The notes below the pieces were generated by a model. It saw nothing but the letters and a program-made list of their open reading frames with translations, was not told where the DNA came from and did not search any database. Shown in pieces: positions 1 to 64,000 of a stretch of DNA of 64,000 nucleotides; positions within the stretch are counted from its first letter, which is position 1, and every line of letters begins with the position of its first letter. A program made the translations under genes and the position numbers. Source of the DNA: Sinomonas sp. ASV322 (GTDB lineage Bacteria > Actinomycetota > Actinomycetes > Actinomycetales > Micrococcaceae); NCBI RefSeq assembly GCF_030908245.1, contig NZ_JAVFJJ010000013.1:1-64000 (forward strand), in the 5' to 3' direction.

Positions 1-293
1 CTGATATGGAGTAGTCCGCTGTCAAGTGGGCATGGCGAGGCGCCGCCGGGAGGGAGTCCTGGCGGCGCCTCTGTGCTTCGCGTGGCGGGCGCCGGCGAGC
101 GTGTCGTTGGGCGACGCGCGGTCAGGCTGATATGCGCGGGTTGGCTACCGCAGGGCGGTGGTTCGGCTGGAGTCGGTCCGCGTGTCTAGGAGCGAACGTT
201 GGCCCCAGGAGGGGGTCTGTTCATAGTTGCGCCGCGGGTGGCTCCACGCGCTGCCGCCGGCACCTTGCGCCGTGGCGAAGCGGCCTTCGGGAG
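1..293. other. Noncoding flank of the IS110 element
   Basis: No convincing gene is seen downstream of the transposase. The stretch holds a perfect 11-bp inverted repeat (37-47 with 61-71, 13-nt loop) and the octamer CTGATATG twice (1-8 and 127-134). In the IS1111 branch of the IS110 family the long noncoding segment that encodes the bridge RNA lies 3' of the recombinase gene, so a guide RNA could sit here. The left end of the element is not visible and may lie outside the window. That this is IS-derived is inference from position. Confidence 0.4.
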
Positions 294-1388
294 TCAGTCG
301 TCGTCCATGACTGCCAGGGACCAGCACCAGCCGGCCAGCTCGCGGGCGACGGCGACGTTGGCCACGGTCGGGCGCTTGCGCCGCTCGAGGAACCGCACCC
401 ACCGGGCGTGCAGGCGCTGGTTGCCCTCGTCGCCGCGGGCCCGTGCCGCGGCCGGGGCGAGCTCCCACCGGTCCCGAAGGGTCTTCCCGACCGCGTAGCG
501 GGCACGGTGGTGCCAGGCGGCCTCGACCAGGAGGCGGCGGACGTGGGCGTTGCCGGTCTTGGTGATCGGCCCCTGCGCCCGGGACGCGCCCGAGGAATGC
601 TCGGACGGGGTCAGCCCGACGAAGGAGCCGATGGTGGCCCCGGTGAACCGGTGCCAGTCTCCGATCTCTACCGCGAGGGCGAACCCGGTCAGCGTGCTGA
701 CCCCGCGCAGGCAGCCCAGGCGGTGTACGGCCGGGGCGAACTCGCTGCCCGCAGCGAGCTCCTCGATCGCGCGGTCGAGCCGGTCGCGGCGGGCTTTGAC
801 CGTCAGCACGGCCTCGTAGTCGGAGTCGAACGCCATCCGGGTCGCCCTCGAGCCCAGCGCCGGGGCCGCGTCCCTGCGCAGCCACGTGTCATGGGCCCCG
901 GTCCAGGCATCGCCTCCGTCGTAGACGATCCCGTGCCGCAGCAGCAGCTTCGAGAGCCGGTGCCGGGCCCGCATCAGGTCCCCGCGGCAGTCCTCCCGCG
1001 CCCGCACCAGGTCACGCGCGGACTCCTGCTCCACGGTCGGGACCGCCACCGGGGTGACCTCGTCCAGGCGCAGCAGCCTCGCCAGGTGCACCGCGTCCCG
1101 GGCATCGGTCTTCACCCGGTCCCCCGACGGGCGCTGGAGCCGGGACGGGGCCGCAACCACGCACCTGACCCCCCGTGAGGTCAAGGCCCGCCAAAGCCCG
1201 AACCCCGTCGGGCCGGCCTCATAGACCACGGCGACCGGGCCTGGCAAGCAGGCCAGCCATGACCTGATCGCCTGCTCCGACGGGGCAAGCCTGGCCTGCA
1301 CCAGCTCGCCGGTCACGCCGTCGATCGCCGCCGCGGCAACCGAACGGGCGTGCACATCCAGCCCAACACTCGTACGCTCAATGAACAC
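294..1388 (-). CDS. IS110-family transposase (364 aa)
   Basis: Recombinase of an IS110-type insertion sequence. The N-terminal RuvC-like DEDD domain is visible: GLDVH with Asp11, then YEAGPTG and KTDARDA. The C-terminal Transposase_20 domain has the LTPSEHSSG and GPITKTGNAHVRR motifs that carry the family's catalytic serine. The length is typical for the family and the frame is intact. The start is GTG at 1388, because GGAGG lies 5 nt upstream; an in-frame ATG at 1484 would add 32 residues unlike the family. It lies just upstream of, and divergent from, the P-type ATPase, so the element may have landed in that promoter region. IS110 elements lack classical terminal inverted repeats, so its ends cannot be set here. 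Confidence 0.93.
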   Translation of the reverse strand: MFIERTSVGLDVHARSVAAAAIDGVTGELVQARLAPSEQAIRSWLACLPGPVAVVYEAGPTGFGLWRALTSRGVRCVVAAPSRLQRPSGDRVKTDARDAVHLARLLRLDEVTPVAVPTVEQESARDLVRAREDCRGDLMRARHRLSKLLLRHGIVYDGGDAWTGAHDTWLRRDAAPALGSRATRMAFDSDYEAVLTVKARRDRLDRAIEELAAGSEFAPAVHRLGCLRGVSTLTGFALAVEIGDWHRFTGATIGSFVGLTPSEHSSGASRAQGPITKTGNAHVRRLLVEAAWHHRARYAVGKTLRDRWELAPAAARARGDEGNQRLHARWVRFLERRKRPTVANVAVARELAGWCWSLAVMDDD

Positions 1389-1415
1389 CGGGGCCTCCCA
1401 CGCATGTCGGATAGG

Positions 1416-1437
1416 CCGGGCAGGGGACTCTGCCCGG
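1416..1437. repeat. 8-bp perfect inverted repeat before the transposase
   Basis: CCGGGCAG (1416-1423) and CTGCCCGG (1430-1437) flank a 6-nt loop, 28 bp upstream of the transposase GTG. It may be part of a structured end of the IS110 element or of its 5' untranslated RNA. Seen in sequence; the role is inferred. Confidence 0.5.
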
Positions 1438-1511
1438 TAACCCACGAATGTGCGTGAGCGAGGCCCCGGCCCGCAACCACTCACGAAGCGGAGCGGTCAC
1501 TCCATACCGTC

Positions 1512-1517
1512 TAGTGT
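1512..1517 (+). promoter_or_regulatory. Leaderless -10 box of the P-type ATPase
   Basis: TAGTGT ends 6 nt before the ATG at 1524 and no Shine-Dalgarno sequence is present, as expected for a leaderless actinobacterial transcript. Confidence 0.5.
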
Positions 1518-1523
1518 TGGCCC

Positions 1524-4133
1524 ATGGGGAATGAGGTGGGGACCAGTTCCACGATCGTCGAGCGCGGGCTGAGCGCCGACGAGGTAGCCCGGCGCGTAGC
1601 CGACGGCGCGACCAACGACGTGCCCCCTCGGGCCAGTCGCGGCACGTGGGAGATCGTGCGGGCGAACGTCTTCACGCGCATCAACGCGATCTTCGCGGTG
1701 CTCGCGGCCATCATCTTCTCCACGGGCTACCTCCTCGACGGGCTTTTCGCGGGCCTCATCGTCGCCAACAGCGTCGTCGGCATCGTCCAGGAGCTGCGTG
1801 CCAAACGCACGCTCGACCGGCTCGCGATCGTCGGGCAGGCCCGCCCGCGAGTGCGCCGCGACGGGCGCTCCGAGACCATTCCCCCGCATGAGATCGTCCT
1901 CGACGACGTGATCGAGCTCGGGCCCGGCGACCAGATCGTCGTCGACGGTCAGGTCCTCGCCGCGGATTCCCTCGAAATCGACGAATCGCTCCTCACGGGC
2001 GAATCCGATCCGATCATGAAGGGTCCGGACTCGACGGTGCTTTCCGGGAGCTTTGTCGTCTCGGGGACGGGCCTCTACCGCGCGACGAAGGTCGGCCGCG
2101 AGGCGTACGCCGCCCAGCTCGAGGATGAAGCGAGCAAGTTCACGCTCGTCAACTCGGAGCTCCGCAACGGCATCAACACGATCCTCAAGGTCATCACGTG
2201 GCTCCTGGTCCCGGCCGGGATCCTCTCCGTCTTCAACCAGCTCACCGGTCGGCAACCGCTTCCCGACGCCCTGCGCGGCATGGTCGCGGCGCTCGTTCCG
2301 ATGGTCCCCGAGGGCCTCATCCTCATGACGACGATCGCGTTCGCCGTCGGAGTCGTCCGCCTCGGGCGCCGCAACTGCCTCGTCAACGAGCTCTCCGCGA
2401 TCGAGGGGCTCGCGCGCGTCGACGTCGTGTGCGCAGACAAGACCGGGACGCTCACCGAGAACGCGATGGAGCTCGCCGAAGTGCGGCCCGTCGCCGCCCC
2501 AGCGAACGACGGCGCCGCCCACCTTGCGCTCGCGACGCAGGCCCTTTCGGCTCTGGCCGCAGCGGACCCTCGCCCGAACGCGAGCCTCCAGGCCATCGCT
2601 GAGGCGTTCCCCGCGTCTCCGGGCTGGCGGATCGGGACGACGCTCCCGTTTTCCTCCGCGCGCAAATATGGGGGCGCGAGCTTCGACGGTCACGGCACGT
2701 GGCTCCTCGGCGCACCGGATGTCCTCCTGCCTGCGGGGGCTGCGGCTCGCGACGAAGCCGAGGCTCTCGGTTCGCGGGGCGTGCGCGTCTTGCTTCTTGC
2801 GCGCGCGGAGCGGCTCGCCGCCGGTGGGCTCACGGGCCTCGGCGGCGGACCGGCGGGGGCGGGCTCCGCCGCCGGTGGGCTCACGGGCCTCGGGGGCGGA
2901 CCGGCGGGGGCGGGCTCCGCCGCCGACGGGCTCCCGCACGGCCCCGGCGGCGGACCCGCGGGGGCGGGCTCCACCGCCGCCGGGCTCCCGCACGGCCTCG
3001 GCGAGGCGAGCTCCGCCGTCGTCGGCCCCGCGGAGCCCGGCGTCGACCCGGTCGCGCTCGTCGTCCTCGAGCAGAAGGTGCGCGACGATGCCCGCGCGAC
3101 GCTCGACTACTTCGCGGCGCAGCGCGTCGCGGTCAAGGTCATCTCGGGGGACAACGCCGCGTCGGTCGGCGCTGTCGCGGGCCATCTGGGGCTCCCGGGC
3201 GCCGGCACCCCCGTCGACGCGCGGGACCTTCCGAACGACGACGCGCAGCTCGCGGGCGTCGTCGATGATCGGGCGGTGTTCGGCAGGGTAAGCCCCGCCC
3301 AGAAGCGGTCCATGGTGCGCGCGCTGCGATCGCGCGGACACACCGTCGCGATGACGGGCGACGGCGTCAACGACGTCCTCGCCCTCAAGGACGCGGACAT
3401 CGGCGTCGCGATGGGGGCCGGCTCCCCCGCCACGCGCGCTGTCGCGCAGATCGTGCTCCTCGACAACAAGTTCGCGACGCTGCCGCACGTGGTCGGCGAG
3501 GGCCGACGCGTGATCGGGAACATCGAACGAGTCGCGAACCTCTTCCTCACGAAGACGGTCTACTCCGTCCTTCTCGCGCTCATGGTCGGCGTGCCGGGAC
3601 TCATCGGCCTCGACGCCCTGCCGTACCCGTTCCTTCCACGGCACGTCACGATCACGGGATGGTTCACGATCGGCCTTCCCGCGTTCATCCTCTCGCTTGC
3701 GCCCAACCACGACCGCGCCCAGCCGGGGTTCGTGGGCCGCGTCATGCGGATGGCTATTCCCGCCGGGGTTGTCATCGCCGTCGCATCCTTCACGTGCTAC
3801 CTCGTGGTGCGCCCCTCGGTGGCGAGCGGCGACGCAACCCAGGTCCAGGCCAGCACGTCAGCGCTCATGACCCTCATCGCCATTGCCCTGTGGGTGCTCG
3901 CGATCGTAGCCCGACCGTACGAATGGTGGAAGGTGCTCCTGGTCGGCGCCATGATGGCGGCGTCCTTCGCGATGTTCGCCCTCCCGCTCACACAGAGGCT
4001 CTTCGAGCTCGATCCGGGCAGCGCGACCTCGACCTCGGCCGCGCTCGTCTGCGCCGCGGTGGGAATCGCCGTCATCGAGCTCGGCTGGTGGGTGGACGGC
4101 TGGCTGCGGCGGGCCAAGGCAACGCGGGCCTGA
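1524..4133 (+). CDS. P-type cation-translocating ATPase, CtpE-like (869 aa)
   Basis: Membrane ion pump driven by ATP. Domains in order: N-terminal cation ATPase segment with membrane helices (about 50-90), actuator domain with LLTGESD (about 156-162), helices with the PEGL ion-site motif (about 265), DKTGTLTEN with the phosphorylated Asp305, nucleotide-binding domain, the hinge [16 protein letters not shown], and five or six C-terminal helices. The PEGL motif rather than CPC or PEAL points to the CtpE group, whose mycobacterial member is a calcium transporter; the substrate here is therefore an inference. It is longer than the roughly 800 aa typical of that group because of a Gly/Pro/Ala-rich insertion at residues about 434-490. 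The start fits a leaderless mRNA. It converges with the CoA-transferase gene 34 bp away. Confidence 0.9.
2823..3001 (+). repeat. 51/54-bp in-frame tandem repeat in the ATPase
   Basis: Two nearly identical 51-bp units (from 2823 and 2874) are followed by a diverged 54-bp unit and a partial one. All stay in frame and encode [17 protein letters not shown]-type units inside the nucleotide-binding domain, between the [13 protein letters not shown] and [13 protein letters not shown] segments. It looks like a recent minisatellite expansion of a surface loop. Confidence 0.85.
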
Positions 4134-4167
4134 ACAGGAGCCGGCTGAACAGGAAGGGACGCGCGGC

Positions 4168-5547
4168 TCACGTCCGTGGGACCCACTCGAGCCCGGACGA
4201 ACCGTAGAGCTCGGGCGGATGCGGATACTCGAGCTGTTGGCCCGAGATCAGCAGCGGTGGCGGGACGAATTCGAGGTCGCCGTACGCGCTCGCGACACGG
4301 CGCTTCGGCACCGGCGGCTCCACCCGTCCGCCCCCGAACGCGGGCGGTGCGGCGCTCAGGAGCTGGTTGGCCGTCGCGACGAGGGAAAGGTGCGCGCTCC
4401 CGCCGACGCCGCGGCGCCTCGCGGCAAGGAGCGCGACCGCGGCCGCAGCCATGCCCATCCCGGTCGCGTGGTCGAGCGCCTGGACCGGCAGCGCTCCGGG
4501 GCGCCACGCGCCGTCGTGCGTCGCCCCGTAGAGGTGCGCGATCCCGCACGCGGCCTGGACGATGCTGTCGAAGCCCCGCCCGTCCGACCACGGCCCCGCG
4601 CTTCCCCACGCGTTGAGTGAGACGACCGCGAGGTGCGGGTAGTCCCTCCGCAAGGACGCGGCGTCGAGGCCGTAGCGGGCCAGCGCGCCGCGACGATACC
4701 CCAAGAACACCGCATCGGCTGTCGACGCGAGCTCGCGGATGCTCGCGAGCTGCCCCGCGTCCGTGAAGTCCGCGAGCGCGCTGCGCTTCGCGAAACCTGT
4801 GTCGAGATGCTGGTCGAGGAGCTCCGGGAGCTGCGGCGGGTCTACGCGCAGGACGTCGGCGCCGAGAGCTGCGAGCAGCCGGGTGGCGCTCGGCCCCGCG
4901 ATGACGCGCGTGAAATCGAGGATGCGGACGCCGTCCAGGGGCAAGTTCCCGTCCTGCGTCGCGGGGAGGGTGCGACGCGAGCTGACCGGGACCTCGTCGA
5001 GGGCGAACGTGATCCACGGTTCGGTCTCGGCAGCGAGGCCCATGGGCGAAGCGCCCCATTCATGACGGGTCCGGACGGCTGCCGCCACTCCGCCCGCGGC
5101 CCGCACCGTGGCCTCGACGTCGAGCGCTGTGCGTTCCCGCAGCGCGGCGTCGAGCTGGTCGGGCGCCGCGATGCCGAGCGCCGCGAGAAGCCGTGCGGCG
5201 TGGTGCGGATAGTTCGCATGGAGGCGCACCCACCCGTCCCGTGTGGAGTGGAACCCGGACATGGGCGCCCAGACTTTCGGCGGCGCGCCCGCAACGCGGA
5301 GATGGCGAATCGAGTCGAACGACGCCGCAACGAGGTCTGCCGACACGGTCACTTTGTGTCGTCGGTTCCGCGAGCGGACGACGGCGTCAAGCCCCTCAGC
5401 CAACGCGCCCACCGACCCGAGGGCGAGCGCTTCGACGTCGAGCACTCCGCCCCACCACGAGCGCGGGCCTTCCTACCAGTGCTCAGGATGGGGCCCAACC
5501 TCGACGATCGGCGCGAGCCACCGACGCAGCTCGAGCAGGTCCGTCAT
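4168..5547 (-). pseudogene. CaiB/BaiF family III CoA-transferase with in-frame amber codon
   Basis: Family III CoA-transferases move CoA between acyl-CoA and a carboxylic acid. The long open part (from ATG 5445, 425 aa) has the LDGVRILDFTRVIAGPSATRLLAALGAD signature at the start of a CaiB core and the usual DGRGFDSIVQAA segment. Reading upstream in the same frame past TAG at 5473-5475 gives residues that belong to the same protein: the missing N-terminus MTDLLELRRWLAP up to EHW, then the stop, then EGPRSWWGGVLDVE. The natural start is ATG 5547, with GAGGA 9 nt upstream. The gene is thus a full 459-codon frame interrupted once near codon 25. It may be a real nonsense mutation, a sequencing error, or a gene restarting at 5445, where I see no strong ribosome site. 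No matching pathway gene is adjacent. Confidence 0.75.
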
Positions 5548-5761
5548 CACCGTTCGTCCTCGTGCATGCGTCCAGACTGGACGCGCCCGACCACTGAGGC
5601 AAGCGGCCGGCACACCACGGAGCCTCTCGCCGAGCGTGCTAGATAGTGGTTGTATCCAATTCACGACGACTCCCCAAAACGGCTTCCTCGCCAAGCGAGG
5701 CAGTGCGGCGCTCACGATCTTTTTCGGCGCGCTTGCGGGCTCGAACCAGTAAGGAACTACG

Positions 5762-6049
5762 TTGACTCAGCCCCCTCACTACCAGGCGCCTGATGCCCCC
5801 GCCTTCACCCCCTACGATTGGCGCGTCGGAACCAACACCCTCGCCATCGTTTCGCTCATCGGCGCGTTCTTCATTCCAATCGTCGGCGTGATCACGGGAT
5901 TCATCGCGCTCGGCCAGATCAAGCGCACCGGGGAGAACGGCCGGGGACTGGCAATCGCTGGGATCATCATCGGCATTGCGGGCACGGTGCTCTGGAGCTT
6001 GGTCGTCGTCCTCAGCATCCTCGTCAGCCTCAGCACGACGACGTTCTGA
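5762..6049 (+). CDS. DUF4190-type small membrane protein (95 aa)
   Basis: Two membrane helices (about residues 25-47 and 63-90) are joined by the short loop ALGQIKRTGENGRGLAIAG, which is the hallmark of DUF4190 proteins of unknown function. The N-terminal 20 residues are Pro-rich. The start is TTG at 5762, chosen because AAGGAA lies 5 nt upstream and the frame has no better start. It diverges from the interrupted CoA-transferase; about 210 bp between them hold no gene. Confidence 0.75.
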   Translation: MTQPPHYQAPDAPAFTPYDWRVGTNTLAIVSLIGAFFIPIVGVITGFIALGQIKRTGENGRGLAIAGIIIGIAGTVLWSLVVVLSILVSLSTTTF

Positions 6050-6198
6050 TCGCACCGCCCTCCTGCCGCAGATGCTCCCGCAGAAGTCGCGAGCACGCGA
6101 AAGGGCCGGGCACCCAGCCCAGCCCTTCGCCGTCGTCCGCCCCCGCCGCAACCCGCCAGAACGGGCGACCCGTCAGAACGGCGCGGCGAGGCTCGGGA

Positions 6199-6603
6199 TC
6201 ACATGTTGTACTCGATCGCTCCACCCTGGTGCAGGCAGATGATGTTGCCATCCGGATCCGCGAACCACGAGGCTTGCTCGTCGCCCATGGAAGAGATGTG
6301 CCGTGCATCCGTCTTGAGGTCGGGCAGATCGTAATCCTCGAAGCGCACGCCGTGCGCTTCGAGATCCGCCATGGCGCGCTCGATGTCATCGACGTCGAAC
6401 GTCAAAGCGGTGTGGCCCGTGTGGACCGCTTGCGGGTCCACCATGAGGCCGAGCGATGCGGTTCCGTCCAGACCGAAGATTGTCATCCCGGTCGGGTCCT
6501 TGCCGCGGACAGGGAGCCCCAGCGCTCCCTCGTAGAATTCCCTGGCCCGGGCCTCGTCGGCCACTGTCAGGACTGTAGTTGTCGGGCGTGTTGCCAGATT
6601 CAT
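6199..6603 (-). CDS. VOC family (glyoxalase/bleomycin-resistance-like) protein (134 aa)
   Basis: Single vicinal-oxygen-chelate domain covering the whole protein: the strand pattern TTTVLTVADEARAREFYEGALGLP at the start and SWFADPDGNIICLHQ near the end are typical of dioxygenase or glyoxalase-like small proteins that bind a metal. The substrate cannot be told. GGAGGT precedes the ATG by 5 nt. It lies 37 bp downstream of paaZ on the same strand, so it may be read with it, although a link to phenylacetate degradation is only positional. Confidence 0.82.
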   Translation of the reverse strand: MNLATRPTTTVLTVADEARAREFYEGALGLPVRGKDPTGMTIFGLDGTASLGLMVDPQAVHTGHTALTFDVDDIERAMADLEAHGVRFEDYDLPDLKTDARHISSMGDEQASWFADPDGNIICLHQGGAIEYNM

Positions 6604-6639
6604 GGAGCACCTCCACGAGGGGAACTGACGCCATCAATT

Positions 6640-8772
6640 TTAGGCTGGCCATTCCTTCGCCACGAGGGTCAGGACATCGTAGGTTGCGACAATTTCGTCG
6701 TTCTGATTTTCGATGACGGCATCCCAGCTCACCTCGCCGTACTCGTCCGTGACGCGAGGAGTGATCTGCTTCGCCGTGAGGGTCACGCGGATCGAGTCCC
6801 CGGCCGGAACCGGGGTGAGGAAGCGCAGGTTCTCGAGGCCGTAGTTCGCGAGGACCGGCCCAGGCTCGGGCGAGACGAAGAGTCCGGCCGCCCAGCTCAC
6901 GAGCAGGTAGCCGTGCGCGACGATACCCGGGAAGAACGGATTCGCCGCCGCGGCTTCCTCGTTGGTGTGGGCGTAGAACTGGTCGCCTGTCTCGTTCGCG
7001 AACGCCGTGATGTCCTCGAGCGTCACTTGCCGCAGCTCGGAACGGACAGCATCGCCCACGCGGAGCTGGGCGAGAGGCTTCCGGAACGGGTGCGTCGCGG
7101 GATCCGAGGGGTCGGCAAGATGCCGGTCCGCGCCCTTGTGCCACACTCCCGTGACGGCCGTGAGCATGTTGGGCGAGCCCTGGATGGCCGTGCGCTGCAT
7201 GTGGTGCTTGACCGAGCGGATGCCGCCGAGCTCCTCGCCGCCGCCCGCACGCCCCGGACCGCCGTGCACGAGGTGCGGGACGGGCGATCCGTGGCCGGTC
7301 GAGGTGCGTGCGTCCTCGCGGTTGAGCACGAGCACGCGACCGTGGTGGGACGCGATCCCAAGCGTGAGGGCCTGGGCCGTGGCCGGATCGTTCGTGCACA
7401 CGGTCGCGACGAGCGATCCGGCGCCGAGCGCCGCGAGCTCGATGGCCTCGTCGATGGTCGAGTACCCGACCACCGAGGAGACCGGCCCGAATGCCTCCGT
7501 GCCGTGCAGGGCCGCGGCCCGCGCGTCGTCCCACGTGAGCACGACCGGTGACATGAACGCGCCGCCCTCGACGACCGCCTTCGAGCCACCCGCCGTCACA
7601 GCCTCGGGGGCGTCGAGCGAGCCCCACGCGATGTGGCCACCGGCCGCGACGAGCGACTCGACGGCGTCACGCACGTCGGCGAGCTGGGCCACCGACGCGA
7701 GGGCGCCCATCGTGACGCCGTCAGCGCGCGGATCCCCGATGACCACCTTCTCGGCGACGCGCGCGCCGATGGCCGCAACGACGTCGTCCACGATGTCCTG
7801 GGGCACGATCGTGCGGCGGATCGCCGTGCACTTCTGCCCCGCCTTGACCGTCATCTCGGTGACGACGGAGCGAACGAATGCGTCGAACTCGGGGGTTTCC
7901 GGCGCGGCGTCGGGCCCGAGGATCGCGGCGTTGAGCGAGTCCGTCTCGGAAGTGAAGCGCACCCCGCCGTGGACCACGTTCGGGTGGGACTTGAGAAGGT
8001 TCGCGGTCGTGGCCGAGCCCGTGAAGGAGACCATGTCGCGGTAGTCGAGCTCATCGAGGAGAGTTCGGGCGGAGCCGGAGATGAGTTGGAGCGAGCCCGC
8101 GGGGAGGATCCCGGACTCGATCATGAGCCGCACCACGGCCTCGGCCACGTAGCCGGTCGGGGTGGCGGGCTTGACGATCGTGGGGACGCCCGCGACGAAC
8201 GCCGGAGCGAACTTCTCGAGCATGCCCCACGCGGGGAAATTGAAGGCGTTGATCTGCACCGCGACGCCGGGGATGCGCGAGTAGATGTGCTCGCCGACGA
8301 ACGAACCGTCGCGGGACAGGACCTCCATGGGCCCGTCGACGATGACGTGGCTGTTGGGGAGTTCGCGCCGGCCCTTCGAGCCGAACGTGAAGAGGACGCC
8401 GATGCCGCCGTCGATGTCCACCATAGAATCGACCTTGGTTGCGCCCGTCTTGAACGACAGCTCGTAGAGCTCCTCGCGGCGGCCATTGAGGAACTGCGCA
8501 AGTTCCTTGAGCTTGAGGGCGCGCTCGTGGATCGTCAGCGCGCCAAGCCCGGCCTGCCCCACGGTACGGCCATGGCGGACGACGGCGGCAAGATCGAGCC
8601 CCTCGGTGCTCACCGCGGCGAGGGGCTCGCCCGTGCTCGCGTCGCGGACCTCGGCGAGCTTGCCCGCCGCGCCCTCGGCGGCCACGGCATCGTCCGAGGG
8701 TGTCCACCATGCGTCGAGCACGTAGCTCGGGACAATCGTGGCCTTCACTGGTGCTGCGGCGGCAGTGGTCAT
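6640..8772 (-). CDS. paaZ: Bifunctional oxepin-CoA hydrolase / semialdehyde dehydrogenase PaaZ (710 aa)
   Basis: Ring-opening enzyme of aerobic phenylacetate degradation: it hydrolyses oxepin-CoA and oxidises the resulting 3-oxo-5,6-dehydrosuberyl-CoA semialdehyde. An aldehyde dehydrogenase domain (about 1-525) carries the catalytic cysteine in GQKC at about 315; a C-terminal MaoC-like (R)-hydratase domain (about 570-705) has the TGDQFYAHT and GIVAHGYL motifs. The two-domain order and length match PaaZ. ATG 8772 is used because it begins MTTAAAAPVKATIVPSYVLD-like sequence with AAGGA 10 nt upstream; a longer frame from 8865 runs through the operator. A PaaR-like palindrome lies at 8830-8851. 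The downstream steps are encoded at 11.4-14.4 kb; the epoxidase subunits (paaABCDE) are not in the window. Confidence 0.93.
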   Translation of the reverse strand: MTTAAAAPVKATIVPSYVLDAWWTPSDDAVAAEGAAGKLAEVRDASTGEPLAAVSTEGLDLAAVVRHGRTVGQAGLGALTIHERALKLKELAQFLNGRREELYELSFKTGATKVDSMVDIDGGIGVLFTFGSKGRRELPNSHVIVDGPMEVLSRDGSFVGEHIYSRIPGVAVQINAFNFPAWGMLEKFAPAFVAGVPTIVKPATPTGYVAEAVVRLMIESGILPAGSLQLISGSARTLLDELDYRDMVSFTGSATTANLLKSHPNVVHGGVRFTSETDSLNAAILGPDAAPETPEFDAFVRSVVTEMTVKAGQKCTAIRRTIVPQDIVDDVVAAIGARVAEKVVIGDPRADGVTMGALASVAQLADVRDAVESLVAAGGHIAWGSLDAPEAVTAGGSKAVVEGGAFMSPVVLTWDDARAAALHGTEAFGPVSSVVGYSTIDEAIELAALGAGSLVATVCTNDPATAQALTLGIASHHGRVLVLNREDARTSTGHGSPVPHLVHGGPGRAGGGEELGGIRSVKHHMQRTAIQGSPNMLTAVTGVWHKGADRHLADPSDPATHPFRKPLAQLRVGDAVRSELRQVTLEDITAFANETGDQFYAHTNEEAAAANPFFPGIVAHGYLLVSWAAGLFVSPEPGPVLANYGLENLRFLTPVPAGDSIRVTLTAKQITPRVTDEYGEVSWDAVIENQNDEIVATYDVLTLVAKEWPA

Positions 8773-8829
8773 CGTCGACAGGTCCTTCCGATGCGGGGCT
8801 CGGGCCGAGGCCGGGTTCCAAGCGAAATT

Positions 8830-8851
8830 ACTGACCGGCCGTTCGGTAACG
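8830..8851. promoter_or_regulatory. PaaR-like operator upstream of paaZ
   Basis: The site contains ACCGGCCGTTCGGT inside a wider imperfect palindrome starting with ACTG. It fits the ACCGnnCGnnCGGT core reported for the TetR-family phenylacetate repressor PaaR of Corynebacterium. It lies 58 bp upstream of the paaZ ATG. The match is by eye from memory of that motif. Confidence 0.65.
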
Positions 8852-8895
8852 TGTCTAGGATACACAACGGTTGTCGGCTCCGCGAGGATTGGCCG

Positions 8896-9534
8896 TCAGG
8901 TCGTATGCACGGCAGCCCCGCTCGCGGGCGGGCCCGGATCGCGGTCGAACTTGAATCGGTCGACAATTCCGCTCACCAGGCGAATGAGCGGCAGGACCGG
9001 CAGGAGGAGCACCTCCAAGACTGACCGTACTGAATCCTCGAGGATGGACGACGGCAAATACCACTGGCGTCCGTAGCCGTCGGTCCCTGTGCCCAGAGCG
9101 GCAACACCAGCGAGCGTTGCGTGGGCCCCGAGATTGATCACTCCTGCCCAGAAGAACACCCAGCCGTCAAGGCTCACCGACGCCGCCAAAAGGAGCACCC
9201 ACGCTATCTCCGGACCGAAGACCCTCCATCGGATGGGGGCCAGCGCAGCGACCACAACGGCGCCCACCGCCAACTGCTGAGATTCCGGCCGATTGAGCCA
9301 GGCGATGAGCGCTTCAAGCCAATCGGAATCGTGCACACCAAGGAACGTCAATGTCCTTCGTGCCGCGTCCTCGGTTGCGAGTATGACGCGATTCGGCTCG
9401 GGATAATTCGCGAAGAACATGAGGAGTACACACAGCTCGACCACCTTCCCATAGGTTCGTCCCAGCGCCTCTTTGACCTTGTCTCCCAACACTTCCCCCA
9501 CGAGACCCATTCCGACCGCTACTGGCTCCGCCAT
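8896..9534 (-). CDS. Hypothetical membrane protein (212 aa)
   Basis: I do not recognise a family. The protein has about four hydrophobic stretches: VELCVLLMFFANYP (about 33-46), LAVGAVVVAALAPI and WVLLLAASVSLDGWVFFWAGVINL in the middle, and VLEVLLLPVLPLIRLVSGIV near the C-terminus, so it is probably an inner-membrane protein. The start at 9534 is preferred over an in-frame ATG at 9567 because GGGGGAGG immediately precedes it, although the spacing is short. It is codirectional with paaZ but ends only 124 bp before it, with the PaaR-like operator in between, so it is unlikely to share paaZ control. Confidence 0.55.
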   Translation of the reverse strand: MAEPVAVGMGLVGEVLGDKVKEALGRTYGKVVELCVLLMFFANYPEPNRVILATEDAARRTLTFLGVHDSDWLEALIAWLNRPESQQLAVGAVVVAALAPIRWRVFGPEIAWVLLLAASVSLDGWVFFWAGVINLGAHATLAGVAALGTGTDGYGRQWYLPSSILEDSVRSVLEVLLLPVLPLIRLVSGIVDRFKFDRDPGPPASGAAVHTT

Positions 9535-9683
9535 GTGCCTCCCCCTTCGCCGTGCATTTGCGAGCAACTACGGAGCACGCTAGTGGGCCGCTCCGATATT
9601 TCTGGCCACCCGAGATCTGCATGCCCCGAAGAGGGTCACTAAAAGCACTGCGCCGAACCTCGTCGGCCGAGAGCGCCGAGGCC

Positions 9684-9689
9684 TACCCT
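9684..9689 (+). promoter_or_regulatory. Leaderless -10 box of the GDSL hydrolase
   Basis: TACCCT ends 7 nt before the ATG at 9697; no ribosome binding site precedes the start. Confidence 0.5.
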
Positions 9690-9696
9690 GAGCCGC

Positions 9697-10485
9697 ATGA
9701 CTCGCATAGCCCCCAGAGCAACACGCCTCGCCCGCCTCGTCTCCTCCGTGCTCGCGGCGCTTGGTCTCATCGTCGGCGCCGCGGTGCTTCCAGCCGCGGC
9801 CGCGCCCCCGCCGTCGTACGTTGCCCTCGGCGACTCGATCGCGGCGGGAACGGGCGGCGGCGCGTACCTCAATCAGTGCCTCCAGACGGCCGAGTCGTAC
9901 CCTGCGCTCCTCGGGGCAAGCGCGAATCTCGCGTGCTACGGCGCCACGACATCGGACGTCGTCGCCGGTCAGGTCCCAGCCCTGCCCGCGACCGCTCGCA
10001 ACGTGACGATCACCGTCGGCGCGAACGACGTCGGAGACCGCGCCGTGGCGTTCGCATGCGCGACTGGCCCGGGCTCGCCCGCCTGCCAGCAGGCGATCTA
10101 CACCTCGGTCTTCATCCTGCTACCGCAGCTTCCGGCGAAGCTTGCCGCGACGATCTCCGCCGTGAAGGCCAAGGCACCCGGCGCGCACATCACCCTCACG
10201 GGGTACCCGCTCCTGTTCACGGTCTCCGGCCTGCCGACCGCCGAGCAACCGGTTGCAGCCCAGATCAACGGCGCGATCGCGCTCCTCAACGCCACGATTG
10301 CGGGCACCTCGCTCACGCACGGGGCCGCGTACGCCGATGTCACCTGGCGCTTCTTCGGCCATGGCATCGGCTCGCCGGACCCGTGGATCCACCCGTTCGT
10401 GCTGGGCGACCCCGCATCGTTCCACCCCACCGCCGCGGGATACGCGCTCGGCTACGTGCCGAGCGTCGGGCCGTTCATCCGCTGA
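9697..10485 (+). CDS. Secreted SGNH/GDSL hydrolase (262 aa)
   Basis: Extracellular esterase or lipase-like enzyme. A Sec signal peptide is clear: basic start (TRIAPRATRLAR), hydrophobic core VLAALGLIVGAAV and an AAA cleavage region near residue 36. SGNH blocks follow: YVALGDSIAAG with nucleophile Ser47, VTVGANDVG (Asn of block III), and FHPTAAGYALGY near the C-terminus with the catalytic His. Four cysteines in the mature part (for example NQCLQTA, NLACYG, FACATG, PACQQ) are typical of secreted actinobacterial members of this family. The substrate is unknown. It diverges from the membrane protein gene upstream. Confidence 0.88.
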   Translation: MTRIAPRATRLARLVSSVLAALGLIVGAAVLPAAAAPPPSYVALGDSIAAGTGGGAYLNQCLQTAESYPALLGASANLACYGATTSDVVAGQVPALPATARNVTITVGANDVGDRAVAFACATGPGSPACQQAIYTSVFILLPQLPAKLAATISAVKAKAPGAHITLTGYPLLFTVSGLPTAEQPVAAQINGAIALLNATIAGTSLTHGAAYADVTWRFFGHGIGSPDPWIHPFVLGDPASFHPTAAGYALGYVPSVGPFIR

Positions 10486-10494
10486 CGCGGTCGC

Positions 10495-11244
10495 CTACCG
10501 GCCGAGCTTGGCCCGGATCCGGCCGAGCTCGGCCTCGCTGAGGCCATGGCCGAGGAGGTACTCCTCGGCATCGATCCCCGCGGCGAAGTCCGCGAGCGCC
10601 GCCTGCCGCGCGGCGAGGAGCAACCCCAGCTCAGCCTCGTCCTGATAGCTCTCATAGGGGTGACGGGTGGGGCTGACGCGATGCCATTCGTTGATCCCGC
10701 GGACGCTCGCCTCGTCCTGCTCGGCGGCCGAGCGAGCCGCCGCCCCCGGATCCGCGAGCTGAAGCAGCAGCGTCACGATGATCCCCGTGCGGTCCCGTCC
10801 GGCCGAGCAGTGAACGACGACGCCGGCCGGCGCCTCCGCGATCGCCCGGAAGACGGCGACGATCCGCTCGGGAAAGAGCCGGACGACGCCCGCGTAGCCG
10901 CTCGGATGGTTCAGGTACGGCGGAGTGCGGTGGGCGAACACCTCGGCATGCTCTGGATGGTCGGGGTCCTCCGTCGGGCTGTTGACGACGTCGATGCCCG
11001 CCATCGCCTCGGGCCGCACCTCGGGGTCCGTCGGGCGACGGCGCCGCTCGCCCGGGTTCCGGAGGTCGATCACGGTGCGGACGCCGTCGTCGTGCATCTG
11101 CCGCCAGCCTCGCTCGGTGAGCCATTCGCTGCGGCCCATGCGGTACACGGACCCGAGCACGCGACGCGCATTGACGGCGCCCTCCCACGCGACGCCAGCG
11201 TCACGGCTGGGCGAGGCGTCACGGCGGGGCGCGGCGTCACTCAT
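10495..11244 (-). CDS. Tyrosine-protein phosphatase, Tyr_phosphatase_3 type (249 aa)
   Basis: Dual-specificity or tyrosine phosphatase of the family that includes mycobacterial PtpB. The P-loop signature HCSAGRDRTG (CX5R plus TG) lies in the middle of the protein, and the segment TVIDLRNPGER upstream is typical of the family. Usual length. ATG 11244 is chosen because TAGGCT lies at 11252-11257, 7 nt upstream, as for a leaderless mRNA; the in-frame ATG at 11286 would lie upstream of that box. It converges with the GDSL hydrolase with 9 bp between stop codons. Function in this organism is unknown. Confidence 0.85.
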   Translation of the reverse strand: MSDAAPRRDASPSRDAGVAWEGAVNARRVLGSVYRMGRSEWLTERGWRQMHDDGVRTVIDLRNPGERRRRPTDPEVRPEAMAGIDVVNSPTEDPDHPEHAEVFAHRTPPYLNHPSGYAGVVRLFPERIVAVFRAIAEAPAGVVVHCSAGRDRTGIIVTLLLQLADPGAAARSAAEQDEASVRGINEWHRVSPTRHPYESYQDEAELGLLLAARQAALADFAAGIDAEEYLLGHGLSEAELGRIRAKLGR

Positions 11245-11276
11245 AAGGCCGAGCCTACCGCCGCGGCATCCCCGTG

Positions 11277-11342
11277 GCGTGGCCACATCTCACCCAACCC
11301 GTGGCCACATCTCGCCCAACCCGTGGCCGGTGGCCACGCGTC
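11277..11342. repeat. Short tandem repeat behind the phosphatase start
   Basis: Two copies of a 24-bp unit containing GTGGCCACATCTCRCCCAAC follow each other, then GTGGCCGGTGGCCACGCG. The TGGCCACGCG word also recurs in the repeat patch at 29.7 kb. Confidence 0.7.
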
Positions 11343-11362
11343 CGGCGAGAGACGGCCAGGCG

Positions 11363-12277
11363 TCAGCTCCAGTCGTAGAACCCCTTGCCGGTCTTGCGTC
11401 CGAGTTCGCCGTTGGCGACCTTGTCGCGCAGGATCTGGGGCGGCGCGAAGCGCTCCCCGAGGGTCTTGTGGAGGTATTCGGCGATGCCGAGGCGCACGTC
11501 GAGCCCCACGATGTCGGTCGTCCGGAGCGGCCCGACGGGGTGCTTGTAGCCGAGCACCATCGCGTTGTCGATGTCCTCGGCGCTCGCGACCCCTTCTTCG
11601 AGCATGCGCATGGCCTCAAGGGCGATCGCGACCCCGAGGCGCGAGGAAGCGAACCCGGGTGCGTCCCTCACGACGACGGCGGTCTTCCCGAGCGCGTGCA
11701 CCCACTGGCGGGCGGCGGCGAGCACCTCGGGCGAAGTCCGCCCGGCGACGACGACCTCGATGAGCGTGGACGCCGGAACCGGGTTGAAGAAGTGCAGGCC
11801 GAGGAAGTTCTCGGGCCGCGCGAGCGATTGGGCGAGGTCGCCCACAGAGAGCGACGAGGTGTTCGTGGCGAGGTAGGCGTGCGGGGAGATTTCGCGCTCG
11901 ACGGCGGCGAGCGCCGTGGCCTTGAGCGTCGGGTCTTCGGGGACGGCCTCGACGACGAGGTCGCAGAACGCGAAGTCGGCGTAGTCCGTCGAGGTCGCGA
12001 AGCGGTTGAGGATGGCTTCGAGGCCAACGGTCACGGCGCCGCGCTCGATCGACGCCTCGACCGAGGATTCGACGCGCCCCCGCGCCCCCTGCGCGGCTTC
12101 CTCGTCGCGTTCGACGACGACGACTTTCGCACCCCGTGTGAGGAACGCGTGGGCGATCCCGGCTCCCATGCGCCCTCCGCCGAGGACGCCGACGGTAGCG
12201 GGCAGCCCCTCCGCGAGGGGGATGCCCGGCGCGGGCTTCTCGCCGAAGGCTTCGTTGAGGGCCTCTTCGATGTTCAT
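11363..12277 (-). CDS. paaH: 3-hydroxyacyl-CoA dehydrogenase (304 aa)
   Basis: NAD-dependent oxidation of 3-hydroxyadipyl-CoA to 3-oxoadipyl-CoA in phenylacetate degradation, or of 3-hydroxybutyryl-CoA in related enzymes. The N-terminal Rossmann motif GVLGGGRMGAGIA (about 29-41), the NTSSLSV catalytic segment, HFFNPV, and the C-terminal 3HCDH domain are all present; length is normal for PaaH/FadB2. It is the last gene of a three-gene operon: its ATG follows the hydratase stop by 4 nt. The paaH assignment over general fatty-acid metabolism is inferred from the operon and its PaaR-like site. Confidence 0.85.
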   Translation of the reverse strand: MNIEEALNEAFGEKPAPGIPLAEGLPATVGVLGGGRMGAGIAHAFLTRGAKVVVVERDEEAAQGARGRVESSVEASIERGAVTVGLEAILNRFATSTDYADFAFCDLVVEAVPEDPTLKATALAAVEREISPHAYLATNTSSLSVGDLAQSLARPENFLGLHFFNPVPASTLIEVVVAGRTSPEVLAAARQWVHALGKTAVVVRDAPGFASSRLGVAIALEAMRMLEEGVASAEDIDNAMVLGYKHPVGPLRTTDIVGLDVRLGIAEYLHKTLGERFAPPQILRDKVANGELGRKTGKGFYDWS

Positions 12278-12281
12278 GGCG

Positions 12282-13172
12282 TCACTTCTTCCTGCTGTTC
12301 TTCTTCTCGAGAAACTGCTGCATGCGGTCGAACTTGGCCTGGGACTCGAAGAGGATGCCCTGGGCCAAGGTGTCGATAACGGGATGCGCCTCCCGGGGTG
12401 TATGGAACACGGCCTTCGAGATCCGCACGGCGAGCGGGTCCTGCCTGGCGATGCGGTCCGCGAGCGCGTCCGCGGCGCCGAGCAGTTCCTCGGGCTCGAC
12501 GAGCTCGGTCACGAGTCCGGCGGAGAGGCACTCCGGGCCCGTGAGCACCCGCCCCGCGAGAAGGATGTCCTTCGCGAGCGGCTCCCCCACGAGCTCGCGG
12601 AGTCGCCACGTCGCGCCGGCGGCCGCCATGATCCCGAGGCCGGTCTCCGGGTTGCCCATCCGCAGGGCCGGGGTGCCGATCCGGAAGTCCGCCGCGTAGG
12701 CAAGCTCGGCGCCGCCGCCGAGCGCATAGCCGTCGAGCGCCGCGATCACGGGCATGGGCAGCTTGGCGATCCGGTCGAAGACCGTCGAGTTGATGCCGGC
12801 CAGGGCGTCATCACGACGGCGCTCGCGGAGCTGGGCGATGTCCGCGCCCGAGGCGAAGATCCCCTTCGCTCCGGTGTCCGCGTCCGCGGGCGTGCCCGAG
12901 AGGATGAGGACTTTCGGGTGCGTCTCGAGATGCGCGCACACCGCGTGGAGCTCCGCGACCATCGCAGCGTCGATCGCGTTGCGCACCTCGGGGCGGTGCA
13001 GCGTCGCGTGGAGACGGTCGTCGCGCTCGGCGATGAGCAGCGTCGTGAACCGGGACGCGTCGAGGCGCGCCCCGCCGTCGTGCGCTGACTGTGCACCCCC
13101 GGCATTGGCGGACGACGACGGTCCTGCGCCGTCCGCCGTCGTCTCCCCCGCCGCGGTGGTTGCCTCCCCCAT
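12282..13172 (-). CDS. Enoyl-CoA hydratase (PaaF/PaaG-like, 296 aa)
   Basis: Crotonase-fold protein acting on the ring-opened CoA intermediates. Crotonase signatures: LHRPEVRNAIDAAMVAEL, the oxyanion segment FASGADIAQL, and PVIAALDGYALGGGAELA; a Glu in NPETGLGIMA sits where the catalytic glutamate is expected. It carries an unusual Ser/Ala/Gly-rich N-terminal extension of about 38 residues before the fold. The start is nevertheless well supported, because the ATG at 13172 overlaps the thiolase stop (TGATG), which is the normal coupling arrangement. Whether it is the hydratase (paaF) or isomerase (paaG) cannot be decided. Confidence 0.85.
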   Translation of the reverse strand: MGEATTAAGETTADGAGPSSSANAGGAQSAHDGGARLDASRFTTLLIAERDDRLHATLHRPEVRNAIDAAMVAELHAVCAHLETHPKVLILSGTPADADTGAKGIFASGADIAQLRERRRDDALAGINSTVFDRIAKLPMPVIAALDGYALGGGAELAYAADFRIGTPALRMGNPETGLGIMAAAGATWRLRELVGEPLAKDILLAGRVLTGPECLSAGLVTELVEPEELLGAADALADRIARQDPLAVRISKAVFHTPREAHPVIDTLAQGILFESQAKFDRMQQFLEKKNSRKK

Positions 13173-14398
13173 CACACGCCCTCCACGAGAAGCGCCGTGC
13201 CCTGGCCCACGCCGACGCACATCGTGGCGAGGCCCAGCTTGCGCCCCGCCCCGGCGAGCTCGCGCTCCATCCGGCCAAGGAGCGTCACGACCAACCGCGA
13301 GCCAGAGGAGCCGAGCGGGTGACCGAGCGCAATCGCTCCGCCGTCGGCGTTGACGATCTCCGGCTCGAGCTTGAGCTCGCGCATGACCGCGAGGGACTGG
13401 GACGCAAAGGCCTCGTTGAGCTCGACGGCGCCGAGGTCGCCGACCGAGAGGCCCGCACGGTCGAGCACCTTGCGCGTCGCGGGCACGGGGCCCATGCCCA
13501 TGATCTCGGGGGCGACGCCGGCCGAGGCTCCGTCGAGGATGCGGGCGCGCGGGGCCAGGCCGAAGCGTTCGACGGCGGCCTCCGACGCCACGATGATGGC
13601 CGACGCGCCGTCGTTCAGGCTCGACGCGTTCCCGGCCGTCACCACCGTGCCGCCCTTCACGACGGGGCGCAGCCCCGAGAGGACCTCCATCGTGGTTCCG
13701 GGCCGCGGCCCCTCGTCCGTGTCGACGACGGTCTGCGCACCCTTCCGCCCCGCCACGGTCACCGGCACGATCTCCTCCGCGAACCTCCCGGCCTCGATCG
13801 CCGCGAGCGCCCGCTCGTGCGAGCGGACGGCGAACGCGTCGCAGTCTTCGCGCGACGTCTCGAACACGCGCGCGACCTCCTCGGCCGTCTCCGGCATCGA
13901 GAACGTCGCCTTGCCGTCGCGCGAGAGCTCGCCGGAGAGGAACGCAGGGTTCGTGAAGCGCCAGCCGATCGAGGTGTCGAACACGGCGCCGGGCTTCGCG
14001 AACGCCTTGTCCGGCTTCTCCATGACCCACGGCGCGCGGCTCATCGACTCGACGCCGCCCGCGACGACGACGTCGGCAGCCCCAGCCTTGACCATGTGGC
14101 TGGCCATGATGACCGCCGAGAGGCCGGAGGCACACAGCCGGTTGACGGTGATGCCGGGCACGCTGTCCGGATACCCGGCCAGAAGCCACGCCATGCGCGC
14201 GACATTCCGGTTCTCCTCCCCCGCGCCGTTCGCGTTGCCGAGGATCACCTCGTCGACGGACGCCGGGTCCACCCCAGCGCGTTCGACGGCGGCGCGCACC
14301 GTGAGTGCCGCAAGATCGTCGGGGCGGATGGACGAGAGGGCGCCGCCGTAGCGGCCCACGGGCGTGCGGGCACCGCCGATCAGAAAGGCCTCAGCCAT
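13172..14398 (-). CDS. paaJ: 3-oxoadipyl-CoA/acetyl-CoA thiolase (408 aa)
   Basis: Thiolytic cleavage of 3-oxoadipyl-CoA to succinyl-CoA and acetyl-CoA. Thiolase features: nucleophile Cys in NRLCASGLSA, the NEAFA motif, His in GGAIALGHPLGSSGSR, and the C-terminal CVGVGQG. Length is typical. ATG 14398 is used, with AAGGA 7 nt upstream; the longer frame to 14602 passes through the operator. First gene of the operon thiolase-hydratase-paaH, with a PaaR-like site at 14431-14452. It could also serve the protocatechuate branch (pcaF), but the operator shared with paaZ favours phenylacetate. Confidence 0.88.
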   Translation of the reverse strand: MAEAFLIGGARTPVGRYGGALSSIRPDDLAALTVRAAVERAGVDPASVDEVILGNANGAGEENRNVARMAWLLAGYPDSVPGITVNRLCASGLSAVIMASHMVKAGAADVVVAGGVESMSRAPWVMEKPDKAFAKPGAVFDTSIGWRFTNPAFLSGELSRDGKATFSMPETAEEVARVFETSREDCDAFAVRSHERALAAIEAGRFAEEIVPVTVAGRKGAQTVVDTDEGPRPGTTMEVLSGLRPVVKGGTVVTAGNASSLNDGASAIIVASEAAVERFGLAPRARILDGASAGVAPEIMGMGPVPATRKVLDRAGLSVGDLGAVELNEAFASQSLAVMRELKLEPEIVNADGGAIALGHPLGSSGSRLVVTLLGRMERELAGAGRKLGLATMCVGVGQGTALLVEGV

Positions 14399-14430
14399 GA
14401 GCACATCCTTATGCGTAGGGATCCCGGCCA

Positions 14431-14452
14431 AATTACCGACCGTTCGTTCTAT
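14431..14452. promoter_or_regulatory. PaaR-like operator upstream of the thiolase operon
   Basis: ACCGACCGTTCGTT differs by one base from the ACCGnnCGnnCGGT core. It shares an AATTAC-type flank with the paaZ site at 8830 and lies 33 bp upstream of the thiolase ATG. Confidence 0.6.
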
Positions 14453-14542
14453 AAAGATTACCCGCGGCTGGCTGAGGGTCAACCCATGACGACGACGAGT
14501 GGTGGCAAGGGCCGCGAGAGGGGCGGCCGCGGCCGAGACGCC

Positions 14543-14597
14543 TTGTGGCCGAAAAGAACGCCGTAGGAGGCCTTCTCGGCCATAACGCGTCCTCCGG
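14543..14597. repeat. Dispersed palindromic repeat, copy A
   Basis: TGGCCGAAAAG (14546-14556) pairs with CTTCTCGGCCA (14572-14582) with one mismatch, and further weak pairs extend to 14543 and 14585; a CG-GTC-TCCGGCA-like tail follows. The arm and tail recur at 29.87 kb and 40.18 kb. It lies between the thiolase operon and the divergent CPBP gene. Confidence 0.75.
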
Positions 14598-14640
14598 CAC
14601 ATCCGGAACGCAAGCGGGCGCCCGCTCGTTCCATCGCTAA

Positions 14641-15402
14641 ATGAGGACTCTCGACTCCATGCCCAGGCCCCGCAGACCGCGCCCCGGCAACCCCGCGCCC
14701 GGCAGCCGATTCGGGCGCTTCACGGCCACCGATCTCCTCGCCGTCGTCCTCTACGTCGCACTGCCGCTCGCCGTCGTGCTTCTGCCGCTCAACCGCGCGA
14801 CGTGGATTCGGACGAATCCGGTCGTCGCGTCGTACCTGCTCAACCTCGCCGTGTACGGGGTCGTGTTCGTCGTGGCGGCTGTCTCAGCGCGGGCCTACTT
14901 CGCGCGCGATGTCCGGATCCTCGCGTCTCGCCCCTGGTTCACGGCCGGAATCCTGCCGGTCATGCTCATCGCGATGCTCGTCGTCACGGCAATCCTCGTG
15001 ACGCTCGCGGGCGGGATCCAGGTCTCGAGGAACCAGGAGGACATCGAGGCCGTCGCGCAGGGCGTCCCCTGGTGGTTCACGGCGCCGCTGCTCGTCGTGG
15101 TCGGCCCGTTCGTCGAGGAGTACGTGTTCCGGCACCTCATGATCGGGAAGCTGAGCCTCTTTCTCAACCGCTGGTTCTGCTACGCCATCTCGATAATGCT
15201 CTTCGCGTCCCTGCACATCGTGGGACGCGACGACTTCACGGTCCAGGCGCTAGCGCCCTACCTGGGGCTCGGCGGGGTGCTCGTGTTCGCCTACGTGTGG
15301 ACGGGCAACAACCTCGCATTCAGCGTCTCGCTGCACGCCCTCAAGAACCTGCTCTCCGTGGTGCTCATGTACACGCTGGACCTCTCGGCCGTCCAGCCGT
15401 AA
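14641..15402 (+). CDS. CPBP family intramembrane glutamic endopeptidase (253 aa)
   Basis: Multi-spanning membrane protein of the CaaX protease/bacteriocin-processing (Abi) family. The motif FVEEYVFRHLM supplies the paired glutamates and arginine, FASLHI the first His, and SLHALKNLL the last His/Asn motif; six to seven helices are evident. No substrate can be named. The start is uncertain: ATG 14641 directly follows TAA with no ribosome site, and an in-frame ATG at 14659 has GAGG 12 nt upstream. Copy A of the dispersed palindrome lies just upstream. Confidence 0.82.
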   Translation: MRTLDSMPRPRRPRPGNPAPGSRFGRFTATDLLAVVLYVALPLAVVLLPLNRATWIRTNPVVASYLLNLAVYGVVFVVAAVSARAYFARDVRILASRPWFTAGILPVMLIAMLVVTAILVTLAGGIQVSRNQEDIEAVAQGVPWWFTAPLLVVVGPFVEEYVFRHLMIGKLSLFLNRWFCYAISIMLFASLHIVGRDDFTVQALAPYLGLGGVLVFAYVWTGNNLAFSVSLHALKNLLSVVLMYTLDLSAVQP

Positions 15403-15486
15403 CCGCAAGACCGCTCCATGAGAGACGTGGCCAGGCAGCGGACGCCCCCTGTCCGCTTCGCCCTTCCCGGACCGCCAAGCCGGGCC

Positions 15487-15492
15487 TAGCGT
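15487..15492 (+). promoter_or_regulatory. Leaderless -10 box of the VOC protein
   Basis: TAGCGT ends 6 nt before the ATG at 15499. Confidence 0.5.
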
Positions 15493-15498
15493 TGAGGC

Positions 15499-15936
15499 AT
15501 GGCATACGACATCCAGATCGTGGTCGACTCGCGCGACCCCCACGCCCAGGCCGATTGGTGGGCAGAGACGCTCGGCTGGGCCGTCGAGCCGAGCAACGAA
15601 GAGTTCATCCGGCGCATGATCGCCGAGGGCTTCGCGACCGAGGAGGAGACGATGGTCTACCACGGCATGCTCGTGTGGGCGAGCGCCCAGGCCATCGCCC
15701 CCGAAGACGAGCTGGACCGCAAGGACCGCCGGCGCATCCTGTTCCAGGTGGTGCCCGAGGGGAAGGCGGTCAAGAACCGCGTGCACTGGGACGTCCGCCT
15801 CGCGGGCGACGACAAGGATGTGATCCGCGCGAAGCTCGAGGCAAGGGGCGCGACGTTCCTCTGGGAGGCGGCCGAGGGACCGCACTCGTGGTACACCATG
15901 GCGGACCCCGAGGGGAACGAGTTCTGCATCTCGTAA
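15499..15936 (+). CDS. VOC family protein (145 aa)
   Basis: One glyoxalase-like fold covering the protein: IQIVVDSRDPHAQADWWAETLGW at the start, an internal VHWDVRLAG strand, and the ending WYTMADPEGNEFCIS. These are hallmarks of actinobacterial Glyoxalase_6-type proteins of unknown substrate. A -10 box 6 nt upstream supports a leaderless start. It stands alone, codirectional with menB but separated by that gene's own promoter. Confidence 0.82.
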   Translation: MAYDIQIVVDSRDPHAQADWWAETLGWAVEPSNEEFIRRMIAEGFATEEETMVYHGMLVWASAQAIAPEDELDRKDRRRILFQVVPEGKAVKNRVHWDVRLAGDDKDVIRAKLEARGATFLWEAAEGPHSWYTMADPEGNEFCIS

Positions 15937-15980
15937 GCCGCATGTCGTCTGGGCCAGACGGGGATGTCGGCCGCCCCGAC

Positions 15981-15986
15981 TAGACT
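15981..15986 (+). promoter_or_regulatory. Leaderless -10 box of menB
   Basis: TAGACT ends 7 nt before the GTG at 15994; this decides the start against an in-frame ATG at 15964, which lies upstream of the box. Confidence 0.6.
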
Positions 15987-15993
15987 TTCAGCC

Positions 15994-16956
15994 GTGACCT
16001 CCTCCGCCGCGACCGCCCTGCCCGAGAAAGTCTCCGACGTCTTCGACCCCCTGCGCTGGCGCGTCGTCGAGGGCTTCGACTTCGCTGATCTGACCTATCA
16101 CCGGCAGGTGGAACGAGACGTGGCGGGCACGATCGTGCGCGACCTTCCAGCCGTCCGCATCGCCTTCAACCGGCCGGAAGTGCGCAACGCGTTCCGGCCC
16201 GGAACGGTCGACGAGCTGTACCGGGCGATGGACCACGCCCGCATGACGCCGGATGTCGCGACCGTCCTCCTCACGGGCAACGGGCCGTCCCCCAGGGACG
16301 GCGGGCATGCATTCTGCTCGGGCGGAGACCAGCGGATCCGCGGGCGCGAAGGGTACAAGTACGCCTCGGGAGACACCGCGGAGACGATCGATCCGGCAAG
16401 GGCCGGCCGCCTCCACATCCTCGAGGTCCAGCGGCTCATGCGGACCATGCCCAAGGTGGTCATCGCCGTCGTCAACGGCTGGGCCGCGGGCGGCGGGCAT
16501 TCGCTGCACGTCGTCTCCGATCTCACGATCGCCTCGCGGGAGTACGGCAAGTTCAAGCAGACCGACGCGACCGTCGGCTCGTTCGACGCGGGCTACGGCT
16601 CCGCACTCCTGGCCCGCCAGATCGGGCAGAAACGCGCCCGCGAGATCTTCTTCCTGGCCCGCGAATACTCGGCCGAGGACATGGTCGCGGTGGGAGCGGT
16701 GAACGAGGCCGTCGACCATGCGCGCCTCGAAGACGTCGCACTCGAGTACGCGGCGGACATCGCCCGCCAGTCGCCGCAGGCCATCCGTATGCTCAAGTTC
16801 GCGTTCAACCTCGCCGACGACGGGCTCGCGGGCCAGCAGGTCTTCGCGGGCGAGGCGACCCGCCTCGCGTACATGACGGACGAGGCCGTTGAGGGCCGCG
16901 ACGCGTTCCTGCAGAAGCGCGAGCCCGACTGGTCCGAGTTTCCGTACTATTACTGA
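15994..16956 (+). CDS. menB: 1,4-dihydroxy-2-naphthoyl-CoA synthase (320 aa)
   Basis: Ring-closing step of menaquinone synthesis from o-succinylbenzoyl-CoA. The crotonase fold carries MenB-specific segments: FNRPEVRNAFRPGTVDEL, AFCSGGDQRIRG, NGWAAGGGHSLHVVSDL, KFKQTDATVGSFDAGYGSALLAR, and the C-terminal REPDWSEFPYYY. Length fits the longer actinobacterial MenB. It begins the menB-menE-menA run on the plus strand; menE starts 55 bp later with its own ribosome site, so all three may be one transcription unit. Confidence 0.95.
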   Translation: MTSSAATALPEKVSDVFDPLRWRVVEGFDFADLTYHRQVERDVAGTIVRDLPAVRIAFNRPEVRNAFRPGTVDELYRAMDHARMTPDVATVLLTGNGPSPRDGGHAFCSGGDQRIRGREGYKYASGDTAETIDPARAGRLHILEVQRLMRTMPKVVIAVVNGWAAGGGHSLHVVSDLTIASREYGKFKQTDATVGSFDAGYGSALLARQIGQKRAREIFFLAREYSAEDMVAVGAVNEAVDHARLEDVALEYAADIARQSPQAIRMLKFAFNLADDGLAGQQVFAGEATRLAYMTDEAVEGRDAFLQKREPDWSEFPYYY

Positions 16957-17010
16957 CTTGCACGCACCCGCCCGCCCCAGGCGCCCACCAACCCGGCCGA
17001 AGGAACACCC

Positions 17011-18177
17011 ATGAGCCTCGACCCCGTCCTCAAGGCCCTCGCGGCAGCCCTCGCCGACGAGGGGCCCGCCGTCGAGTTCGGCCCCGCGGGAACCGGAGCT
17101 TCCGGCGCGTGGCGCGTGTGGCATCCGACGACGGCGGTGGGCTCGCTGCCTGAGGGGACGGCCGTCGTCGTCCGCACGTCAGGGTCAACCGGGACGCCCA
17201 AGGCGACGGCCCTCACGGTCGACGCGCTCGCGGCGTCGTCGGCCAGCACCGCCGTGGCGCTCCGGGGCGAGGGCCAATGGCTCCTCGCCCTCCCGCTCGA
17301 ATACATCGCCGGCGTCCAGGTGCTCGTGCGTTCCCTCTTCGCGGGCACGAGGCCCGTCGAGATGAGCCTCTCGTCGGGCTTCAGCCCCGAGGCCTTCGCG
17401 GACGCGGCGGAGGAGCTCACGGACCCCGTCCGCTTCACCTCCCTCGTGCCCACTCAGCTGCGGCGGCTCCTCGAGGACCCCGGCCCGCGCGTGTCGAAGG
17501 CGCTGCGGCGCTTCAACGCCGTCCTCGTCGGCGGCGCGCCCATTCCCCCGGGCCTGCTCGAGCGCGCGGGCGAGGCCGGCGTCCACGTCGTCACGACCTA
17601 CGGATCGGCCGAGACCTGCGGCGGCTGCGTCTACAACGGCAAGCCGCTCGACGGCGTCTCCGTGCGGATCGCGGACGACGGGCGCATCCACCTCGGCGGC
17701 GAGGTCGTCGCCGCCGGCTATGTGGGCGACCCCGAGCGCACGGCCGAGCACTTCGTGGAGGAGGGCGGCGAGCGCTGGTTCGTCACCTCCGACCTCGGCG
17801 AGATCGGCGAGGACGGCCGCCTGCGGGTGCTCGGGCGAACGGACGACGTCGTCATCACGGGCGGCGTCAAGGCCTCCGCCGCACAGGTCGCGCGCGGCCT
17901 CGAGGCGATCGACGGCGTGCGCGAGGCGTTCGTCGCGGGCGTCAGAGACGCCGAATGGGGTCAGGCGCTCGCCGTCGCGGTCGTGCTGTCCTCGCCGCAG
18001 CGCTCCCCCGGCGGGCTCGACGCGGTGCGAGCCGACGCCGTCGTCCGCCTCGGCCGGCTCGCACCCAAGACGTGGCTCGTGGTCGACGAGCTGCCGCTCC
18101 TGTCGAACGGCAAGCCGGACCGCCAAGCTCTCTGCGAGGCCCTCTCCCGCGCGCACGCCGCGCGGCGCAAACCCTAA
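17011..18177 (+). CDS. menE: o-Succinylbenzoate-CoA ligase (388 aa)
   Basis: Activates o-succinylbenzoate with ATP and CoA in menaquinone synthesis. The ANL-superfamily P-loop VVRTSGSTGTPKATALT (about 50-66), TTYGSAETCGG, and the hinge LGRTDDVVITGGVKASA are clear. At 388 aa it is short like other actinobacterial MenE proteins. AAGGAA precedes the ATG by 5 nt. The position between menB and menA supports the specific assignment. Confidence 0.92.
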   Translation: MSLDPVLKALAAALADEGPAVEFGPAGTGASGAWRVWHPTTAVGSLPEGTAVVVRTSGSTGTPKATALTVDALAASSASTAVALRGEGQWLLALPLEYIAGVQVLVRSLFAGTRPVEMSLSSGFSPEAFADAAEELTDPVRFTSLVPTQLRRLLEDPGPRVSKALRRFNAVLVGGAPIPPGLLERAGEAGVHVVTTYGSAETCGGCVYNGKPLDGVSVRIADDGRIHLGGEVVAAGYVGDPERTAEHFVEEGGERWFVTSDLGEIGEDGRLRVLGRTDDVVITGGVKASAAQVARGLEAIDGVREAFVAGVRDAEWGQALAVAVVLSSPQRSPGGLDAVRADAVVRLGRLAPKTWLVVDELPLLSNGKPDRQALCEALSRAHAARRKP

Positions 18178-18211
18178 CCCCACCGACTCCCCAACTCGTC
18201 AGGAAACCCCC

Positions 18212-19090
18212 GTGGCAACATTCGCCCAGTGGGTCCAGGGCGCCCGCCCCCGGACCCTCCCCATGGCCGTCGCGCCGGTCATCGTCGGAAGCGCGGCCGC
18301 CTTCGGCCTCGGCTCGTTCAGGCCCGTCAACGCGGTCCTCGCGGCCCTCGTTGCCGTCATGCTCCAGGTCGGCGTGAACTACGCGAACGACTACTCTGAC
18401 GGGATCCGCGGGACCGACGACCATCGGGTGGGCCCCTTCCGGCTCGTGGGCGGCGGGGCGGCCGCTCCGGGCGCCGTCAAGCGGGCCGCGTTCCTCTCGT
18501 TCGGTGCGGCGGCCCTGTTCGGGCTCGCGCTTGTCGCGCTTTCGCAGACGTGGTGGCTCATCATCGTCGGTGCGGCGAGCGTCCTCGCGGCCTGGGGCTA
18601 CACGGGGGGCAAGCGGCCCTACGGGTACCTCGGCCTCGGGGACCTGTTCGTGTTCGTGTTCTTCGGCCTCGTCGCGACCCTCGGCACGACGTACACGCAG
18701 GCGCTCACGCTGAGCCCGGCCTCGTGGGCGGGGGCCATCGCGACGGGGCTCATCGCGGACGCGCTGCTCATGGCCAACAATGTGCGGGACATCCCCACGG
18801 ACCGCGTGGCGGGCAAGCGGACCCTCGCCGTCCGGCTGGGCGACCGCGCCGCACGCCTCTCGTACCCCGTGATGCTCGGCGTCGCCGTCGTCGCCGGGCT
18901 CGCGCTCGCCCCGTCGAATCCGTGGATGCTGCTCGTGCTCGCCCTCGTCCCCGCATGCGTTGCGCCGGCGCGGACGATGCTCTCGGGCGCCGCCGGACCG
19001 GGCCTCATTCCCGTCCTTCAGCAGACGGGCTTCATCAATCTGGGCTTCGCCGCCCTGTTCGCCGTCGCGTCCGTGCTGGGGCGCGGGTAA
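18212..19090 (+). CDS. menA: 1,4-dihydroxy-2-naphthoate polyprenyltransferase (292 aa)
   Basis: Integral membrane UbiA-family prenyltransferase attaching the isoprenoid tail to DHNA. The two Asp-rich motifs are NYANDYSDGIRGTDD (about 52-66) and NNVRDIPTDRVAGKRTLAVRLG; about nine helices are visible. The GTG at 18212 with AGGA 8 nt upstream is the start; the frame is open further upstream but overlaps menE out of frame. Last gene of the menB-menE-menA run. Confidence 0.94.
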   Translation: MATFAQWVQGARPRTLPMAVAPVIVGSAAAFGLGSFRPVNAVLAALVAVMLQVGVNYANDYSDGIRGTDDHRVGPFRLVGGGAAAPGAVKRAAFLSFGAAALFGLALVALSQTWWLIIVGAASVLAAWGYTGGKRPYGYLGLGDLFVFVFFGLVATLGTTYTQALTLSPASWAGAIATGLIADALLMANNVRDIPTDRVAGKRTLAVRLGDRAARLSYPVMLGVAVVAGLALAPSNPWMLLVLALVPACVAPARTMLSGAAGPGLIPVLQQTGFINLGFAALFAVASVLGRG

Positions 19091-19166
19091 CGCTACGGGG
19101 TACCGCCGCGCGACGCCGACCGCGCAGCGCGTCGGGACGCGCTCACGTGCAGGGTTCGCAGGTCGG

Positions 19167-19466
19167 TCACGCCTCGGCGGGGCCGCCCTCGCCCTCGGCC
19201 CGACGCTGGGCCTCGTCGATCGAATCCTCAGCCTCGGCGTCCTCCTGCTCGCGCGACGAGGTCACCTTCTTGCGCCCGCCGAACACGTCGCTCACGTCGG
19301 ACGCCGCGGCATTCCGCTGTCGGTTGAGGAACAGGAAGCTCACCGCGAACGCAATGATGACCGCGTACACCGCCGAGAGGACGCCACCGATGCCGAGCAG
19401 CAGGAACACCACGAACGGAATCACGAAAAGGGCCGCACGGATGAGGGTGTACTTCAAAAACGCCAC
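19167..19466 (-). CDS. DUF4229 small membrane protein (99 aa)
   Basis: Two membrane helices (about residues 8-30 and 33-48) are followed by a charged tail rich in Glu, Asp and Arg. The N-terminal FLKYTLIRAALFVIPFVV pattern matches actinobacterial DUF4229 proteins of unknown function that commonly lie beside menA or cytochrome c genes. The start is GTG 19466, set by a -10 box 6 nt upstream inside the shared palindrome at 19473-19485. Confidence 0.75.
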   Translation of the reverse strand: MAFLKYTLIRAALFVIPFVVFLLLGIGGVLSAVYAVIIAFAVSFLFLNRQRNAAASDVSDVFGGRKKVTSSREQEDAEAEDSIDEAQRRAEGEGGPAEA

Positions 19467-19472
19467 TAGCCA

Positions 19473-19485
19473 AGTTTACTAAACT
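19473..19485. promoter_or_regulatory. Palindromic divergent promoter (overlapping -10 boxes)
   Basis: AGTTTACTAAACT is a perfect palindrome about a central base. Read on either strand it gives TAAACT, which ends 6 nt before GTG 19466 (minus) and 6 nt before ATG 19492 (plus). One sequence can thus serve as the -10 element of two divergent leaderless transcripts. Confidence 0.7.
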
Positions 19486-19491
19486 AGCTCT

Positions 19492-19752
19492 ATGGCCCGT
19501 CTCCTGCCCGTCATCGTCATCCTGGCGGCATGGCTCTACGCGATGGTGGACTGCGCTATGGCCGACCGCGCGGCAGTGCGCGGCCTGTCCAAGACGTCGT
19601 GGTTCCTCATCACGATCCTTCCCGTCATCGGAACCCTTCTGTGGTTCATCTTCGGCCGGCCGCGGCGGACCGCTCCTCCGACGTCGGGCGACACGCGGGG
19701 GCGGCGCCCGGTGGCTCCGGACGACGATCCCGACTTCCTCCGCGGGCTCTGA
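19492..19752 (+). CDS. PLDc_N-domain small membrane protein (86 aa)
   Basis: Two membrane helices (about 4-22 and 37-55) with the short linker ADRAAVRGLSKTSWFLITILPVIGTLLWFIFGRPR, which is the phospholipase D-nuclease N-terminal (PLDc_N) pattern found in many tiny membrane proteins of unknown role. A basic and acidic tail follows. It shares the palindromic promoter with the divergent DUF4229 gene. Confidence 0.75.
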   Translation: MARLLPVIVILAAWLYAMVDCAMADRAAVRGLSKTSWFLITILPVIGTLLWFIFGRPRRTAPPTSGDTRGRRPVAPDDDPDFLRGL

Positions 19753-19873
19753 GCCTCGGCCGGGGCGGACGGCACAAGCTACGAGGCGCCCTTCCCCGCA
19801 ATGGGGCCGCTGGCCCGCGGCACAATAGCGGCGAAGCGGCACAGACGCGGAGGGGGCAACCCTGGTGCGGCGG

Positions 19874-21064
19874 TCAGCCCGCGCTCACGCCGCCGTACGA
19901 GTGGAGGCCCGTGAAGTAGATGTTCACGACCGTGAAGTTCACGATGATGCACACGTAGCCGACGATCCCGAGCCACGCCGCGCGGGTCCCCGTCCATCCA
20001 CGAGTGGCCCGCGCATGCAGGTACGCCGCGTAAACCACCCAGATGACGAAGCTCCAGACTTCCTTCGTGTCCCAGCCCCAGAACCGGCCCCATGCCTTCT
20101 CGGCCCAGATCGCGCCGAACATGACCGTGAGCGTCCAGCCGACGAAAGCGATCGTGTTGATCCGGTAGGAGAGCGTCTCGAGCGTGAGCGCGCTCGGCAC
20201 GAGCCGCATGAACCCGCCGTTGTCGAGGCCGCCCGCGGCGATCTTCGCCTCGCGGCGCGACTGGACGAGCTGGAGGACGGCCATTGAGAACGTGATCGTG
20301 AAGAGCGCCGAGGAGAGCACGGCGATCGAGACGTGGATGACGAGCCAGTAGCTCTGGAGCGCGGGCACGAGGTGCCCCACGGGCGTCCAGAAGGCGACAG
20401 CGGCGGCGACCATCATGACGACGACGAGGCCGAGGACGAACGTGCCGAGGAAGCGGAGATCACGCTTGATGAGGGTGATCAGGAAGACCGCCGTCACGAG
20501 GAGTGCACCGGTCGTGCAGAACTCGTACATGTTGCCCCACGGCACGCGCCCCGCGGCGATGCCTCGCGTCACGACCCCGGCCACATGGATCGCGAGGCCG
20601 AGGATGCTGAGCGCGACTCCGACGCGCGCGGCATTCCGCCGCGCCGCGTAGGCGAGCCCCCCGTCGGCCACGGCGGCCCGGCCCGAAGCGCCCCGGCCTG
20701 GAGCGCCCCGGCCTGGGGCGGGCGTGGCTGGGGCGGGCGTGGCTGGGGCTAGGGCGGGTGGGGCGGGAGATTCGTGCGACGGCGCAACCCGGCTTCCGCC
20801 GTCGGACGTTCCCTCCGCGTCGCTCGTCGTCGCCGATTCGGCTCCCCCCGCCATCGCGGGCACGGCTATCGAGGGCACCTTCGCGGCGGCCGTCGTGCCG
20901 GCTTTCGAACCGGCTTCGGCGAGCCGGGACGCATCGCGCTGGGCCGTCTTGCCGCTCGTCGCCATGTCCCACGCGAAGGCGAGGAACGCGATGACGTACG
21001 TGCCAGCGGCGAGGAGCATGAAGAGTTCGCTGTACTCGCCGAGCGTCTGGTTGATGGGTCCCAT
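19874..21064 (-). CDS. ccsB: System II cytochrome c biogenesis protein CcsB/ResC (396 aa)
   Basis: Heme-handling membrane subunit that with ResB attaches heme to apocytochromes c outside the membrane. It has the tryptophan-rich WGRFWGWDTKEVWSF motif, several helices and conserved His residues (for example near LVIHVSIAVLSS). A long Ala/Pro/Gly-rich linker (about 60-120) after the first helix is low complexity with short repeats such as APATPAP. The ATG overlaps the resB stop (TGATG), so translation is coupled. Last gene of the operon phosphatase-tlpA-ccdA-resB-ccsB. Confidence 0.93.
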   Translation of the reverse strand: MGPINQTLGEYSELFMLLAAGTYVIAFLAFAWDMATSGKTAQRDASRLAEAGSKAGTTAAAKVPSIAVPAMAGGAESATTSDAEGTSDGGSRVAPSHESPAPPALAPATPAPATPAPGRGAPGRGASGRAAVADGGLAYAARRNAARVGVALSILGLAIHVAGVVTRGIAAGRVPWGNMYEFCTTGALLVTAVFLITLIKRDLRFLGTFVLGLVVVMMVAAAVAFWTPVGHLVPALQSYWLVIHVSIAVLSSALFTITFSMAVLQLVQSRREAKIAAGGLDNGGFMRLVPSALTLETLSYRINTIAFVGWTLTVMFGAIWAEKAWGRFWGWDTKEVWSFVIWVVYAAYLHARATRGWTGTRAAWLGIVGYVCIIVNFTVVNIYFTGLHSYGGVSAG

Positions 21065-22821
21065 CACAGGCCCTTCCCTGAGGTTGACTGAGAAGTATTA
21101 TCCGCCGCGTCCTCCGGCAGCCCCCATGCCTTCGTGAGAAGCTCGCGCACCGCGCGCCCCTCGCCCGCGAGGCCGTGGTCCTCGCCGCGCGCGAGGAGGC
21201 CGTACTCGACCATCGTCCGGCCGTCCTCGTGGTCGCCGAACCGAACCCACAGGCGGCGCCGCGGCACGAAGAGCGACGCGATGAGCCCGGCGAGGGAGAA
21301 CAGCGCGAAGCCGAGCGCCCACGTCTGGCCGGGGTTGTGGTGGATGTCGAGGCCCACGTAGCGCTTGAGGCCGTCGAAGCTGATGGAGCCCTGCCCGTCC
21401 GGAAGCGAGTACGACTGCCCCGCGCTCAGCACGATGCCCTTCGCCGGGAGGTCGCGGCCATTGACCTGCTTGAGCTTGGAGACGTCGAGCGCGTAGACGT
21501 TCTGCGGCGTGCCCTTGTCGAGGCCGAGGTCGCCCACGTAGGAGTTGAGGCTCAGCTGAGGGTTGAGGGGATCGGGATCGGCGCTGAAGGACACGCCGTC
21601 CTGGCCTTTCACGGCGGTCGGCAGGAAGAAGCCGACGAATCCGAGCTGGGTCGGCTTCGCGTCCGGGGCCTTGATGACGATCGTGGACGTGTAGACCGTG
21701 TCCATGGTCTGGGCCGGAATGGGGCCCTGGTAGGCGATCTTCCCGTCGCCGCCGCGCACCGTGACGACGGGCGCGTAGCCGTTGCCGACGAGGTACAGGT
21801 CGGTGTCGCCGATGCTCAGGGGATCGTTGACCTTGAGGTCCTGATCCTTCGCCGCGGACTCGGGCGAATCCTTGGTCGTGACGTGCGCCGTGAAGTCGAG
21901 CGGCTGGCCGAACTTGCCGGGCGACTCGCGGTCGTAGCGCACGTCGAACTTGTCGAGCTTGATGGAGTAGGGCTTGAGCCACGACGACTGGAAGTCGGTC
22001 CCCGGATTGAACTGGTCGTAGCCCACGAGGGTGTTCACGAACGTGTCCCCCTCGACGAGGATGCGCTGCCCGCTGTAGCCGAAGAGGATCCCGACGGCGA
22101 CGGAGACGAGCACGCCCACGAGCCCGCCATGGAAGCAGAGGTTCCCTAGCTCCTTGAGATAGCCGCGCTCGGCACCCACCGAGGCAAGGGCGTTACGTCG
22201 GCGAGCCCCGCCCGAGCCGGCGGGCCCAGCGTCCGCCGAGCCGGCGCCGCGCTTGACAACGTCGGCGCCCGCTGAGTCGTCGCCGCCCACAGGAGTTCGC
22301 AGCTCCACTCGGTAGCCGCGCTTCTTGAGCAGCGCCGTCGCCTGCTCGGCCGCCACCGCGGAGCCCAGTCCTTGCTCGGCCGGGACCACGAGCGTCCCGT
22401 AGACGGGAAGCCGCGAGAGGCGCGCCGGCGTGCGCGGGGGCTTGGACCGCCATGCCTTCCAGTGCGCGATCGCCCGGGGCACCACACAGCCGATGAGCGA
22501 GATGAACAGGAGCAGGTAGATCGCCGAGAACCAGACGGACGAATAGACGTCGAACACCTGGAGCTTGTCGAGGATCGGCCCGTAGTCCGCGTGGTCCTTG
22601 AGGTACTGGGTCACGACGGCCGGATTGATCGGACGCTGCGGGAACAGCGAGCCCGGAACGGCGGCCACCGCGAGAAGCAGGAGCAGGAACAGCGCCGTGC
22701 GCATGCTCGTGAGCTGGGTCCACGCCCAGCGCAGCGTGCCGAGGATCCCGAGGGCGGGGAGGGCGACGTCGTCGCGCTTCGCGTTGCGCGGCTTCTTGGA
22801 GTTCGGTGTCTTCAGGCTCAT
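21064..22821 (-). CDS. resB: Cytochrome c biogenesis protein ResB (585 aa)
   Basis: Partner of CcsB in System II heme ligation. Three helices occur in the first third (about 40-60, 95-115, 210-230), then a large extracellular domain, then a last helix (WALGFALFSLAGLIASLFVPRRRLWVRF). The paired SMRTALFLLLLLAVAAVPGSLFPQR opening is diagnostic. A Gly/Ala/Ser-rich stretch near residues 185-205 looks like a linker. The ATG at 22821 overlaps the ccdA stop by one base; upstream read-through in the same frame is not coding. Confidence 0.93.
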   Translation of the reverse strand: MSLKTPNSKKPRNAKRDDVALPALGILGTLRWAWTQLTSMRTALFLLLLLAVAAVPGSLFPQRPINPAVVTQYLKDHADYGPILDKLQVFDVYSSVWFSAIYLLLFISLIGCVVPRAIAHWKAWRSKPPRTPARLSRLPVYGTLVVPAEQGLGSAVAAEQATALLKKRGYRVELRTPVGGDDSAGADVVKRGAGSADAGPAGSGGARRRNALASVGAERGYLKELGNLCFHGGLVGVLVSVAVGILFGYSGQRILVEGDTFVNTLVGYDQFNPGTDFQSSWLKPYSIKLDKFDVRYDRESPGKFGQPLDFTAHVTTKDSPESAAKDQDLKVNDPLSIGDTDLYLVGNGYAPVVTVRGGDGKIAYQGPIPAQTMDTVYTSTIVIKAPDAKPTQLGFVGFFLPTAVKGQDGVSFSADPDPLNPQLSLNSYVGDLGLDKGTPQNVYALDVSKLKQVNGRDLPAKGIVLSAGQSYSLPDGQGSISFDGLKRYVGLDIHHNPGQTWALGFALFSLAGLIASLFVPRRRLWVRFGDHEDGRTMVEYGLLARGEDHGLAGEGRAVRELLTKAWGLPEDAADNTSQSTSGKGL

Positions 22822-23573
22822 CAGATGGGCGGCCTCACGGTTCCGATCCACAGCTGCAGCTGGGAAATCCAATGGCTCCACACGCCCGAGACGATGAGCA
22901 CGCCGATGAGGATCAGCATGCCGCCGCCGAAGGCCTGCAGTGCCCTGCGGTGCTTCTTGAAGAATTTGAGTGCGCCCATGCCGCGGCGGAACGCGAGGGC
23001 GATGAGGAGGAACGGCACGCCGAGGCCGAGGCAGTAGATAAATGTCAAAAAGGCGCCCTTGTAGGCGGTCGGACCGTCCGTGAACGCGAGCAACTGGACC
23101 GAGGCGAGGGTCGGACCGATGCACGGGACCCAGCCAAGCCCGAAGGTGATCCCGAGGACGGGCGCGCCCCAGAGGCCCGCGGGCGGCTTCGCATGCACCC
23201 GCGCCTCGCGCTGGAAGATCCCGAGCCCGCCCATGAACACGATGCCCATGAGGACGACGACGATGCCCAGCACGCGCGTGAGCCACACCTGGGAGGTCGC
23301 GAGCCACGAGCCGAGCTGGCCGAACACGGCCCCCGTCGCGACGAACACCACCGTGAAGCCCAGCACGAAGAGCCCGATGCCCGCGACCATGCGGCCGCGC
23401 TTCTGCTTCTCGAGATCCACGCCCGTGAGGCCCGTGACGTAGCCGAGATAGCCAGGAACGAGCGGGAGGACGCACGGCGAGAGGAACGAGACGATGCCTG
23501 CTAGCAGTGCAACGGGTATGGCAAGCAGAAGAGAGCCGTTCAGGACGGCCTCACTGAAGCTGTTCGCGCCCAC
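22821..23573 (-). CDS. ccdA: Thiol-disulfide membrane transporter CcdA (250 aa)
   Basis: Moves reducing equivalents across the membrane to the extracytoplasmic thioredoxin. Six helices; the two redox cysteines are in FLSPCVLPLVPGYLGY and GWVPCIGPTLA. The start is GTG 23573, which lies one base after the tlpA stop; an in-frame start at 23651 would overlap tlpA by 77 bp and adds Ser/Arg-rich sequence unlike the family. Confidence 0.92.
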   Translation of the reverse strand: MGANSFSEAVLNGSLLLAIPVALLAGIVSFLSPCVLPLVPGYLGYVTGLTGVDLEKQKRGRMVAGIGLFVLGFTVVFVATGAVFGQLGSWLATSQVWLTRVLGIVVVLMGIVFMGGLGIFQREARVHAKPPAGLWGAPVLGITFGLGWVPCIGPTLASVQLLAFTDGPTAYKGAFLTFIYCLGLGVPFLLIALAFRRGMGALKFFKKHRRALQAFGGGMLILIGVLIVSGVWSHWISQLQLWIGTVRPPI

Positions 23574-23574
23574 G

Positions 23575-24183
23575 CTACTCGGCCGCCGCAGACTCGATGA
23601 GCGCCTTGAGCGTGCCCTTGTCGAGCTCGCCGAGGATGCGCGCAGAGACACGCCCCTGCTTGTCGAGGACGAGCGTCGTGGGGACGGCCCCGGGCGGGAC
23701 CATGCCGGAAACCGCGAGGAGGACTCGGCCGTCCTGGTCGTTGAAGCTCGGGTACGTGATGCCGAAGTTCTGCTCGAACGCCTCGGCTGTGCCCTTCTCG
23801 TCGCGCAGGTTCACGCCGTAGAACACGACGCCCTGAGGGGCGAACTCGTCGTGGAGCTGTTTGAGGCTCGGCGCCTCGACACGGCACGGCGCGCACGACG
23901 CGAACCAGAAGTTGAGCACCGTCACGTGGCCCGCGAAGGACGCCGAGCCCACCGTCTTGCCGTCGTAGAGCGTCCCCGTGAACGCGACCGGTGGCTTGCG
24001 CTGGTCCTTCGCGTATTCAGTGACCGAGCCGTCGCCCGCGACGTAGTTCTTGTTGTCGCCCGCGCGGGCCTGCTGGGCGAGCGGATCGTTCGCGGCACAG
24101 GCCGAGAGTCCCCCGAGCGCGATGGGGAGGGCGACGGCGAACGCGAGGATGCGTCGGCGGGACGGATGGACTGGGCTCGCCAT
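23575..24183 (-). CDS. TlpA/ResA-like thioredoxin lipoprotein (202 aa)
   Basis: Membrane-anchored thiol-disulfide oxidoreductase that keeps apocytochrome c cysteines reduced. A lipoprotein signal ends in the lipobox LSACAA (Cys at about 29); the redox active site is FWFASCAPCRVEAPSL with CxxC, and the ResA-type insertion and cis-Pro (GAVPTTLVLD) follow. Its ATG begins immediately after the upstream stop (TGAATG). Homologous order is known in mycobacteria (Rv0525-Rv0529). Confidence 0.92.
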   Translation of the reverse strand: MASPVHPSRRRILAFAVALPIALGGLSACAANDPLAQQARAGDNKNYVAGDGSVTEYAKDQRKPPVAFTGTLYDGKTVGSASFAGHVTVLNFWFASCAPCRVEAPSLKQLHDEFAPQGVVFYGVNLRDEKGTAEAFEQNFGITYPSFNDQDGRVLLAVSGMVPPGAVPTTLVLDKQGRVSARILGELDKGTLKALIESAAAE

Positions 24184-24852
24184 TCAGGCTCCCGGAGTGG
24201 TCGCGGCGCCGGGGAGGAGGGCCGCGGCGGGCTCGGTGTAGCGGATGGAGACGACGGCGCCCGTCGTGGTATCGACGGTGAGGCTCGTGAGGGAGGCAAG
24301 GGTGCATTCGCGCTTGCGCGGATCGTGCCAGAGCGCGCGGCCTTCGGCCTTGAGCCGGGTCGCCCAGATAGGGAGCTGGTGGGCCACGAGGATCGCCTGC
24401 GCGCCATCGCCTCCACGTTCGACGGCGGTGCGCGCCGCATCGACGACGGCCGCCAGGACGCGGGCCGCCTGGGCCTCGTACGGCTCGCCCCACGAGGGCC
24501 GGAACGGGTTCACGAGATAGCGCCAGTGGCGCGGCTTCGCGAGCTCGGCGGGATTGACCTTGAGGCCCTCGAAGTGATTCTCGGCCTCGATGATGCGCGG
24601 TTCCGTCTCGAGCTCGAGGCCGAGGGCGGCGGCGGTCGGGGCCGCTGTCTCCTGCGCACGGGTCAGAGGCGACGCCGCGAGCAGGACGATGCGGGCGCCG
24701 TCGTGCGCTTGCTCGGCAAAGTGCTCGGCGACGCACTCCGCCATCTGGCGCCCGCGCTCGGAGAGGTGGTACTCCGGAAGTCGGCCGTAGAGCACTCCGG
24801 CGGGGTTGTGGACCTCGCCATGGCGCAGCAGATGGACGGTGGAAGAAGGCAT
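24184..24852 (-). CDS. Histidine phosphatase family protein (222 aa)
   Basis: Phosphoglycerate-mutase-like phosphatase. The catalytic RHG motif lies in VHLLRHGEVHNP near the N-terminus, with SPLTRAQETAAP and AILVAHQLPIWA giving the second arginine and histidine. It leads the cytochrome c operon, as its homologue Rv0525 does in Mycobacterium; the substrate is unknown. ATG 24852 is preferred because homologues begin close to the RHG strand; an in-frame GTG at 24894 is possible. Confidence 0.85.
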   Translation of the reverse strand: MPSSTVHLLRHGEVHNPAGVLYGRLPEYHLSERGRQMAECVAEHFAEQAHDGARIVLLAASPLTRAQETAAPTAAALGLELETEPRIIEAENHFEGLKVNPAELAKPRHWRYLVNPFRPSWGEPYEAQAARVLAAVVDAARTAVERGGDGAQAILVAHQLPIWATRLKAEGRALWHDPRKRECTLASLTSLTVDTTTGAVVSIRYTEPAAALLPGAATTPGA

Positions 24853-24996
24853 GGCATCCAGTTTCTCAAATGTGGGAGGCTGCGGAGAAATCACCTGGGT
24901 GGCCCGGACTGCCTCCGCCCCTCATTCTACAGACAGTAGAACTACTCGCCCTTCCCGAGAGTTCCCTGTGAAATATGACACAGACGGTAGCGGAAG

Positions 24997-25034
24997 ATGC
25001 ATTTGCATGGATATGCTGAGTTCATTGATTGACA
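24997..25034 (+). promoter_or_regulatory. Palindrome and -35-like element before yceI
   Basis: ATGCATTTGCAT (24997-25008) is an inverted repeat with 5-bp arms, and TTGACA stands at 25029-25034. A repressor site is plausible but the promoter geometry is not clear. Confidence 0.35.
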
Positions 25035-25063
25035 CCTCAACTAACTATCGAAGGAGAACCCCC

Positions 25064-25612
25064 GTGACTGTCCCCACTGGCATCACCCCCGGCATCTGGA
25101 CCCTCGACATCGCCCACAGCGACATTGCGTTCACCGTGCGCCACGCCGGCATCAGCAAGGTCCGCGGCCGCTTCACCGACGCCGCCGGAACGGTCAACGT
25201 CGGCCACAGCCTCGCCGAGACGAAAATCGAGGCCACCGTCAAGACCGCCTCATTCGATTCGGGCGACGTCAACCGCGACGGCCACGTCAAGGGCGCCGAC
25301 TTCTTCGACGTCGAGGAGTTCCCCGAGATGACGTTCGCCTCGACGGCGATCGAGCACAACGGCGAGTCCTACGACGTCACGGGCGACCTCACGATCAAGG
25401 GCGTGACCCAGCAGGTCACGATCGAGACCGAGTTCAACGGCGTGGCGGTGGACCCGTTCGGCACCACCCGCGCAGGCCTCTCGGGCGAGACCACAATCTC
25501 CCGCAAGGAGTTCGGCCTCACGTGGAACGCCGTGCTCGAGGCCGGTGGCGTGCTCGTGAGCGACAAGGTCGTCATCTCCCTCGACCTCGCGTTCACGGCC
25601 CCGCAGGCCTGA
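25064..25612 (+). CDS. YceI family protein (182 aa)
   Basis: Lipocalin-like YceI fold that binds polyisoprenoids or amphiphiles. Family signatures: WTLDIAHSDIAFTVRHAGISKVRGRF, FDVEEFPEMTFASTAIE, VTGDLTIKGVTQQV and ISRKEFGLTWN. No signal peptide is present, so this is the cytoplasmic actinobacterial form. The GTG at 25064 has GGAGAA 5 nt upstream; other in-frame starts upstream lack a ribosome site. It diverges from the phosphatase-cytochrome operon. Confidence 0.9.
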   Translation: MTVPTGITPGIWTLDIAHSDIAFTVRHAGISKVRGRFTDAAGTVNVGHSLAETKIEATVKTASFDSGDVNRDGHVKGADFFDVEEFPEMTFASTAIEHNGESYDVTGDLTIKGVTQQVTIETEFNGVAVDPFGTTRAGLSGETTISRKEFGLTWNAVLEAGGVLVSDKVVISLDLAFTAPQA

Positions 25613-25864
25613 TCTGCGGCTCCGCCCTCGCGGCGACAACCTCTTGCAGCGCCGGTCCGGGTTCGCCCGGGCCGGCGCTGCGCGTTCCTGACCGGTTGTT
25701 ATGTCCCAATTCGTTCGGGACGCGGCGCGGCTGCTCCCGACACGAGGCCGACCGTCCGAGAAGTGGACCGGAACGCCGGGCCATCCGCGGGTGCGGCCGG
25801 TATGGTGGGCAGTGCGGGGACGGGACAGGTGCCGCTCCGTAGGAGCCGACCGGAGGACCAGGCC

Positions 25865-27097
25865 ATGCCCACGTCATCAGAGCAGCCCGACGAGCCACGC
25901 GACGAGGCCTCGGCCAACGAGCCGCGGCGCGCCCCGGCTGGCCCGCCCGCCGAGCCGGCTTCCGGGGAGTCGCAGCCCGCCGAGCCCGGGGAACCCACCG
26001 CACGCGAGGAGCAGCCCACCCCCGCGGAGACGAGTGAGCCCGCCGGCAGTGAAGCGTCCGTCGGTGAGGCGTCCGCCAGCGAACCGGCCGCCGGTGAACA
26101 GGCCGCCAGTGAGCCGGCCGCCGGTGAGGCGTCCGCCAGCGAGCCCGCCGCCGGTGAGGCGTCCGCCAGCGAGCCGGCCGCCAGCGAACAGGCCGCCAGC
26201 GAGCCGGCCGCCAGCGAACAGGCCGCCAGCGGGCCGAATCCCCCGGCGCCGGGCGAGCCACGGCCTGCCCCACGCTACGGGCAGTACGCACCCGGCTTCG
26301 AGCCGCAGCAGCAGCCCGCTCAGCCGCCCCAGTTTCCGCAGTATGGGCAGCAGGCGCCAGGCTCGGGGCAGCAGGGTCCTGCTTATGGCCAGCCGCCCTA
26401 CGGCCAACCCCAGCAGTACGGCCAGCAGCCGCCCCAGTACGGCCAGCCCCCGCAATACGCCCAGCCACAGTACGGCCAGCCCCAGCAGTACGGCCAGCCA
26501 CAGTACGGCCAGCCCCCGCAGTACGGCCAGCAGCCTCCCCTGTACGGCCAGCCGCCGGCCCAGCCGTACGGCTATGGGGCCACTGCGCGGGTGCCGGGCC
26601 CGAACGCGCAGCGGGCCGCAGTCAACATCGCCTTTTGGCTCCTGATCGCGACGGCGGCGGCCGAGGTGATTTTCGGCGTCGTCGGCCTCCTGATCAATCT
26701 CGGAAGCACGAGCGTTCTGCGTACGGTGTACGACGAGCAGACGGCAGGCCGGCCGGCGTCGTTCACGTACGAAGAGTTCAAGAGCATCGTCGTCGCCGTC
26801 CTGTGGATCACCTTCGGGGGAGCAGTCGTCAACGCGATCGTCGTCGGACTCTGCGCGTTCTTCCTCCGCAAGGGGCGACGGTGGAGCCGCATCCTCGGAA
26901 CCGTCTTCCTCGGGCTCTCGCTGCTTTCCTTCTTCAGCGCGGGATTCTTCGCACTCATCACGATCGCGCTGGCCGTGGTCGCGATCATCATGTTGTTCCG
27001 CCCGGGCGTGACCGCGCACATCAACGCGCACAACACGTTCGAGAACCCCTACACGCCCGGACCTCCGCGGACGTTCGGCAACCCCTACGGCCAGTAG
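25865..27097 (+). CDS. Repeat-rich membrane protein, first paralogue (410 aa)
   Basis: Unknown function. Residues 1-130 are Glu/Ala/Ser/Pro-rich with repeated [10 protein letters not shown]-type units; 131-240 are Gln/Pro/Tyr/Gly-rich with repeated QYGQP units; the C-terminal 170 residues hold four helices ([83 protein letters not shown]). This tail-plus-membrane layout is frequent in actinobacterial envelope proteins. GGAGG lies 8 nt before the ATG; the frame is open upstream to 25763 without good signals. It pairs with the next gene, which has a related membrane part. Confidence 0.7.
26036..26570 (+). repeat. In-frame repeat tracts in the membrane protein
   Basis: Two low-complexity blocks: GCGTCCGCCAGCGAGCC-like units of 24-30 bp (26060-26235), then CAGTACGGCCAGC-like units (26395-26560). 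Both keep the frame. Confidence 0.8.
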
Positions 27098-27115
27098 CAG
27101 GAAGGGCAGGAGACA

Positions 27116-27739
27116 ATGTCAGAAGGCCAGTACCCGGGCGGGCAGCATCAGGGCGGGCAGTACCCTGGCCCGTGGCCGAGCCAGCTCCCGGCCGGTTCGT
27201 TCCCGGGCATGCCGCAGAAGCCGGTCGTCCCGAAGCCCACGACGATCAAGGTCGCGTTCTGGCTCCTCATCGCGACCGCCGTCGTCCCTCTCGCGTTGGT
27301 GCCGTTCCTCGCCCAGGTCCTCGACCAGAGCTTGGCGTTGGCTCTGGCCCAGGCGTCCGCCCAGTCGAAGCGCGCGCTTCCCCCGGGGTTCTACCAGGAC
27401 ATGATGGCGTTCATGGTCCCGATGCTGTGGATTAGCTCGATCATCGGCGTCGCGATCGAGGTACTGCTCGCCCTCGGCATCTGGACGGGCCGGAACTGGG
27501 TCCGCATCCTGCTGACGGTCCTTGTCGGGCTGAACTTCCTGGGCTCGGTCTTCGGCTTCGCAATCTCGGTGGCGCTCCCGGCCTACCCGGGCGGGATGTA
27601 CCTCCGCATGGCGCCCATCTACGTGTTCTCGTTCGCGATCGGGGCAGCGAAGATCGCGGCCCTCGTGCTCGCGTGGCTCCCGGCGTCGAACGCGTTCTTC
27701 GCGATGTCGAAGGCCGCCCGCACGGGCTACCTCCGCTAG
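27116..27739 (+). CDS. Membrane protein, second paralogue (207 aa)
   Basis: A short Gly/Gln/Tyr-rich head (1-38) is followed by four helices that parallel the previous protein ([64 protein letters not shown]; a last pair near the C-terminus). The shared FWLLIATA opening and [16 protein letters not shown] loop show common descent. GGAG precedes the ATG by 4 nt, and the gene starts 18 bp after its neighbour, so the two form an operon. Function unknown. It overlaps the end of rex on the other strand by 4 bp. Confidence 0.72.
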   Translation: MSEGQYPGGQHQGGQYPGPWPSQLPAGSFPGMPQKPVVPKPTTIKVAFWLLIATAVVPLALVPFLAQVLDQSLALALAQASAQSKRALPPGFYQDMMAFMVPMLWISSIIGVAIEVLLALGIWTGRNWVRILLTVLVGLNFLGSVFGFAISVALPAYPGGMYLRMAPIYVFSFAIGAAKIAALVLAWLPASNAFFAMSKAARTGYLR

Positions 27740-28467
27740 TCGGACGCGGCGCCCTCGGCGGCCTCGCCGTGCTCGTCCTCCCCAGTCTGGCCGCCTGACT
27801 CGCCCCGCTGGGCGTGATACGCGAGGATCTGCAGTTCCGTCGCCATGTCGACCTTGCGCAGCGTGACCCCGCGCGGAACCTGAAGGATCGTGGGCGCGAA
27901 GCTCAGGATGCTCCGCACGCCTGCCGCGACAACGCGATCGCACGCCTGCTGCGCGGCCGACCCCGGCAGCGCGAGTACGGCCATGTTGGCCCGGGTGCGG
28001 TGGAAGATGGCCTCGAGATTGGCGGCGTCCGTGACGCGGAGCCATCCGACTTCGTTCCCGATGATCTGCGGATCGGTGTCGAGGAGCGCCACGACCTCGA
28101 AGCCACGTGTCTCGAAGCCGCCGTACCGGGCCAGGGCCCGCCCGAGATTTCCTGCGCCGACGATCGCCACGCGCCAGTCCCGCGTCAGTCCGAGGGCCGC
28201 AGAGAGGTGCTGGAGAAGGTTCTCGACCTCGTACCCGACGCCGCGCGTCCCGTACGAGCCGAGCTGTGAGAGGTCCTTCCGGAGCGTCGCCGAGCTCACG
28301 CCCGACGCATCCGCGAGCTCCTCAGAAGAGACCCGCTCGACACCCTCCGCGACAAAGCCGTTGAGTGCGCGCAGGTACACCGTGAGGCGGGCGACGACGG
28401 CGCCCGGGAGCCGCTTGGCCGTCGGCTCGGCGGGCACCTCGTCGGGCGATTTCGCATGAGTCGTCAC
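27736..28467 (-). CDS. rex: Redox-sensing transcriptional repressor Rex (243 aa)
   Basis: NADH/NAD-sensing repressor of respiratory and fermentative genes. The N-terminal winged helix (SSEELADASGVSSATLRKDLSQLG) and the YGTRGVGYEVENLL linker lead into a Rossmann domain with VGAGNLGRALARY. It has a Glu/Gly-rich C-terminal tail. The GTG at 28467 has GAGGAGG 8 nt upstream. No complete Rex operator was recognised in its own upstream region. Confidence 0.93.
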   Translation of the reverse strand: MTTHAKSPDEVPAEPTAKRLPGAVVARLTVYLRALNGFVAEGVERVSSEELADASGVSSATLRKDLSQLGSYGTRGVGYEVENLLQHLSAALGLTRDWRVAIVGAGNLGRALARYGGFETRGFEVVALLDTDPQIIGNEVGWLRVTDAANLEAIFHRTRANMAVLALPGSAAQQACDRVVAAGVRSILSFAPTILQVPRGVTLRKVDMATELQILAYHAQRGESGGQTGEDEHGEAAEGAASD

Positions 28468-28563
28468 GGCACGTCCCTCCTCGCGGTCAGCCCGCCGCCT
28501 CGCGCGGCGCGTTCTTTGTCGGCCCGAATCACTCTAGAACTGCCCGCTCGCGCCGCCAAAACG

Positions 28564-28833
28564 TCAATCCGCGGCGGCCGCGCGGGCCACAGCCGCCGCG
28601 ACAGTGCGGCGGAGCCTGGCTTCGTCGATGCGCCAGAAGTCGCGCTGCACGCCGTCGACCAAGACCACAGGGACCTCCTCGGCGAAGCGCTCGGAGAGTT
28701 CGGCGTCGTCGTCAATGAGCCGTTCGCTCCATGGAAGGCCCGCGTCGGCCGCGACACGGCCCACGACGTCGCGCGCCGCCTCGCACAGGTGGCACTCGCG
28801 GCGGGTGAGAAGGACGATTTCGGGGGTGCCCAT
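28564..28833 (-). CDS. Glutaredoxin-like protein (89 aa)
   Basis: Small thioredoxin-fold protein with the CxxC motif in TRRECHLCEAARDVV and the VPVVLVDGVQRD strand with cis-Pro, as in the actinobacterial glutaredoxin family that neighbours SerB-like phosphatases (Rv0508 type). A -10 box TACCGT at 28840-28845 (minus strand) sits 6 nt upstream, giving a leaderless start. It diverges from the HAD phosphatase; the 48 bp between them carries a leaderless promoter for each. Confidence 0.85.
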   Translation of the reverse strand: MGTPEIVLLTRRECHLCEAARDVVGRVAADAGLPWSERLIDDDAELSERFAEEVPVVLVDGVQRDFWRIDEARLRRTVAAAVARAAAAD

Positions 28834-28881
28834 GGATCCACGGTAGCCGGTCCTCGGGCACGGAATCGCTAGACTCGGATC

Positions 28882-29691
28882 ATGCCCGTCGAGAAGAACG
28901 TGCCTGTAGCGGTGCGCCCGCTCCCCCAGGCCCGGCCCGCCGAGGCCGCGTTCTTCGACGTCGACAACACGCTCATGCGCGGTGCAAGCCTCTTCCACGT
29001 GGGGCGCAAAATGTACGAACGCGGCGCCTTCACCCTCCGCGAGGCCGCGGGTTTCGCGTGGAAGCAGTTCGCGTTCCTGCTGCGCGGGGAGAGCCTCGAT
29101 GACGTGCAGTCGATCCAGAACTCGGCCCTCTCGCTCGCCGCGGGAATCCGCACCGAGGACGTCGCGACGGTCGGATATGAGGTCTACGACGAGATGATCG
29201 CGTCGCGGATCTGGCCCGGGGCGAAGGCGCTCGCGGAGCAGCACCTGCGTGTCGGCCGCAGAGTGTGGCTTGTGACGGCGACGCCGATCGAGATCGCGTC
29301 GGTCATCTCGGAGCGGCTCGGCCTCACGGGGGCGCTCGGCACGGTTGGCGAAATCAAGGACGGCGCGTACACGGGGCGGCTCGTGGGCGAGATCCTGCAT
29401 GGCAAGGCCAAGGCCCACGCCGTCGAAGAGCTCGCCGAGCGCGAGGGCCTCGACCTCTCGCGGTGCTGGGCCTACTCGGACTCGCACAACGACATCCCGC
29501 TCCTGAGCCTCGTCGGCCACCCCGTCGCGATCAATCCGGACGCGAGGCTGCGCCGCCACGCCAACGCGCACAACTGGCCCATCTACGACTTCCGCGCGGG
29601 CCGTCGCGCCGCAACGCTCGGCCTCAAGCTCGCGACCGTCGGCGGCGCGGTCTACGGGCTGTGGCGGAGCTACTCGCGCTTCCGTCGGTAG
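28882..29691 (+). CDS. HAD-IB family phosphatase, SerB1-like (269 aa)
   Basis: HAD-superfamily hydrolase of the phosphoserine-phosphatase-like IB group. Motif I is AAFFDVDNTLMRG, motif II VTATP, the Lys lies in LHGKAKAHAV, and motif III is AYSDSHNDIPLL. A C-terminal hydrophobic or basic extension follows. TAGACT at 28870-28875, 6 nt before the ATG, supports a leaderless start. Real substrate unknown. Confidence 0.86.
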   Translation: MPVEKNVPVAVRPLPQARPAEAAFFDVDNTLMRGASLFHVGRKMYERGAFTLREAAGFAWKQFAFLLRGESLDDVQSIQNSALSLAAGIRTEDVATVGYEVYDEMIASRIWPGAKALAEQHLRVGRRVWLVTATPIEIASVISERLGLTGALGTVGEIKDGAYTGRLVGEILHGKAKAHAVEELAEREGLDLSRCWAYSDSHNDIPLLSLVGHPVAINPDARLRRHANAHNWPIYDFRAGRRAATLGLKLATVGGAVYGLWRSYSRFRR

Positions 29692-29717
29692 ACCCCGCGG
29701 CCGGGCCCCGGCACCGA

Positions 29718-29845
29718 CTGGCCACGCGCCGGCCGGACCCGCGAGCCGACTGGCCACGCGTCGGACGGACCCTGCGGGCCGACTGGCCACGCGCCGGCCG
29801 GACCCGCGAGCCGACTGGCCACGCGCCGGACGAGAGGTGGCCACG
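29718..29845. repeat. Intergenic 32/33-bp tandem repeat
   Basis: Three full units beginning GACTGGCCACGCG (32, 33 and 32 bp) and two partial ones follow the HAD gene. No coding frame is kept. Confidence 0.85.
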
Positions 29846-29862
29846 CGCCTAGGGAAGACGGG

Positions 29863-29920
29863 ATACGGCGGAGAAGACGGCGACGGGCCGTCTTCTCGGC
29901 CACACACCGTCTCGGGCACA
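29863..29920. repeat. Dispersed palindromic repeat, copy B
   Basis: GAGAAGACGG (29871-29880) and CCGTCTTCTC (29888-29897) form a perfect 10-bp stem with a 7-nt loop; the right arm continues GGCCACA and a CCGTCTCGGGCACA tail as in copies A and C, while the outer left arm is diverged. Confidence 0.75.
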
Positions 29921-29995
29921 CGGGATCGCCGTGAGACGGGCGCACGGGATCGCCGGGAGACCGGCGCACGGGATCGCCGGGAGACCGGCGGCCGG
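29917..29995. repeat. Intergenic 24-bp tandem repeat
   Basis: Three successive units containing GCACGGGATCGCCGGGAGAC lie between copy B and the bS22 terminator. Together with the preceding repeats they fill the 386-bp gap behind the HAD gene; no gene is seen there. Confidence 0.8.
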
Positions 29996-30015
29996 AGGAG
30001 CAGCCCGGCAACGCG

Positions 30016-30049
30016 AGGAGGCCCGCCCCCACACGGGGACGGGCCTCCT
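30016..30049 (-). terminator. Hairpin terminator of the bS22 gene
   Basis: AGGAGGCCCG (30016-30025) pairs with CGGGCCTCCT (30040-30049), with a further 4-bp CCCC/GGGG stem inside. It lies about 28 nt past the bS22 stop. There is no clear U-tract. Confidence 0.7.
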
Positions 30050-30077
30050 TCACGTGCCTCTCGACGAGGCGCGCCAG

Positions 30078-30176
30078 CTACTTCTTGTTGCGGCGCTGGT
30101 GACGAGTCTTGCGAAGCAGCTTGCGGTGCTTCTTCTTGGCCATGCGCTTGCGGCGCTTCTTGATTACCGAACCCAC
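30078..30176 (-). CDS. Small ribosomal subunit protein bS22 (32 aa)
   Basis: Tiny, extremely basic protein of the AURKAIP1/COX24-domain type that is an actinobacterial-specific component of the 30S subunit. The 32 residues begin MGSVIKKRRKRMAKKKHRK and end RHQRRNKK; about two thirds are Lys or Arg. The GTG at 30176 has AAGGAA 5 nt upstream. It lies downstream of the HTH gene on the same strand, the same order as Rv0500A-Rv0500B. Confidence 0.93.
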   Translation of the reverse strand: MGSVIKKRRKRMAKKKHRKLLRKTRHQRRNKK

Positions 30177-30328
30177 AGAAGTTCCTTACAGTTGGTGTCT
30201 CCGGTGCCGCTGGCCGGGGGCCCTGAGGGCCGCTTGCAACCAACTGCTGGTGACGTGACGTTAAACGTTCCTGAACAGGATACAGCACCGAATCGGGAGG
30301 CCGGACCGGCCGGAACCGCGAGGCTCCG

Positions 30329-30541
30329 CTAGGCTGTTTCGCTGTGGCCGTCCACCGCGGAGCGGCGCACGAACTCGTCGACGGCTGCCTCGGGGACTCG
30401 GAACGAGCGTCCGAAGCGCACTGCGGGCATTTCCCCGGAGTGGACGAGGCGATACACGGTCATCTTGGAGACGCGCATCATCGCCGCAACCTCGGCGACC
30501 GTGAGGAAGCGAGTATTCGCGAACTCCCCCGAACCAGCCAT
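30329..30541 (-). CDS. BldC/excisionase-like HTH DNA-binding protein (70 aa)
   Basis: Single MerR-like winged helix covering the protein: RFLTVAEVAAMMRVSKMTVYRLVHSGEMPAVRFGRSFRVPEAAVDEFV. Homologues occur next to bS22 throughout actinobacteria (Rv0500A). AAAGGAA lies 6 nt before the ATG. A good promoter lies at 30635-30663. The regulon is unknown. Confidence 0.88.
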   Translation of the reverse strand: MAGSGEFANTRFLTVAEVAAMMRVSKMTVYRLVHSGEMPAVRFGRSFRVPEAAVDEFVRRSAVDGHSETA

Positions 30542-30634
30542 TTCAGTTTCCTTTGCCTGCCGTCGGTACGCACCTTGGAGGTTTTTCCGACGGCCCAGCT
30601 CCTGCGGGTGCCCTCACGGTGCTTTGTGCTAGCT

Positions 30635-30663
30635 ACTGTAGTTGCTGGAGGGACTGTTGTGAA
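30635..30663 (-). promoter_or_regulatory. Promoter of the HTH-bS22 pair
   Basis: On the minus strand TTCACA (30663-30658) and TACAGT (30640-30635) are separated by 17 bp, about 95 bp upstream of the HTH start. Confidence 0.6.
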
Positions 30664-30679
30664 AGTGCATTTTCCCATG

Positions 30680-31819
30680 TCACTCCCCGATTGACCGCGC
30701 AGACCTCCTCGAGCGCGTAGCCCCCGCGAGCTGGCCCAGCACGCGGACCGTGACCTCCCACTCCATGCACGCGTCCGTGACCGACTGGCCGTACACGAGC
30801 TGATCCCGCCCCGCGTCGCGCTCGGCGCGGTAGACGTCAGTGTCGAGCTTCTGAGCGCCGCCCACGAGGAAGCTCTCGAGCATGACGCCGGCGATGGCGG
30901 CGCCGCTCGGTCCCGCGGCGGCGATCTGGGCCCCGATCTCGAGTGCGACCTCGGCCTGACGATGGTGGTTCTTGCCGCTGTTGGCGTGGCTCGCGTCGAC
31001 GACGAGGCGCGGGTTGAGACCCTTCGCGGCCATCGTGACGGACGCCGCGGTGACGGATTCGGCGTCGTAATTCGGCCCGGTCGCGCCGCCGCGCAGCACG
31101 AGGTGAGTGTCCGCGTTGCCGGACGTTGCGACGAGAGCCGCGCGGCCGTCGTCGTCAATTCCCAGGAAGGCCTGCGGAGCGGACGCGGCGCCGCACGCGT
31201 CGATTGCGACCTGGAGCCCGCCGTCGGTGCCGTTCTTGAAGCCCACCGGCATGGAGAGGCCCGAAACGAGCTGGCGGTGGATCTGGCTCTCCGCGGTGCG
31301 GGCGCCGATCGCACCCCATGCGATGGCGTCCGCGGTGTACTGCGGCGAGATCGGTTCGAGGAACTCGGTGGCCGTCGGCAGCCCAAGCCCGAGGACGCCG
31401 AGCAGCACCTCGCGCGCGGCCCGGAGCCCGGCGGCGATGTCGTGGCTGCCGTCGAGATGGGGATCGTTGATGAGGCCCTTCCAGCCGACCGTCGTGCGCG
31501 GCTTCTCGAAGTACGTGCGCATCACCACGAGGAGGTCCTCGCGGTGTTCGCGGGCGACGGCGGCGAGCCGGCGCGCGTAGTCGAGGCCAGCTTCGGGGTC
31601 GTGGATCGAGCAGGGGCCGACGACGACGAGGAGGCGATCGTCGACGCCGTCGAGCACGGCGCGGACCTCGTCGCGCGCGCGGGCGACGGTGGCCTGGGCC
31701 TCGGCCGTGAGCGCCAGGTCGGCGAGCAGCTCGGCCGGGGTCGGAAGGGGCGTGAACTCGGCGACGCGAGAGTTGCGCAGCGACGATTCCGAAGCGGGGT
31801 TGAGGGTGGGGGTGCTCAT
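30680..31819 (-). CDS. aroF: Class I 3-deoxy-7-phosphoheptulonate synthase (379 aa)
   Basis: First committed step of the shikimate pathway, joining phosphoenolpyruvate and erythrose 4-phosphate. Class I (AroFGH) features: LVVVGPCSIHDPEAGLDYA, MRTYFEKPRTTVGWKGLINDP, PTATEFLEPISPQY, WGAIGARTAESQIHR, GFKNGTDG and VDASHANSGKN. A short basic tail ends the protein. The ATG has AGGA directly upstream. The 5' region carries a leader peptide with clustered Trp, Tyr and Phe codons and competing hairpins, so synthesis is probably controlled by attenuation according to aromatic amino acid supply. The letter F is a naming choice; isozyme specificity is unknown. Confidence 0.93.
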   Translation of the reverse strand: MSTPTLNPASESSLRNSRVAEFTPLPTPAELLADLALTAEAQATVARARDEVRAVLDGVDDRLLVVVGPCSIHDPEAGLDYARRLAAVAREHREDLLVVMRTYFEKPRTTVGWKGLINDPHLDGSHDIAAGLRAAREVLLGVLGLGLPTATEFLEPISPQYTADAIAWGAIGARTAESQIHRQLVSGLSMPVGFKNGTDGGLQVAIDACGAASAPQAFLGIDDDGRAALVATSGNADTHLVLRGGATGPNYDAESVTAASVTMAAKGLNPRLVVDASHANSGKNHHRQAEVALEIGAQIAAAGPSGAAIAGVMLESFLVGGAQKLDTDVYRAERDAGRDQLVYGQSVTDACMEWEVTVRVLGQLAGATRSRRSARSIGE

Positions 31820-31821
31820 GG

Positions 31822-31910
31822 GTCCTGTCTCTCCGACAGACCCCGAGCGTTCAGAGCCTGCCTGGAACGGCGAAGGGCAGGGACGGTGTCCCTGCCCTGT
31901 CGGCTCTGAA
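31822..31910 (-). promoter_or_regulatory. Structured aroF leader with competing stems
   Basis: In RNA sense three blocks appear: block 1 GGCUCUG inside the leader peptide gene (31949-31943), block 2 UUCAGAGCC (31910-31902) and block 3 GGCUCUGAA (31858-31850). Block 2 can pair with 1 (7 bp) or 3 (9 bp). Between 2 and 3 sits a perfect 11-bp stem (31898-31888 with 31884-31874). A further stem CUGUC/GACAG surrounds GGAGA just before the aroF start, and CCGACAG (31903-31897) can pair with CUGUCGG (31839-31833) in it. Confidence 0.75.
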
Positions 31911-31927
31911 GGTTGATACGCGTGAAT

Positions 31928-31981
31928 CTACGCTTGGCCCTCCAGAGCCAACGCAAAATACGCATACCAACGCTTGGTCAT
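31928..31981 (-). CDS. aroF leader peptide (17 aa, MTKRWYAYFALALEGQA)
   Basis: A short frame upstream of aroF encodes Trp-Tyr-Ala-Tyr-Phe at codons 5-9, an aromatic cluster directly before the first of the pairing RNA blocks. TATGGT at 31988-31993 lies 6 nt before the ATG, so the mRNA would be leaderless. Leader peptides with aromatic codons are known for attenuators of aromatic biosynthesis, including one before aroF in Corynebacterium. The peptide has no function expected beyond ribosome stalling. Not recognisable by length-based gene finding. Confidence 0.75.
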   Translation of the reverse strand: MTKRWYAYFALALEGQA

Positions 31982-31987
31982 GCATGC

Positions 31988-31993
31988 ACCATA
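31988..31993 (-). promoter_or_regulatory. -10 box of the aroF leader transcript
   Basis: TATGGT on the minus strand, 6 nt upstream of the leader peptide ATG. Confidence 0.55.
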
Positions 31994-32034
31994 CGGGCTC
32001 GCCAGCCGGCGGCGCAATTGTGACTCGAGGCCAG

Positions 32035-33012
32035 TCAGGGGATCGTCAGGACGACATTGCCCACCTTCTGCTGGCTCTCGACGTACCGCGTGGCTTCGAC
32101 CACCTCATTCATGCCATAGACGCGATCGATGACCGGGTGATACTGCCCCGCCTCGACGAGTTGTCTGAGCAACGCGAGATCCTGCTGTGGAGTCGTCGAT
32201 CCCCACGAGGCCCCGACCCTCTTGGTGCCTGCCAGCCTGGTCAGCGGCACGAGCAGCGCATTGATGGCGCCGTCCGTTGGCAGGTACCAGCCGTCAGGGT
32301 TCAGTGACGCCTTGCAGTGCGCGAACGAAAGCTTGCCGACGGCGTCGAAGATCACGTCGTACTTCTTGCCGCTCTTCGTGAAGTCCTCTTGCGTGTAGTC
32401 GACCAGCTCTCGTGCCCCGAGGGTGCGCACGAGGTCGAAGTCCTTGGCTTGGCACACCGCGGTGACGTGGGCACGGCGGTGCGACGCCAGCTGTACCCCC
32501 GCGGTGCCGATCGACCCTGAGGCTCCGAAGACCAGGACGTCCGATCCGGGCCGCAGGCCAGCTTGCCGGAGGCACCCGATCGCGTTCAGGAAGCCGTCCG
32601 CGATGCCAGCCGCCTCTTCGAAAGTCGCATTCAACGGCTTGCGCGCGACTCGTGACCGCTCCCGCACCGTCACGTACTCGGCATTGGCCCCGAAGCGAAG
32701 ACCGCTCACGCCGAAGACACGATCACCCGGCGTGAATTCGCGGACCGCGGACCCAACCTGCTCTACCTCCCCCGAGTATTCGCTGCCGATGATGCGCTGG
32801 CGCGGTCCCCGGATGCCGAACACGAGGCGGCTGACAAGGCTGATCCACGGTCCGTTGCTCGCGTTGGCCTCGCGGGTGTGAACATCCAGGCGGTTGACGG
32901 CAGCCGCCCGGACCTTGACGAGGATCTCATCGCTCGCCGGCTCAGGCTTGGGCACCTCCTCAAGGCGCAAGACATCCGGCGGGCCGTAATGGTCGTAGAC
33001 AACGGCCTTCAT
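32035..33012 (-). CDS. MDR-family NAD(P)-dependent alcohol dehydrogenase / quinone oxidoreductase (325 aa)
   Basis: Medium-chain reductase without structural zinc. N-terminal GroES-like domain (MKAVVYDHYGPPDVLRLEEVP; IIGSEYSGEVEQVG; FTPGDRVFG), then a Rossmann domain with VLVFGASGSIGTAGVQLA (GxxGxxG) and a C-terminal ending VVEATRYVESQQKVGNVVLTI. The zinc ligands of true alcohol dehydrogenases are not evident, so a quinone or enone reductase role is likelier. Stand-alone gene. Confidence 0.85.
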   Translation of the reverse strand: MKAVVYDHYGPPDVLRLEEVPKPEPASDEILVKVRAAAVNRLDVHTREANASNGPWISLVSRLVFGIRGPRQRIIGSEYSGEVEQVGSAVREFTPGDRVFGVSGLRFGANAEYVTVRERSRVARKPLNATFEEAAGIADGFLNAIGCLRQAGLRPGSDVLVFGASGSIGTAGVQLASHRRAHVTAVCQAKDFDLVRTLGARELVDYTQEDFTKSGKKYDVIFDAVGKLSFAHCKASLNPDGWYLPTDGAINALLVPLTRLAGTKRVGASWGSTTPQQDLALLRQLVEAGQYHPVIDRVYGMNEVVEATRYVESQQKVGNVVLTIP

Positions 33013-33156
33013 TCGAGGTGCCCGCCGAGAGGCTGTGTCGAGGTGCCCGACGGCCTTCGACCCATCGGCGGCTGCGAGCTGGCCCCGCTCATGAGTCGAG
33101 TGTGGGAAGACGGCCGCCAGGTGTCAACGAATGGCGAGGCGACGAATGGCCCGCCC

Positions 33157-33597
33157 CTATGGCCCCCAGCTCGACGCCGAGACCCCAGTTGCCGAGATCC
33201 CCGTCGCCCAGGTCCCCGCCGAGGCGTCTGCCGCAGGGTGGAATCCTCGCGGGGAGAGCTTCCGGGTCCACGCACAGCCCCGGACACGATCAGTCGCGTA
33301 GGACGCCCTGCTGGGGGGAGCAGCGTCGTGCGAGGACGCGTGATGCTCGGCGGCGACCCGCGCCACGAGGACCACCTGTCGGTCCGCGAACGAAAGCCCC
33401 GCCCAGACGGCCTCGGGCAGCGCATCGACGGCCCGCGCGAGGCCCATAGCCTGCTCTGGCTCAGGCCGTGCGACGAGGCCCAGCGCGAGGAGCCGAAGGT
33501 CCTCCGGAACGGACGACACACTGCCGAGAACAGCGATCGCGTCGCGGAACACAGCATACGGTCGCAGCGCTGCCAGCGCCTCCACTTCGTCGTTCAC
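33157..33597 (-). CDS. Hypothetical protein (146 aa)
   Basis: No family recognised. The first 85 residues are plausibly a helical folded domain (EALAALRPYAVFRDAIAVL; EDLRLLALGLVA; QAMGLARAVDALPEAVWAGLSFADRQVVLVARVA), while the last 50 are Ser/Ala/Pro/Arg-rich and may not be native. GTG 33597 has AGGGGG 5 nt upstream, and a promoter-like pair (TTGCTC 33675-33670, TACTAT 33651-33646, 18-bp gap) lies above it. The surrounding DNA is slightly lower in GC than its neighbours. Confidence 0.4.
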   Translation of the reverse strand: MNDEVEALAALRPYAVFRDAIAVLGSVSSVPEDLRLLALGLVARPEPEQAMGLARAVDALPEAVWAGLSFADRQVVLVARVAAEHHASSHDAAPPSRASYATDRVRGCAWTRKLSPRGFHPAADASAGTWATGISATGVSASSWGP

Positions 33598-33768
33598 GAC
33601 GGCCCCCTGTCGCTCCCAGAGCCCATAGCCCCGGTGTTTGAGTGGATAGTAGGGCCTCGGCGTAATCGAGAGCAATACTTCAGATAGACAAACCGGGCGT
33701 CTGGTTGGCAGGCCGGGGCGCTACCAAACGGAATTCGCCTTGATGCCCTGGGCAAGTGCGCACGCGGA

Positions 33769-33822
33769 CAGGAGCCCCGGCACAGCGTCGCGCGGTTCAG
33801 CGCGTGCGTGCCGGGGCTCCTG
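33769..33822. terminator. Strong hairpin terminator after the permease
   Basis: CAGGAGCCCCGGCAC (33769-33783) pairs perfectly with GTGCCGGGGCTCCTG (33808-33822), 15 bp, with more GC pairs possible in the 24-nt loop. It sits 12 bp past the permease stop. Confidence 0.85.
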
Positions 33823-33833
33823 ACGAGGACGGA

Positions 33834-35144
33834 TCAGACCTTCACGGGCGTCCGGGCGGTCACGGTCTCCGCCACGACGTACGCGATGATCGCGACGACG
33901 AGCCCGCTCACGGCGTCGGAGAACTCTGGAGCGAGCCAGTGCACCGCGCCGCCCGCCGCTGCGCCGACAGCCCACGCGATGAACGCCGTCGGCCGTGCCT
34001 TTGTCACCGCGCGCTCAGCCGAGCGGCGCCACAGGACGATCTGGTCCGCGATGAGCACGCCGCCGAGCGGCGGCACGAAGATGCTCAGGACGATGAGCCA
34101 GTCGAGGAAGTGGTTCCACACTCCCGCGAGCGCGGCGACGACGCCGAGCACGCCGAGGATGAGCGTCATGATCCGCATCTTCGAGCGCGTCAGGTGCGAC
34201 CAGCCGAGCGCGCCGTTGTAGAGGCAGTGCGTGCACACCGAACCGAGGTTCACGAAGACGAAGACCGCCGCGAGCGCGCTCAGGAGCACGCCCTGGCCGT
34301 CCGTGAGTAGTGGCAGGAAGTTGCCGCCGACCTTCTCGGCCCCGGCGATCGCGCCGGCCGCGACGATGACGCCGCCCGTGAGCTGGGCGATGAGGCTCGC
34401 GACGGGAAACGCCGTCGCGGTCGCCAACACGGCCTCGCGGCCGTTCTTGGACCAGCGCGTGAAGTCGGCCGTCATGGTCCCCGAATCGGCGAACGTCGCC
34501 ATGATGAGCGAGACGGCGGCACCGAACGTGAGGGCCCCTCCGCCGACGCCTGCGTACGACGCAATCGCACCCAGGCTGTGGGTCTGCGACGCGATGACGA
34601 CGGCGGTGATCGCCGCGATGATGAAGAGCGGCGCCGCGACGGCGCCGAGCCACGAGAGGGCTCGGATGCCGAGATACGTCACCGCGATGAAGGCGATGCC
34701 CGCAAGGACGACGACGAGCTGTTCGTTCCAGCCGAAGGCCTGGTTCGCCGTCGCTCCCGTCGCGCCCGTGTTGAACGCGAACCAGCCGACGACGATCGTC
34801 GCGAGGAAGCCGGACGCGAGGGTGTAGCCGATCGTGCCGAACGTCTTGGTGGCCTGGAGCGCGAAGCTCTCGCCCGTGCGGCCTGCCCGGTAGCTGAGCA
34901 GGCTCACGTAGACGAACATCACGAGATTGGCCACGACGATCGCCGCGAGCCCTCGCCAGAAGCCGAGGAGGGCGACGACGAGGCCGCCCGGCACAGCGTT
35001 CGTGAGGATCATCGGGAAGCCGAACCACACGGCCGAGACCGTCAGAAGCGACTTGCGCCGGCTCTGGGGGACGGGCTCGTGCTCGAACTCGGACTCGAGC
35101 TCGACGGCATGGGTTTCTTGGGGGGTCTTTTCCTGGGTTGTCAT
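33834..35144 (-). CDS. NCS1-type purine/cytosine permease (436 aa)
   Basis: Twelve-helix transporter of the nucleobase:cation symporter-1 family (CodB-like): LLTVSAVWFGFPMILTNAVPGG, SFALQATKTFGTIGYTLAS, TADFTRWSKNGREAV and QIVLWRR are typical. AAGGA precedes the ATG by 5 nt. It is the last gene of the run AllH-AllF-AllG-permease, separated by 31 bp from the AllG-like gene. It probably imports the nitrogen compound that feeds the pathway (a ureide, oxamate or nucleobase); which one is unknown. Confidence 0.86.
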   Translation of the reverse strand: MTTQEKTPQETHAVELESEFEHEPVPQSRRKSLLTVSAVWFGFPMILTNAVPGGLVVALLGFWRGLAAIVVANLVMFVYVSLLSYRAGRTGESFALQATKTFGTIGYTLASGFLATIVVGWFAFNTGATGATANQAFGWNEQLVVVLAGIAFIAVTYLGIRALSWLGAVAAPLFIIAAITAVVIASQTHSLGAIASYAGVGGGALTFGAAVSLIMATFADSGTMTADFTRWSKNGREAVLATATAFPVASLIAQLTGGVIVAAGAIAGAEKVGGNFLPLLTDGQGVLLSALAAVFVFVNLGSVCTHCLYNGALGWSHLTRSKMRIMTLILGVLGVVAALAGVWNHFLDWLIVLSIFVPPLGGVLIADQIVLWRRSAERAVTKARPTAFIAWAVGAAAGGAVHWLAPEFSDAVSGLVVAIIAYVVAETVTARTPVKV

Positions 35145-35175
35145 GGGTGTCCTTCGGACGGGGGATGGAGGTGGC

Positions 35176-36597
35176 TCACGCGAGCTTGTCCGCGAGGGCG
35201 ACGATCGCCTTCGCGAAGGCCTCGGCGGGCGGATGGGTAATGCCGGCGCCGATCATGCCGATTCCCGCGTCCTTGTGGGCGATCGCGGTGTTGATGATGG
35301 GAAGGATGCCGGTCCCGATGACCTTGCGGACGTCGATGCCGGTGGGCAGGCCCTGGAAGCCGAGGGACGGGATGGTCACGTTCGGGTTCTCGGCGGTCGT
35401 GATCTCGGCCATCTCCTTCGTGTAGGAGACGGCTTCCTCGACCGTTCCGCCCACGAGGGCCACGATGGCGGGAGCAGCGGCCATTGCGAAGCCGCCGAAG
35501 CCGTACGTCTCGGTGATCGCGCTGTCCCCGATGTCGAGGCCCGAGTCCTCGGGCTTGTAGCCCGCGAACATGGGGCCGACGACCTTCTGTGCGGGCCCCG
35601 TGAACCAGTGGTTCCCCGGGAACCCGCTCACGCGGATGCCGAATTCGACGCCGTTGCGCGCCATCGTCGTCACAATGGTAGAACCTTCGATGCCGTGCGC
35701 GGCGTCGAGGGCGGCCTTCGCCGTCGCCATCCACGTCGGGCCGGAGAAGTAGTCCGAGCACGCGATGAACTCGAAGACTTCCTTCTTCTGCTCGGTCGTG
35801 AAGCTCGTCTGGATGAGCGACGGCGCGAGGGCTTGAAGGAGCAGCACGGTGCCGGCGATGTTGCGGTTGTGCGCTTCGTCGCCCATGTGGAGGGCCTGCG
35901 CGAGGAGGAGGCGGAGGTCGACCGGCCCGCCGATCTCCAGGGCCTCCTTGAGCATGGGGCCGAGCACGTCCCGCATCCAGTACAGGCGCGTGAGGACGCT
36001 CTCGTCGTTGGCGCCCATCCGGAGGATCTTGGCGAGCTGTTCGGAGAGGTTCGTGAACGCGACGTTCCCGTGGGTCTCGTTGCGCACGATGTGCATGTAC
36101 ATGGACGCCGACGTCACGCCCGCCATCGAGCCGACGCAATCGTGCTCGTGGCACGGCGAGAACGTGATCTGTCCCGAGGCCGCGACCTTCTCGGCCTCCG
36201 CGAGGTCGGCGGCGAGGCCTTCGAAGACGATCGCGCCGAGCACGGCGCCCTTCATGGGGCCGGACATCCGCTCCCACGTGATGGGCGGGCCAGCGTGGAG
36301 GATCGTCGTCGGCGTCATCCCGGGCACGACGTCGAGCGCGCGCCCAAAGCCGACGAGCATGGGCTGCGCCGTGATGATCCGCTCGACCGCCTCGGCGTTC
36401 GCGGCCTCGATGCGCGCGGCGACGTCGGGCGCCTCGAGCGCGTCGAGGGCCGCGATGACCGTGGGGTCGCCGCCTCCGGGCGGCGTCCAGTCGAGTGTCG
36501 TGACCTTCGTGCCCTGGGCTTCGAGGTCCTCCTCGAACATGGTCAGCCCGACGTTGATGACGTTGAGTTCGCTCCCGAAGAGTTCGGTGATGCTCAT
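35176..36597 (-). CDS. allG: DUF1116 / AllG-like oxamate carbamoyltransferase subunit (473 aa)
   Basis: Homologue of E. coli YlbE, recently tied to oxamate carbamoyltransferase with FdrA and YlbF. Recognisable segments: GPPITWERMSGPMKGAVLGAIVFEG, FSPCHEHDCVGSMAGVTSASM, MGDEAHNRNIAGTVLLLQAL, ARNGVEFGIRVSG and PSLGFQGLPTGIDVRKV. The ATG at 36597 overlaps the AllF stop by 4 nt (ATGA). The biochemical role follows from the E. coli work and the neighbouring carbamate kinase; it is not proven here. Confidence 0.85.
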   Translation of the reverse strand: MSITELFGSELNVINVGLTMFEEDLEAQGTKVTTLDWTPPGGGDPTVIAALDALEAPDVAARIEAANAEAVERIITAQPMLVGFGRALDVVPGMTPTTILHAGPPITWERMSGPMKGAVLGAIVFEGLAADLAEAEKVAASGQITFSPCHEHDCVGSMAGVTSASMYMHIVRNETHGNVAFTNLSEQLAKILRMGANDESVLTRLYWMRDVLGPMLKEALEIGGPVDLRLLLAQALHMGDEAHNRNIAGTVLLLQALAPSLIQTSFTTEQKKEVFEFIACSDYFSGPTWMATAKAALDAAHGIEGSTIVTTMARNGVEFGIRVSGFPGNHWFTGPAQKVVGPMFAGYKPEDSGLDIGDSAITETYGFGGFAMAAAPAIVALVGGTVEEAVSYTKEMAEITTAENPNVTIPSLGFQGLPTGIDVRKVIGTGILPIINTAIAHKDAGIGMIGAGITHPPAEAFAKAIVALADKLA

Positions 36598-38138
36598 GCG
36601 TTGTGCCCCTTCCGGACGATGGCGCGGGCGTACTGGCCCGTCTCGGTGCTGCTGCGGGTGACGGTGACCCCGACGGATTCGAGCGCGGCGATCTGCGCGG
36701 CCGCGTTCGGCGTGTCCCGGTCGGTCCCGAGGACGTAGCCGACGATCTCGAGGTGCCGGCCGGCGTCGGCCGCGATCTTCTTCGCCTCGGTGATGGCCGG
36801 GATCGTCACGCCGACGGGATCCTCGTGCGCGCCGAAGCCGAGCACGAAGTCCATGACGACGGCCGCGACGCTCGGATCCTTGGCCTCCTCGACGAGGCGC
36901 GCGAGGCGCAGCGAAGGATCGATCATGGGGTGCGGACGGCCGTTCGTGAACTCGTCGTCGCCGAAGTCGAGGAACGTGTGGCCCTTGCTCGGGCTGCCTG
37001 CAGCGAGGACGAACGCAGGATCCTTCTGGATGTTGCTCCACACGTCCTCGCCCGCGTCGAGGAGCGCGAACATCGACTCGTCGCACAGCGTCCCGCCGCA
37101 GAAGAGCCCACGGACGTAGCGCTGCTCGGGCGCGAAGCCCGCACGCGCGGCGTCGGCGCGGGCGACGTCGAGCCCCGGCACTGACGCCTCGGGGTCGCCC
37201 GCGAGGCGCACGGCCTGGAGAGCCGCATCCTGGCTGCTCGCGGCGAAGTGCCCGCCGGCCGCCGCGACCGCGGCCTCGGAGCCGCCGATGAAGTAGACCA
37301 CGACCGGCTTGCCAGCCGTGGCGATCTCGGCGAGGACCTTCTTCTCGACCGACGGCGCGGGCGGCTTCGAGACGAGGACGATCGCCTCGGTGCCCGGATC
37401 GGCCGCGAGCGCGCGGATGCCATCGATCATCATGACGCCGCCGACCTGCTCGCTGAGGTCGCGGCCGCCCGTGCCGATGAGCTGCGAGATACCGGCGCCG
37501 AGCGCGTGGATGCGCACGCTGACCTCCTGCGAGCCCGTGCCCGACGCGGCGACGACGCCGATCGTTCCGGGCCGCACGGCGTTCGCGAAGCACAGGCCGA
37601 CGTTGTTGATGATCGCGGTCCCGCAGTCGGGGCCCATCATGAGGAGTCCCTTCTCGTGGGCGAGGGCCTTGAGCGCCACCTCGTCCTCGACGGGCACGTT
37701 GTCGCTGAAGAGCATGACGTGCAGGCCGTTCTCGAGGGCCTTGCGCGCCTCGCGCGCGGCGTACGCGCCGTTGACCGCGATCACGGCGAGGTTTGCGCCG
37801 TCGTTGGCCTGCGCCGCCGTCGTGATCGTGCGGTAGGTGACATCCGCGGCGCCGCCGGCGGGGGCCTTGCGGACGAGCAGCTCCTCGATCGCGGGCACGA
37901 GCTCCTCGGGCGCGACGCCGGCCTCGGCATCGACGACGATCATGAGATCGCCGTTGGTCGCGGCCTCGAGCTCGGGAGCGAGCAGCCCGACGCTCTTGAG
38001 GACCTCCTTGTTCTTCTCCGTGCCCATCGCGACGAACGCCTGGCTGACTCCGGCGATCGCGTTCGCCTTCGTCGAGATCGACATCAGGGAGACCGAGTCG
38101 ATATAGGTGTTCTTCTTGACCAATGCGGTGACGCTCAC
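36594..38138 (-). CDS. allF: FdrA/AllF-like acyl-CoA-synthetase-fold protein (514 aa)
   Basis: FdrA family, succinyl-CoA-synthetase-like fold: CoA-binding type segments MMGPDCGTAIINNVGLCFAN, GVVAASGTGSQEVSVRIHALGAGISQLIGTGGRDLS and the second ligase-like domain with FCGGTLCDESMFALL. The start is GTG 38138, giving V-S-V-T-A-L-V-K-K, overlapping the AllH stop (GTGA). Together with the DUF1116 and DUF2877 proteins it should form the oxamate carbamoyltransferase complex yielding carbamoyl phosphate and oxamate from oxalurate. Confidence 0.87.
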   Translation of the reverse strand: MSVTALVKKNTYIDSVSLMSISTKANAIAGVSQAFVAMGTEKNKEVLKSVGLLAPELEAATNGDLMIVVDAEAGVAPEELVPAIEELLVRKAPAGGAADVTYRTITTAAQANDGANLAVIAVNGAYAAREARKALENGLHVMLFSDNVPVEDEVALKALAHEKGLLMMGPDCGTAIINNVGLCFANAVRPGTIGVVAASGTGSQEVSVRIHALGAGISQLIGTGGRDLSEQVGGVMMIDGIRALAADPGTEAIVLVSKPPAPSVEKKVLAEIATAGKPVVVYFIGGSEAAVAAAGGHFAASSQDAALQAVRLAGDPEASVPGLDVARADAARAGFAPEQRYVRGLFCGGTLCDESMFALLDAGEDVWSNIQKDPAFVLAAGSPSKGHTFLDFGDDEFTNGRPHPMIDPSLRLARLVEEAKDPSVAAVVMDFVLGFGAHEDPVGVTIPAITEAKKIAADAGRHLEIVGYVLGTDRDTPNAAAQIAALESVGVTVTRSSTETGQYARAIVRKGHNA

Positions 38139-39067
38139 ATGGAACCTCTCAGTTCGTTTTCCAAGCGGAGCCCGGCCACGAGGCCGGACAGGATGTCGGT
38201 CCCGGACGTGTGGCCGATGCTCAGCACTCGGTCTACCGGGGTCCGAAGATGCTCGGCGAACCGCGCGTCGTCCCCGTGCGGGGCGGCGAACACGCGGTTC
38301 AGGATGCCGAGCAGGCTTTCGCGCGCGCGGCCGGCGACGGCTTCTTCGAGCGTCGCGCGGCTCACGAGGGTCGTGTGGTCGGGGCACGCGTCGAGGACGG
38401 CGCGGATGGCGCGGCCGACGGCGACGAGGCGGCTTCCCGGCACAGCGGCGACGAGGGCGAGCCCCACCATGAAGTCGTCGCCGGCCGGGGTGAGGCCCGG
38501 GCCCAGGCCGAGGAGGCTTCGAGCGGCGAGGCTGGCGGCGCCGTCGTCGTTCGCGCGGACCGCCTGGGTGAGCCGCTCGCATCCGGCCCGCAGCCGCCGG
38601 CCGAGCTCGGCCTCGATCGGCGAGGCGTCGGCTCGCGGGGGCACGACTCCCCCGGGCACGCCGCGCGCGTCGAGAAGGCCCTCAAGCGCCGCCGTTCGGC
38701 GGGCGAGGAGGTCGGTGGCCACCGCGGCAGCCGAAGACACAGTGGCATGCCATTTCTGACAATGACGCAGATCGAGGGCAATGCCCGGGGCGCCTTCGAC
38801 GGCGATGTGGCCGGAGTCAAGGACGACGACGGCGCCCACCTCGACCCCGAGGCGGCGCCAGTCCGCGACGTCCGTCCGGACGCTCCACGGAGCATCGTCG
38901 AGGCCCTCCGACGACAGTGCCACGAGCCTGTCCGCGGCGAGAACGTTGAGAACGCGGCGGAAGACCGAGTGGACGGGGCCTGTCATCGGCGCCTTGTCGA
39001 GCGCGGACGCGAGGCGGGCATCCAGGGACAAGGCTCGGCACACAGGTGCCCTGAGCTGTGTGGCCAT
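38135..39067 (-). CDS. allH: DUF2877 / AllH-like protein (310 aa)
   Basis: Homologue of E. coli YlbF. The diagnostic DUF2877 segment SLLGLGPGLTPAGDDFMVGLALVAAVPG is present, and a C-terminal VLSIGHTSGTDILSGLVAGLRL. ATG 39067 is chosen for its AGGAGG immediately upstream (short 3-nt spacing) and because it gives normal family length; the open frame extends upstream over the promoter region. First gene of the minus-strand run; the carbamate kinase gene diverges from it. Confidence 0.82.
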   Translation of the reverse strand: MATQLRAPVCRALSLDARLASALDKAPMTGPVHSVFRRVLNVLAADRLVALSSEGLDDAPWSVRTDVADWRRLGVEVGAVVVLDSGHIAVEGAPGIALDLRHCQKWHATVSSAAAVATDLLARRTAALEGLLDARGVPGGVVPPRADASPIEAELGRRLRAGCERLTQAVRANDDGAASLAARSLLGLGPGLTPAGDDFMVGLALVAAVPGSRLVAVGRAIRAVLDACPDHTTLVSRATLEEAVAGRARESLLGILNRVFAAPHGDDARFAEHLRTPVDRVLSIGHTSGTDILSGLVAGLRLENELRGSM

Positions 39068-39135
39068 CGCCCTCCTCACGACGCGAATGCCGCTGATGCG
39101 GCCGGGACGGCGAAGGTTCCATTCCCTCGAAAAAG

Positions 39136-39143
39136 GTATACCA
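39136..39143. promoter_or_regulatory. GGTATACC palindrome between allH and carbamate kinase
   Basis: Perfect 8-bp palindrome in the 115-bp divergent region. It resembles GntR/FadR-type half-sites (GGT-ACC), so it may be an operator controlling both transcripts. No regulator gene is adjacent. Confidence 0.4.
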
Positions 39144-39182
39144 TCTAAGCGATCCGGTACAGGGACATCGAAGGAGACACCC

Positions 39183-40112
39183 ATGCGAGTTGTTGTGGCG
39201 CTCGGCGGCAACGCCCTCGCCCGCCGCGGTGAGCCGATGACGGCCGACCGCCTGCGCGCGAACGTCAAGGCGACCTGCCAGGCCCTCGCGGGCCTCGCCC
39301 GCGAGCACGAGCTCGTCATCACCCACGGCAACGGGCCGCAGGTCGGCCTCTTGGCGCTGCAGAACCTCGCCTACCAGGACGTCGCCGCGTACCCGCTCGA
39401 CATCCTCGGCGCCGAGACGCAGGGCATGATCGGCTACGTCGTCCAGCAGGAGCTCACCAACGCGCTCGCCGGGGACCGCGAGGTCGCGGCCGTCATCACG
39501 ACGACGGTCGTCAGCGAAGACGATCCCGCGTTCGAGCGGCCCACGAAGCTCATCGGCCCGCAGTACTCGGCGCAGGACGCGGCCGAGGCCGCCGCCGAAT
39601 ACCGCTGGACGATCGCGAAGGACGGCAAGGCGTTCCGCCGAGTCGTCCCCTCCCCCGACCCGGTGCGCATCGTCCAGACGCCGCTCGTCCGGCTGCTCCT
39701 GGAGAACGGGCTGCTCGTCGTGTGCGTCGGCGGTGGCGGCGTTCCGGTCAAGACCGACAACAAGGGCCGGCAGACTGGGATGCAGGCCGTCGTCGACAAG
39801 GACCTCGCGAGCGCGGCCCTCGCCGCCGAGCTCGAGGCGGACACGCTCATCATGCTCACCGACGGCGACTACGTGAGCGAAAACTGGGGCACGCCCGAGC
39901 AGCGCGACATCCTCACGGCCTCCCCCGAGGCGATCTCGCAGCTCGCCTTCGCCGAGGGCTCGATGCAGCCGAAGGTCGACGCCGCGATCCGCGTTGCGAA
40001 GGCGGGCGGCCGCGCCCTCATCGGCCCGCTCGACCGCCTCGACGACCTCCTCGCGCGCAAGGTCGGCACCGAGATCCGGCCAGACGTCGCCGAGGGGATC
40101 GTGTACGTCTGA
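39183..40112 (+). CDS. arcC: Carbamate kinase (309 aa)
   Basis: Makes ATP from carbamoyl phosphate and ADP. Amino acid kinase fold with MRVVVALGGNALARRG, VITHGNGPQVGLLALQN, DILGAETQGMIGY and the nucleotide segment VVDKDLASAALAAEL...LIMLTDGDYV. AAGGAG precedes the ATG by 6 nt. Since it diverges from the AllHFG-like genes and no arginine deiminase or ornithine carbamoyltransferase gene lies here, it most likely serves oxalurate or allantoin-type catabolism, like E. coli AllK (YbcF), rather than the ADI pathway. Confidence 0.92.
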   Translation: MRVVVALGGNALARRGEPMTADRLRANVKATCQALAGLAREHELVITHGNGPQVGLLALQNLAYQDVAAYPLDILGAETQGMIGYVVQQELTNALAGDREVAAVITTTVVSEDDPAFERPTKLIGPQYSAQDAAEAAAEYRWTIAKDGKAFRRVVPSPDPVRIVQTPLVRLLLENGLLVVCVGGGGVPVKTDNKGRQTGMQAVVDKDLASAALAAELEADTLIMLTDGDYVSENWGTPEQRDILTASPEAISQLAFAEGSMQPKVDAAIRVAKAGGRALIGPLDRLDDLLARKVGTEIRPDVAEGIVYV

Positions 40113-40171
40113 TGCCCTGATGGGGGCGGCCAAGGCCCCCGAAACCGGGGGCATTCGTCGCTGGAGACCTC

Positions 40172-40230
40172 TGTGGCCGAGAAGACGGACCGAGGACGTC
40201 TTCCCGGCCACAAGGCGTCTTCCGGCAGCC
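40172..40230. repeat. Dispersed palindromic repeat, copy C
   Basis: TGTGGCCGAGAAGACG (40172-40187) and CGTCTTCCCGGCCACA (40197-40212) form a 16-bp stem with one mismatch and a 9-nt loop, followed by the GGCGTCTTCCGGCAG tail. It is the best preserved of the three copies and abuts the truncated phosphotransferase. Confidence 0.8.
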
Positions 40231-40737
40231 CCACAGGCCTGCGATGCGTCCGCGGCACCGGAGGCGGGCCAGCACAGCTGGTTCCGCGGCGCCCCGCCCG
40301 CCCATTACGACGACGAAACTCGCCGCTGCCTGCGAGCCCTTGAGGGACGCGTCGACATCGTGGGGGCCTCGGCCGTCTGGGACGCCGCGGTCGGGGCCGA
40401 TTGGGCCGGCGACCCGGTGTGGTTCCACGGCGACATCGCGGCGGGAAACCTGCTCGTGGCAGACGGCGCGCTCGCGGCCGTGATTGACTTCGGTTCGTGT
40501 GGGGTCGGCGATCCGGCCTGCGATCTTGTCATCGCCTGGACGATGTTCACGGGCGAGAGCCGAGAGGCATTCCGGCAGGCAGCCGCTCAGGACGATGCGA
40601 TGTGGGCCCGGGCCCGCGGCTGGGCGCTCTGGAAGGCACTGCTGGGCCTCGCCGCATCCGACGGCAAGGACCCCCACGATGCCTCGAACCACCGGATCAT
40701 TGCCGACGTGATCGAGGAGTACTCCAGGACGCGCTGA
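40231..40737 (+). pseudogene. Truncated aminoglycoside phosphotransferase (APH) family gene
   Basis: Only the C-terminal lobe of an APH/choline-kinase-fold protein remains: GQHSWFRGAPPAHYDDETRR, then the catalytic PVWFHGDIAAGNLLV loop and AVIDFGSCGVGDPACDLVIAW metal-binding motif, then RARGWALWKALLGLA. Roughly the first 150-160 residues, including the ATP-binding N-lobe, are missing. No suitable start codon or ribosome site lies in frame near the homology; the frame simply runs in from carbamate kinase. The break coincides with copy C of the dispersed palindrome. Confidence 0.75.
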
Positions 40738-40764
40738 GAACCACGCCGGTCCTCCGAGCGCCGC

Positions 40765-41250
40765 TTACCCTTGCTGGCGGCCCGGCTCGCGCCGGCGCCA
40801 CTTGGGAAGGTTCGCGATGATCTCGGCGGCGCCCTTCGCAGCACGCTCGACCGTCCGCTCGACCGTGCGCTGGAGCTGCTGCGGCCGAGTCTCGCCGTCG
40901 TCGCCGCCGGGCACGGAAGCCGCGTAGGCCGCCGCGGGGACTCCCCCGGCCACCGCCGCGGGCGCACCCGCGACCTCGACGGCGGGAGGCGCCGTCGTAC
41001 GCAGCGAGGTCAGCCAGCCGCCCACCTCGGCGAGGGGCTCGAGCCGCAGCCCGTAGAAGCGCTTCTGGCCCTGGGCGCGCGTTGTGACGAGGCCCGCGTC
41101 GCGCAGAACCCTGAGGTGCTTCGACACCGTGGGCTGGCTCGCGTCGAGGGCATCGACGAGTTCGCCCACCGCCTTGTCGCCGGCGCGCAGCTCCTGGAGG
41201 ATGTCCCTCCGGGTCTGATCCGCGATGACGGCGAAGATGTCTGTCACCAT
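40765..41250 (-). CDS. ArsR-type HTH regulator (161 aa)
   Basis: N-terminal winged helix: IFAVIADQTRRDILQEL, AVGELVDALDASQPTVSKHLRVLRDAGLVTTRAQGQKRFYGL. There is no ELCVCDL metal site, so metal sensing is not indicated; it fits the group linked to SRPBCC or envelope genes. An Ala/Val/Gly-rich linker and a basic tail follow. TAGTCT lies at 41257-41262 (minus), 6 nt upstream, so the mRNA is probably leaderless. The target is unknown. Confidence 0.85.
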   Translation of the reverse strand: MVTDIFAVIADQTRRDILQELRAGDKAVGELVDALDASQPTVSKHLRVLRDAGLVTTRAQGQKRFYGLRLEPLAEVGGWLTSLRTTAPPAVEVAGAPAAVAGGVPAAAYAASVPGGDDGETRPQQLQRTVERTVERAAKGAAEIIANLPKWRRREPGRQQG

Positions 41251-41336
41251 GCTTCCAGACTACCGACCCTGCGCGCCGAGCGCGCCCCGCCGTCCAGCCG
41301 CTGAGCCGGATCCGGGGCAAGTGAGACCGTACTCGC

Positions 41337-42614
41337 TCAGTCGAACCATGGGTCGAGTCCGTGGAGCGGGAAGGCCTCCTTGCGCGTCGCCATGATGGCG
41401 CGGTCGACGGCGTCGTTCGGGTTGAAGCCGACGTCCCACGAGCGCCACCAGATGTCGGCGTCGTCGCCCATCGTCTCGGGCGGTGTCTCGCCCGGACCGA
41501 GCCGCTCGGGGAAGGCCGCAAGCACGTAGTCGCGCCACGCGGCCGGGGTCTCCGTGCGCAGGGGAATGGGGTGGCCCGCGGCGACGCCGACGAGATGCGT
41601 CCATACGCGCGGGACGACGCGGACGACGTCGTACCCTCCCCCGCCCGTCGCAAGCCACCGGTCGTCGCAGTGACGCGCGGCGAGGCGCGAGATCGTGAGC
41701 GCGGCCTCGCGCTGAGCGTCGACGCTCGTGCGGAGGTTCGTGAGGGGGTCGAGGGCATGCGAATCGCAGCCGTGCTGACTCACGATGGCGTCCGGCCGGA
41801 ACGCCTCGACGAGCGGCGGGACGATCGCATGGAACGCGCGCAGCCACCCGGCGTCGCCCGTTCGCGCGGGAAGCGCGACGTTGACGGCCGCGCCCAGCGC
41901 ATCCGGGCCGCCCACCTCGTGGGCGAATCCGGTTCCCGGGAAGAGGGTGAGCCCGCTCTCGTGGAGCGAAATGGTCAGGACGCGCGGGTCGTTCCAGAAG
42001 ATCGACTGGGTGCCGTCTCCGTGGTGCGCGTCCGTGTCGATATACACGACGCGAGAGAGCCCGCCGTCGAGGAGCCGCCGGATGGCGAGCGCGGCGTCGT
42101 TGTAGATGCAGAAGCCGCTCGCGTGGTCGGCCGCGGCGTGATGCATTCCGCCCGCGAAGTTGACGGCGTGCTGGGCGCGGCCCGCGAGGATCGCGTCCGC
42201 GGCCTCGAGGGACCCGCCCGCGATCCTGGCGCTCGCCTCGTGCATGCCCGCGAAGGCGGGATCGTCCTCGGTCCCGAGGCCGCGCTCGGGCGCCGGGTCC
42301 GTCGGGTCCTCGCTCACGCGGCGCACCTCGGCGATGTAGTCGCGCGTGTGGACCATGGCGAGTTCGTCGTCGCTCGCCTCGCGAGGGTCGACGACGACGA
42401 CGCGCGGCAGGGCGAACAGCCCCAGTTCCTCGCACAGCCGCGCTGTCATCGCGAGCCGGCCGGGATGCATGGGGTGACTCGCGCCGAAGTCGTAGGCGAG
42501 GAGCGCCTCGCCCCACGCGACCTGTGTCGCGTACTCGATGCGCCGGATGTTCTGCGGGGCCCGCGAATCGGCCGACGCTTCCGGGCTCGGCGGCGTCGGT
42601 GCGGCGTCGGACAT
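41337..42614 (-). CDS. acuC: Acetoin utilization protein AcuC / class I histone deacetylase-like (425 aa)
   Basis: Zinc-dependent deacetylase fold, probably acting on acetyl-lysine of proteins such as acetyl-CoA synthetase. Visible: HPMHPGRLAMT, FAGGMHHAAADHASGFCIYNDAALAI (active-site His pair), VVYIDTDAHHGDGTQ (zinc ligands), SLHESGLTLFPGTG and LATGGGGYDVVRVVPR. A TAGCCT box at 42621-42626, 6 nt before the ATG, indicates a leaderless start. Stand-alone. Confidence 0.9.
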   Translation of the reverse strand: MSDAAPTPPSPEASADSRAPQNIRRIEYATQVAWGEALLAYDFGASHPMHPGRLAMTARLCEELGLFALPRVVVVDPREASDDELAMVHTRDYIAEVRRVSEDPTDPAPERGLGTEDDPAFAGMHEASARIAGGSLEAADAILAGRAQHAVNFAGGMHHAAADHASGFCIYNDAALAIRRLLDGGLSRVVYIDTDAHHGDGTQSIFWNDPRVLTISLHESGLTLFPGTGFAHEVGGPDALGAAVNVALPARTGDAGWLRAFHAIVPPLVEAFRPDAIVSQHGCDSHALDPLTNLRTSVDAQREAALTISRLAARHCDDRWLATGGGGYDVVRVVPRVWTHLVGVAAGHPIPLRTETPAAWRDYVLAAFPERLGPGETPPETMGDDADIWWRSWDVGFNPNDAVDRAIMATRKEAFPLHGLDPWFD

Positions 42615-42720
42615 ACGCTCAGGCTACCCGACGCTCATGATTTACTGGTCCGGTACGGCCATCGGCCGCTCCGGCACAGCCAAAGGTCGAAAAGCAAGCC
42701 CGGCACGAGGGACGGTTTAA

Positions 42721-44133
42721 GTGGCACAGACGCAGTCGTCGTGGCGGCCTTCGCCGCGCCACGAGGGCCTTGGGCCGCTGACCGGGCTGCGCGACTTCAT
42801 CGACCGCCTCGCGGCGTCGTCTCCCGCGCGTCTGGCCCTGCTCTCGTTCACGGGCGTCATCCTCGTCTTCACGCTCGTCCTCACGCTCCCGATCTCCTCC
42901 GCCGACGGTCAGGTCACTCCCCTGCACGAGGCCCTCTTCACCGCGGCGTCGGCCGTGTGCGTCACGGGCCTCACGGTCGTTTCGACGGCCACCCACTGGT
43001 CTGCGGTCGGGCAGGTCGCGATCCTCGTGGCCATCCAGGTCGGCGGCTTGGGCATCCTGACCCTCGCGTCCGTGCTCTCGCTCGCCGTGAGCCGTCGCCT
43101 CGGCGTCCGGGGCAAGCTCATCGCGCGGGAGGCCATGAACAACGCCGGGCGCCTTGGCGAGGTCGGCGGCCTCCTCCGCATCGTCGTCGCCACCTCGGCC
43201 GCGGTCGAAGCCACGCTCGCCCTCTTCCTCACGCCAGCGTTCATGGCCCACGGCGAAGATTTCGGGCAGGCCCTGTGGCACGGGGTCTTCTACTCCATCT
43301 CGTCGTTCAACAACGCCGGGTTCACCCCGCACAGCGACGGCGTCGTCCCGTACCAGTACGATCTGTGGATCCTCGTGCCGCTCATGGTGGGCGGATTCGT
43401 GGGGAGCCTAGGCTTCCCGGTGCTCATGGTGTTCCTGCGGTTCAAGGCCCGCGTGCGCCTGTGGACGCTCCACGCGAAGCTCACGGTCGTCGTTTCCTTC
43501 ATCCTGCTCGCGCTCGGGGCGTTCCTGTGGGGCGCCATGGAATGGGACAACGCGCGCACCATCGGCGGCATGGCGCCCAGCGAGAAGATGGTCCAGTCGA
43601 TCTTCGCGTCCGTCATGACCCGCTCGCTCGGCTTCAACCTCGTGGACATGAACCACCTCGAGCCCTCGACGATGCTGCTCTCGGACGCCCTCATGTTCGC
43701 GGGCGGCGGCTCGGCCTCGACGGCAGGCGGCATCAAAGTGACCACGGTCGCCGTCATGTTCCTCGCGATCGTCGCGGAAGCCCGCGGCGACCGCGACGTC
43801 CGCGCGTACGGCCGGACGATCCCCGAGGGCGTCATGCGCGTCGCGATCAGCGTCATCGTCATGGCGGCGACGCTCATCATGGTCGCGTGCTCGCTGCTCC
43901 TCGCGATCTCGGGCCAGAGCCTTGACCGCGTCCTGTTCGATTCGATCTCCGCGTTCGCGACGGTCGGCCTCAGCACGGGCCTCGCCGCCGAGCTTCCGCC
44001 CGAGGGTGTCTACATCCTCACGGCACTCATGTTCTTCGGCCGCGTCGGCACAATCACGATGGCCACCGCTCTGGCCCTCCGCCAGCGCAGCACCCTGTAC
44101 CACTACCCGGAAGAGAGGCCGATCATTGGCTGA
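42721..44133 (+). CDS. ktrB: Potassium uptake membrane subunit KtrB/TrkH family (470 aa)
   Basis: Ion-conducting subunit with four pore repeats: SAVCVTGLTVV, SISSFNNAGFTPHSDG, SVMTRSLGFNLVDM and ISAFATVGLSTGL give the four selectivity loops with Gly. The GGGSASTAGGIKVTT helix is the KtrB intramembrane gate region. GTG 42721 has GAGGG about 9 nt upstream. It overlaps the start of ktrA by 8 bp, so the two are co-translated. Confidence 0.92.
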   Translation: MAQTQSSWRPSPRHEGLGPLTGLRDFIDRLAASSPARLALLSFTGVILVFTLVLTLPISSADGQVTPLHEALFTAASAVCVTGLTVVSTATHWSAVGQVAILVAIQVGGLGILTLASVLSLAVSRRLGVRGKLIAREAMNNAGRLGEVGGLLRIVVATSAAVEATLALFLTPAFMAHGEDFGQALWHGVFYSISSFNNAGFTPHSDGVVPYQYDLWILVPLMVGGFVGSLGFPVLMVFLRFKARVRLWTLHAKLTVVVSFILLALGAFLWGAMEWDNARTIGGMAPSEKMVQSIFASVMTRSLGFNLVDMNHLEPSTMLLSDALMFAGGGSASTAGGIKVTTVAVMFLAIVAEARGDRDVRAYGRTIPEGVMRVAISVIVMAATLIMVACSLLLAISGQSLDRVLFDSISAFATVGLSTGLAAELPPEGVYILTALMFFGRVGTITMATALALRQRSTLYHYPEERPIIG

Positions 44134-44809
44134 CAAGACTCCCGCGGGCCGGCCCAACCCGAACGCCCCGGTTCTCGTGATCGGCCTCGGTAGGTTCGGC
44201 TCCGCGACGGCTCAGCAGCTCGTCAAGCAGGGCCGCGAGGTCCTTGCGATCGAGCGGGACCAGGAGCTCGTCGAGACGTGGGCTCCCGTCCTGACCCACG
44301 CCGTCCAAGCGGACGCGACCAACCTCGAGGTGCTGCGGCAGCTCGGGGCTCAGGAGTTCCAGTCCGCCGTCGTCGGCGTGGGTACCTCGATCGAGTCCTC
44401 GGTGCTGATCACGGCGAATCTCGTGGATCTCGGGATCGAGAACATCTGGGCGAAGGCGATCACGACCTCGCACGGCAAGATCCTCGCCCGCATCGGCGCA
44501 AACCACGTCATCTATCCGGAGACGGACGCAGGCGTCCGCACGGCCCACCTCGTGAGCGGACGCATGCTCGACTTCATCGAGTTCGACGACGACTTCGCGA
44601 TCGTCAAGATGTACCCGCCGAAGGAGACACAGGGCTTCACGCTCGCCGAGTCGCAGGTTCGGGCGAAATACGGCGTGACGATCGTAGGGGTCAAGAGCCC
44701 TGGCGAGGACTTCACGTACGCGCAGCCGCACACGAAGGTGAGCGGTCGCGACATGCTCATCGTCTCGGGGCACGTGGACCTGCTCGAGCGCTTTGCCGCG
44801 AGGCCGTAA
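44126..44809 (+). CDS. ktrA: Potassium uptake regulatory subunit KtrA (227 aa)
   Basis: Cytoplasmic RCK ring subunit gating KtrB. RCK_N Rossmann domain (VLVIGLGRFGSATAQQL; AIERD; VQADATN) binds ATP or NADH; the RCK_C domain follows (about 140-225). The start is TTG 44126, inside the ktrB end, with GAGAGG 7-8 nt upstream; no ATG or GTG fits without losing the nucleotide fold. Confidence 0.9.
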   Translation: MADKTPAGRPNPNAPVLVIGLGRFGSATAQQLVKQGREVLAIERDQELVETWAPVLTHAVQADATNLEVLRQLGAQEFQSAVVGVGTSIESSVLITANLVDLGIENIWAKAITTSHGKILARIGANHVIYPETDAGVRTAHLVSGRMLDFIEFDDDFAIVKMYPPKETQGFTLAESQVRAKYGVTIVGVKSPGEDFTYAQPHTKVSGRDMLIVSGHVDLLERFAARP

Positions 44810-44815
44810 CCGTCC

Positions 44816-44975
44816 AGGGGTCACCTCCCGCGGGTGCGGTAACGTCCAAGGGTCACCTCCCGCGGGTGACCCCCCCCCCGCTCAACCCACGGAACGTGAC
44901 CCCTGAACGCGGGTCAACCCACGGAACGTGACCCCTGAACGCGGGTCAACCCACGGAACGTGACCCCTGAACGGG
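44816..44975. repeat. Intergenic tandem repeats after ktrA
   Basis: Two units of a 27-bp motif (CGTCCARGGGTCACCTCCCG) are followed by a C9-10 run and three units of a 32-bp motif (GGGTCAACCCACGGAACGTG). The last unit forms the 3' end of the hydrolase gene. Confidence 0.85.
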
Positions 44976-45749
44976 GGTGCGGGTCCGGTCCCACAGGGCC
45001 CGCAGCGACGCCGCGACCCGCTCGGGTTCGACGCGATGTGGGGGATCGAAATGATGCCGTCCCGCAAAGACCTCGAGGCGGAAATCGGGGAACACGCCCG
45101 CGAGCCGCTCGGCGATCTCGCCGTAGTCATCGGGGTTGGAGAGGGCACCGAGGGCGAAATAGACCGGCCTGTCGAACCGAGCGAGGGCATCGCGGTCGAG
45201 GTCGTAGGTTTCGAAGGTCCGGATGAACGCCCGAATCCCAGCCGGCCTGAGGGCCATCCACGGCGGCTGGTCGCCGCCTCGCACGGGTAGCCCGGCCGTC
45301 ACACCAGGCCGGACGCCGAGCTTGACGAACTCGGCCATGAACTCGGCCGGCGGCAGCACGTCGAGCTCCCGGTACCGTTCCCATAGAGCCCGGTGGGCCG
45401 GGCTCCACCCCCAGCTCCCCGCCCACGCGGGCTCAAGGAGCGCGAGGCTTTCGAGCCGCGCGTGATGCTTCGCCGCGAACGCGAGCGCCGAAGCCCCGCC
45501 GCCCGAATAGCCGACGAGATGGAACGTGTCCCAGCCGTGTGCTTCGGCTTCGCGGAGCACGCCGTCGACCTCGGTATCGAGGCTGTAGTCCGGGGGCGGC
45601 GTGGGGCCCGCGTAGACCTCGAGGTCCTTGACAAGTGCCTCGACGCCGTCGCCAAGCGCTTCAACGAGCGCGCCGTACGCGAGAGCGGCTGGGAGAACGC
45701 TCCCGGGCAGGAGGACGGCACGATGTGGGCTGTTGCTCTCTCCATTCAT
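44946..45749 (-). CDS. Alpha/beta hydrolase (267 aa)
   Basis: Alpha/beta-hydrolase fold: HRAVLLPGSVLPA opening, nucleophile elbow VGYSGGGASALAFA with Ser, the acid near YFALGALSNPDD and the His in VFAGRHHFDPPH. Substrate unknown. Its last eight codons (VQGSRSVG) and its stop lie inside the 32-bp tandem repeat, so the C-terminal tail is repeat-derived. ATG 45749 is chosen because it is followed directly by the first strand; 45785 is an alternative. Confidence 0.8.
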   Translation of the reverse strand: MNGESNSPHRAVLLPGSVLPAALAYGALVEALGDGVEALVKDLEVYAGPTPPPDYSLDTEVDGVLREAEAHGWDTFHLVGYSGGGASALAFAAKHHARLESLALLEPAWAGSWGWSPAHRALWERYRELDVLPPAEFMAEFVKLGVRPGVTAGLPVRGGDQPPWMALRPAGIRAFIRTFETYDLDRDALARFDRPVYFALGALSNPDDYGEIAERLAGVFPDFRLEVFAGRHHFDPPHRVEPERVAASLRALWDRTRTPVQGSRSVG

Positions 45750-45860
45750 TTCACCAGTGTCCGGCCGAGGCCGCGTGCGCCGCATCGCGCGTTCGCGCTA
45801 TTCAGGGGCGACGACGCGCGATCCCTATCCCCCGACCGCGCCGGAAGCCATGATCGAAGC

Positions 45861-47372
45861 ATGACGCCTGCGCTGCGCCTCGCCGAGTTCATCGCTGCCA
45901 TCTCGCTCGCGACCGACCTCGGCATGGGCCAGCCTCTCGAACAGGGCCTCCGGACGTGCCTCGTGTCGCTCGAGCTCGCCGACGCCGCGCGGGTCGAGGA
46001 GCACGTCCGCCACGAGGTCTTCTACACGGCCCTCCTGCGCTTCCTTGGCTGCACGGCCAACGCGCACGAGACTGCGGCCGTCGGCGGAGATGACCTCGCC
46101 TTGCGCGCCGCAATTGCCCCCGTGCTCGGTGCAACGCCACCGGCTTTCCTCAAGGAAGTCCTCCCAGTGCTGGGTCGGGGTCTTCCGGCCGCGCGGCGCG
46201 CCGCGCTCGGGGCGAGCTTCCTCGCCACTGGTCCGGCCCGGATGCGTGGGGGCGTGCGCGCTCACTGCGAAGCGGCCGAAATGCTCGCGACCCGGCTCGG
46301 GCTCCCCGCGGCCACGCGCGCGGCGCTCGGCGCGGCCTTCGAGCAGTGGAACGGGCACGGCTTCCCTCAGGGGGTCCGGGGCGAATCCATCCCGCTCGCG
46401 GCCAGGATCGTGTTCATCGCGCGCGACGTCGAGGTCATCGCGCGGCTGCGCGGCGCCGACATCGCGCGCGCTGTGCTGCGCGAGCGCGCGGGGAGGTCGT
46501 ACGACCCAGCGCTCGCGCGGGCGGCCCTCGGAAGCCTCGGCCAGCTTCTCGAGGCCGCGCGAACTGAGATGCCGTGGGACGTCGCCCTCCGGCGCGAACC
46601 GAAGCCCGTCGCCGAGATCCCCGCCGAGCAGATCGACGACGTCCTCGCCGTGTTCGCGGACTTCGCCGACCTCAAGGAGCCGGAACGGGCTGGCTTCTCG
46701 CGCGACATCGCGGCCCTCGCGGCGGAGGCAAGCCCGGACCACGCGCCGCTCCTACGGCGCACGGGCCTCGTGCAGGACCTTGGGCGCGTCGCCGTTCCGA
46801 ACCGTCCGGACGGGGGCCGCGAGTGGTCCGCCGCCGATGACGAGCGGCTTCGGCTTCACCCGTACTACAGCGAGCGCATCCTGTCCCGGATCACGACGAC
46901 GGCGCCGCTTGCCAGAATCGCGGGAATGCACCACGAGCGGGTGGACGGCTCGGGGTACTACCGGGGCGCCGCCGACGGCGAGATCCCCTGGGACGCGCGC
47001 GTGCTCGCGGCCGCGACGTCCTTCAGGGAGCTGCTCGCGGGCACCGCCACGGCGCCGTCGCTCGCCGCGGCAGCCGATACGCTCGCGGGCCTCGCACCCG
47101 AGAAGCTCGACGCCGACGCCGTCGACGCCGTCCTCGCTGCGGCAGGAGTTCGGGATCGCCGCACCCGCCCCGAGTGGCCTTCAGGGCTCACGGAACGAGA
47201 AGTCGACGTGCTGCGCCTCATCTGCCGGGGCGCCACGAAGAAGGACATGGCGGCGGCTCTCTTCATCGCGCCCAGCACGGCGGATCATCACATCCGGCAC
47301 ATCTATGCCAAGATCGGGGTCTCGTCGCGCGCCGCGGCGACGCTCTTCGCCGTCGAACGCGATCTCCTGTAG
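45861..47372 (+). CDS. HD-GYP-like protein with C-terminal LuxR HTH (503 aa)
   Basis: Two HD-GYP-like halves can be seen: about residues 110-200 with WNGHGFPQGVRGESIPLAARIV and about 315-400 with DLGRVAVPN and MHHERVDGSGYYRGAADGEIPWDARVLA. Both depart from the canonical HD...HHE...GYP set (for example QD for HD and GYY for GYP), so hydrolysis of cyclic di-GMP or another phosphodiester is doubtful. Residues about 442-500 form a LuxR-type HTH (LTEREVDVLRLICRGATKKDMAAALFIAPSTADHHIRHIY). A ligand-sensing transcription factor is the likeliest role. No good ribosome site precedes the ATG. Confidence 0.78.
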   Translation: MTPALRLAEFIAAISLATDLGMGQPLEQGLRTCLVSLELADAARVEEHVRHEVFYTALLRFLGCTANAHETAAVGGDDLALRAAIAPVLGATPPAFLKEVLPVLGRGLPAARRAALGASFLATGPARMRGGVRAHCEAAEMLATRLGLPAATRAALGAAFEQWNGHGFPQGVRGESIPLAARIVFIARDVEVIARLRGADIARAVLRERAGRSYDPALARAALGSLGQLLEAARTEMPWDVALRREPKPVAEIPAEQIDDVLAVFADFADLKEPERAGFSRDIAALAAEASPDHAPLLRRTGLVQDLGRVAVPNRPDGGREWSAADDERLRLHPYYSERILSRITTTAPLARIAGMHHERVDGSGYYRGAADGEIPWDARVLAAATSFRELLAGTATAPSLAAAADTLAGLAPEKLDADAVDAVLAAAGVRDRRTRPEWPSGLTEREVDVLRLICRGATKKDMAAALFIAPSTADHHIRHIYAKIGVSSRAAATLFAVERDLL

Positions 47373-47419
47373 CGGCGGTGTCTCCCTGCAGAGCGGTGTT
47401 GGCCGCGGCAACCGGCCGC

Positions 47420-47600
47420 CGGTCTCCCCAGCTTCTGCGCCGGTCTCCCCAACTTCTGCGCTGCTCCGACCCGCAGCACTGCGCGTCGGGGGGCGTGAGG
47501 CGCGTCATCACAGGGCTAGGCGAGGTGTCCGGACACGAGCCGCGCGCCGACAGCTCCGGAAACTGGGGAGATCGGACATGAACCTGGGGAGATCGGTCGG
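47420..47600. repeat. Opposed pairs of 20-21-bp repeats
   Basis: CGGTCTCCCCAGCTTCTGCGC-like units occur twice in tandem (47420-47461), and AACTGGGGAGATCGGACATG-like units twice in tandem (47561-47600). The core CTGGGGAGAYCGG of the second pair is the reverse complement of the first, enclosing about 100 bp. The 250-bp gap between the LuxR-type gene and proC holds nothing else recognisable. Confidence 0.8.
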
Positions 47601-47622
47601 CGAATCCCCGCGGCCGCGCGGA

Positions 47623-48453
47623 TCAGGCGAGTTCGCGAGTGATGTCTTTCGAGCGCTCGGCGGCGGCACGCGCGCCGTCGGCGATGATGCCCGGCAGGCC
47701 GCGCTCGTCGAACGTCGCGATCGCACGCTCGGTCGTCCCGTTCGGGCTCGTGACCGCCCGGCGCAGCGCCGCAGGGTCGGCACCCGGCTCGGCGAGCATG
47801 TACCCCGCGCCGACGACCGTCTCTCGGGCCAAGATGAGCGAAAGCTCCGGGTCGAGCCCGAGCTGTGCGCCGGCGTCGGCCATCGCCTCCGCAAGGTAGA
47901 ACGCGTAGGCCGGGCCCGAGCCGCTCACGGCGCTCACGGCGTCAACCTGTTCCTCGGGGACCTCGACGACGAGGCCGAGGTTCCCGAGGAGCTCCTTGAC
48001 GTGGTCGATCTGGGCGCGGGTCGCGTTCGTCCCACCGGACACCGAGACGACGCCGCGGCCGACGCGCGCGGGCGTGTTCGGCATCGTGCGGATGACCGGC
48101 TGGCCCGCGGGGAGCGCGCGCTCGAGCTGCTCGATCGAGACCGCGGCGGCCACACTCACGACGACGGCGCCGTGCGGCAGAGACGGGCCGACCTCGGCCG
48201 CGAGGGCGGCCACGCCAGCGGGCTTGACGCCGAGGATGACGAGGGACGCGCCGCGCACGGCCTGCTGATTCGCGTCCGACTCCTCCCCCGTGGCCATGGC
48301 CGTCACGCCGTAGCGCTTGGCGAGCTCATCGGCACGCTCGGCGCGCCGCACAGTGGCCGTGACGTCTGTCTTCTGGATACCCGCGGCCAGAAGGCCGGCC
48401 AAGATGGCCTCGTTCATGGACCCGCAGCCAAGGAAGGCGATCTTGTTGCTCAT
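47623..48453 (-). CDS. proC: Pyrroline-5-carboxylate reductase (276 aa)
   Basis: Last step of proline synthesis, reducing pyrroline-5-carboxylate with NAD(P)H. N-terminal Rossmann fold IAFLGCGSMNEAILAGL, the VKPAGV segment, MPNTPARVG, and the signature GSGPAYAFYLAEAMADAGAQLGL with VTSPNGTTERAI. Length is typical. ATG 48453 begins the protein; an in-frame start at 48528 is in the noncoding region upstream. Confidence 0.94.
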   Translation of the reverse strand: MSNKIAFLGCGSMNEAILAGLLAAGIQKTDVTATVRRAERADELAKRYGVTAMATGEESDANQQAVRGASLVILGVKPAGVAALAAEVGPSLPHGAVVVSVAAAVSIEQLERALPAGQPVIRTMPNTPARVGRGVVSVSGGTNATRAQIDHVKELLGNLGLVVEVPEEQVDAVSAVSGSGPAYAFYLAEAMADAGAQLGLDPELSLILARETVVGAGYMLAEPGADPAALRRAVTSPNGTTERAIATFDERGLPGIIADGARAAAERSKDITRELA

Positions 48454-48538
48454 GCCCCCATCCTGCCAGCCACGGGGCCGGGCGCGCATTCCCAGCTTCT
48501 TCCCATCGTGGACTGGGGATACTCCCAAGAATGCGACC

Positions 48539-48660
48539 TAGTGTTTTTGATACCTCACAGGGTGCGAGTGATGGAGCGGCCGCTTCCCCCAAGTGGCCGC
48601 ACGGCGCTGGCAGCCGCGGATATTGGTCCCCCACCTTCCCGCCGCTGCCAGCGCCTTACT
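48539..48660 (+). ncRNA. Candidate structured RNA 1 of a tandem pair
   Basis: A TAGTGT -10-like box (48539-48544) precedes the motif GGTGCGAGTGATGGA (48561-48575). Then come a 10-bp stem (48576-48585 with 48591-48600, one G-U pair) capped by a CCCCC pentaloop, and a 12-bp perfect stem (48603-48614 with 48644-48655) whose loop holds another GGTCCCCCACC mini-hairpin. TTACTC follows. There is no reading frame of note. Cytosine-rich hairpin loops recall the actinobacterial 6C RNA class, but the match is not exact. Strand is inferred from the promoter-like box and from copy 2. Confidence 0.55.
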
Positions 48661-48730
48661 CATATCCGGCACTCGAATCCGGGACCAGTTCGGGACCGGA
48701 CTCCCAGCCTTTTCCCAGCGTTATCCCGGC

Positions 48731-48757
48731 TTCGATTCAGGTACGCACGGGTATAGT
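48731..48757 (+). promoter_or_regulatory. Promoter before structured RNA 2
   Basis: TATAGT (48752-48757) is a good -10 box; TTCGAT at 48731-48736 is a weak -35 with 15-bp spacing. Transcription would begin near 48764, just before the conserved 5' motif. Confidence 0.5.
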
Positions 48758-48762
48758 CGTCT

Positions 48763-48880
48763 CACTCATTAGGTGCGAGTGATGGACCTTCCGATTCGTC
48801 GGAAGGTCCGAGCGCCGGACGAGCGCAGGAAACTCCCCCCCAATGTTTCCTGCGGAACTCGTCCGGCGCTTACCTTTTAA
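48763..48880 (+). ncRNA. Candidate structured RNA 2 of a tandem pair
   Basis: It starts with the same GGTGCGAGTGATGGA motif (48772-48786) within a small CACTC/GAGTG hairpin. Next is an 11-bp perfect stem with a TTCG tetraloop (48784-48794 with 48799-48809). Then a long stem: 13 bp (48811-48823 with 48858-48870) and 10 bp (48824-48833 with 48845-48854) around a loop with seven cytosines; TTACCTTTT follows like a terminator tail. Both RNAs end in GGCGCTTAC/AGCGCCTTAC-type sequence. Either may be a 6C-like sRNA. Confidence 0.62.
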
Positions 48881-48994
48881 GCGCCGCCCCGGCGGGAACG
48901 CGTCGGCCGAAGGGCCTGAGCGCAGCTCCGCCGCGGCGACGTCGGGCCGGTCCCCTTGTCCGGCCGCACTCCGTGAGGACGAGCCCCGACGCGG
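48881..48994. other. Intergenic remainder before the epimerase end
   Basis: GC-rich sequence with short inverted repeats (for example GGCC-gaag-GGCC near 48910) but no gene; it may include the terminator of the minus-strand epimerase gene. Confidence 0.4.
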
Positions 48995-49861
48995 CTATCG
49001 CGTGCGCTGCTCCGCAGCCGTCCACTCGGGCCGCGCGACGTGCCCGAGGTGTTCGCGCGCGAAGTCGAGCACGGCCGCGAGCATCTGCTCGCGCTCTCCC
49101 GCGGCCTTGGCCTTGCGGGTGCTCACCTCGGCGACGACGACGCCGTCGAACGCCGAATCCGCCAGGAATTGGAGGCACTCGGCCACACGCTGAGTGCCCT
49201 GCCCCGGGAGGAGGTGCTCATCGCGGAACGACCCGCCCGACCCGTCCGTGAGGTGGATGTGGCGCAGCGAATCGCCGAGCGCCTTGAGGGATTCGAGACT
49301 GTCTTCGCGAGCAGTCGCGGCATGGGAGAAGTCCCACGTGACGTCGCGGTAGCCCTGGCCTACCGGGTCCCAGTGCGGCAGGTAGGCGCGCGTCTCGCGC
49401 CCGCGCACCCGCCATGGGTACATGTTCTCGACAGCGATATGGACCTCGAACTCGTCGGAGAGGTCGCGGATGCCGATCGGGAATCCCTCCGCGTAGCCGC
49501 TCTGCCACCGGAACGGCGGGTGCACGACGACGGTGTCGCACCCCACGATCCGGGCCATCTCGCACGAACGCCGGACCTTGGTCCACGCGCCGCCCCACAC
49601 CTGCTGGGTGAGCAGGAGGGTCGGGGCATGGATCGACACGATCGGCTGGTCGTAGCGCTCGGAAAGATGGATGAGGGCGTCGGGATCCTGGCTCGCGGAG
49701 TTGTTGGTCACCATGACCTCGACCCCGTCGTAGCCGAGATCGGCCGCGCACGCGAAGGCGTCGTGCACGCTGAGCGGATAGACGGACGCGCTCGACAGGC
49801 CGATCGGAACCTCGGGAACGGCCTTCGACTTCCGCCACTCGGGCACGACGCCGTCGATCAT
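48995..49861 (-). CDS. Sugar phosphate isomerase/epimerase-like TIM-barrel protein (288 aa)
   Basis: AP-endonuclease-2-type TIM barrel: IGLSSASVYPLSVHDAFACAADLGYDGVEVMV, VSIHAPTLLL, VVVHPPFRW, IAVENMYPW, VTWDFSHAATA, LRHIHLTDGSGG and VVVAEVSTRK give the successive strands with the His/Glu/Asp metal ligands. The substrate is unknown. The ATG at 49861 overlaps the Ppx/GppA stop by 4 nt (ATGA), so the two genes are coupled, an arrangement common in actinobacteria. Confidence 0.85.
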   Translation of the reverse strand: MIDGVVPEWRKSKAVPEVPIGLSSASVYPLSVHDAFACAADLGYDGVEVMVTNNSASQDPDALIHLSERYDQPIVSIHAPTLLLTQQVWGGAWTKVRRSCEMARIVGCDTVVVHPPFRWQSGYAEGFPIGIRDLSDEFEVHIAVENMYPWRVRGRETRAYLPHWDPVGQGYRDVTWDFSHAATAREDSLESLKALGDSLRHIHLTDGSGGSFRDEHLLPGQGTQRVAECLQFLADSAFDGVVVAEVSTRKAKAAGEREQMLAAVLDFAREHLGHVARPEWTAAEQRTR

Positions 49862-50877
49862 CGCGCGCTCCCCACCGGGTGCTGAAGCTCGATGCGCCGC
49901 CGTTCGCTCGCAATCGGCTTGATGTGCTCGGGCGGGGCCAGTGGGCCGTCGAACACGAGCTGATCGAGGCGCCGCAGGATGAGGCCCTCGCGGAGCGCCC
50001 ACGGGCAAATCTCGAGCTCGTCGACCTCGAAGAGCTCCAGCGCGGCCTCGGCGACGAGGGCTCCCGCGAGGACTTGCAGGGCGCGCGCGTCGGAAACCCC
50101 CGGCAAGTGCACGCGGTCCGCCGCGGACATCGCCGAGATGCGCTGGGTCCACAGTCCCAGATCCGTGCGCTCGAGCACGCGCCGCACGTACGGGCCGGCT
50201 CCGCTCGGGGCCGCTCCGGCGATGCGCGCGAGCGAACGGAAGGTCTTCGACGTGCCGGTCACGAGCGTGGGCTTGCCGAGGCTTTCGAAGCTCCGCACCA
50301 CAGGCTTGAGCGTCGAGCGGATGTACCGGCGCAGCTCCTTGACGCTCTTGGCGCTTGGCGGGTCCTCGGGCAGCCAGTCGCGCGTGAGCCGCTGTGCGCC
50401 GAGTGGCACGGACGCCGCGATGTCGGGGAGCGAATCGTTTCCCATGGCCATCTCGAACGATCCGCCGCCGATGTCGAGGGAGAGGATCCTCTCGCGCCCC
50501 CATCCGTACCAGCGACGTACCGCGAAGAACGTCATCGCGGCCTCTTCGCGGCCCGTGAGCTCCTGAAGAGTCACATTGGCTTCACGATGAATACGCTCGA
50601 TGACCGCTTCGCCATTCCGCGCCTCGCGGATGGCCGACGTGCAGAACGCGAGCAGGTCCTCCGCCTCGTGGCGGCCCGCGAAGTCCCACGCCTCGAGCAC
50701 GAAGTCGATGAGCTCGCGCTGGCCCGTCTCGCTGATGCTCCCGTCGTCGTCGAGGTGTTTGACGAGGGAGAGCGGCCGCTTGTGCGACGCGAAGGCCACA
50801 GGCTGTGCGCCGGGGTGGGCGTCCACCAAAAGAAGGTGCACGGTGTTCGAGCCGATGTCGAGGACGCCTAGACGCAT
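49858..50877 (-). CDS. Ppx/GppA family phosphatase (339 aa)
   Basis: Exopolyphosphatase / pppGpp phosphohydrolase family with an actin-like ATPase fold: MRLGVLDIGSNTVHLLLVDA, TSAIREARNG, ELTGREEAAMTFFAV, and ILSLDIGGGSFEMAMG. Shorter than E. coli Ppx, as usual in actinobacteria. AATAAT at 50884-50889 (minus strand), 6 nt before the ATG, suggests a leaderless mRNA. It could degrade polyphosphate or alarmone; not resolvable. Confidence 0.88.
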   Translation of the reverse strand: MRLGVLDIGSNTVHLLLVDAHPGAQPVAFASHKRPLSLVKHLDDDGSISETGQRELIDFVLEAWDFAGRHEAEDLLAFCTSAIREARNGEAVIERIHREANVTLQELTGREEAAMTFFAVRRWYGWGRERILSLDIGGGSFEMAMGNDSLPDIAASVPLGAQRLTRDWLPEDPPSAKSVKELRRYIRSTLKPVVRSFESLGKPTLVTGTSKTFRSLARIAGAAPSGAGPYVRRVLERTDLGLWTQRISAMSAADRVHLPGVSDARALQVLAGALVAEAALELFEVDELEICPWALREGLILRRLDQLVFDGPLAPPEHIKPIASERRRIELQHPVGSAR

Positions 50878-50884
50878 GAGCCCA

Positions 50885-51421
50885 TTATTCCCCGCTGGCC
50901 CCCGCCGATTGTCCTCCGGTCCCATTCATTTCGTCTGAGGTGGCAGGTCGGAAATCTCGAAGGACTGCCGCGACGTGCTCGGCGCTCAGCTCGAATCCGA
51001 AGGCCGCCCCGGGATTGAGCACGAGCCCGAGCTCCGTCCCCAGGTTCTGCAGGAGCACAGCACCCTGGGTCGTCACGACGGTGGGCGCATGGTCAAGAAA
51101 GCCCGGCCGGATCCGCGCTCTGTCCGTGAACGCCGCGACGAGGGGCTTGCCCTCGCCATTCGTGAGCACGAGAGGCTCCACGAATTCGGTTTCGCCCGGC
51201 ACCGGCTCGGGAACCAGCAGGCACACAAGGCTGTTCAGGAACGCAAGAACGGATTTCTGCCCGTCGTCGTCCGTGCCCGACGCGGTGGCCGCCTCGAGCG
51301 CCTCCTCGAGCTGGTTGAGCGGCTTCGGGTCGAGGTGCGGAGCGAACGACGACGACGCGCCGCCTCCCGCGTTCTGCTCGGCGGCGCTCTCGGTCGGCTC
51401 GGCCCCCGCCTGCCCGGTCAT
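50885..51421 (-). CDS. SseB-like protein (178 aa)
   Basis: N-terminal Ala/Gly/Ser-rich tail (1-30), then an SseB-type domain: LEEALEAATASGTDDDGQKSVLAFLNSLVCLLVPEPVPG, PLVLTNGEGKPLVAAFTDRARI and LNPGAAFGFELSAEHVAAVL. Role unknown in actinobacteria. Its ATG overlaps the topA stop by 4 nt (ATGA), so it is translated after topA. Confidence 0.75.
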   Translation of the reverse strand: MTGQAGAEPTESAAEQNAGGGASSSFAPHLDPKPLNQLEEALEAATASGTDDDGQKSVLAFLNSLVCLLVPEPVPGETEFVEPLVLTNGEGKPLVAAFTDRARIRPGFLDHAPTVVTTQGAVLLQNLGTELGLVLNPGAAFGFELSAEHVAAVLRDFRPATSDEMNGTGGQSAGASGE

Positions 51422-54216
51422 TTCGCCCTCGCCTTCGCACGGGTGCCGCCGTTCGACGCGCGCCCGGCCGGCCGCTTGGCCGGACCCTTCGCGCGCTTCT
51501 CGGCGAGGAGCTCGATCGCGCGTTCGCGCGTGAGCTCCTCGATCGGGGTGGCGCGCGGAACCGTGATGTTCGTGACGCCGTCGGTGATGTACGGGCCGAA
51601 ACGGCCCTCCTTCACGACGATCGGCTTGCCCGACTCTGGGTCGTCGCCGAACTCCGCGAGAGGCGCCGCGGCCGTGCGCCCGCCGCGCGTCTTGGGCTGC
51701 GCGTAGATCTTGAGCGCGTCCTCGAGGGTGATCGTGAAGATCTCCTCTTCGCTCCCGATGGAACGGGAATCCGTGCCCTTCTTGAGGTACGGGCCGAAGC
51801 GGCCGTTCTGGACCGTGATGACGTTGCCCTCGTCGTCCTTGCCGAGCGCCCTCGGGAGGCTCATGAGGTTGAGGGCGTCCTCGAGCGTGACCGTGTCGAT
51901 CGTCATCGACTTGAAGAGCGACCCCGTGCGCGGCTTGACCTTGACGGGCTTCTTGGGCGGCTTGGGCTTGCCGTTCTTGTAGTACTCGACGGGCTGGGCC
52001 GCGAGCTGCTCGGGGGTCAGCTCGGGGATGACCTCGGTGACGTACGCGCCGTACCGGCCGTTCTTCGCGACCACGGTGTGGCCCGTGAGGGGATCCGCGC
52101 CGAGGACGCGCTCCTCGGGGCCCGCGCTCTCCATGAGCTCGCGCGCCTTGTCCGCCGTGAGCTCGTCAGGGGCGAGATCATCGGGGACATTCGCGCGCTC
52201 GGGCGCCGTGCCCTCGGGGGCTCCCGGCGGGAGGGGCTTCTCGAGGTACGGGCCGTACTTGCCGACGCGCAGGACGATGCCCGGCGCGATCTCGACCGAA
52301 TTGACCTCGCGCGCGTCGATCTCGCCGAGGCCGTTGACGATCGTCGTGAGCCCGGGCTTGCCCTCGACCCCGAAGTAGAACGCGCTCAGCCACGCCGAGC
52401 CGGGCTGCTCGCCGGCCGCGATGCGGTCGAGGTCTTCCTCCATCTCAGCGGTGAAGTCGTAGTCGACGTAGTCGTGGAAGTACTCCTCCAGGAGACGCAC
52501 CACGGAGAAGGCAATCCAGCTCGGCACGAGGGCGTTGCCGCGCGAGCGGACGTAGCCGCGGTCCATGATCGTGGAGATCGTCGCGGCGTAGGTCGACGGT
52601 CGGCCGATCCCGCGCTCCTCGAGCGTCTTGACGAGGGACGCCTCGGTGTACCGCGGGGGCGGGGAGGTCTGGTGCCCGTTTGGGGCGAGCTCGCGGACGT
52701 CGAGCCCTTGGCCCTTCGCGAGGACGGGGAGGCGCCCGCCGTCGTCGGCGCCGCTTCCCTTTCCGGCAGAGCCGTTCTCGGTGTCCTCGCGGACCTCGTC
52801 GCGGCCCTCCTCGTAGGCCGCGAGGAAGCCGCGGAACGTGATGACCGTCCCCGAGGCGGTGAACTCGGCGTCGCGGCCCGCAGCCGCTCCGCTCGTCGCG
52901 ACGGCACCAAGGCGCACGGTCGCGGTCGAGCCCTTGGCGTCCTCCATCTGGGACGCCACGGTGCGCTTCCAGATGAGCTCATAGAGGCGGAACTCGTCGC
53001 CGCGGAGCTGGGTCGAGACCTGGGCCGGCGTACGGAACGAGTCGCCTGCGGGGCGGATGGCCTCGTGGGCCTCCTGGGCATTCTTGGCCTTCGACGCGTA
53101 CACACGCGGCCGCGCCGGCACGAAGTCCGGGCCATACAGCTCCGAGGCCTGACGACGGGCCGCGCTCACGGCCTGATCGCTCAGCGCCGTCGAGTCCGTA
53201 CGCATATAGGTGATGTAGCCGTTCTCGTACAGGCGCTGGGCAACCTGCATCGTGACTCGCGCCGAGAAGCGCAGCTTGCGCGCGGCCTCCTGTTGGAGCG
53301 TCGACGTCGTGAACGGTGCCGCCGGGCGCCGGGTGTAAGGCTTCTCCTCGACGGAACGGACCGCGAACGGGGCGGCCTCGAGGCCCTCCGCTAGCGCGCG
53401 GGCAGCGGCCTCGTCGAGCAGCACCGCGTTCTTCGTGGTGAGCTGGCCCCGGTCATTGAAGTCTCGTCCCGACGCGACCTTCTGGCCGTCCACGGCGGCG
53501 AGGCGGGCCTGGAAGCTCTGGCGCGCGTCGCCGTCGCCCGACCTTCCCTGCGTCAGAGGACCCTGAGGTGCCAGCGTCGCCATGAGGTCCCAGTAGTCGG
53601 CGGCGCGGAAAGCCATGCGCTCACGTTCGCGCTCGACGACGAGGCGAGTCGCGACTGACTGGACGCGGCCTGCCGAGAGGCCGCCCGCGACCTTGCGCCA
53701 CAGCACAGGTGAAATCTCGTAGCCGTAGAGCCGGTCCAGCACGCGACGGGTCTCCTGCGCGTCGACGAGCGACTCGTCAACGTCGCGGAGCTCCGCCATG
53801 GCCCGCTGGATCGCTTCCTTCGTGATCTCGGGGAACGTGAGACGGTGCACGGGCACCTTGGGCTTGAGCACCTCGAGGAGGTGCCACGCGATGGCCTCGC
53901 CCTCGCGATCGCCATCGGTGGCGAGGAAGAGCTCGTCGGCGTCCTTGAGCTTCGCCTTGAGCTCGGCGACCTTCTTCCTCTTGTCGGGCGAGACGACGTA
54001 GTACGGCTCGAAGTTGTGCTCAATGTCTACCGCGAACTTGCCGAGGGAAGTCTTCTTGAGCTCCGCGGGAAGGTCCGACGGCTGCGGCAGGTCCCGGATG
54101 TGGCCCATCGACGCGTCGACCTCGAAGCCGTCGCCCAGATACTGGGCGATGGTCTTGCTCTTGGCCGGCGACTCCACGATCACGAGCTTCTTGCCGGATT
54201 TAGCCTTCGTGGCCAC
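51418..54216 (-). CDS. topA: DNA topoisomerase I (932 aa)
   Basis: Type IA enzyme relaxing negative supercoils. Toprim domain at the start (KLVIVESPAKSKTI; LATDGDREGEAIAWHLLE), active-site Tyr at about 333 in YENGYITYMRTDSTALS, and the central gate domains. The C-terminus lacks zinc fingers and instead has four CRPT-type repeats with GKYGPYLEKPLP, GRYGAYVTEV, GRFGPYLKKG and GRFGPYITDG, followed by a basic Lys/Arg tail, as in other actinobacteria. The GTG at 54216 has AAGGAG 4-5 nt upstream. Leader hairpins precede it. Confidence 0.96.
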   Translation of the reverse strand: MATKAKSGKKLVIVESPAKSKTIAQYLGDGFEVDASMGHIRDLPQPSDLPAELKKTSLGKFAVDIEHNFEPYYVVSPDKRKKVAELKAKLKDADELFLATDGDREGEAIAWHLLEVLKPKVPVHRLTFPEITKEAIQRAMAELRDVDESLVDAQETRRVLDRLYGYEISPVLWRKVAGGLSAGRVQSVATRLVVERERERMAFRAADYWDLMATLAPQGPLTQGRSGDGDARQSFQARLAAVDGQKVASGRDFNDRGQLTTKNAVLLDEAAARALAEGLEAAPFAVRSVEEKPYTRRPAAPFTTSTLQQEAARKLRFSARVTMQVAQRLYENGYITYMRTDSTALSDQAVSAARRQASELYGPDFVPARPRVYASKAKNAQEAHEAIRPAGDSFRTPAQVSTQLRGDEFRLYELIWKRTVASQMEDAKGSTATVRLGAVATSGAAAGRDAEFTASGTVITFRGFLAAYEEGRDEVREDTENGSAGKGSGADDGGRLPVLAKGQGLDVRELAPNGHQTSPPPRYTEASLVKTLEERGIGRPSTYAATISTIMDRGYVRSRGNALVPSWIAFSVVRLLEEYFHDYVDYDFTAEMEEDLDRIAAGEQPGSAWLSAFYFGVEGKPGLTTIVNGLGEIDAREVNSVEIAPGIVLRVGKYGPYLEKPLPPGAPEGTAPERANVPDDLAPDELTADKARELMESAGPEERVLGADPLTGHTVVAKNGRYGAYVTEVIPELTPEQLAAQPVEYYKNGKPKPPKKPVKVKPRTGSLFKSMTIDTVTLEDALNLMSLPRALGKDDEGNVITVQNGRFGPYLKKGTDSRSIGSEEEIFTITLEDALKIYAQPKTRGGRTAAAPLAEFGDDPESGKPIVVKEGRFGPYITDGVTNITVPRATPIEELTRERAIELLAEKRAKGPAKRPAGRASNGGTRAKARAK

Positions 54217-54245
54217 TCTTCTCCTTGAGGACAACAACGGGTGCT

Positions 54246-54293
54246 GGTCGGCCGGCATAGCGGGCCGACCGAAGGCGGGCGGTTCACAACCGC
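54246..54293. promoter_or_regulatory. Hairpins in the topA leader
   Basis: GGTCGGCC (54246-54253) pairs with GGCCGACC (54263-54270), and GCGGTT/AACCGC form a second small stem near 54279-54293. Both lie in the 5' untranslated region of topA. They may be regulatory; nothing else is seen in the 223-bp gap. Confidence 0.4.
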
Positions 54294-54440
54294 CGCGCAA
54301 GTCCATAGTTCACCATACGACGGCTCTGGGCATGCAACTTCCGCCCGCGCTCTGTGGATAACCCCGTCATCCGGGAAAACACGGCTCGGACCATCCCGCC
54401 CCCAACGCCCGGCGAGGGCAGGACAAGTAGGCCCCAGCCC

Positions 54441-55229
54441 TCACGCCGTCGACTCGAGCGGCCGCTCGTCGCCGTCGCTCTCGTGCCCGCCCTCGTGCTC
54501 GTGCTCGCGGGCCACGCTCGTGGTCCCATAGGCGGAGGCCGGGTAGCTCTTGGCTGCCGCAGCGGTCTTCGCCGAGGCGGAGCGGGAGGCTGGCCCGCGG
54601 CCCTCGTGCGCGACCTCGCGGACCTCGGGCAGCATGGACCACAGGACGTACATGCGCTCGGTCTCGGGCGGGGCGGCGCCCTCGCTGCTCTCCTCGGCCT
54701 CGGCCGAGGCCTGATCGAACTCGTCGAGGAGGTCCGACATGCGGCGCTTGAACTCGGCCCGCTGCTCAAGCGTGAGTTTGAGCACATTGCCGGAGACCAT
54801 CATGACGGGCGACTCGTCCGGCTCTCCGCGCCGACGAGCGGCGTCGCGATGCTTGGCGTGGCTCGCGATGCGCTTGCGGAGCGAGTCGAGCTCCATGTCG
54901 ACGATCGCGAGCCCCGGCGTCTGCCCGGTGGTCGCGGTGTCGAGATTGAGGTCGGTGCCAGCCGCCTTCCACCGCCGCTCGCGGCCGTCCCCGTCGTTGG
55001 GTGCATCGACGACGATGCCCCACTTCTTGAGCGCGCGCAGGTGATAGCTCATGGCGCTCGGCGTCAGTCCGGTGAACGCTGCGAGCTCGGTGGCTGTCCA
55101 GCTCTTCTGGCTCGAGTACAGCTCGTTGATCGCGGCGAGGCGGGCACCATGGGCGAGTGCCCGAATGGCCTTGGGGTCCGTGATCCGCACGGGGTTCTCG
55201 GTGCGGGGACTGCGCTTCTTGTCGGTCAT
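54441..55229 (-). CDS. Winged-helix transcriptional regulator (262 aa)
   Basis: ArsR-like HTH: ITDPKAIRALAHGARLAAINELYSSQKSWTATELAAFTGLTPSAMSYHLRALKKWGIV, then a linker, a helical region (LDSLRKRIASHAKHRDAARRRGE; LTLEQRAEFKRRMSDLLDEFDQASAEAEE) and a disordered Ser/Ala/His/Glu-rich tail. The pattern is that of actinobacterial helix-turn-helix proteins with a DUF-type dimer domain. ATG 55229 is used; a longer frame to 55289 lacks signals. Targets unknown. Confidence 0.8.
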   Translation of the reverse strand: MTDKKRSPRTENPVRITDPKAIRALAHGARLAAINELYSSQKSWTATELAAFTGLTPSAMSYHLRALKKWGIVVDAPNDGDGRERRWKAAGTDLNLDTATTGQTPGLAIVDMELDSLRKRIASHAKHRDAARRRGEPDESPVMMVSGNVLKLTLEQRAEFKRRMSDLLDEFDQASAEAEESSEGAAPPETERMYVLWSMLPEVREVAHEGRGPASRSASAKTAAAAKSYPASAYGTTSVAREHEHEGGHESDGDERPLESTA

Positions 55230-55290
55230 GTGCTTCTTACGTTGTGGGGTGGGGCAGTAATTTACGCCACATCCCTCCAAGGATGTCAAA

Positions 55291-57027
55291 CTATGCCTTC
55301 ATAAGGAACCCGTCCTCCGTCAATTCCCGGATCTCTCGCAGCAAACCGTGCGAGAACTCCTCGTCGTCCCGGCCCAGGAGGGCCCCCAACGCCGCAGCAA
55401 TCTGGCCGGCCGCGAGCTCGCCGTCGCACGCGGAGATGAAGCCAGCCTGCTCGGTGCTCAAAAGCGCCGTACGGCGGAAGCCTGCGCCCTGCCGCACCAG
55501 AACGACGCCCGGGTGTTCTGCGCCGGGGCGCTGATGACGTTCCTCGGTCACGTCGTCGGCGATCACGAGATGCACCGCCGCGAACTGGGACGGGCCAAGT
55601 GAATGGAGCCAGTCGGCTCGTTCGACGGCGGCCTGCCAATGCGGGCCGATCGGCTGTTCGATCGGATGCGTGAGGCTCTCGAATCTGTTCAGCCGGGCCT
55701 GGTCGGGCGCCGTCCGGCGGAACCACATCATCCCGAAGCCGATTCCCTCCGTGCCCCTCGACGCGAAATCGTCGAGGTAGGCAGCGTAGGACTTCGCATA
55801 GGCCTCGGGGTCCAGCTGCTCGGACGCGTCCTGAAGCCAGGTCTCGGCGTACTGCTCGGGGCCCACGAGCTCGCGCTGGAGGACCCACGCGTCGAGGCCC
55901 TCCGGCACCCACGAGCGCACCCGGTCATGCCACTCGCCGCCCGCGCGCACCTCCCAATTGCCGAGGAGCTGGGCCGTGCCGCCCTCGGCAAGCGCGTCCC
56001 AGAGGCTCGCCACGAGCCCAGCGACGAGCTGGTCGCCCGGGAGACCGGCGTCGCGGTACGTGAACTGGTCCTCGGCACTCTCGCCCTCCTCGCGGGGCGT
56101 GATGACGAACGGCGGATTCGACACGATGAAGTCGAACCGCTCGCCCGCGACCGGCTCGAGGAGGGAGCCGAGGCGGAGGTCGACGCGGTCATCGAGCTGC
56201 TCGGGGTCGAGGCCGAGCTGCCCGGCGTTCAGCACGAGGTTGAAACGCGTGAACGCGAGGGCGCGCTCGGAGACGTCGGTCGCGACGACACGACGCGCAT
56301 GGCGGAGCAGGTGAAACGTCTGAATGCCGCAGCCGGTGCCGAGGTCGAGTGCCGTCCCGACGGGGCGCCGCGCGGTCGACTGGACGAGCGTCGTCGACGC
56401 GTGCCCGATCCCGAGCACGTGGTCCCTGCGCAGGATTCCGGGGCGCTGATGTGCCGCGAGATCGGACGCGACCCATAGCCGCACTTCGCCGTGGCCAGCC
56501 GCTTCGGCGTCGACCCATGCGTAGGGCCGCAGGTCCACCCGGGCCCGGAGCCGGGCGGGCTCCGTGCCCTCGCGCGCCGGGACTTCTTCCGCGAGCCCGA
56601 GCTCCACGAGTCCAGACGGCCCAATCGTCGGGAGGGCCGCGGCGACCGCGCCTTCGGGCTCGTCGCGCCCCAGGAGGAAGAGGCGCACGACGACGGCGAG
56701 CGCCGCGCGCCGGGCCGCACCGCCGTCGTCTGTCGGCTCGGCGGGCCTCGCCTCAGCAGCGAGCCTGGCCTCACCGGCGCGCCCTGCCTCAGCGGCGCGC
56801 CCTGCCTGAGCGGCGCGCCCTGCCTCAGCGGCGGCCCTGATGGCCCGCTCCGTCGCCACAAGGGCCGGGACGATCTGATCGCGCGAAAGGGCAGCGTGGG
56901 CCGCAGGACCCACAAGCTCCGCGACGTCGTCGACCGTGTAGCCGACCGCCTCGAAATCCGCGGCAAGGCGCCGCAGGAGCGCAAGGTCGCCGGCGCTGGG
57001 GACGTCGACGGCGGTCTCGTGGCCCAT
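55291..57027 (-). CDS. Class I SAM-dependent methyltransferase (578 aa)
   Basis: The C-terminal two thirds carry a methyltransferase-small domain: GTALDLGTGCGIQTFHLLRHARRVVATDVSERALAF (SAM site) and DFIVSNPPFVITPRE with NPPF, as in N5-glutamine or nucleic-acid N-methyltransferases. The N-terminal part (about 1-230) is the DUF7059-like domain seen in actinobacterial homologues. An Ala/Gly/Arg/Glu-rich insertion (residues about 68-95) comes from an 18-bp tandem repeat near 56755-56830. The start is ATG 57027 with AGGAGG 7 nt upstream; a nearer ATG at 57033 is too close. Confidence 0.85.
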   Translation of the reverse strand: MGHETAVDVPSAGDLALLRRLAADFEAVGYTVDDVAELVGPAAHAALSRDQIVPALVATERAIRAAAEAGRAAQAGRAAEAGRAGEARLAAEARPAEPTDDGGAARRAALAVVVRLFLLGRDEPEGAVAAALPTIGPSGLVELGLAEEVPAREGTEPARLRARVDLRPYAWVDAEAAGHGEVRLWVASDLAAHQRPGILRRDHVLGIGHASTTLVQSTARRPVGTALDLGTGCGIQTFHLLRHARRVVATDVSERALAFTRFNLVLNAGQLGLDPEQLDDRVDLRLGSLLEPVAGERFDFIVSNPPFVITPREEGESAEDQFTYRDAGLPGDQLVAGLVASLWDALAEGGTAQLLGNWEVRAGGEWHDRVRSWVPEGLDAWVLQRELVGPEQYAETWLQDASEQLDPEAYAKSYAAYLDDFASRGTEGIGFGMMWFRRTAPDQARLNRFESLTHPIEQPIGPHWQAAVERADWLHSLGPSQFAAVHLVIADDVTEERHQRPGAEHPGVVLVRQGAGFRRTALLSTEQAGFISACDGELAAGQIAAALGALLGRDDEEFSHGLLREIRELTEDGFLMKA

Positions 57028-57144
57028 GGGCATTCCTCCTGGATCAAGGGGTACGGGTGCTGGATGCCACGCTATCGCGAGTGTCAGACACGGAAGCACC
57101 GGCAAGGAGCGCCCTGCGGAACGCCCCAGTGCTTGAATGTCTGC

Positions 57145-57669
57145 ATGGGGGATTCCCGGCGCTCCTCGCATGGCACGGTGGCCATTGCCGTGCTCACGGG
57201 TGCGGCTCTGCTCCTCTCGGGGTGCGCATATGCCTACGATGCGGGGCCGAGGCCAAGCCCCAGCGCCACGCGGGAGACCCTCGGGAGCGCGGCATTCGGT
57301 CCTCTCCTTGATCGGCCGGCCGCCGAAAACTGGGCCGCTGCCGTGTTCGCTCGCGCGCGCGGTCTCGACCCCGGCGAGGGCGCCCACCACGGCGTCGGCA
57401 CGCTGCGGGATTTGCCGGGCGAGGAGACCCTCAACGACGAGTTCTCCGTGCCCCCGGGCGACTACGCGCTGAGTGTCGCGTGCCGGGTGGCTGCCACGAT
57501 CGTGGTGCGGGTCGCCGTCGATCGCCGACCGTGGTTCGCCGAGGCCGTGGAATGCGGCCAGCCGGTCCGGATTCCGTTCACAGTCGAGGCCGGACAAGGC
57601 GTATATCTGCGCTTCGACATGACGTCCGGAGTCCCGTCAAACGTGGCCTATCGCGTCGATCCCGAATGA
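57145..57669 (+). CDS. Putative lipoprotein, first paralogue (174 aa)
   Basis: A signal peptide with lipobox LLLSGCAYAYD (Cys at about 26) is followed by a Pro/Ser-rich region and a compact beta-rich domain (FSVPPGDYALSVACRVAATIVVRVAVD; IPFTVEAGQGVYLRFDM). It shares the GCAYAYD/ACAYSYG start and overall plan with the gene at 57857, so the two are paralogues; function unknown. No strong ribosome site precedes the ATG. It diverges from the methyltransferase. Confidence 0.75.
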   Translation: MGDSRRSSHGTVAIAVLTGAALLLSGCAYAYDAGPRPSPSATRETLGSAAFGPLLDRPAAENWAAAVFARARGLDPGEGAHHGVGTLRDLPGEETLNDEFSVPPGDYALSVACRVAATIVVRVAVDRRPWFAEAVECGQPVRIPFTVEAGQGVYLRFDMTSGVPSNVAYRVDPE

Positions 57670-57714
57670 CCAGCCGGCCTCTGGCGCAAGCCCGTGTGCG
57701 GCGCCGCACGTCGC

Positions 57715-57830
57715 CTCTGGTACCGGCCCCTGTCCGGGCTGACAGGTCGCTGCATCTGGCGCCGGCCCCTGTCCGGGCTGATAGGTCGCTGCATCTGGCG
57801 CCGACCCCTGTCCGGGCGCATGCTCAGAAG
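57715..57830. repeat. Intergenic 39-bp tandem repeat
   Basis: About two and a half units containing GCATCTGGCGCCGGCCCCTG lie between the two lipoprotein genes, ending just before the ribosome site of the second. Confidence 0.85.
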
Positions 57831-57856
57831 GTAAGAAGTGCGCAAGGAGGTGAGCC

Positions 57857-58396
57857 ATGCGCCGCTCGGCCGCGGCTCTCGTCGCCGCCCTCCTCATCGG
57901 CCCTCTGTCCGCGTGCGCCTATTCCTACGGTGACGGCCTGCCCCCGCTCGGAAGCCGCGCCACGCCGTCGTCCCCGCCTGCTCCAAGCGTGAGCCACCCG
58001 CAGTGGGACTCCCTTCCGCCGCCCTCCGGTCCCACCGAAGCCTCGCCCGAGAACTGGTCTCCGGACATGCTCTCCTCGTGGGCGGCAGCGGCTGTTCCGG
58101 ACACGAGCGGCGTCTCGCTCGCGTTCGGCTACGGCATTGCGCTCTCCAACCAGCCCGTCGTGGCCATCGCGACGGTCCCGGCCGGAACCCTCGCCATCGA
58201 ATACGCGTGTCGGGGCGCGGACACCGCTCGCCTCACCCTCTCGGTCGGGGGCACGGCGCTCGTGGATTCCAACTACGTGTGCGGGCGGCTCTGGGTGCGC
58301 GTGATCGTCATCGAAAAGGAATCGGTGGCCGAGGTGCGCTCGGCTCCGTCCGTGGCAGCGCCCGCGGCGTACGCCTTCCGCATCGTCAAGAAATGA
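57857..58396 (+). CDS. Putative lipoprotein, second paralogue (179 aa)
   Basis: Lipobox LSACAYSYG (Cys at about 20), a Pro/Ser-rich stretch (30-70), then a beta-rich domain with [39 protein letters not shown]. The similarity to the previous gene suggests tandem duplication. A strong ribosome site (AGGAGGTGA) lies 3 nt before the ATG. It overlaps the 3' end of trhO on the other strand by 11 bp. Function unknown. Confidence 0.75.
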
Positions 58397-59333
58397 TGAC
58401 GGCGTCCTTCGGGACGGCGCTCTCCGGGATGGCCTCGGCGTCGCCATCGCATCCGCCCGGACAGCGCAGCTCGTCGCCGCTTTCGGCGCAGGACGCGCAG
58501 AACAGCGTGAGCTCACGGCACGCGGGGTTTGCGCAATTGTGGAAGTCGCTCGTCGGGGCGTCGCAGCGGGCACACGAGCCGATCGTCGCGGAGGCGCCGC
58601 TGAATTCAAGGTGCATGCGGCGGTCGAAGACGTAGAGCGAGCCTTCCCAGAGGCCCTTGTCCCCGAACGCCTCGCCGTAGCGCACGATCCCGCCGTCGAG
58701 CTGGTAGACCTCTTGGAAGCCCCGGCTCCGCATGAGCGACGTGAGGACCTCACACCGGACGCCGCCCGTGCAGTACGTCACGACGGGCTTGTCCTTGAGC
58801 TCGTCATACACGCCCGACTCGAGTTCGCGGACGAAATCCCTCGTCGTCTCGACCTCGGGAACAATCGCTCCCTTGAAGCGGCCGATTTTGGCCTCGAACG
58901 CGTTCCGCCCATCGAAGAACACGACGTCGCCGCCCGCGGCACGCTTCGCGTCGACGAGCTCGTGGAGTGCCTCGGGGGTCAGCCGCGCGCCCCCGCCCAC
59001 AACGCCGTCGTCACCGACCTCGAGCTCATCCGGTGCTCCGAAGGAGACGAGTTCGGGACGCACCTTGACGCTCAGGCGCGGGAAGTCCTCGGCCCCGCCT
59101 TCGGACCATTTGACGTCGATCCCACGGAAGCCCGGATACTCCTTGGTCGCCCGCACGTAGCGCTTGACGGCGCCGAGTTCACCGCCCACCGTCGCGTTGA
59201 CACCGTGCCGGGAAATGATGATCCGTCCACGTAATCCGAGGCCCTCGCACAGGGTGCGCTGCCAGAGCCTGACGGCCTCCGGATCGGCCAGCGGAGTGAA
59301 GCAGTAGAAGAGGACGATTCGGTGCAAAGCCAC
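58386..59333 (-). CDS. trhO: tRNA uridine(34) hydroxylase, TrhO family (315 aa)
   Basis: Rhodanese-domain protein of the YceA/TrhO type making 5-hydroxyuridine at the wobble base. N-terminal acylphosphatase-like domain ([37 protein letters not shown]), rhodanese domain with catalytic Cys in [17 protein letters not shown], and a C-terminal Cys-rich tail ([28 protein letters not shown]) likely binding zinc. GTG 59333 is set by TACCCT at 59341-59346 (minus), 7 nt upstream. Divergent from the GNAT gene. Confidence 0.88.
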
Positions 59334-59435
59334 GGATTCAAGGGTATCGCCAAGGCCGTCATGCCCCCCTTGGCGGCCGGGTTGCCGGGCGGTGACAGTT
59401 GAGTCACAAGGGTTATCAGAAACCCCGCGTACCGG

Positions 59436-59441
59436 TATGGT
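59436..59441 (+). promoter_or_regulatory. Leaderless -10 box of the GNAT gene
   Basis: TATGGT ends 7 nt before the ATG at 59449; this settles the start against in-frame codons upstream. Confidence 0.5.
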
Positions 59442-59448
59442 CGTGGCT

Positions 59449-60135
59449 ATGGCAGAGGCACAGCTCAAGGAACTTTTGGCCATTTGGGTGGAGGGCTGGG
59501 CCTCGTCACGTCACTATCCAACCCAGACGATCGGCGGCTTTCCGGCGGCCCAGCTGCTCGACCGCAGCGGCGACTGGGTCGCGTTTGCGACCGATCCGAC
59601 GGACGATGATTTCGCCCGGCTCGCGGAGTTCACGGCCGCCAGCCAGGACCGCATCCTGACCATCCTCACGGACGACCACCTGCGCTACCGGACGTTGGCC
59701 GAACGGCACGGCCTCTCCGTGCTCGGGGCCGACCAGGAGCTCATGGTGATGGACTTCGAGGGCAAGGATGTCGAGGAGCCCTGGCTCAACGACGACGAGC
59801 TCAAGCTCACGACCGAGATCGAGGAGCGCGCCGCGACCGTCACCGTCGCCACGCACGACGGCGACCTCGCCGCGAGTGGGCACGTCGCCGTCGCCGACGG
59901 CTTCGCAGTGTTCGACCGGATCGTGACCGAGCCGAACTTCCGGCGCCGCGGCCTCGGCTCGTTCGTCATGCGGGCGCTCACCGCGGCCGTGAGCGAGCAC
60001 GGCGCCGATCAGGGGCTCCTCATCGCCTCGATCGACGGGCAGCACCTGTACCACCACCTCGGCTGGGGCGATGTCTCGGGCGTTCTCATGCTCAAGAACC
60101 CCCTGAACCCCGACGGTCCTTCGCTCAACGACTGA
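59449..60135 (+). CDS. GNAT family N-acetyltransferase (228 aa)
   Basis: The C-terminal half holds the acetyl-CoA site: [22 protein letters not shown] with R-R-x-G-L-G, then [21 protein letters not shown]. The N-terminal half is a family-specific extension with [15 protein letters not shown]. Substrate unknown. Stand-alone, followed 56 bp later by the helicase. Confidence 0.82.
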
Positions 60136-60191
60136 CGAGCGGACGTCGGCCCGGCTCAGCCGGCAGCCTGTTCGGCTGGCAGAATGCTGGG

Positions 60192-62552
60192 GTGGCGCAG
60201 CACGATTCCCTCCTACCGCTCTTGGGGCGCAGTCCCCAGCCTGAGCAGCTCCGCCACGTCCGGCTCCTTCCCCCCCGTGAGGCTCGGACCATTCCGTGGC
60301 CCGAATGGGTGCACCCGGACCTCGTCGCCGCCTATGGACGCCTCGGCGTCGTTCGGCCGTACACGCATCAGGCCCAGGCGGCCACGCTCGCGCATGACGG
60401 CGCCCACGTCGTCGTCGCCACCGGGACAGCCTCCGGAAAGTCGCTCGCCTATCAGCTCCCCGCGCTCGACGCCGTGCACCGCGCCGAGCTGCGGGTCCTC
60501 GCCGAGCCGGGGCGCATCCACGACGACGGTGCCGTCACCCTGTATCTCTCCCCCACCAAGGCCCTCGCCGCGGATCAGCTTGCGGCCATCCGCGCCTTGG
60601 GCCTGCAGACCCTGCGTGCCGAAACGTACGACGGCGACACGGACCAGGCGGCGCGGCGCTGGATCCGCGACCACGCGAACGTGATCCTCGCCAACCCGGA
60701 CATGCTGCATTTCGGGATCCTCCCGAACCACACGTGGTGGTCCGCGTTCTTCCGGCGATTGCGCTACGTCGTGATCGACGAGGCACACAGCTATCGCGGA
60801 GTATTCGGCTCGCATGTGGCGAACTTGCTCCGGCGGCTGAGGCGCGTGTGCTCGTACTACGGTTCCGAGCCCGTCTTCATCGCGGCGTCGGCGACCACTG
60901 CCGAGCCAGAGAGGTCCGTGTCGCGGCTCATCGGAGCGCCCGTCGTGGCCGTCACGGACGACGGATCGCCCCACGGCGCGACCGAGATCGCGTTCTGGGA
61001 GCCCGCGTTGACCGAGGCGCGCGGCGAGAACGGGGCGCCGCAGCGGAGGAGCGCCGTGGCCGAGGCGTCGGACCTGCTCGCGAACCTCGTCTCCGCGCAT
61101 GTGCGCACGATCGCGTTCATCAAATCCAGACGCGGCGCGGAAGCCATCTCCTCGATCGCCCAGCGGCATCTCGACGAGGTGGATCCCGCCCTCGCGGGAC
61201 GCGTCGCTGCCTACCGATCGGGATACCTCCCCGAGGAGAGGCGCGAGCTCGAGCGGAGGCTCCGAACCGGGGAACTGCTCGGCATCGCGAGCACGTCGGC
61301 GCTCGAGCTCGGCATCGACATCTCCGGCCTCGACGCCGTTCTCGTGGCCGGGTGGCCGGGGACCCGCGCGTCGTTGTTCCAGCAGATCGGGCGAGCCGGG
61401 CGGGCGGGCCAAGACGCCCTCGCCGCGTTCGTCGCGAGCGACGACCCCCTCGACACGTACCTCGTCAACCATCCCGAGGCAATCTTCGACGTCCAGGTCG
61501 AGGCCACGGTCTTCGACCCCTCGAATCCGTACGTTCTCGGGCCGCATCTGTGCGCCGCCGCGGCCGAGAAGCCGATCACGCCGGCCGACCTCGAGCTCTT
61601 CGGCCCGGCCGCGGAGGGAATCCTCGGACAGCTCGAGCGCCAGGGCCTCCTTCGACGCCGCGCCTCGGGCTGGTACTGGACGCACCCGGAAAGCGCCGCC
61701 GGGATGGTGAACCTGAGGTCCGGTGGCGGCGGGCCGGTGCAGATCATCGAGTCGGAGACCGGCCAGGTGCTCGGGTCGATGGACTCGCCGCAGACGCACT
61801 ATCAGGCGCACGAAGGCGCGATCTACGTGCATCAGGGCGCGAGCTACCTCGTCGAGGAGCTCAACGAGGCGGAGCACTACGTGGCGGTGCGCCGGGTGAA
61901 TCCCGACTACTACACGACCGCGCGCGACATCACACAGATCGAAATCCTCGCCGAGCAGCGCGCTGAGGCATGGGGGCCCGTGGGCGTGCACTTCGGCGAG
62001 GTCAAGGTCACAACGCAAGTGGTCTCCTTCCAGCGCAAGGCGCTCATCTCAAACGAGGTGCTCGGCGACGAGCCCCTCGAACTCGGGGCGCGTGACCTCT
62101 TCACGAAGGCCGTCTGGTTCACCATGGACGCGCGGAGCCTCTTCGCGGCAGGACTCATCGAGGCGCAGTTTCCCGGCGGCCTCCACGCGGCCGAGCACGC
62201 TGCGATCGGGCTTCTGCCCCTCGTCGCGTCGAGCGATCGCTGGGACGTGGGCGGCGTGTCGACCGCCCTCCACGCGGACACCGAGGAGCCGACGATCTTC
62301 GTCTACGACGGTCACCCTGGGGGGGCCGGCTTCGCGGAGCGGGGCTTCGAGCGGGCCCGCGAGTGGCTTTCCGCCACCAAGGCCGCGATCGAAGCGTGCG
62401 AGTGCCCCTCGGGCTGCCCGTCGTGCGTTCAGAGCCCTAAATGCGGCAACAAGAACAATCCCCTCGACAAGGCCTCCGCGATCCGGCTGCTCGGCGCGCT
62501 GCTCAAGGAGGCGGACCGGGCACGCACGGACGCTGGTCAGTCTCCGTGGTGA
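60192..62552 (+). CDS. DEAH-box helicase of the helicase/secretion neighbourhood (786 aa)
   Basis: SF2 helicase: motif I VVATGTASGKSLAYQLPAL, motif II VIDEAHSYRG, motif III ASATT, RecA-2 with STSALELGIDISGLDAVLVAGWPGT and motif VI QQIGRAGRAGQDALAAFV. The C-terminal DUF1998-type Zn site is CECPSGCPSCVQSPKCGNKNNPLDK. It belongs to the group encoded next to TadE-like and CpaF-like genes in actinobacteria; those genes converge on it here. The GTG at 60192 has no clear ribosome site. Confidence 0.92.
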   Translation: MAQHDSLLPLLGRSPQPEQLRHVRLLPPREARTIPWPEWVHPDLVAAYGRLGVVRPYTHQAQAATLAHDGAHVVVATGTASGKSLAYQLPALDAVHRAELRVLAEPGRIHDDGAVTLYLSPTKALAADQLAAIRALGLQTLRAETYDGDTDQAARRWIRDHANVILANPDMLHFGILPNHTWWSAFFRRLRYVVIDEAHSYRGVFGSHVANLLRRLRRVCSYYGSEPVFIAASATTAEPERSVSRLIGAPVVAVTDDGSPHGATEIAFWEPALTEARGENGAPQRRSAVAEASDLLANLVSAHVRTIAFIKSRRGAEAISSIAQRHLDEVDPALAGRVAAYRSGYLPEERRELERRLRTGELLGIASTSALELGIDISGLDAVLVAGWPGTRASLFQQIGRAGRAGQDALAAFVASDDPLDTYLVNHPEAIFDVQVEATVFDPSNPYVLGPHLCAAAAEKPITPADLELFGPAAEGILGQLERQGLLRRRASGWYWTHPESAAGMVNLRSGGGGPVQIIESETGQVLGSMDSPQTHYQAHEGAIYVHQGASYLVEELNEAEHYVAVRRVNPDYYTTARDITQIEILAEQRAEAWGPVGVHFGEVKVTTQVVSFQRKALISNEVLGDEPLELGARDLFTKAVWFTMDARSLFAAGLIEAQFPGGLHAAEHAAIGLLPLVASSDRWDVGGVSTALHADTEEPTIFVYDGHPGGAGFAERGFERAREWLSATKAAIEACECPSGCPSCVQSPKCGNKNNPLDKASAIRLLGALLKEADRARTDAGQSPW

Positions 62553-62633
62553 GCGGCGGGTGCTGCTGCGGGGTGAACTCCCTCGCGCGCGCCGGGCGCT
62601 CGCCCGAACGCGAGTGATGAGCTTCTTGATGCG

Positions 62634-63230
62634 TCACGACGGATTTCCCGCGCGGGCGCGGCCCTCGGCGGCGCCCAGACCCGCCGGGGCAGGAATCGTA
62701 ACCACGATGCGGACGATCCTGCCGGGGCTCTCGACGTTGCACGAAACGAGTTCCGCACCGTTGAGGCGGGCGACTGACTCGGCTTTCGCGCACGCGGCCC
62801 CCGGGACGAGGCCGCGCTCGGCGTCGGCAGCCGCGAGGGCGGCGAGGTCCGCAGCCCGCGCAGACCTCGCCGCCGTCGCCAGCCCCTGAGAGACGAGGAC
62901 GCCGGCACCGCAAGCGAAGACCACCACGAGCGCAAGGCCGAGCGCCAGAACCGTCCCGGCCCCGCGTTCGAGGTCATTGCCGCCCGGGGCGGGTATGTGT
63001 CCCGAGGCGGGTACCGGTCCCGAGGCCCGCGCGCCGCCCTCGGCCGCCACCCCATTCTCGGCAAGCACGCCAACCGCAGCAGGCGTCCCACTCCGACTTC
63101 GCGAGCCGCGCTGGCGCCGCTTGGCCGCCACCCCATTCCCGGTAGGCACGCCACGAACAGCAGGCGACCAGATCTGAGTGCACCGGCCGCGCTGGCGCCG
63201 CTTGGCCGCCACCCGGATTGCCGGCGTCAT
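62634..63230 (-). CDS. TadE-like secretion-neighbourhood protein with repeat extension (198 aa)
   Basis: The core is the short membrane protein that accompanies the DEAH helicase: RGAGTVLALGLALVVVFACGAGVLVSQGLATAARSARAADLAALAAADA, a pilin-like helix followed by an Ala-rich segment with one Cys pair. It is preceded by about 85 residues made of a 27-residue repeat (VAAKRRQRG...GVPTGNG) encoded by an 81-bp tandem repeat. The start at 63230 overlaps the TadE stop (ATGA), which argues that the repeat is really translated. Last gene of the run. Confidence 0.78.
   Translation of the reverse strand: MTPAIRVAAKRRQRGRCTQIWSPAVRGVPTGNGVAAKRRQRGSRSRSGTPAAVGVLAENGVAAEGGARASGPVPASGHIPAPGGNDLERGAGTVLALGLALVVVFACGAGVLVSQGLATAARSARAADLAALAAADAERGLVPGAACAKAESVARLNGAELVSCNVESPGRIVRIVVTIPAPAGLGAAEGRARAGNPS
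63032..63225 (-). repeat. 81-bp in-frame tandem repeat
   Basis: GGCCGCCACCCCATT recurs at 63042 and 63123, and CCGCGCTGGCGCCGCTTGG at 63106 and 63187; the period is 81 bp, giving two full copies and a partial one, all in frame with the TadE-like gene. Confidence 0.88.
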
Positions 63231-63670
63231 CTGCCAACCTCGAGGGGAAGGGCTGCGCTCGCCTCGGCGACGATCCCCGCCGCGGCGGCGAACGGCCCGG
63301 GCACGGGAAGCCGCACCCGGACGGTGACCTCACCGCCCACTGCAGCCACTTCGGGCGCTACGCCTTCGCCGGCCACGCGTCGCGCCGTGGCCACCACCAC
63401 GTCCGGCGCCTCCCCGCGCGCGAGCTCCCGTGCAGCCGCCCGCACCGCCTCCTCAGCCCGCAGCTGAGTGATCCCGGCGGCCACCACTGTCAGGAGCACC
63501 CCGAGGAGAACGATCACCGCTGGAATGCCCACAGCAAACTCGGCTGTCACCGCTCCCCTGGACCCGACCCGGTCCGACGAGCGATGGCGCAGGCCACGGC
63601 CACATCCCCGGAGGTTGCACCGGACCAGACCGAGTCCCAAGCAGCGCAGGACGGACGCGCGGGGCCGCAT
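63227..63670 (-). CDS. TadE family pilus assembly protein (147 aa)
   Basis: TadE-type pseudopilin: after a basic, Cys-containing N-terminal segment comes GAVTAEFAVGIPAVIVLLGVLLTVVAAGITQLRAEEAVRAAARELARGE, the conserved Glu-containing helix, and a C-terminal beta-rich domain. It starts at ATG 63670, one base inside the DUF4244 stop (TGATG), and ends overlapping the next gene by 4 nt, so all three genes are translationally coupled. Confidence 0.85.
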   Translation of the reverse strand: MRPRASVLRCLGLGLVRCNLRGCGRGLRHRSSDRVGSRGAVTAEFAVGIPAVIVLLGVLLTVVAAGITQLRAEEAVRAAARELARGEAPDVVVATARRVAGEGVAPEVAAVGGEVTVRVRLPVPGPFAAAAGIVAEASAALPLEVGR

Positions 63671-64000
63671 CACGGGATGGCCAGCGCCGTGCGGACGATG
63701 TTCACGAGGAACCCGCGCACCTCGTCACTGCGCATGATGACGACCAGCAGCCCCGCGAAGGCCACCGCGGCAAGGGTTGCAATCGCATACTCGGCTGTTG
63801 CCATGCCGAGCTGTCCCTGGACGTTCCATCGAGGTCCACCGATCCCGAGGGCGGCAAGGACGCCCCGAACCGCAACCCGAAGCCGCAGAACGGCCCGCTT
63901 CCCCGAGACTGCCGTGTTCCCCGAGGCTGTCTTCTTCCCCGAGACTGCCTTCTTCCCCGAGACTGTCTTCTTCCCCGAGACCGCCGTGTTCCCCGAGACC
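63670..64000 (-). CDS. DUF4244 (Flp pilin-like) protein, partial
   Basis: The C-terminal part is a DUF4244 mini-pilin: GMATAEYAIATLAAVAFAGLL then VVIMRSDEVRGFLVNIVRTALAIP, with the Glu at +5 of the helix typical of Flp-type pilins. It is preceded by a stretch encoding VSGKKA/T repeats of six residues and a basic LRLRVAVRG segment. No start codon is found before the window edge, so the gene is incomplete on its 5' side; a start at the ATG in GMATAEY would remove the leader and is unlikely. Confidence 0.75.
   Translation of the reverse strand, partial: VSGNTAVSGKKTVSGKKAVSGKKTASGNTAVSGKRAVLRLRVAVRGVLAALGIGGPRWNVQGQLGMATAEYAIATLAAVAFAGLLVVIMRSDEVRGFLVNIVRTALAIP
63893..64000 (-). repeat. 18-bp in-frame tandem repeat
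   Basis: Six units of a TTCCCCGAGACTG-type 18-bp motif run to the window edge. On the minus strand they encode VSGKKT, VSGKKA, ASGNTA and similar six-residue units. Confidence 0.88.

Follow-up and report, generated by a model that had tools for sequence, protein, structure and literature searches.

The aroF gene of Sinomonas sp. ASV322, which encodes a type I (AroFGH) DAHP synthase, is preceded by a short leader that probably acts in cis as a ribosome-sensing attenuator, with the position of a translating ribosome relayed to aroF through mutually exclusive RNA pairings. The layout, which the initial annotation had read as ribosome-mediated attenuation, is supported by (i) a small reading frame kept among relatives, (ii) exclusive pairings that show compensatory changes, and (iii) a promoter-like hexamer at a fixed place ahead of the frame. 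An actinobacterial aroF under aromatic attenuation is already known from Corynebacterium glutamicum, and the element described here is a variant. All coordinates refer to the 64,000-nt stretch of DNA analyzed (the window), and all features of the element lie on the minus strand.

The leader ORF, MTKRWYAYFALALEGQA, occupies 31928..31981 and reads ATG ACC AAG CGT TGG TAT GCG TAT TTT GCG TTG GCT CTG GAG GGC CAA GCG TAG. It has 17 codons and contains, as originally described, the cluster W5-Y6-A7-Y8-F9; its start, frame, and aromatic codons are conserved. The sensor codons are Trp5 (31969-31967), Tyr6 (31966-31964), Tyr8 (31960-31958), and Phe9 (31957-31955). Among 1086 short-ORF starts (10–40 aa) in the window, three have four of five adjacent residues aromatic, and two of these are alternative starts of the leader frame itself. 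The leader stop codon is separated by 108 nt from the ATG of aroF (30680..31819), whose product matches PF00793 with an E value of 1.8e-83 and TIGR00034 above cut-off. A class II DAHP synthase is also encoded by the window genome, as it is by 56/58 genomes searched; AroF is thus a second isozyme.

The leader RNA is bistable in the predicted folds, with two exclusive pairing sets, of which the OFF set is the predicted lowest-energy fold. The 177-nt leader folds with −96.4 kcal/mol (z −7.76); 200 dinucleotide shuffles give −62.1 (sd 4.42), and not one of them folds as well. This minimum free energy structure consists of the pairing A:A′, a three-way junction, and the start-site hairpin D:E. Strand A (31960..31971) spans codons 4–8, including Trp5 and Tyr6, and pairs with A′ (31912..31923), which lies directly behind the leader stop codon. 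The junction is closed by helix P1, in which block 2, or strand B′ (CCUUCAGAGCC, 31902..31912), pairs through 31910-31902 with block 3, or strand C (GGCUCUGAA, 31850..31858). Its middle arm is the perfect 11-bp stem S (31874..31898; 31898-31888 with 31884-31874), which in the window has no U-tract behind it, and its third arm is the small hairpin T (31860..31871; 31871-31869 with 31862-31860). Hairpin D:E (31820..31843; 31843-31835 with 31829-31820, one bulged base) places strand E next to the aroF ATG, with GGAGA in the loop and AGGA in the 3′ arm.

The ON set, which has −82.6 kcal/mol when held compared with −96.4 for OFF, retains S and replaces the other helices with B:B′ and C:D. Block 1, or strand B (GGCUCUGGAGG, 31939..31949), covers codons 11–15 and pairs with B′ (31949-31939 with 31912-31902), so that B′ is common to both alternatives; hairpin C:D (31835..31862; 31862-31854 with 31843-31835) is possible once B holds B′. 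The two competing pairings of block 2, the 11-bp stem between blocks 2 and 3, and the hairpin at the aroF start had all been proposed beforehand and are present in the sequence, while A:A′ (31971-31960 with 31923-31912) and C:D are additional interactions. When 21 shorter stretches were folded separately and judged by eye, the full junction appeared in 15 and the C:D alternative in three, the window included. A pseudoknot of A:A′ with B:B′, of the LEU type, was rejected on inspection because A′ adjoins B′ and no loop is available to cross the first helix; the two helices are therefore treated as alternatives. Rfam 15 yields no match at gathering threshold in the window; the sole weak hit is to gyrA RNA, at 16.5 bits where 45 are required.

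In the proposed relay, transcription would initiate on the A of the leader's ATG or right beside it, and ribosomes would start on the leader with no Shine–Dalgarno sequence. When charged aromatic tRNAs are plentiful, the ribosome would reach the stop codon and cover B, leaving B′:C in the junction and D:E over the aroF start, and aroF expression would be low. With no ribosome on the leader, A:A′ would form and the same OFF fold would result. A ribosome stalled at Trp5, Tyr6, Tyr8, or Phe9 would instead cover A and leave B mostly free; the freed B would take B′, the released C would capture D, and strand E and the aroF start would be open. A ribosome's footprint extends ~12 nt downstream of the A site. 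The sensor codons occupy leader nt 13–27 and strand B nt 33–43, and with such a footprint B is accessible when the ribosome waits at codon 5 or 6, partly accessible at codon 8 or 9, and covered at the window's stop codon. Coverage of B at the stop is lower in relatives whose leaders are longer, and there the model must invoke timing. Ribosome stalling, the amino acids that count, and the level of the output are all what we infer from this arrangement. From the codons, it is a fair deduction that one leader would sense Trp, Tyr, and Phe.

A −10-like hexamer, TATGGT (31988..31993), lies 6 nt ahead of the leader ATG and is preceded, across an 18-nt spacer, by a −35-like TTGCGC (32012..32017). All 107 distinct upstream stretches carry TAnnnT 6–8 nt before the leader ATG (6 nt in 64, 7 nt in 41, and 8 nt in two), whereas three control positions shifted along the sequence have 0, 0, and 1. 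A TTG spaced 16–19 nt from the hexamer occurs in 97/107, and a scan with a strict sigma-70 consensus finds no promoter at the leader. The fixed place of TAnnnT is what a leaderless frame requires, since it puts the likely transcript start on or right beside the A of the ATG, and it fits the leaderless character suggested in the initial annotation. The hexamer position, from which the transcription start is deduced, suggests that the leader would be translated as a leaderless frame without a Shine–Dalgarno sequence.

The small frame and its aromatic codons are retained in relatives. AroF is present in 25/58 genomes searched, among them 22/36 Micrococcaceae. Protein search of the 36 family genomes gave 22 Micrococcaceae aroF loci, every one preceded by a leader, with WYAYF in 21. 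A codon-degenerate leader pattern, which allows all synonymous codons at the aromatic positions and misses the two deviating leaders L006 and L119, matches 108/295 family genomes (14/32 genera) once each, with none in a backward control; all of its matches read TGGTATGCGTATTT. AroF lies downstream on the same strand in 124/124 loci tested, repeats of the same sites counted. An order-level scan with a similar pattern matched 16/297 genomes and, outside the family, returned a real leader in G330 (L116) and a match in G481 (L115) that was rejected by eye as a chance occurrence within coding sequence. Genera named in record titles among the matches listed (80 of at least 117 stretches) include Arthrobacter, Pseudarthrobacter, Paenarthrobacter, Paeniglutamicibacter, Kocuria, Zhihengliuella, Microbacterium, Humibacter, and others. 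The leaders read in Micrococcaceae and these listed relatives start with ATG and have 17–21 codons before the stop.

Several individual loci stand out. L006, from the same genus as the window (G007), encodes MIKCWQAYFALALEGQA, in which the first Tyr is replaced by Gln (W-Q-A-Y-F) and Arg4 by Cys; the remaining RNA looks intact. L119 (G154, group g9) has one base inserted in block 1, but its sensor codons and the bulk of the RNA are intact; its frame is shifted past Leu11, and the leader ends in SLCSGGARV. This locus is a natural test of the importance of the second half of the leader peptide. An Arthrobacter-type aroF leader also occurs in a record titled Sporosarcina beigongshangi (L144), a title that looks wrong, and a metagenome bin contig titled Nocardioides (L204) carries the Micrococcaceae-type leader MNTRWYAYFSSALEGPASS, through either misbinning or transfer.

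Compensatory changes occur in both the OFF and the ON set, in agreement with the competing pairings initially proposed. Alignment A1 consists of 59 rows hand-picked from 79 representatives, themselves chosen from 108 distinct leaders. RNAalifold on A1 yields B:B′, S, and C:D plus one 3-bp leader hairpin, with 9/24 pairs compensatory. Paired cells amount to 92.0% in the OFF set and 93.9% in the ON set, compared with 87.9% and 89.1% after shuffling, and the corresponding covariation values are 0.201 vs 0.127 and 0.224 vs 0.139. For paired cells, covariation, and cells changed on both sides, 0/500 shuffles reach the observed value in OFF and ON alike, although the A1 rows are related, which inflates significance against shuffles and may mean that few events lie behind the compensatory changes. 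Two further measures are weaker: (i) pairs changed on both sides number 9 vs 6.6 in OFF (23/500 shuffles as high) and 12 vs 10.1 in ON (77/500), and (ii) further pair types are matched by 151/500 and 93/500 shuffles, respectively. Sliding the partner strands out of register lowers pairing to 36–62%.

Individual columns illustrate these changes. The B:B′ columns 32:96 are U-A in 38, C-G in 13, and U-G in five of the 59 rows, the C turning a leader codon from Leu to Ser, and the P1 pair 88:155 is U-A in 33 rows and C-G in eight. Eight rows (L020, L021, L074-L078, and L084) are two columns out of register in block 3, which lowers the P1 score. A:A′ shows one-sided changes only and no compensatory change in A1, and arms that are invariant are uninformative on pairing. 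In partner swaps among 79 sequences, the arms of S bind their native counterparts more strongly than arms taken from other groups in 15/15 groups (−19.5 vs −11.7 kcal/mol), and C:D does so in 13/15 and fails in two (−17.9 vs −15.5 kcal/mol).

Codon choice in the leader differs from that of the surrounding genes. In 38 window genes, UAU makes up 14.1% of Tyr codons and UUU 4.4% of Phe codons, while in 110 pattern-selected Micrococcaceae leaders all 219 Tyr codons are UAU. The sensor Phe is UUU in 109/110 of these leaders, whereas eight of the nine Phe codons elsewhere in them are UUC. The first UAU lies within A:A′, and part of its constancy may therefore be structural. Among 21 leaders from other families, Tyr is UAU in 31/33 and Phe UUU in 21/22 cases. 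The UUU rule is not universal, as the sensor Phe is UUC in nine of 13 leaders from Microbacterium, Humibacter, and similar genera. A rare synonym at the sensor Phe, with other Phe codons of the leader as internal control, offers a testable general point on leader codon choice.

Related leaders extend beyond Micrococcales. AroF occurs in 37/197 genomes of the class, and 21/31 loci (27 outside the preceding families plus L023-L026) carry an aromatic leader with RRYPYF, RWYWRF, YWRF, or similar residues; in most of these 21, B is GGCUCCGGGUG and B′ is CACCCGGAGCC. The 21 include L266 and leave out L267, a false match that seems to lie within a gene. Across families, 3/11 B:B′ pairs are compensatory, and 94.7% of cells are paired vs 85.7% after shuffling (maximum 89.3), a count that covers 145 loci but 17 distinct B/B′ rows. 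The complete three-arm junction appears, by eye, in 13 of the 21 leaders folded alone. In 42 class sequences, 87.2% of cells are paired vs 79.6% after shuffling and 12/21 pairs are compensatory, with P1 at only 81.0%. In duplex-energy tests of 21 sequences from outside Micrococcales, C:D and D:E mostly fail to beat their shuffles, with most z-scores near zero and L273 alone beyond −2, and the class-wide claims are accordingly confined to the leader, B:B′, S, and the junction.

A covariance model built from the 42 class sequences matches 42/197 class genomes at E ≤ 0.01, a set that includes several of its own source sequences and weak matches that are doubtful. In a phylum search of 198 genomes, it gives three matches below 1e-4, all within the class. 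L301 and L304-L307 (E > 2e-4) were rejected by eye, as they sit beside tRNA-like sequence or other hairpins and look like chance GC-rich stems, and L296 (E 5e-6) was set aside because it lies directly behind a tRNA-like sequence.

Family f35 presents a distinct arrangement. Three of its loci (L294, L295, and L299; at about locus position 1500), in genomes that lack an AroF match, carry the leaders MNRCFAFTEPAPGSRS, MNRSFAFIEPAPGSRS, and MTCRYAFIEPAPGGPVGG. The gene behind the L294 leader combines PF00793 with PF01817 and is thus a DAHP synthase/chorismate mutase fusion, which the proteins downstream of L295 and L299 resemble by eye. The element therefore appears to track the entry step of the pathway and not a single gene. 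Eight f35 aroF loci were read and have no leader. In G054, two aroF copies (L024 and L026) lie ~290 bp apart, neither with an aromatic leader in the scan used.

Residues differ by family (WYAYF, RYPYF, YWRF, FAF, and YAF), and so do the junction bases, while the leader start, the frame, and the aromatic cluster persist. A broader proposal, whose chances are about even, is that an ancient actinobacterial RNA element unmatched by Rfam 15 guards the entry of the shikimate pathway. In it, a leaderless leader of ~16–24 codons, with an aromatic set that varies by lineage (W-Y-Y-F, Y-Y-F, Y-W-F, Y-F, and F-F), would pass a signal through exclusive strands around a three-way junction, ending at the start codon of the DAHP synthase gene that follows, be it aroF or the DAHP synthase/chorismate mutase fusion. 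Its sensor codons, mostly U-ending synonyms (UAU and UUU) that are rare in GC-rich genomes, would tune the element to aminoacyl-tRNA shortage.

The output of the switch in Sinomonas is somewhat more plausibly translation initiation than transcription termination. In the window genus, opening the aroF start is predicted to cost 8.2 kcal/mol with D free and 3.3 kcal/mol with D held by C, a difference of 4.9 vs 2.2 in the control. In 12/14 genus groups, capture of D by C is predicted to lower the cost of opening the ribosome binding site by 2–10 kcal/mol, and this gap is larger than in a shuffled-spacer control in 11/14; the exceptions are g45, g47, and g51, of which g45 is the largest group in the test (17 sequences). 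These figures come after 11/79 sequences were dropped, one whole group among them, because the predicted D overran the start, and they use aroF starts picked by rule. The region 31700-32120 contains no terminator-like site. Together with the folding result in 11/14 groups, this favors translational control here, while termination may operate in other lineages. Attenuation as such, as initially annotated, is supported, but the classic terminator implied by the expected premature 3′ ends near 31870 is not: no terminator-like site is present, and the 11-bp stem is not switched, as S can form in both states.

The same ribosome-sensing leader could act on transcription if S or its junction halted the polymerase, intrinsically or through Rho, and block 1:block 2 pairing prevented this. 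This version is possible but rather doubtful. It would account for S being the most compensated helix and for T averaging 3.9 of the 10 bases behind S in Micrococcaceae, and it is in line with the effect of C. glutamicum aroR, which is described as enhanced transcription (PMC11802643). In group g20 (L019 and L090-L093), T4–T6 follows S and hairpin T is weak or missing, so that the junction looks as though it has become an intrinsic terminator, and the f35 leaders L294, L295, and L299 likewise have T4–T6 behind S, which would suit either termination or pausing. Against this stand the absence of a terminator-like site in the window region and the fact that S overlaps none of B, B′, and C, so that the switch as drawn cannot undo S. 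Moreover, the switched strands reach as far as the start codon of aroF, an extension for which a terminator has no use.

Two further readings dispense with the ribosome as sensor. The compactness and strong conservation of the three-way junction would be natural for a ligand-binding riboswitch or protein-binding RNA. The junction would then recognize a protein or an aromatic amino acid, with the small frame being incidental, as argued for the actinobacterial LEU element, for which protein binding has been proposed (PMC1262725). This is improbable because it is the leader start, the frame, in-frame length changes, and the aromatic cluster that persist across families while the exact residues and the junction bases vary. 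The UUU skew is also confined to the sensor Phe place in Micrococcaceae, block 1 lies inside the frame, and codons 4–8 pair with A′. Still less credible is a conserved but unregulated 5′ leader, whose frame supplies ribosomes to aroF by reinitiation or coupling, or whose structures merely stabilize the mRNA. While leader genes that boost reinitiation have been proposed in general terms (PMC4833913), such a leader explains neither two exclusive structures with compensatory changes nor aromatic codons ahead of the first aromatic-pathway enzyme, and the 108-nt gap between the leader stop and the aroF ATG also speaks against it. A ribosome-sensing attenuator is the preferred reading.

Among known systems, the nearest is the aroR-aroF attenuator of C. 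glutamicum, for which the primary paper is reportedly that of Neshat et al. (2014). There, the aroR leader (Phe-Tyr-Phe) precedes aroF and is described as stalling ribosomes under Phe limitation, with Tyr availability having no effect (PMC11802643, PMC4046766). The C. glutamicum aroF belongs to a pair of DAHP synthase genes (PMC4046766), just as the window genome has a class II enzyme besides AroF, and the model there is likewise one of ribosome stalling. Unlike in the window, the sensor residues reported do not include Trp, and the effect is described as transcriptional (PMC11802643). Going by the cited literature, the two share the gene and the kind of leader.

More distant parallels exist for the separate parts of the element. 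In the parts of it considered here, the 2005 survey of actinobacterial amino-acid leaders (Seliverstov et al., PMC1262725) gives no conserved structures for phenylalanine/tyrosine operons, and it places the LEU element ahead of leuA in most of the actinobacteria known at the time. LEU resembles the present element in having a conserved leader frame and alternative structures that reach the start of a first enzyme, but it differs in pathway, sequence, and fold, with a pseudoknot and Leu codons that pair with the Shine–Dalgarno box (PMC1262725). The mycobacterial polycysteine sORF attenuators (Canestrari et al. 2020, cited in PMC9031893) are likewise leaderless short ORFs, in which elongation speed sets downstream expression; they use Cys codons and serve other genes. 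As in the E. coli trp and phe leader attenuators, ribosome position would choose between two exclusive folds (PMC11802643). Different in the window are the placement of block 1 in frame behind the sensor codons, the lack of a U-tract, and a last alternative hairpin that covers the gene start. For Streptomyces lividans, the portion of PMC8079986 considered lists eight leader peptides, none for aroF. A search of the open-access literature found no mention of WYAYF, and among the matches listed, titles and abstract openings name no aroF attenuator in Arthrobacter and relatives.

If the proposed mechanism is true, aromatic attenuation of DAHP synthase extends from Corynebacterium to several families of the class, and a single leader attends to up to three amino acids, with a predicted translational output in most genus groups tested. 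The element would be a compact sensor of natural origin in which evolution has already rewired the codon set, which lets the retuning of a ribosome sensor be asked directly. It would also be an engineering target for aromatic production in Arthrobacter-like and related strains.

Two neighboring genes on the minus strand can be assigned. Behind aroF, 30329-30541 encodes a short helix-turn-helix protein with an excisionase-family DNA-binding domain (TIGR01764, 72.2 bits, above cut-off; the BldC model scores under its cut-off). Farther along, 27736-28467 encodes the redox-sensing repressor Rex (NF003992 above cut-off).
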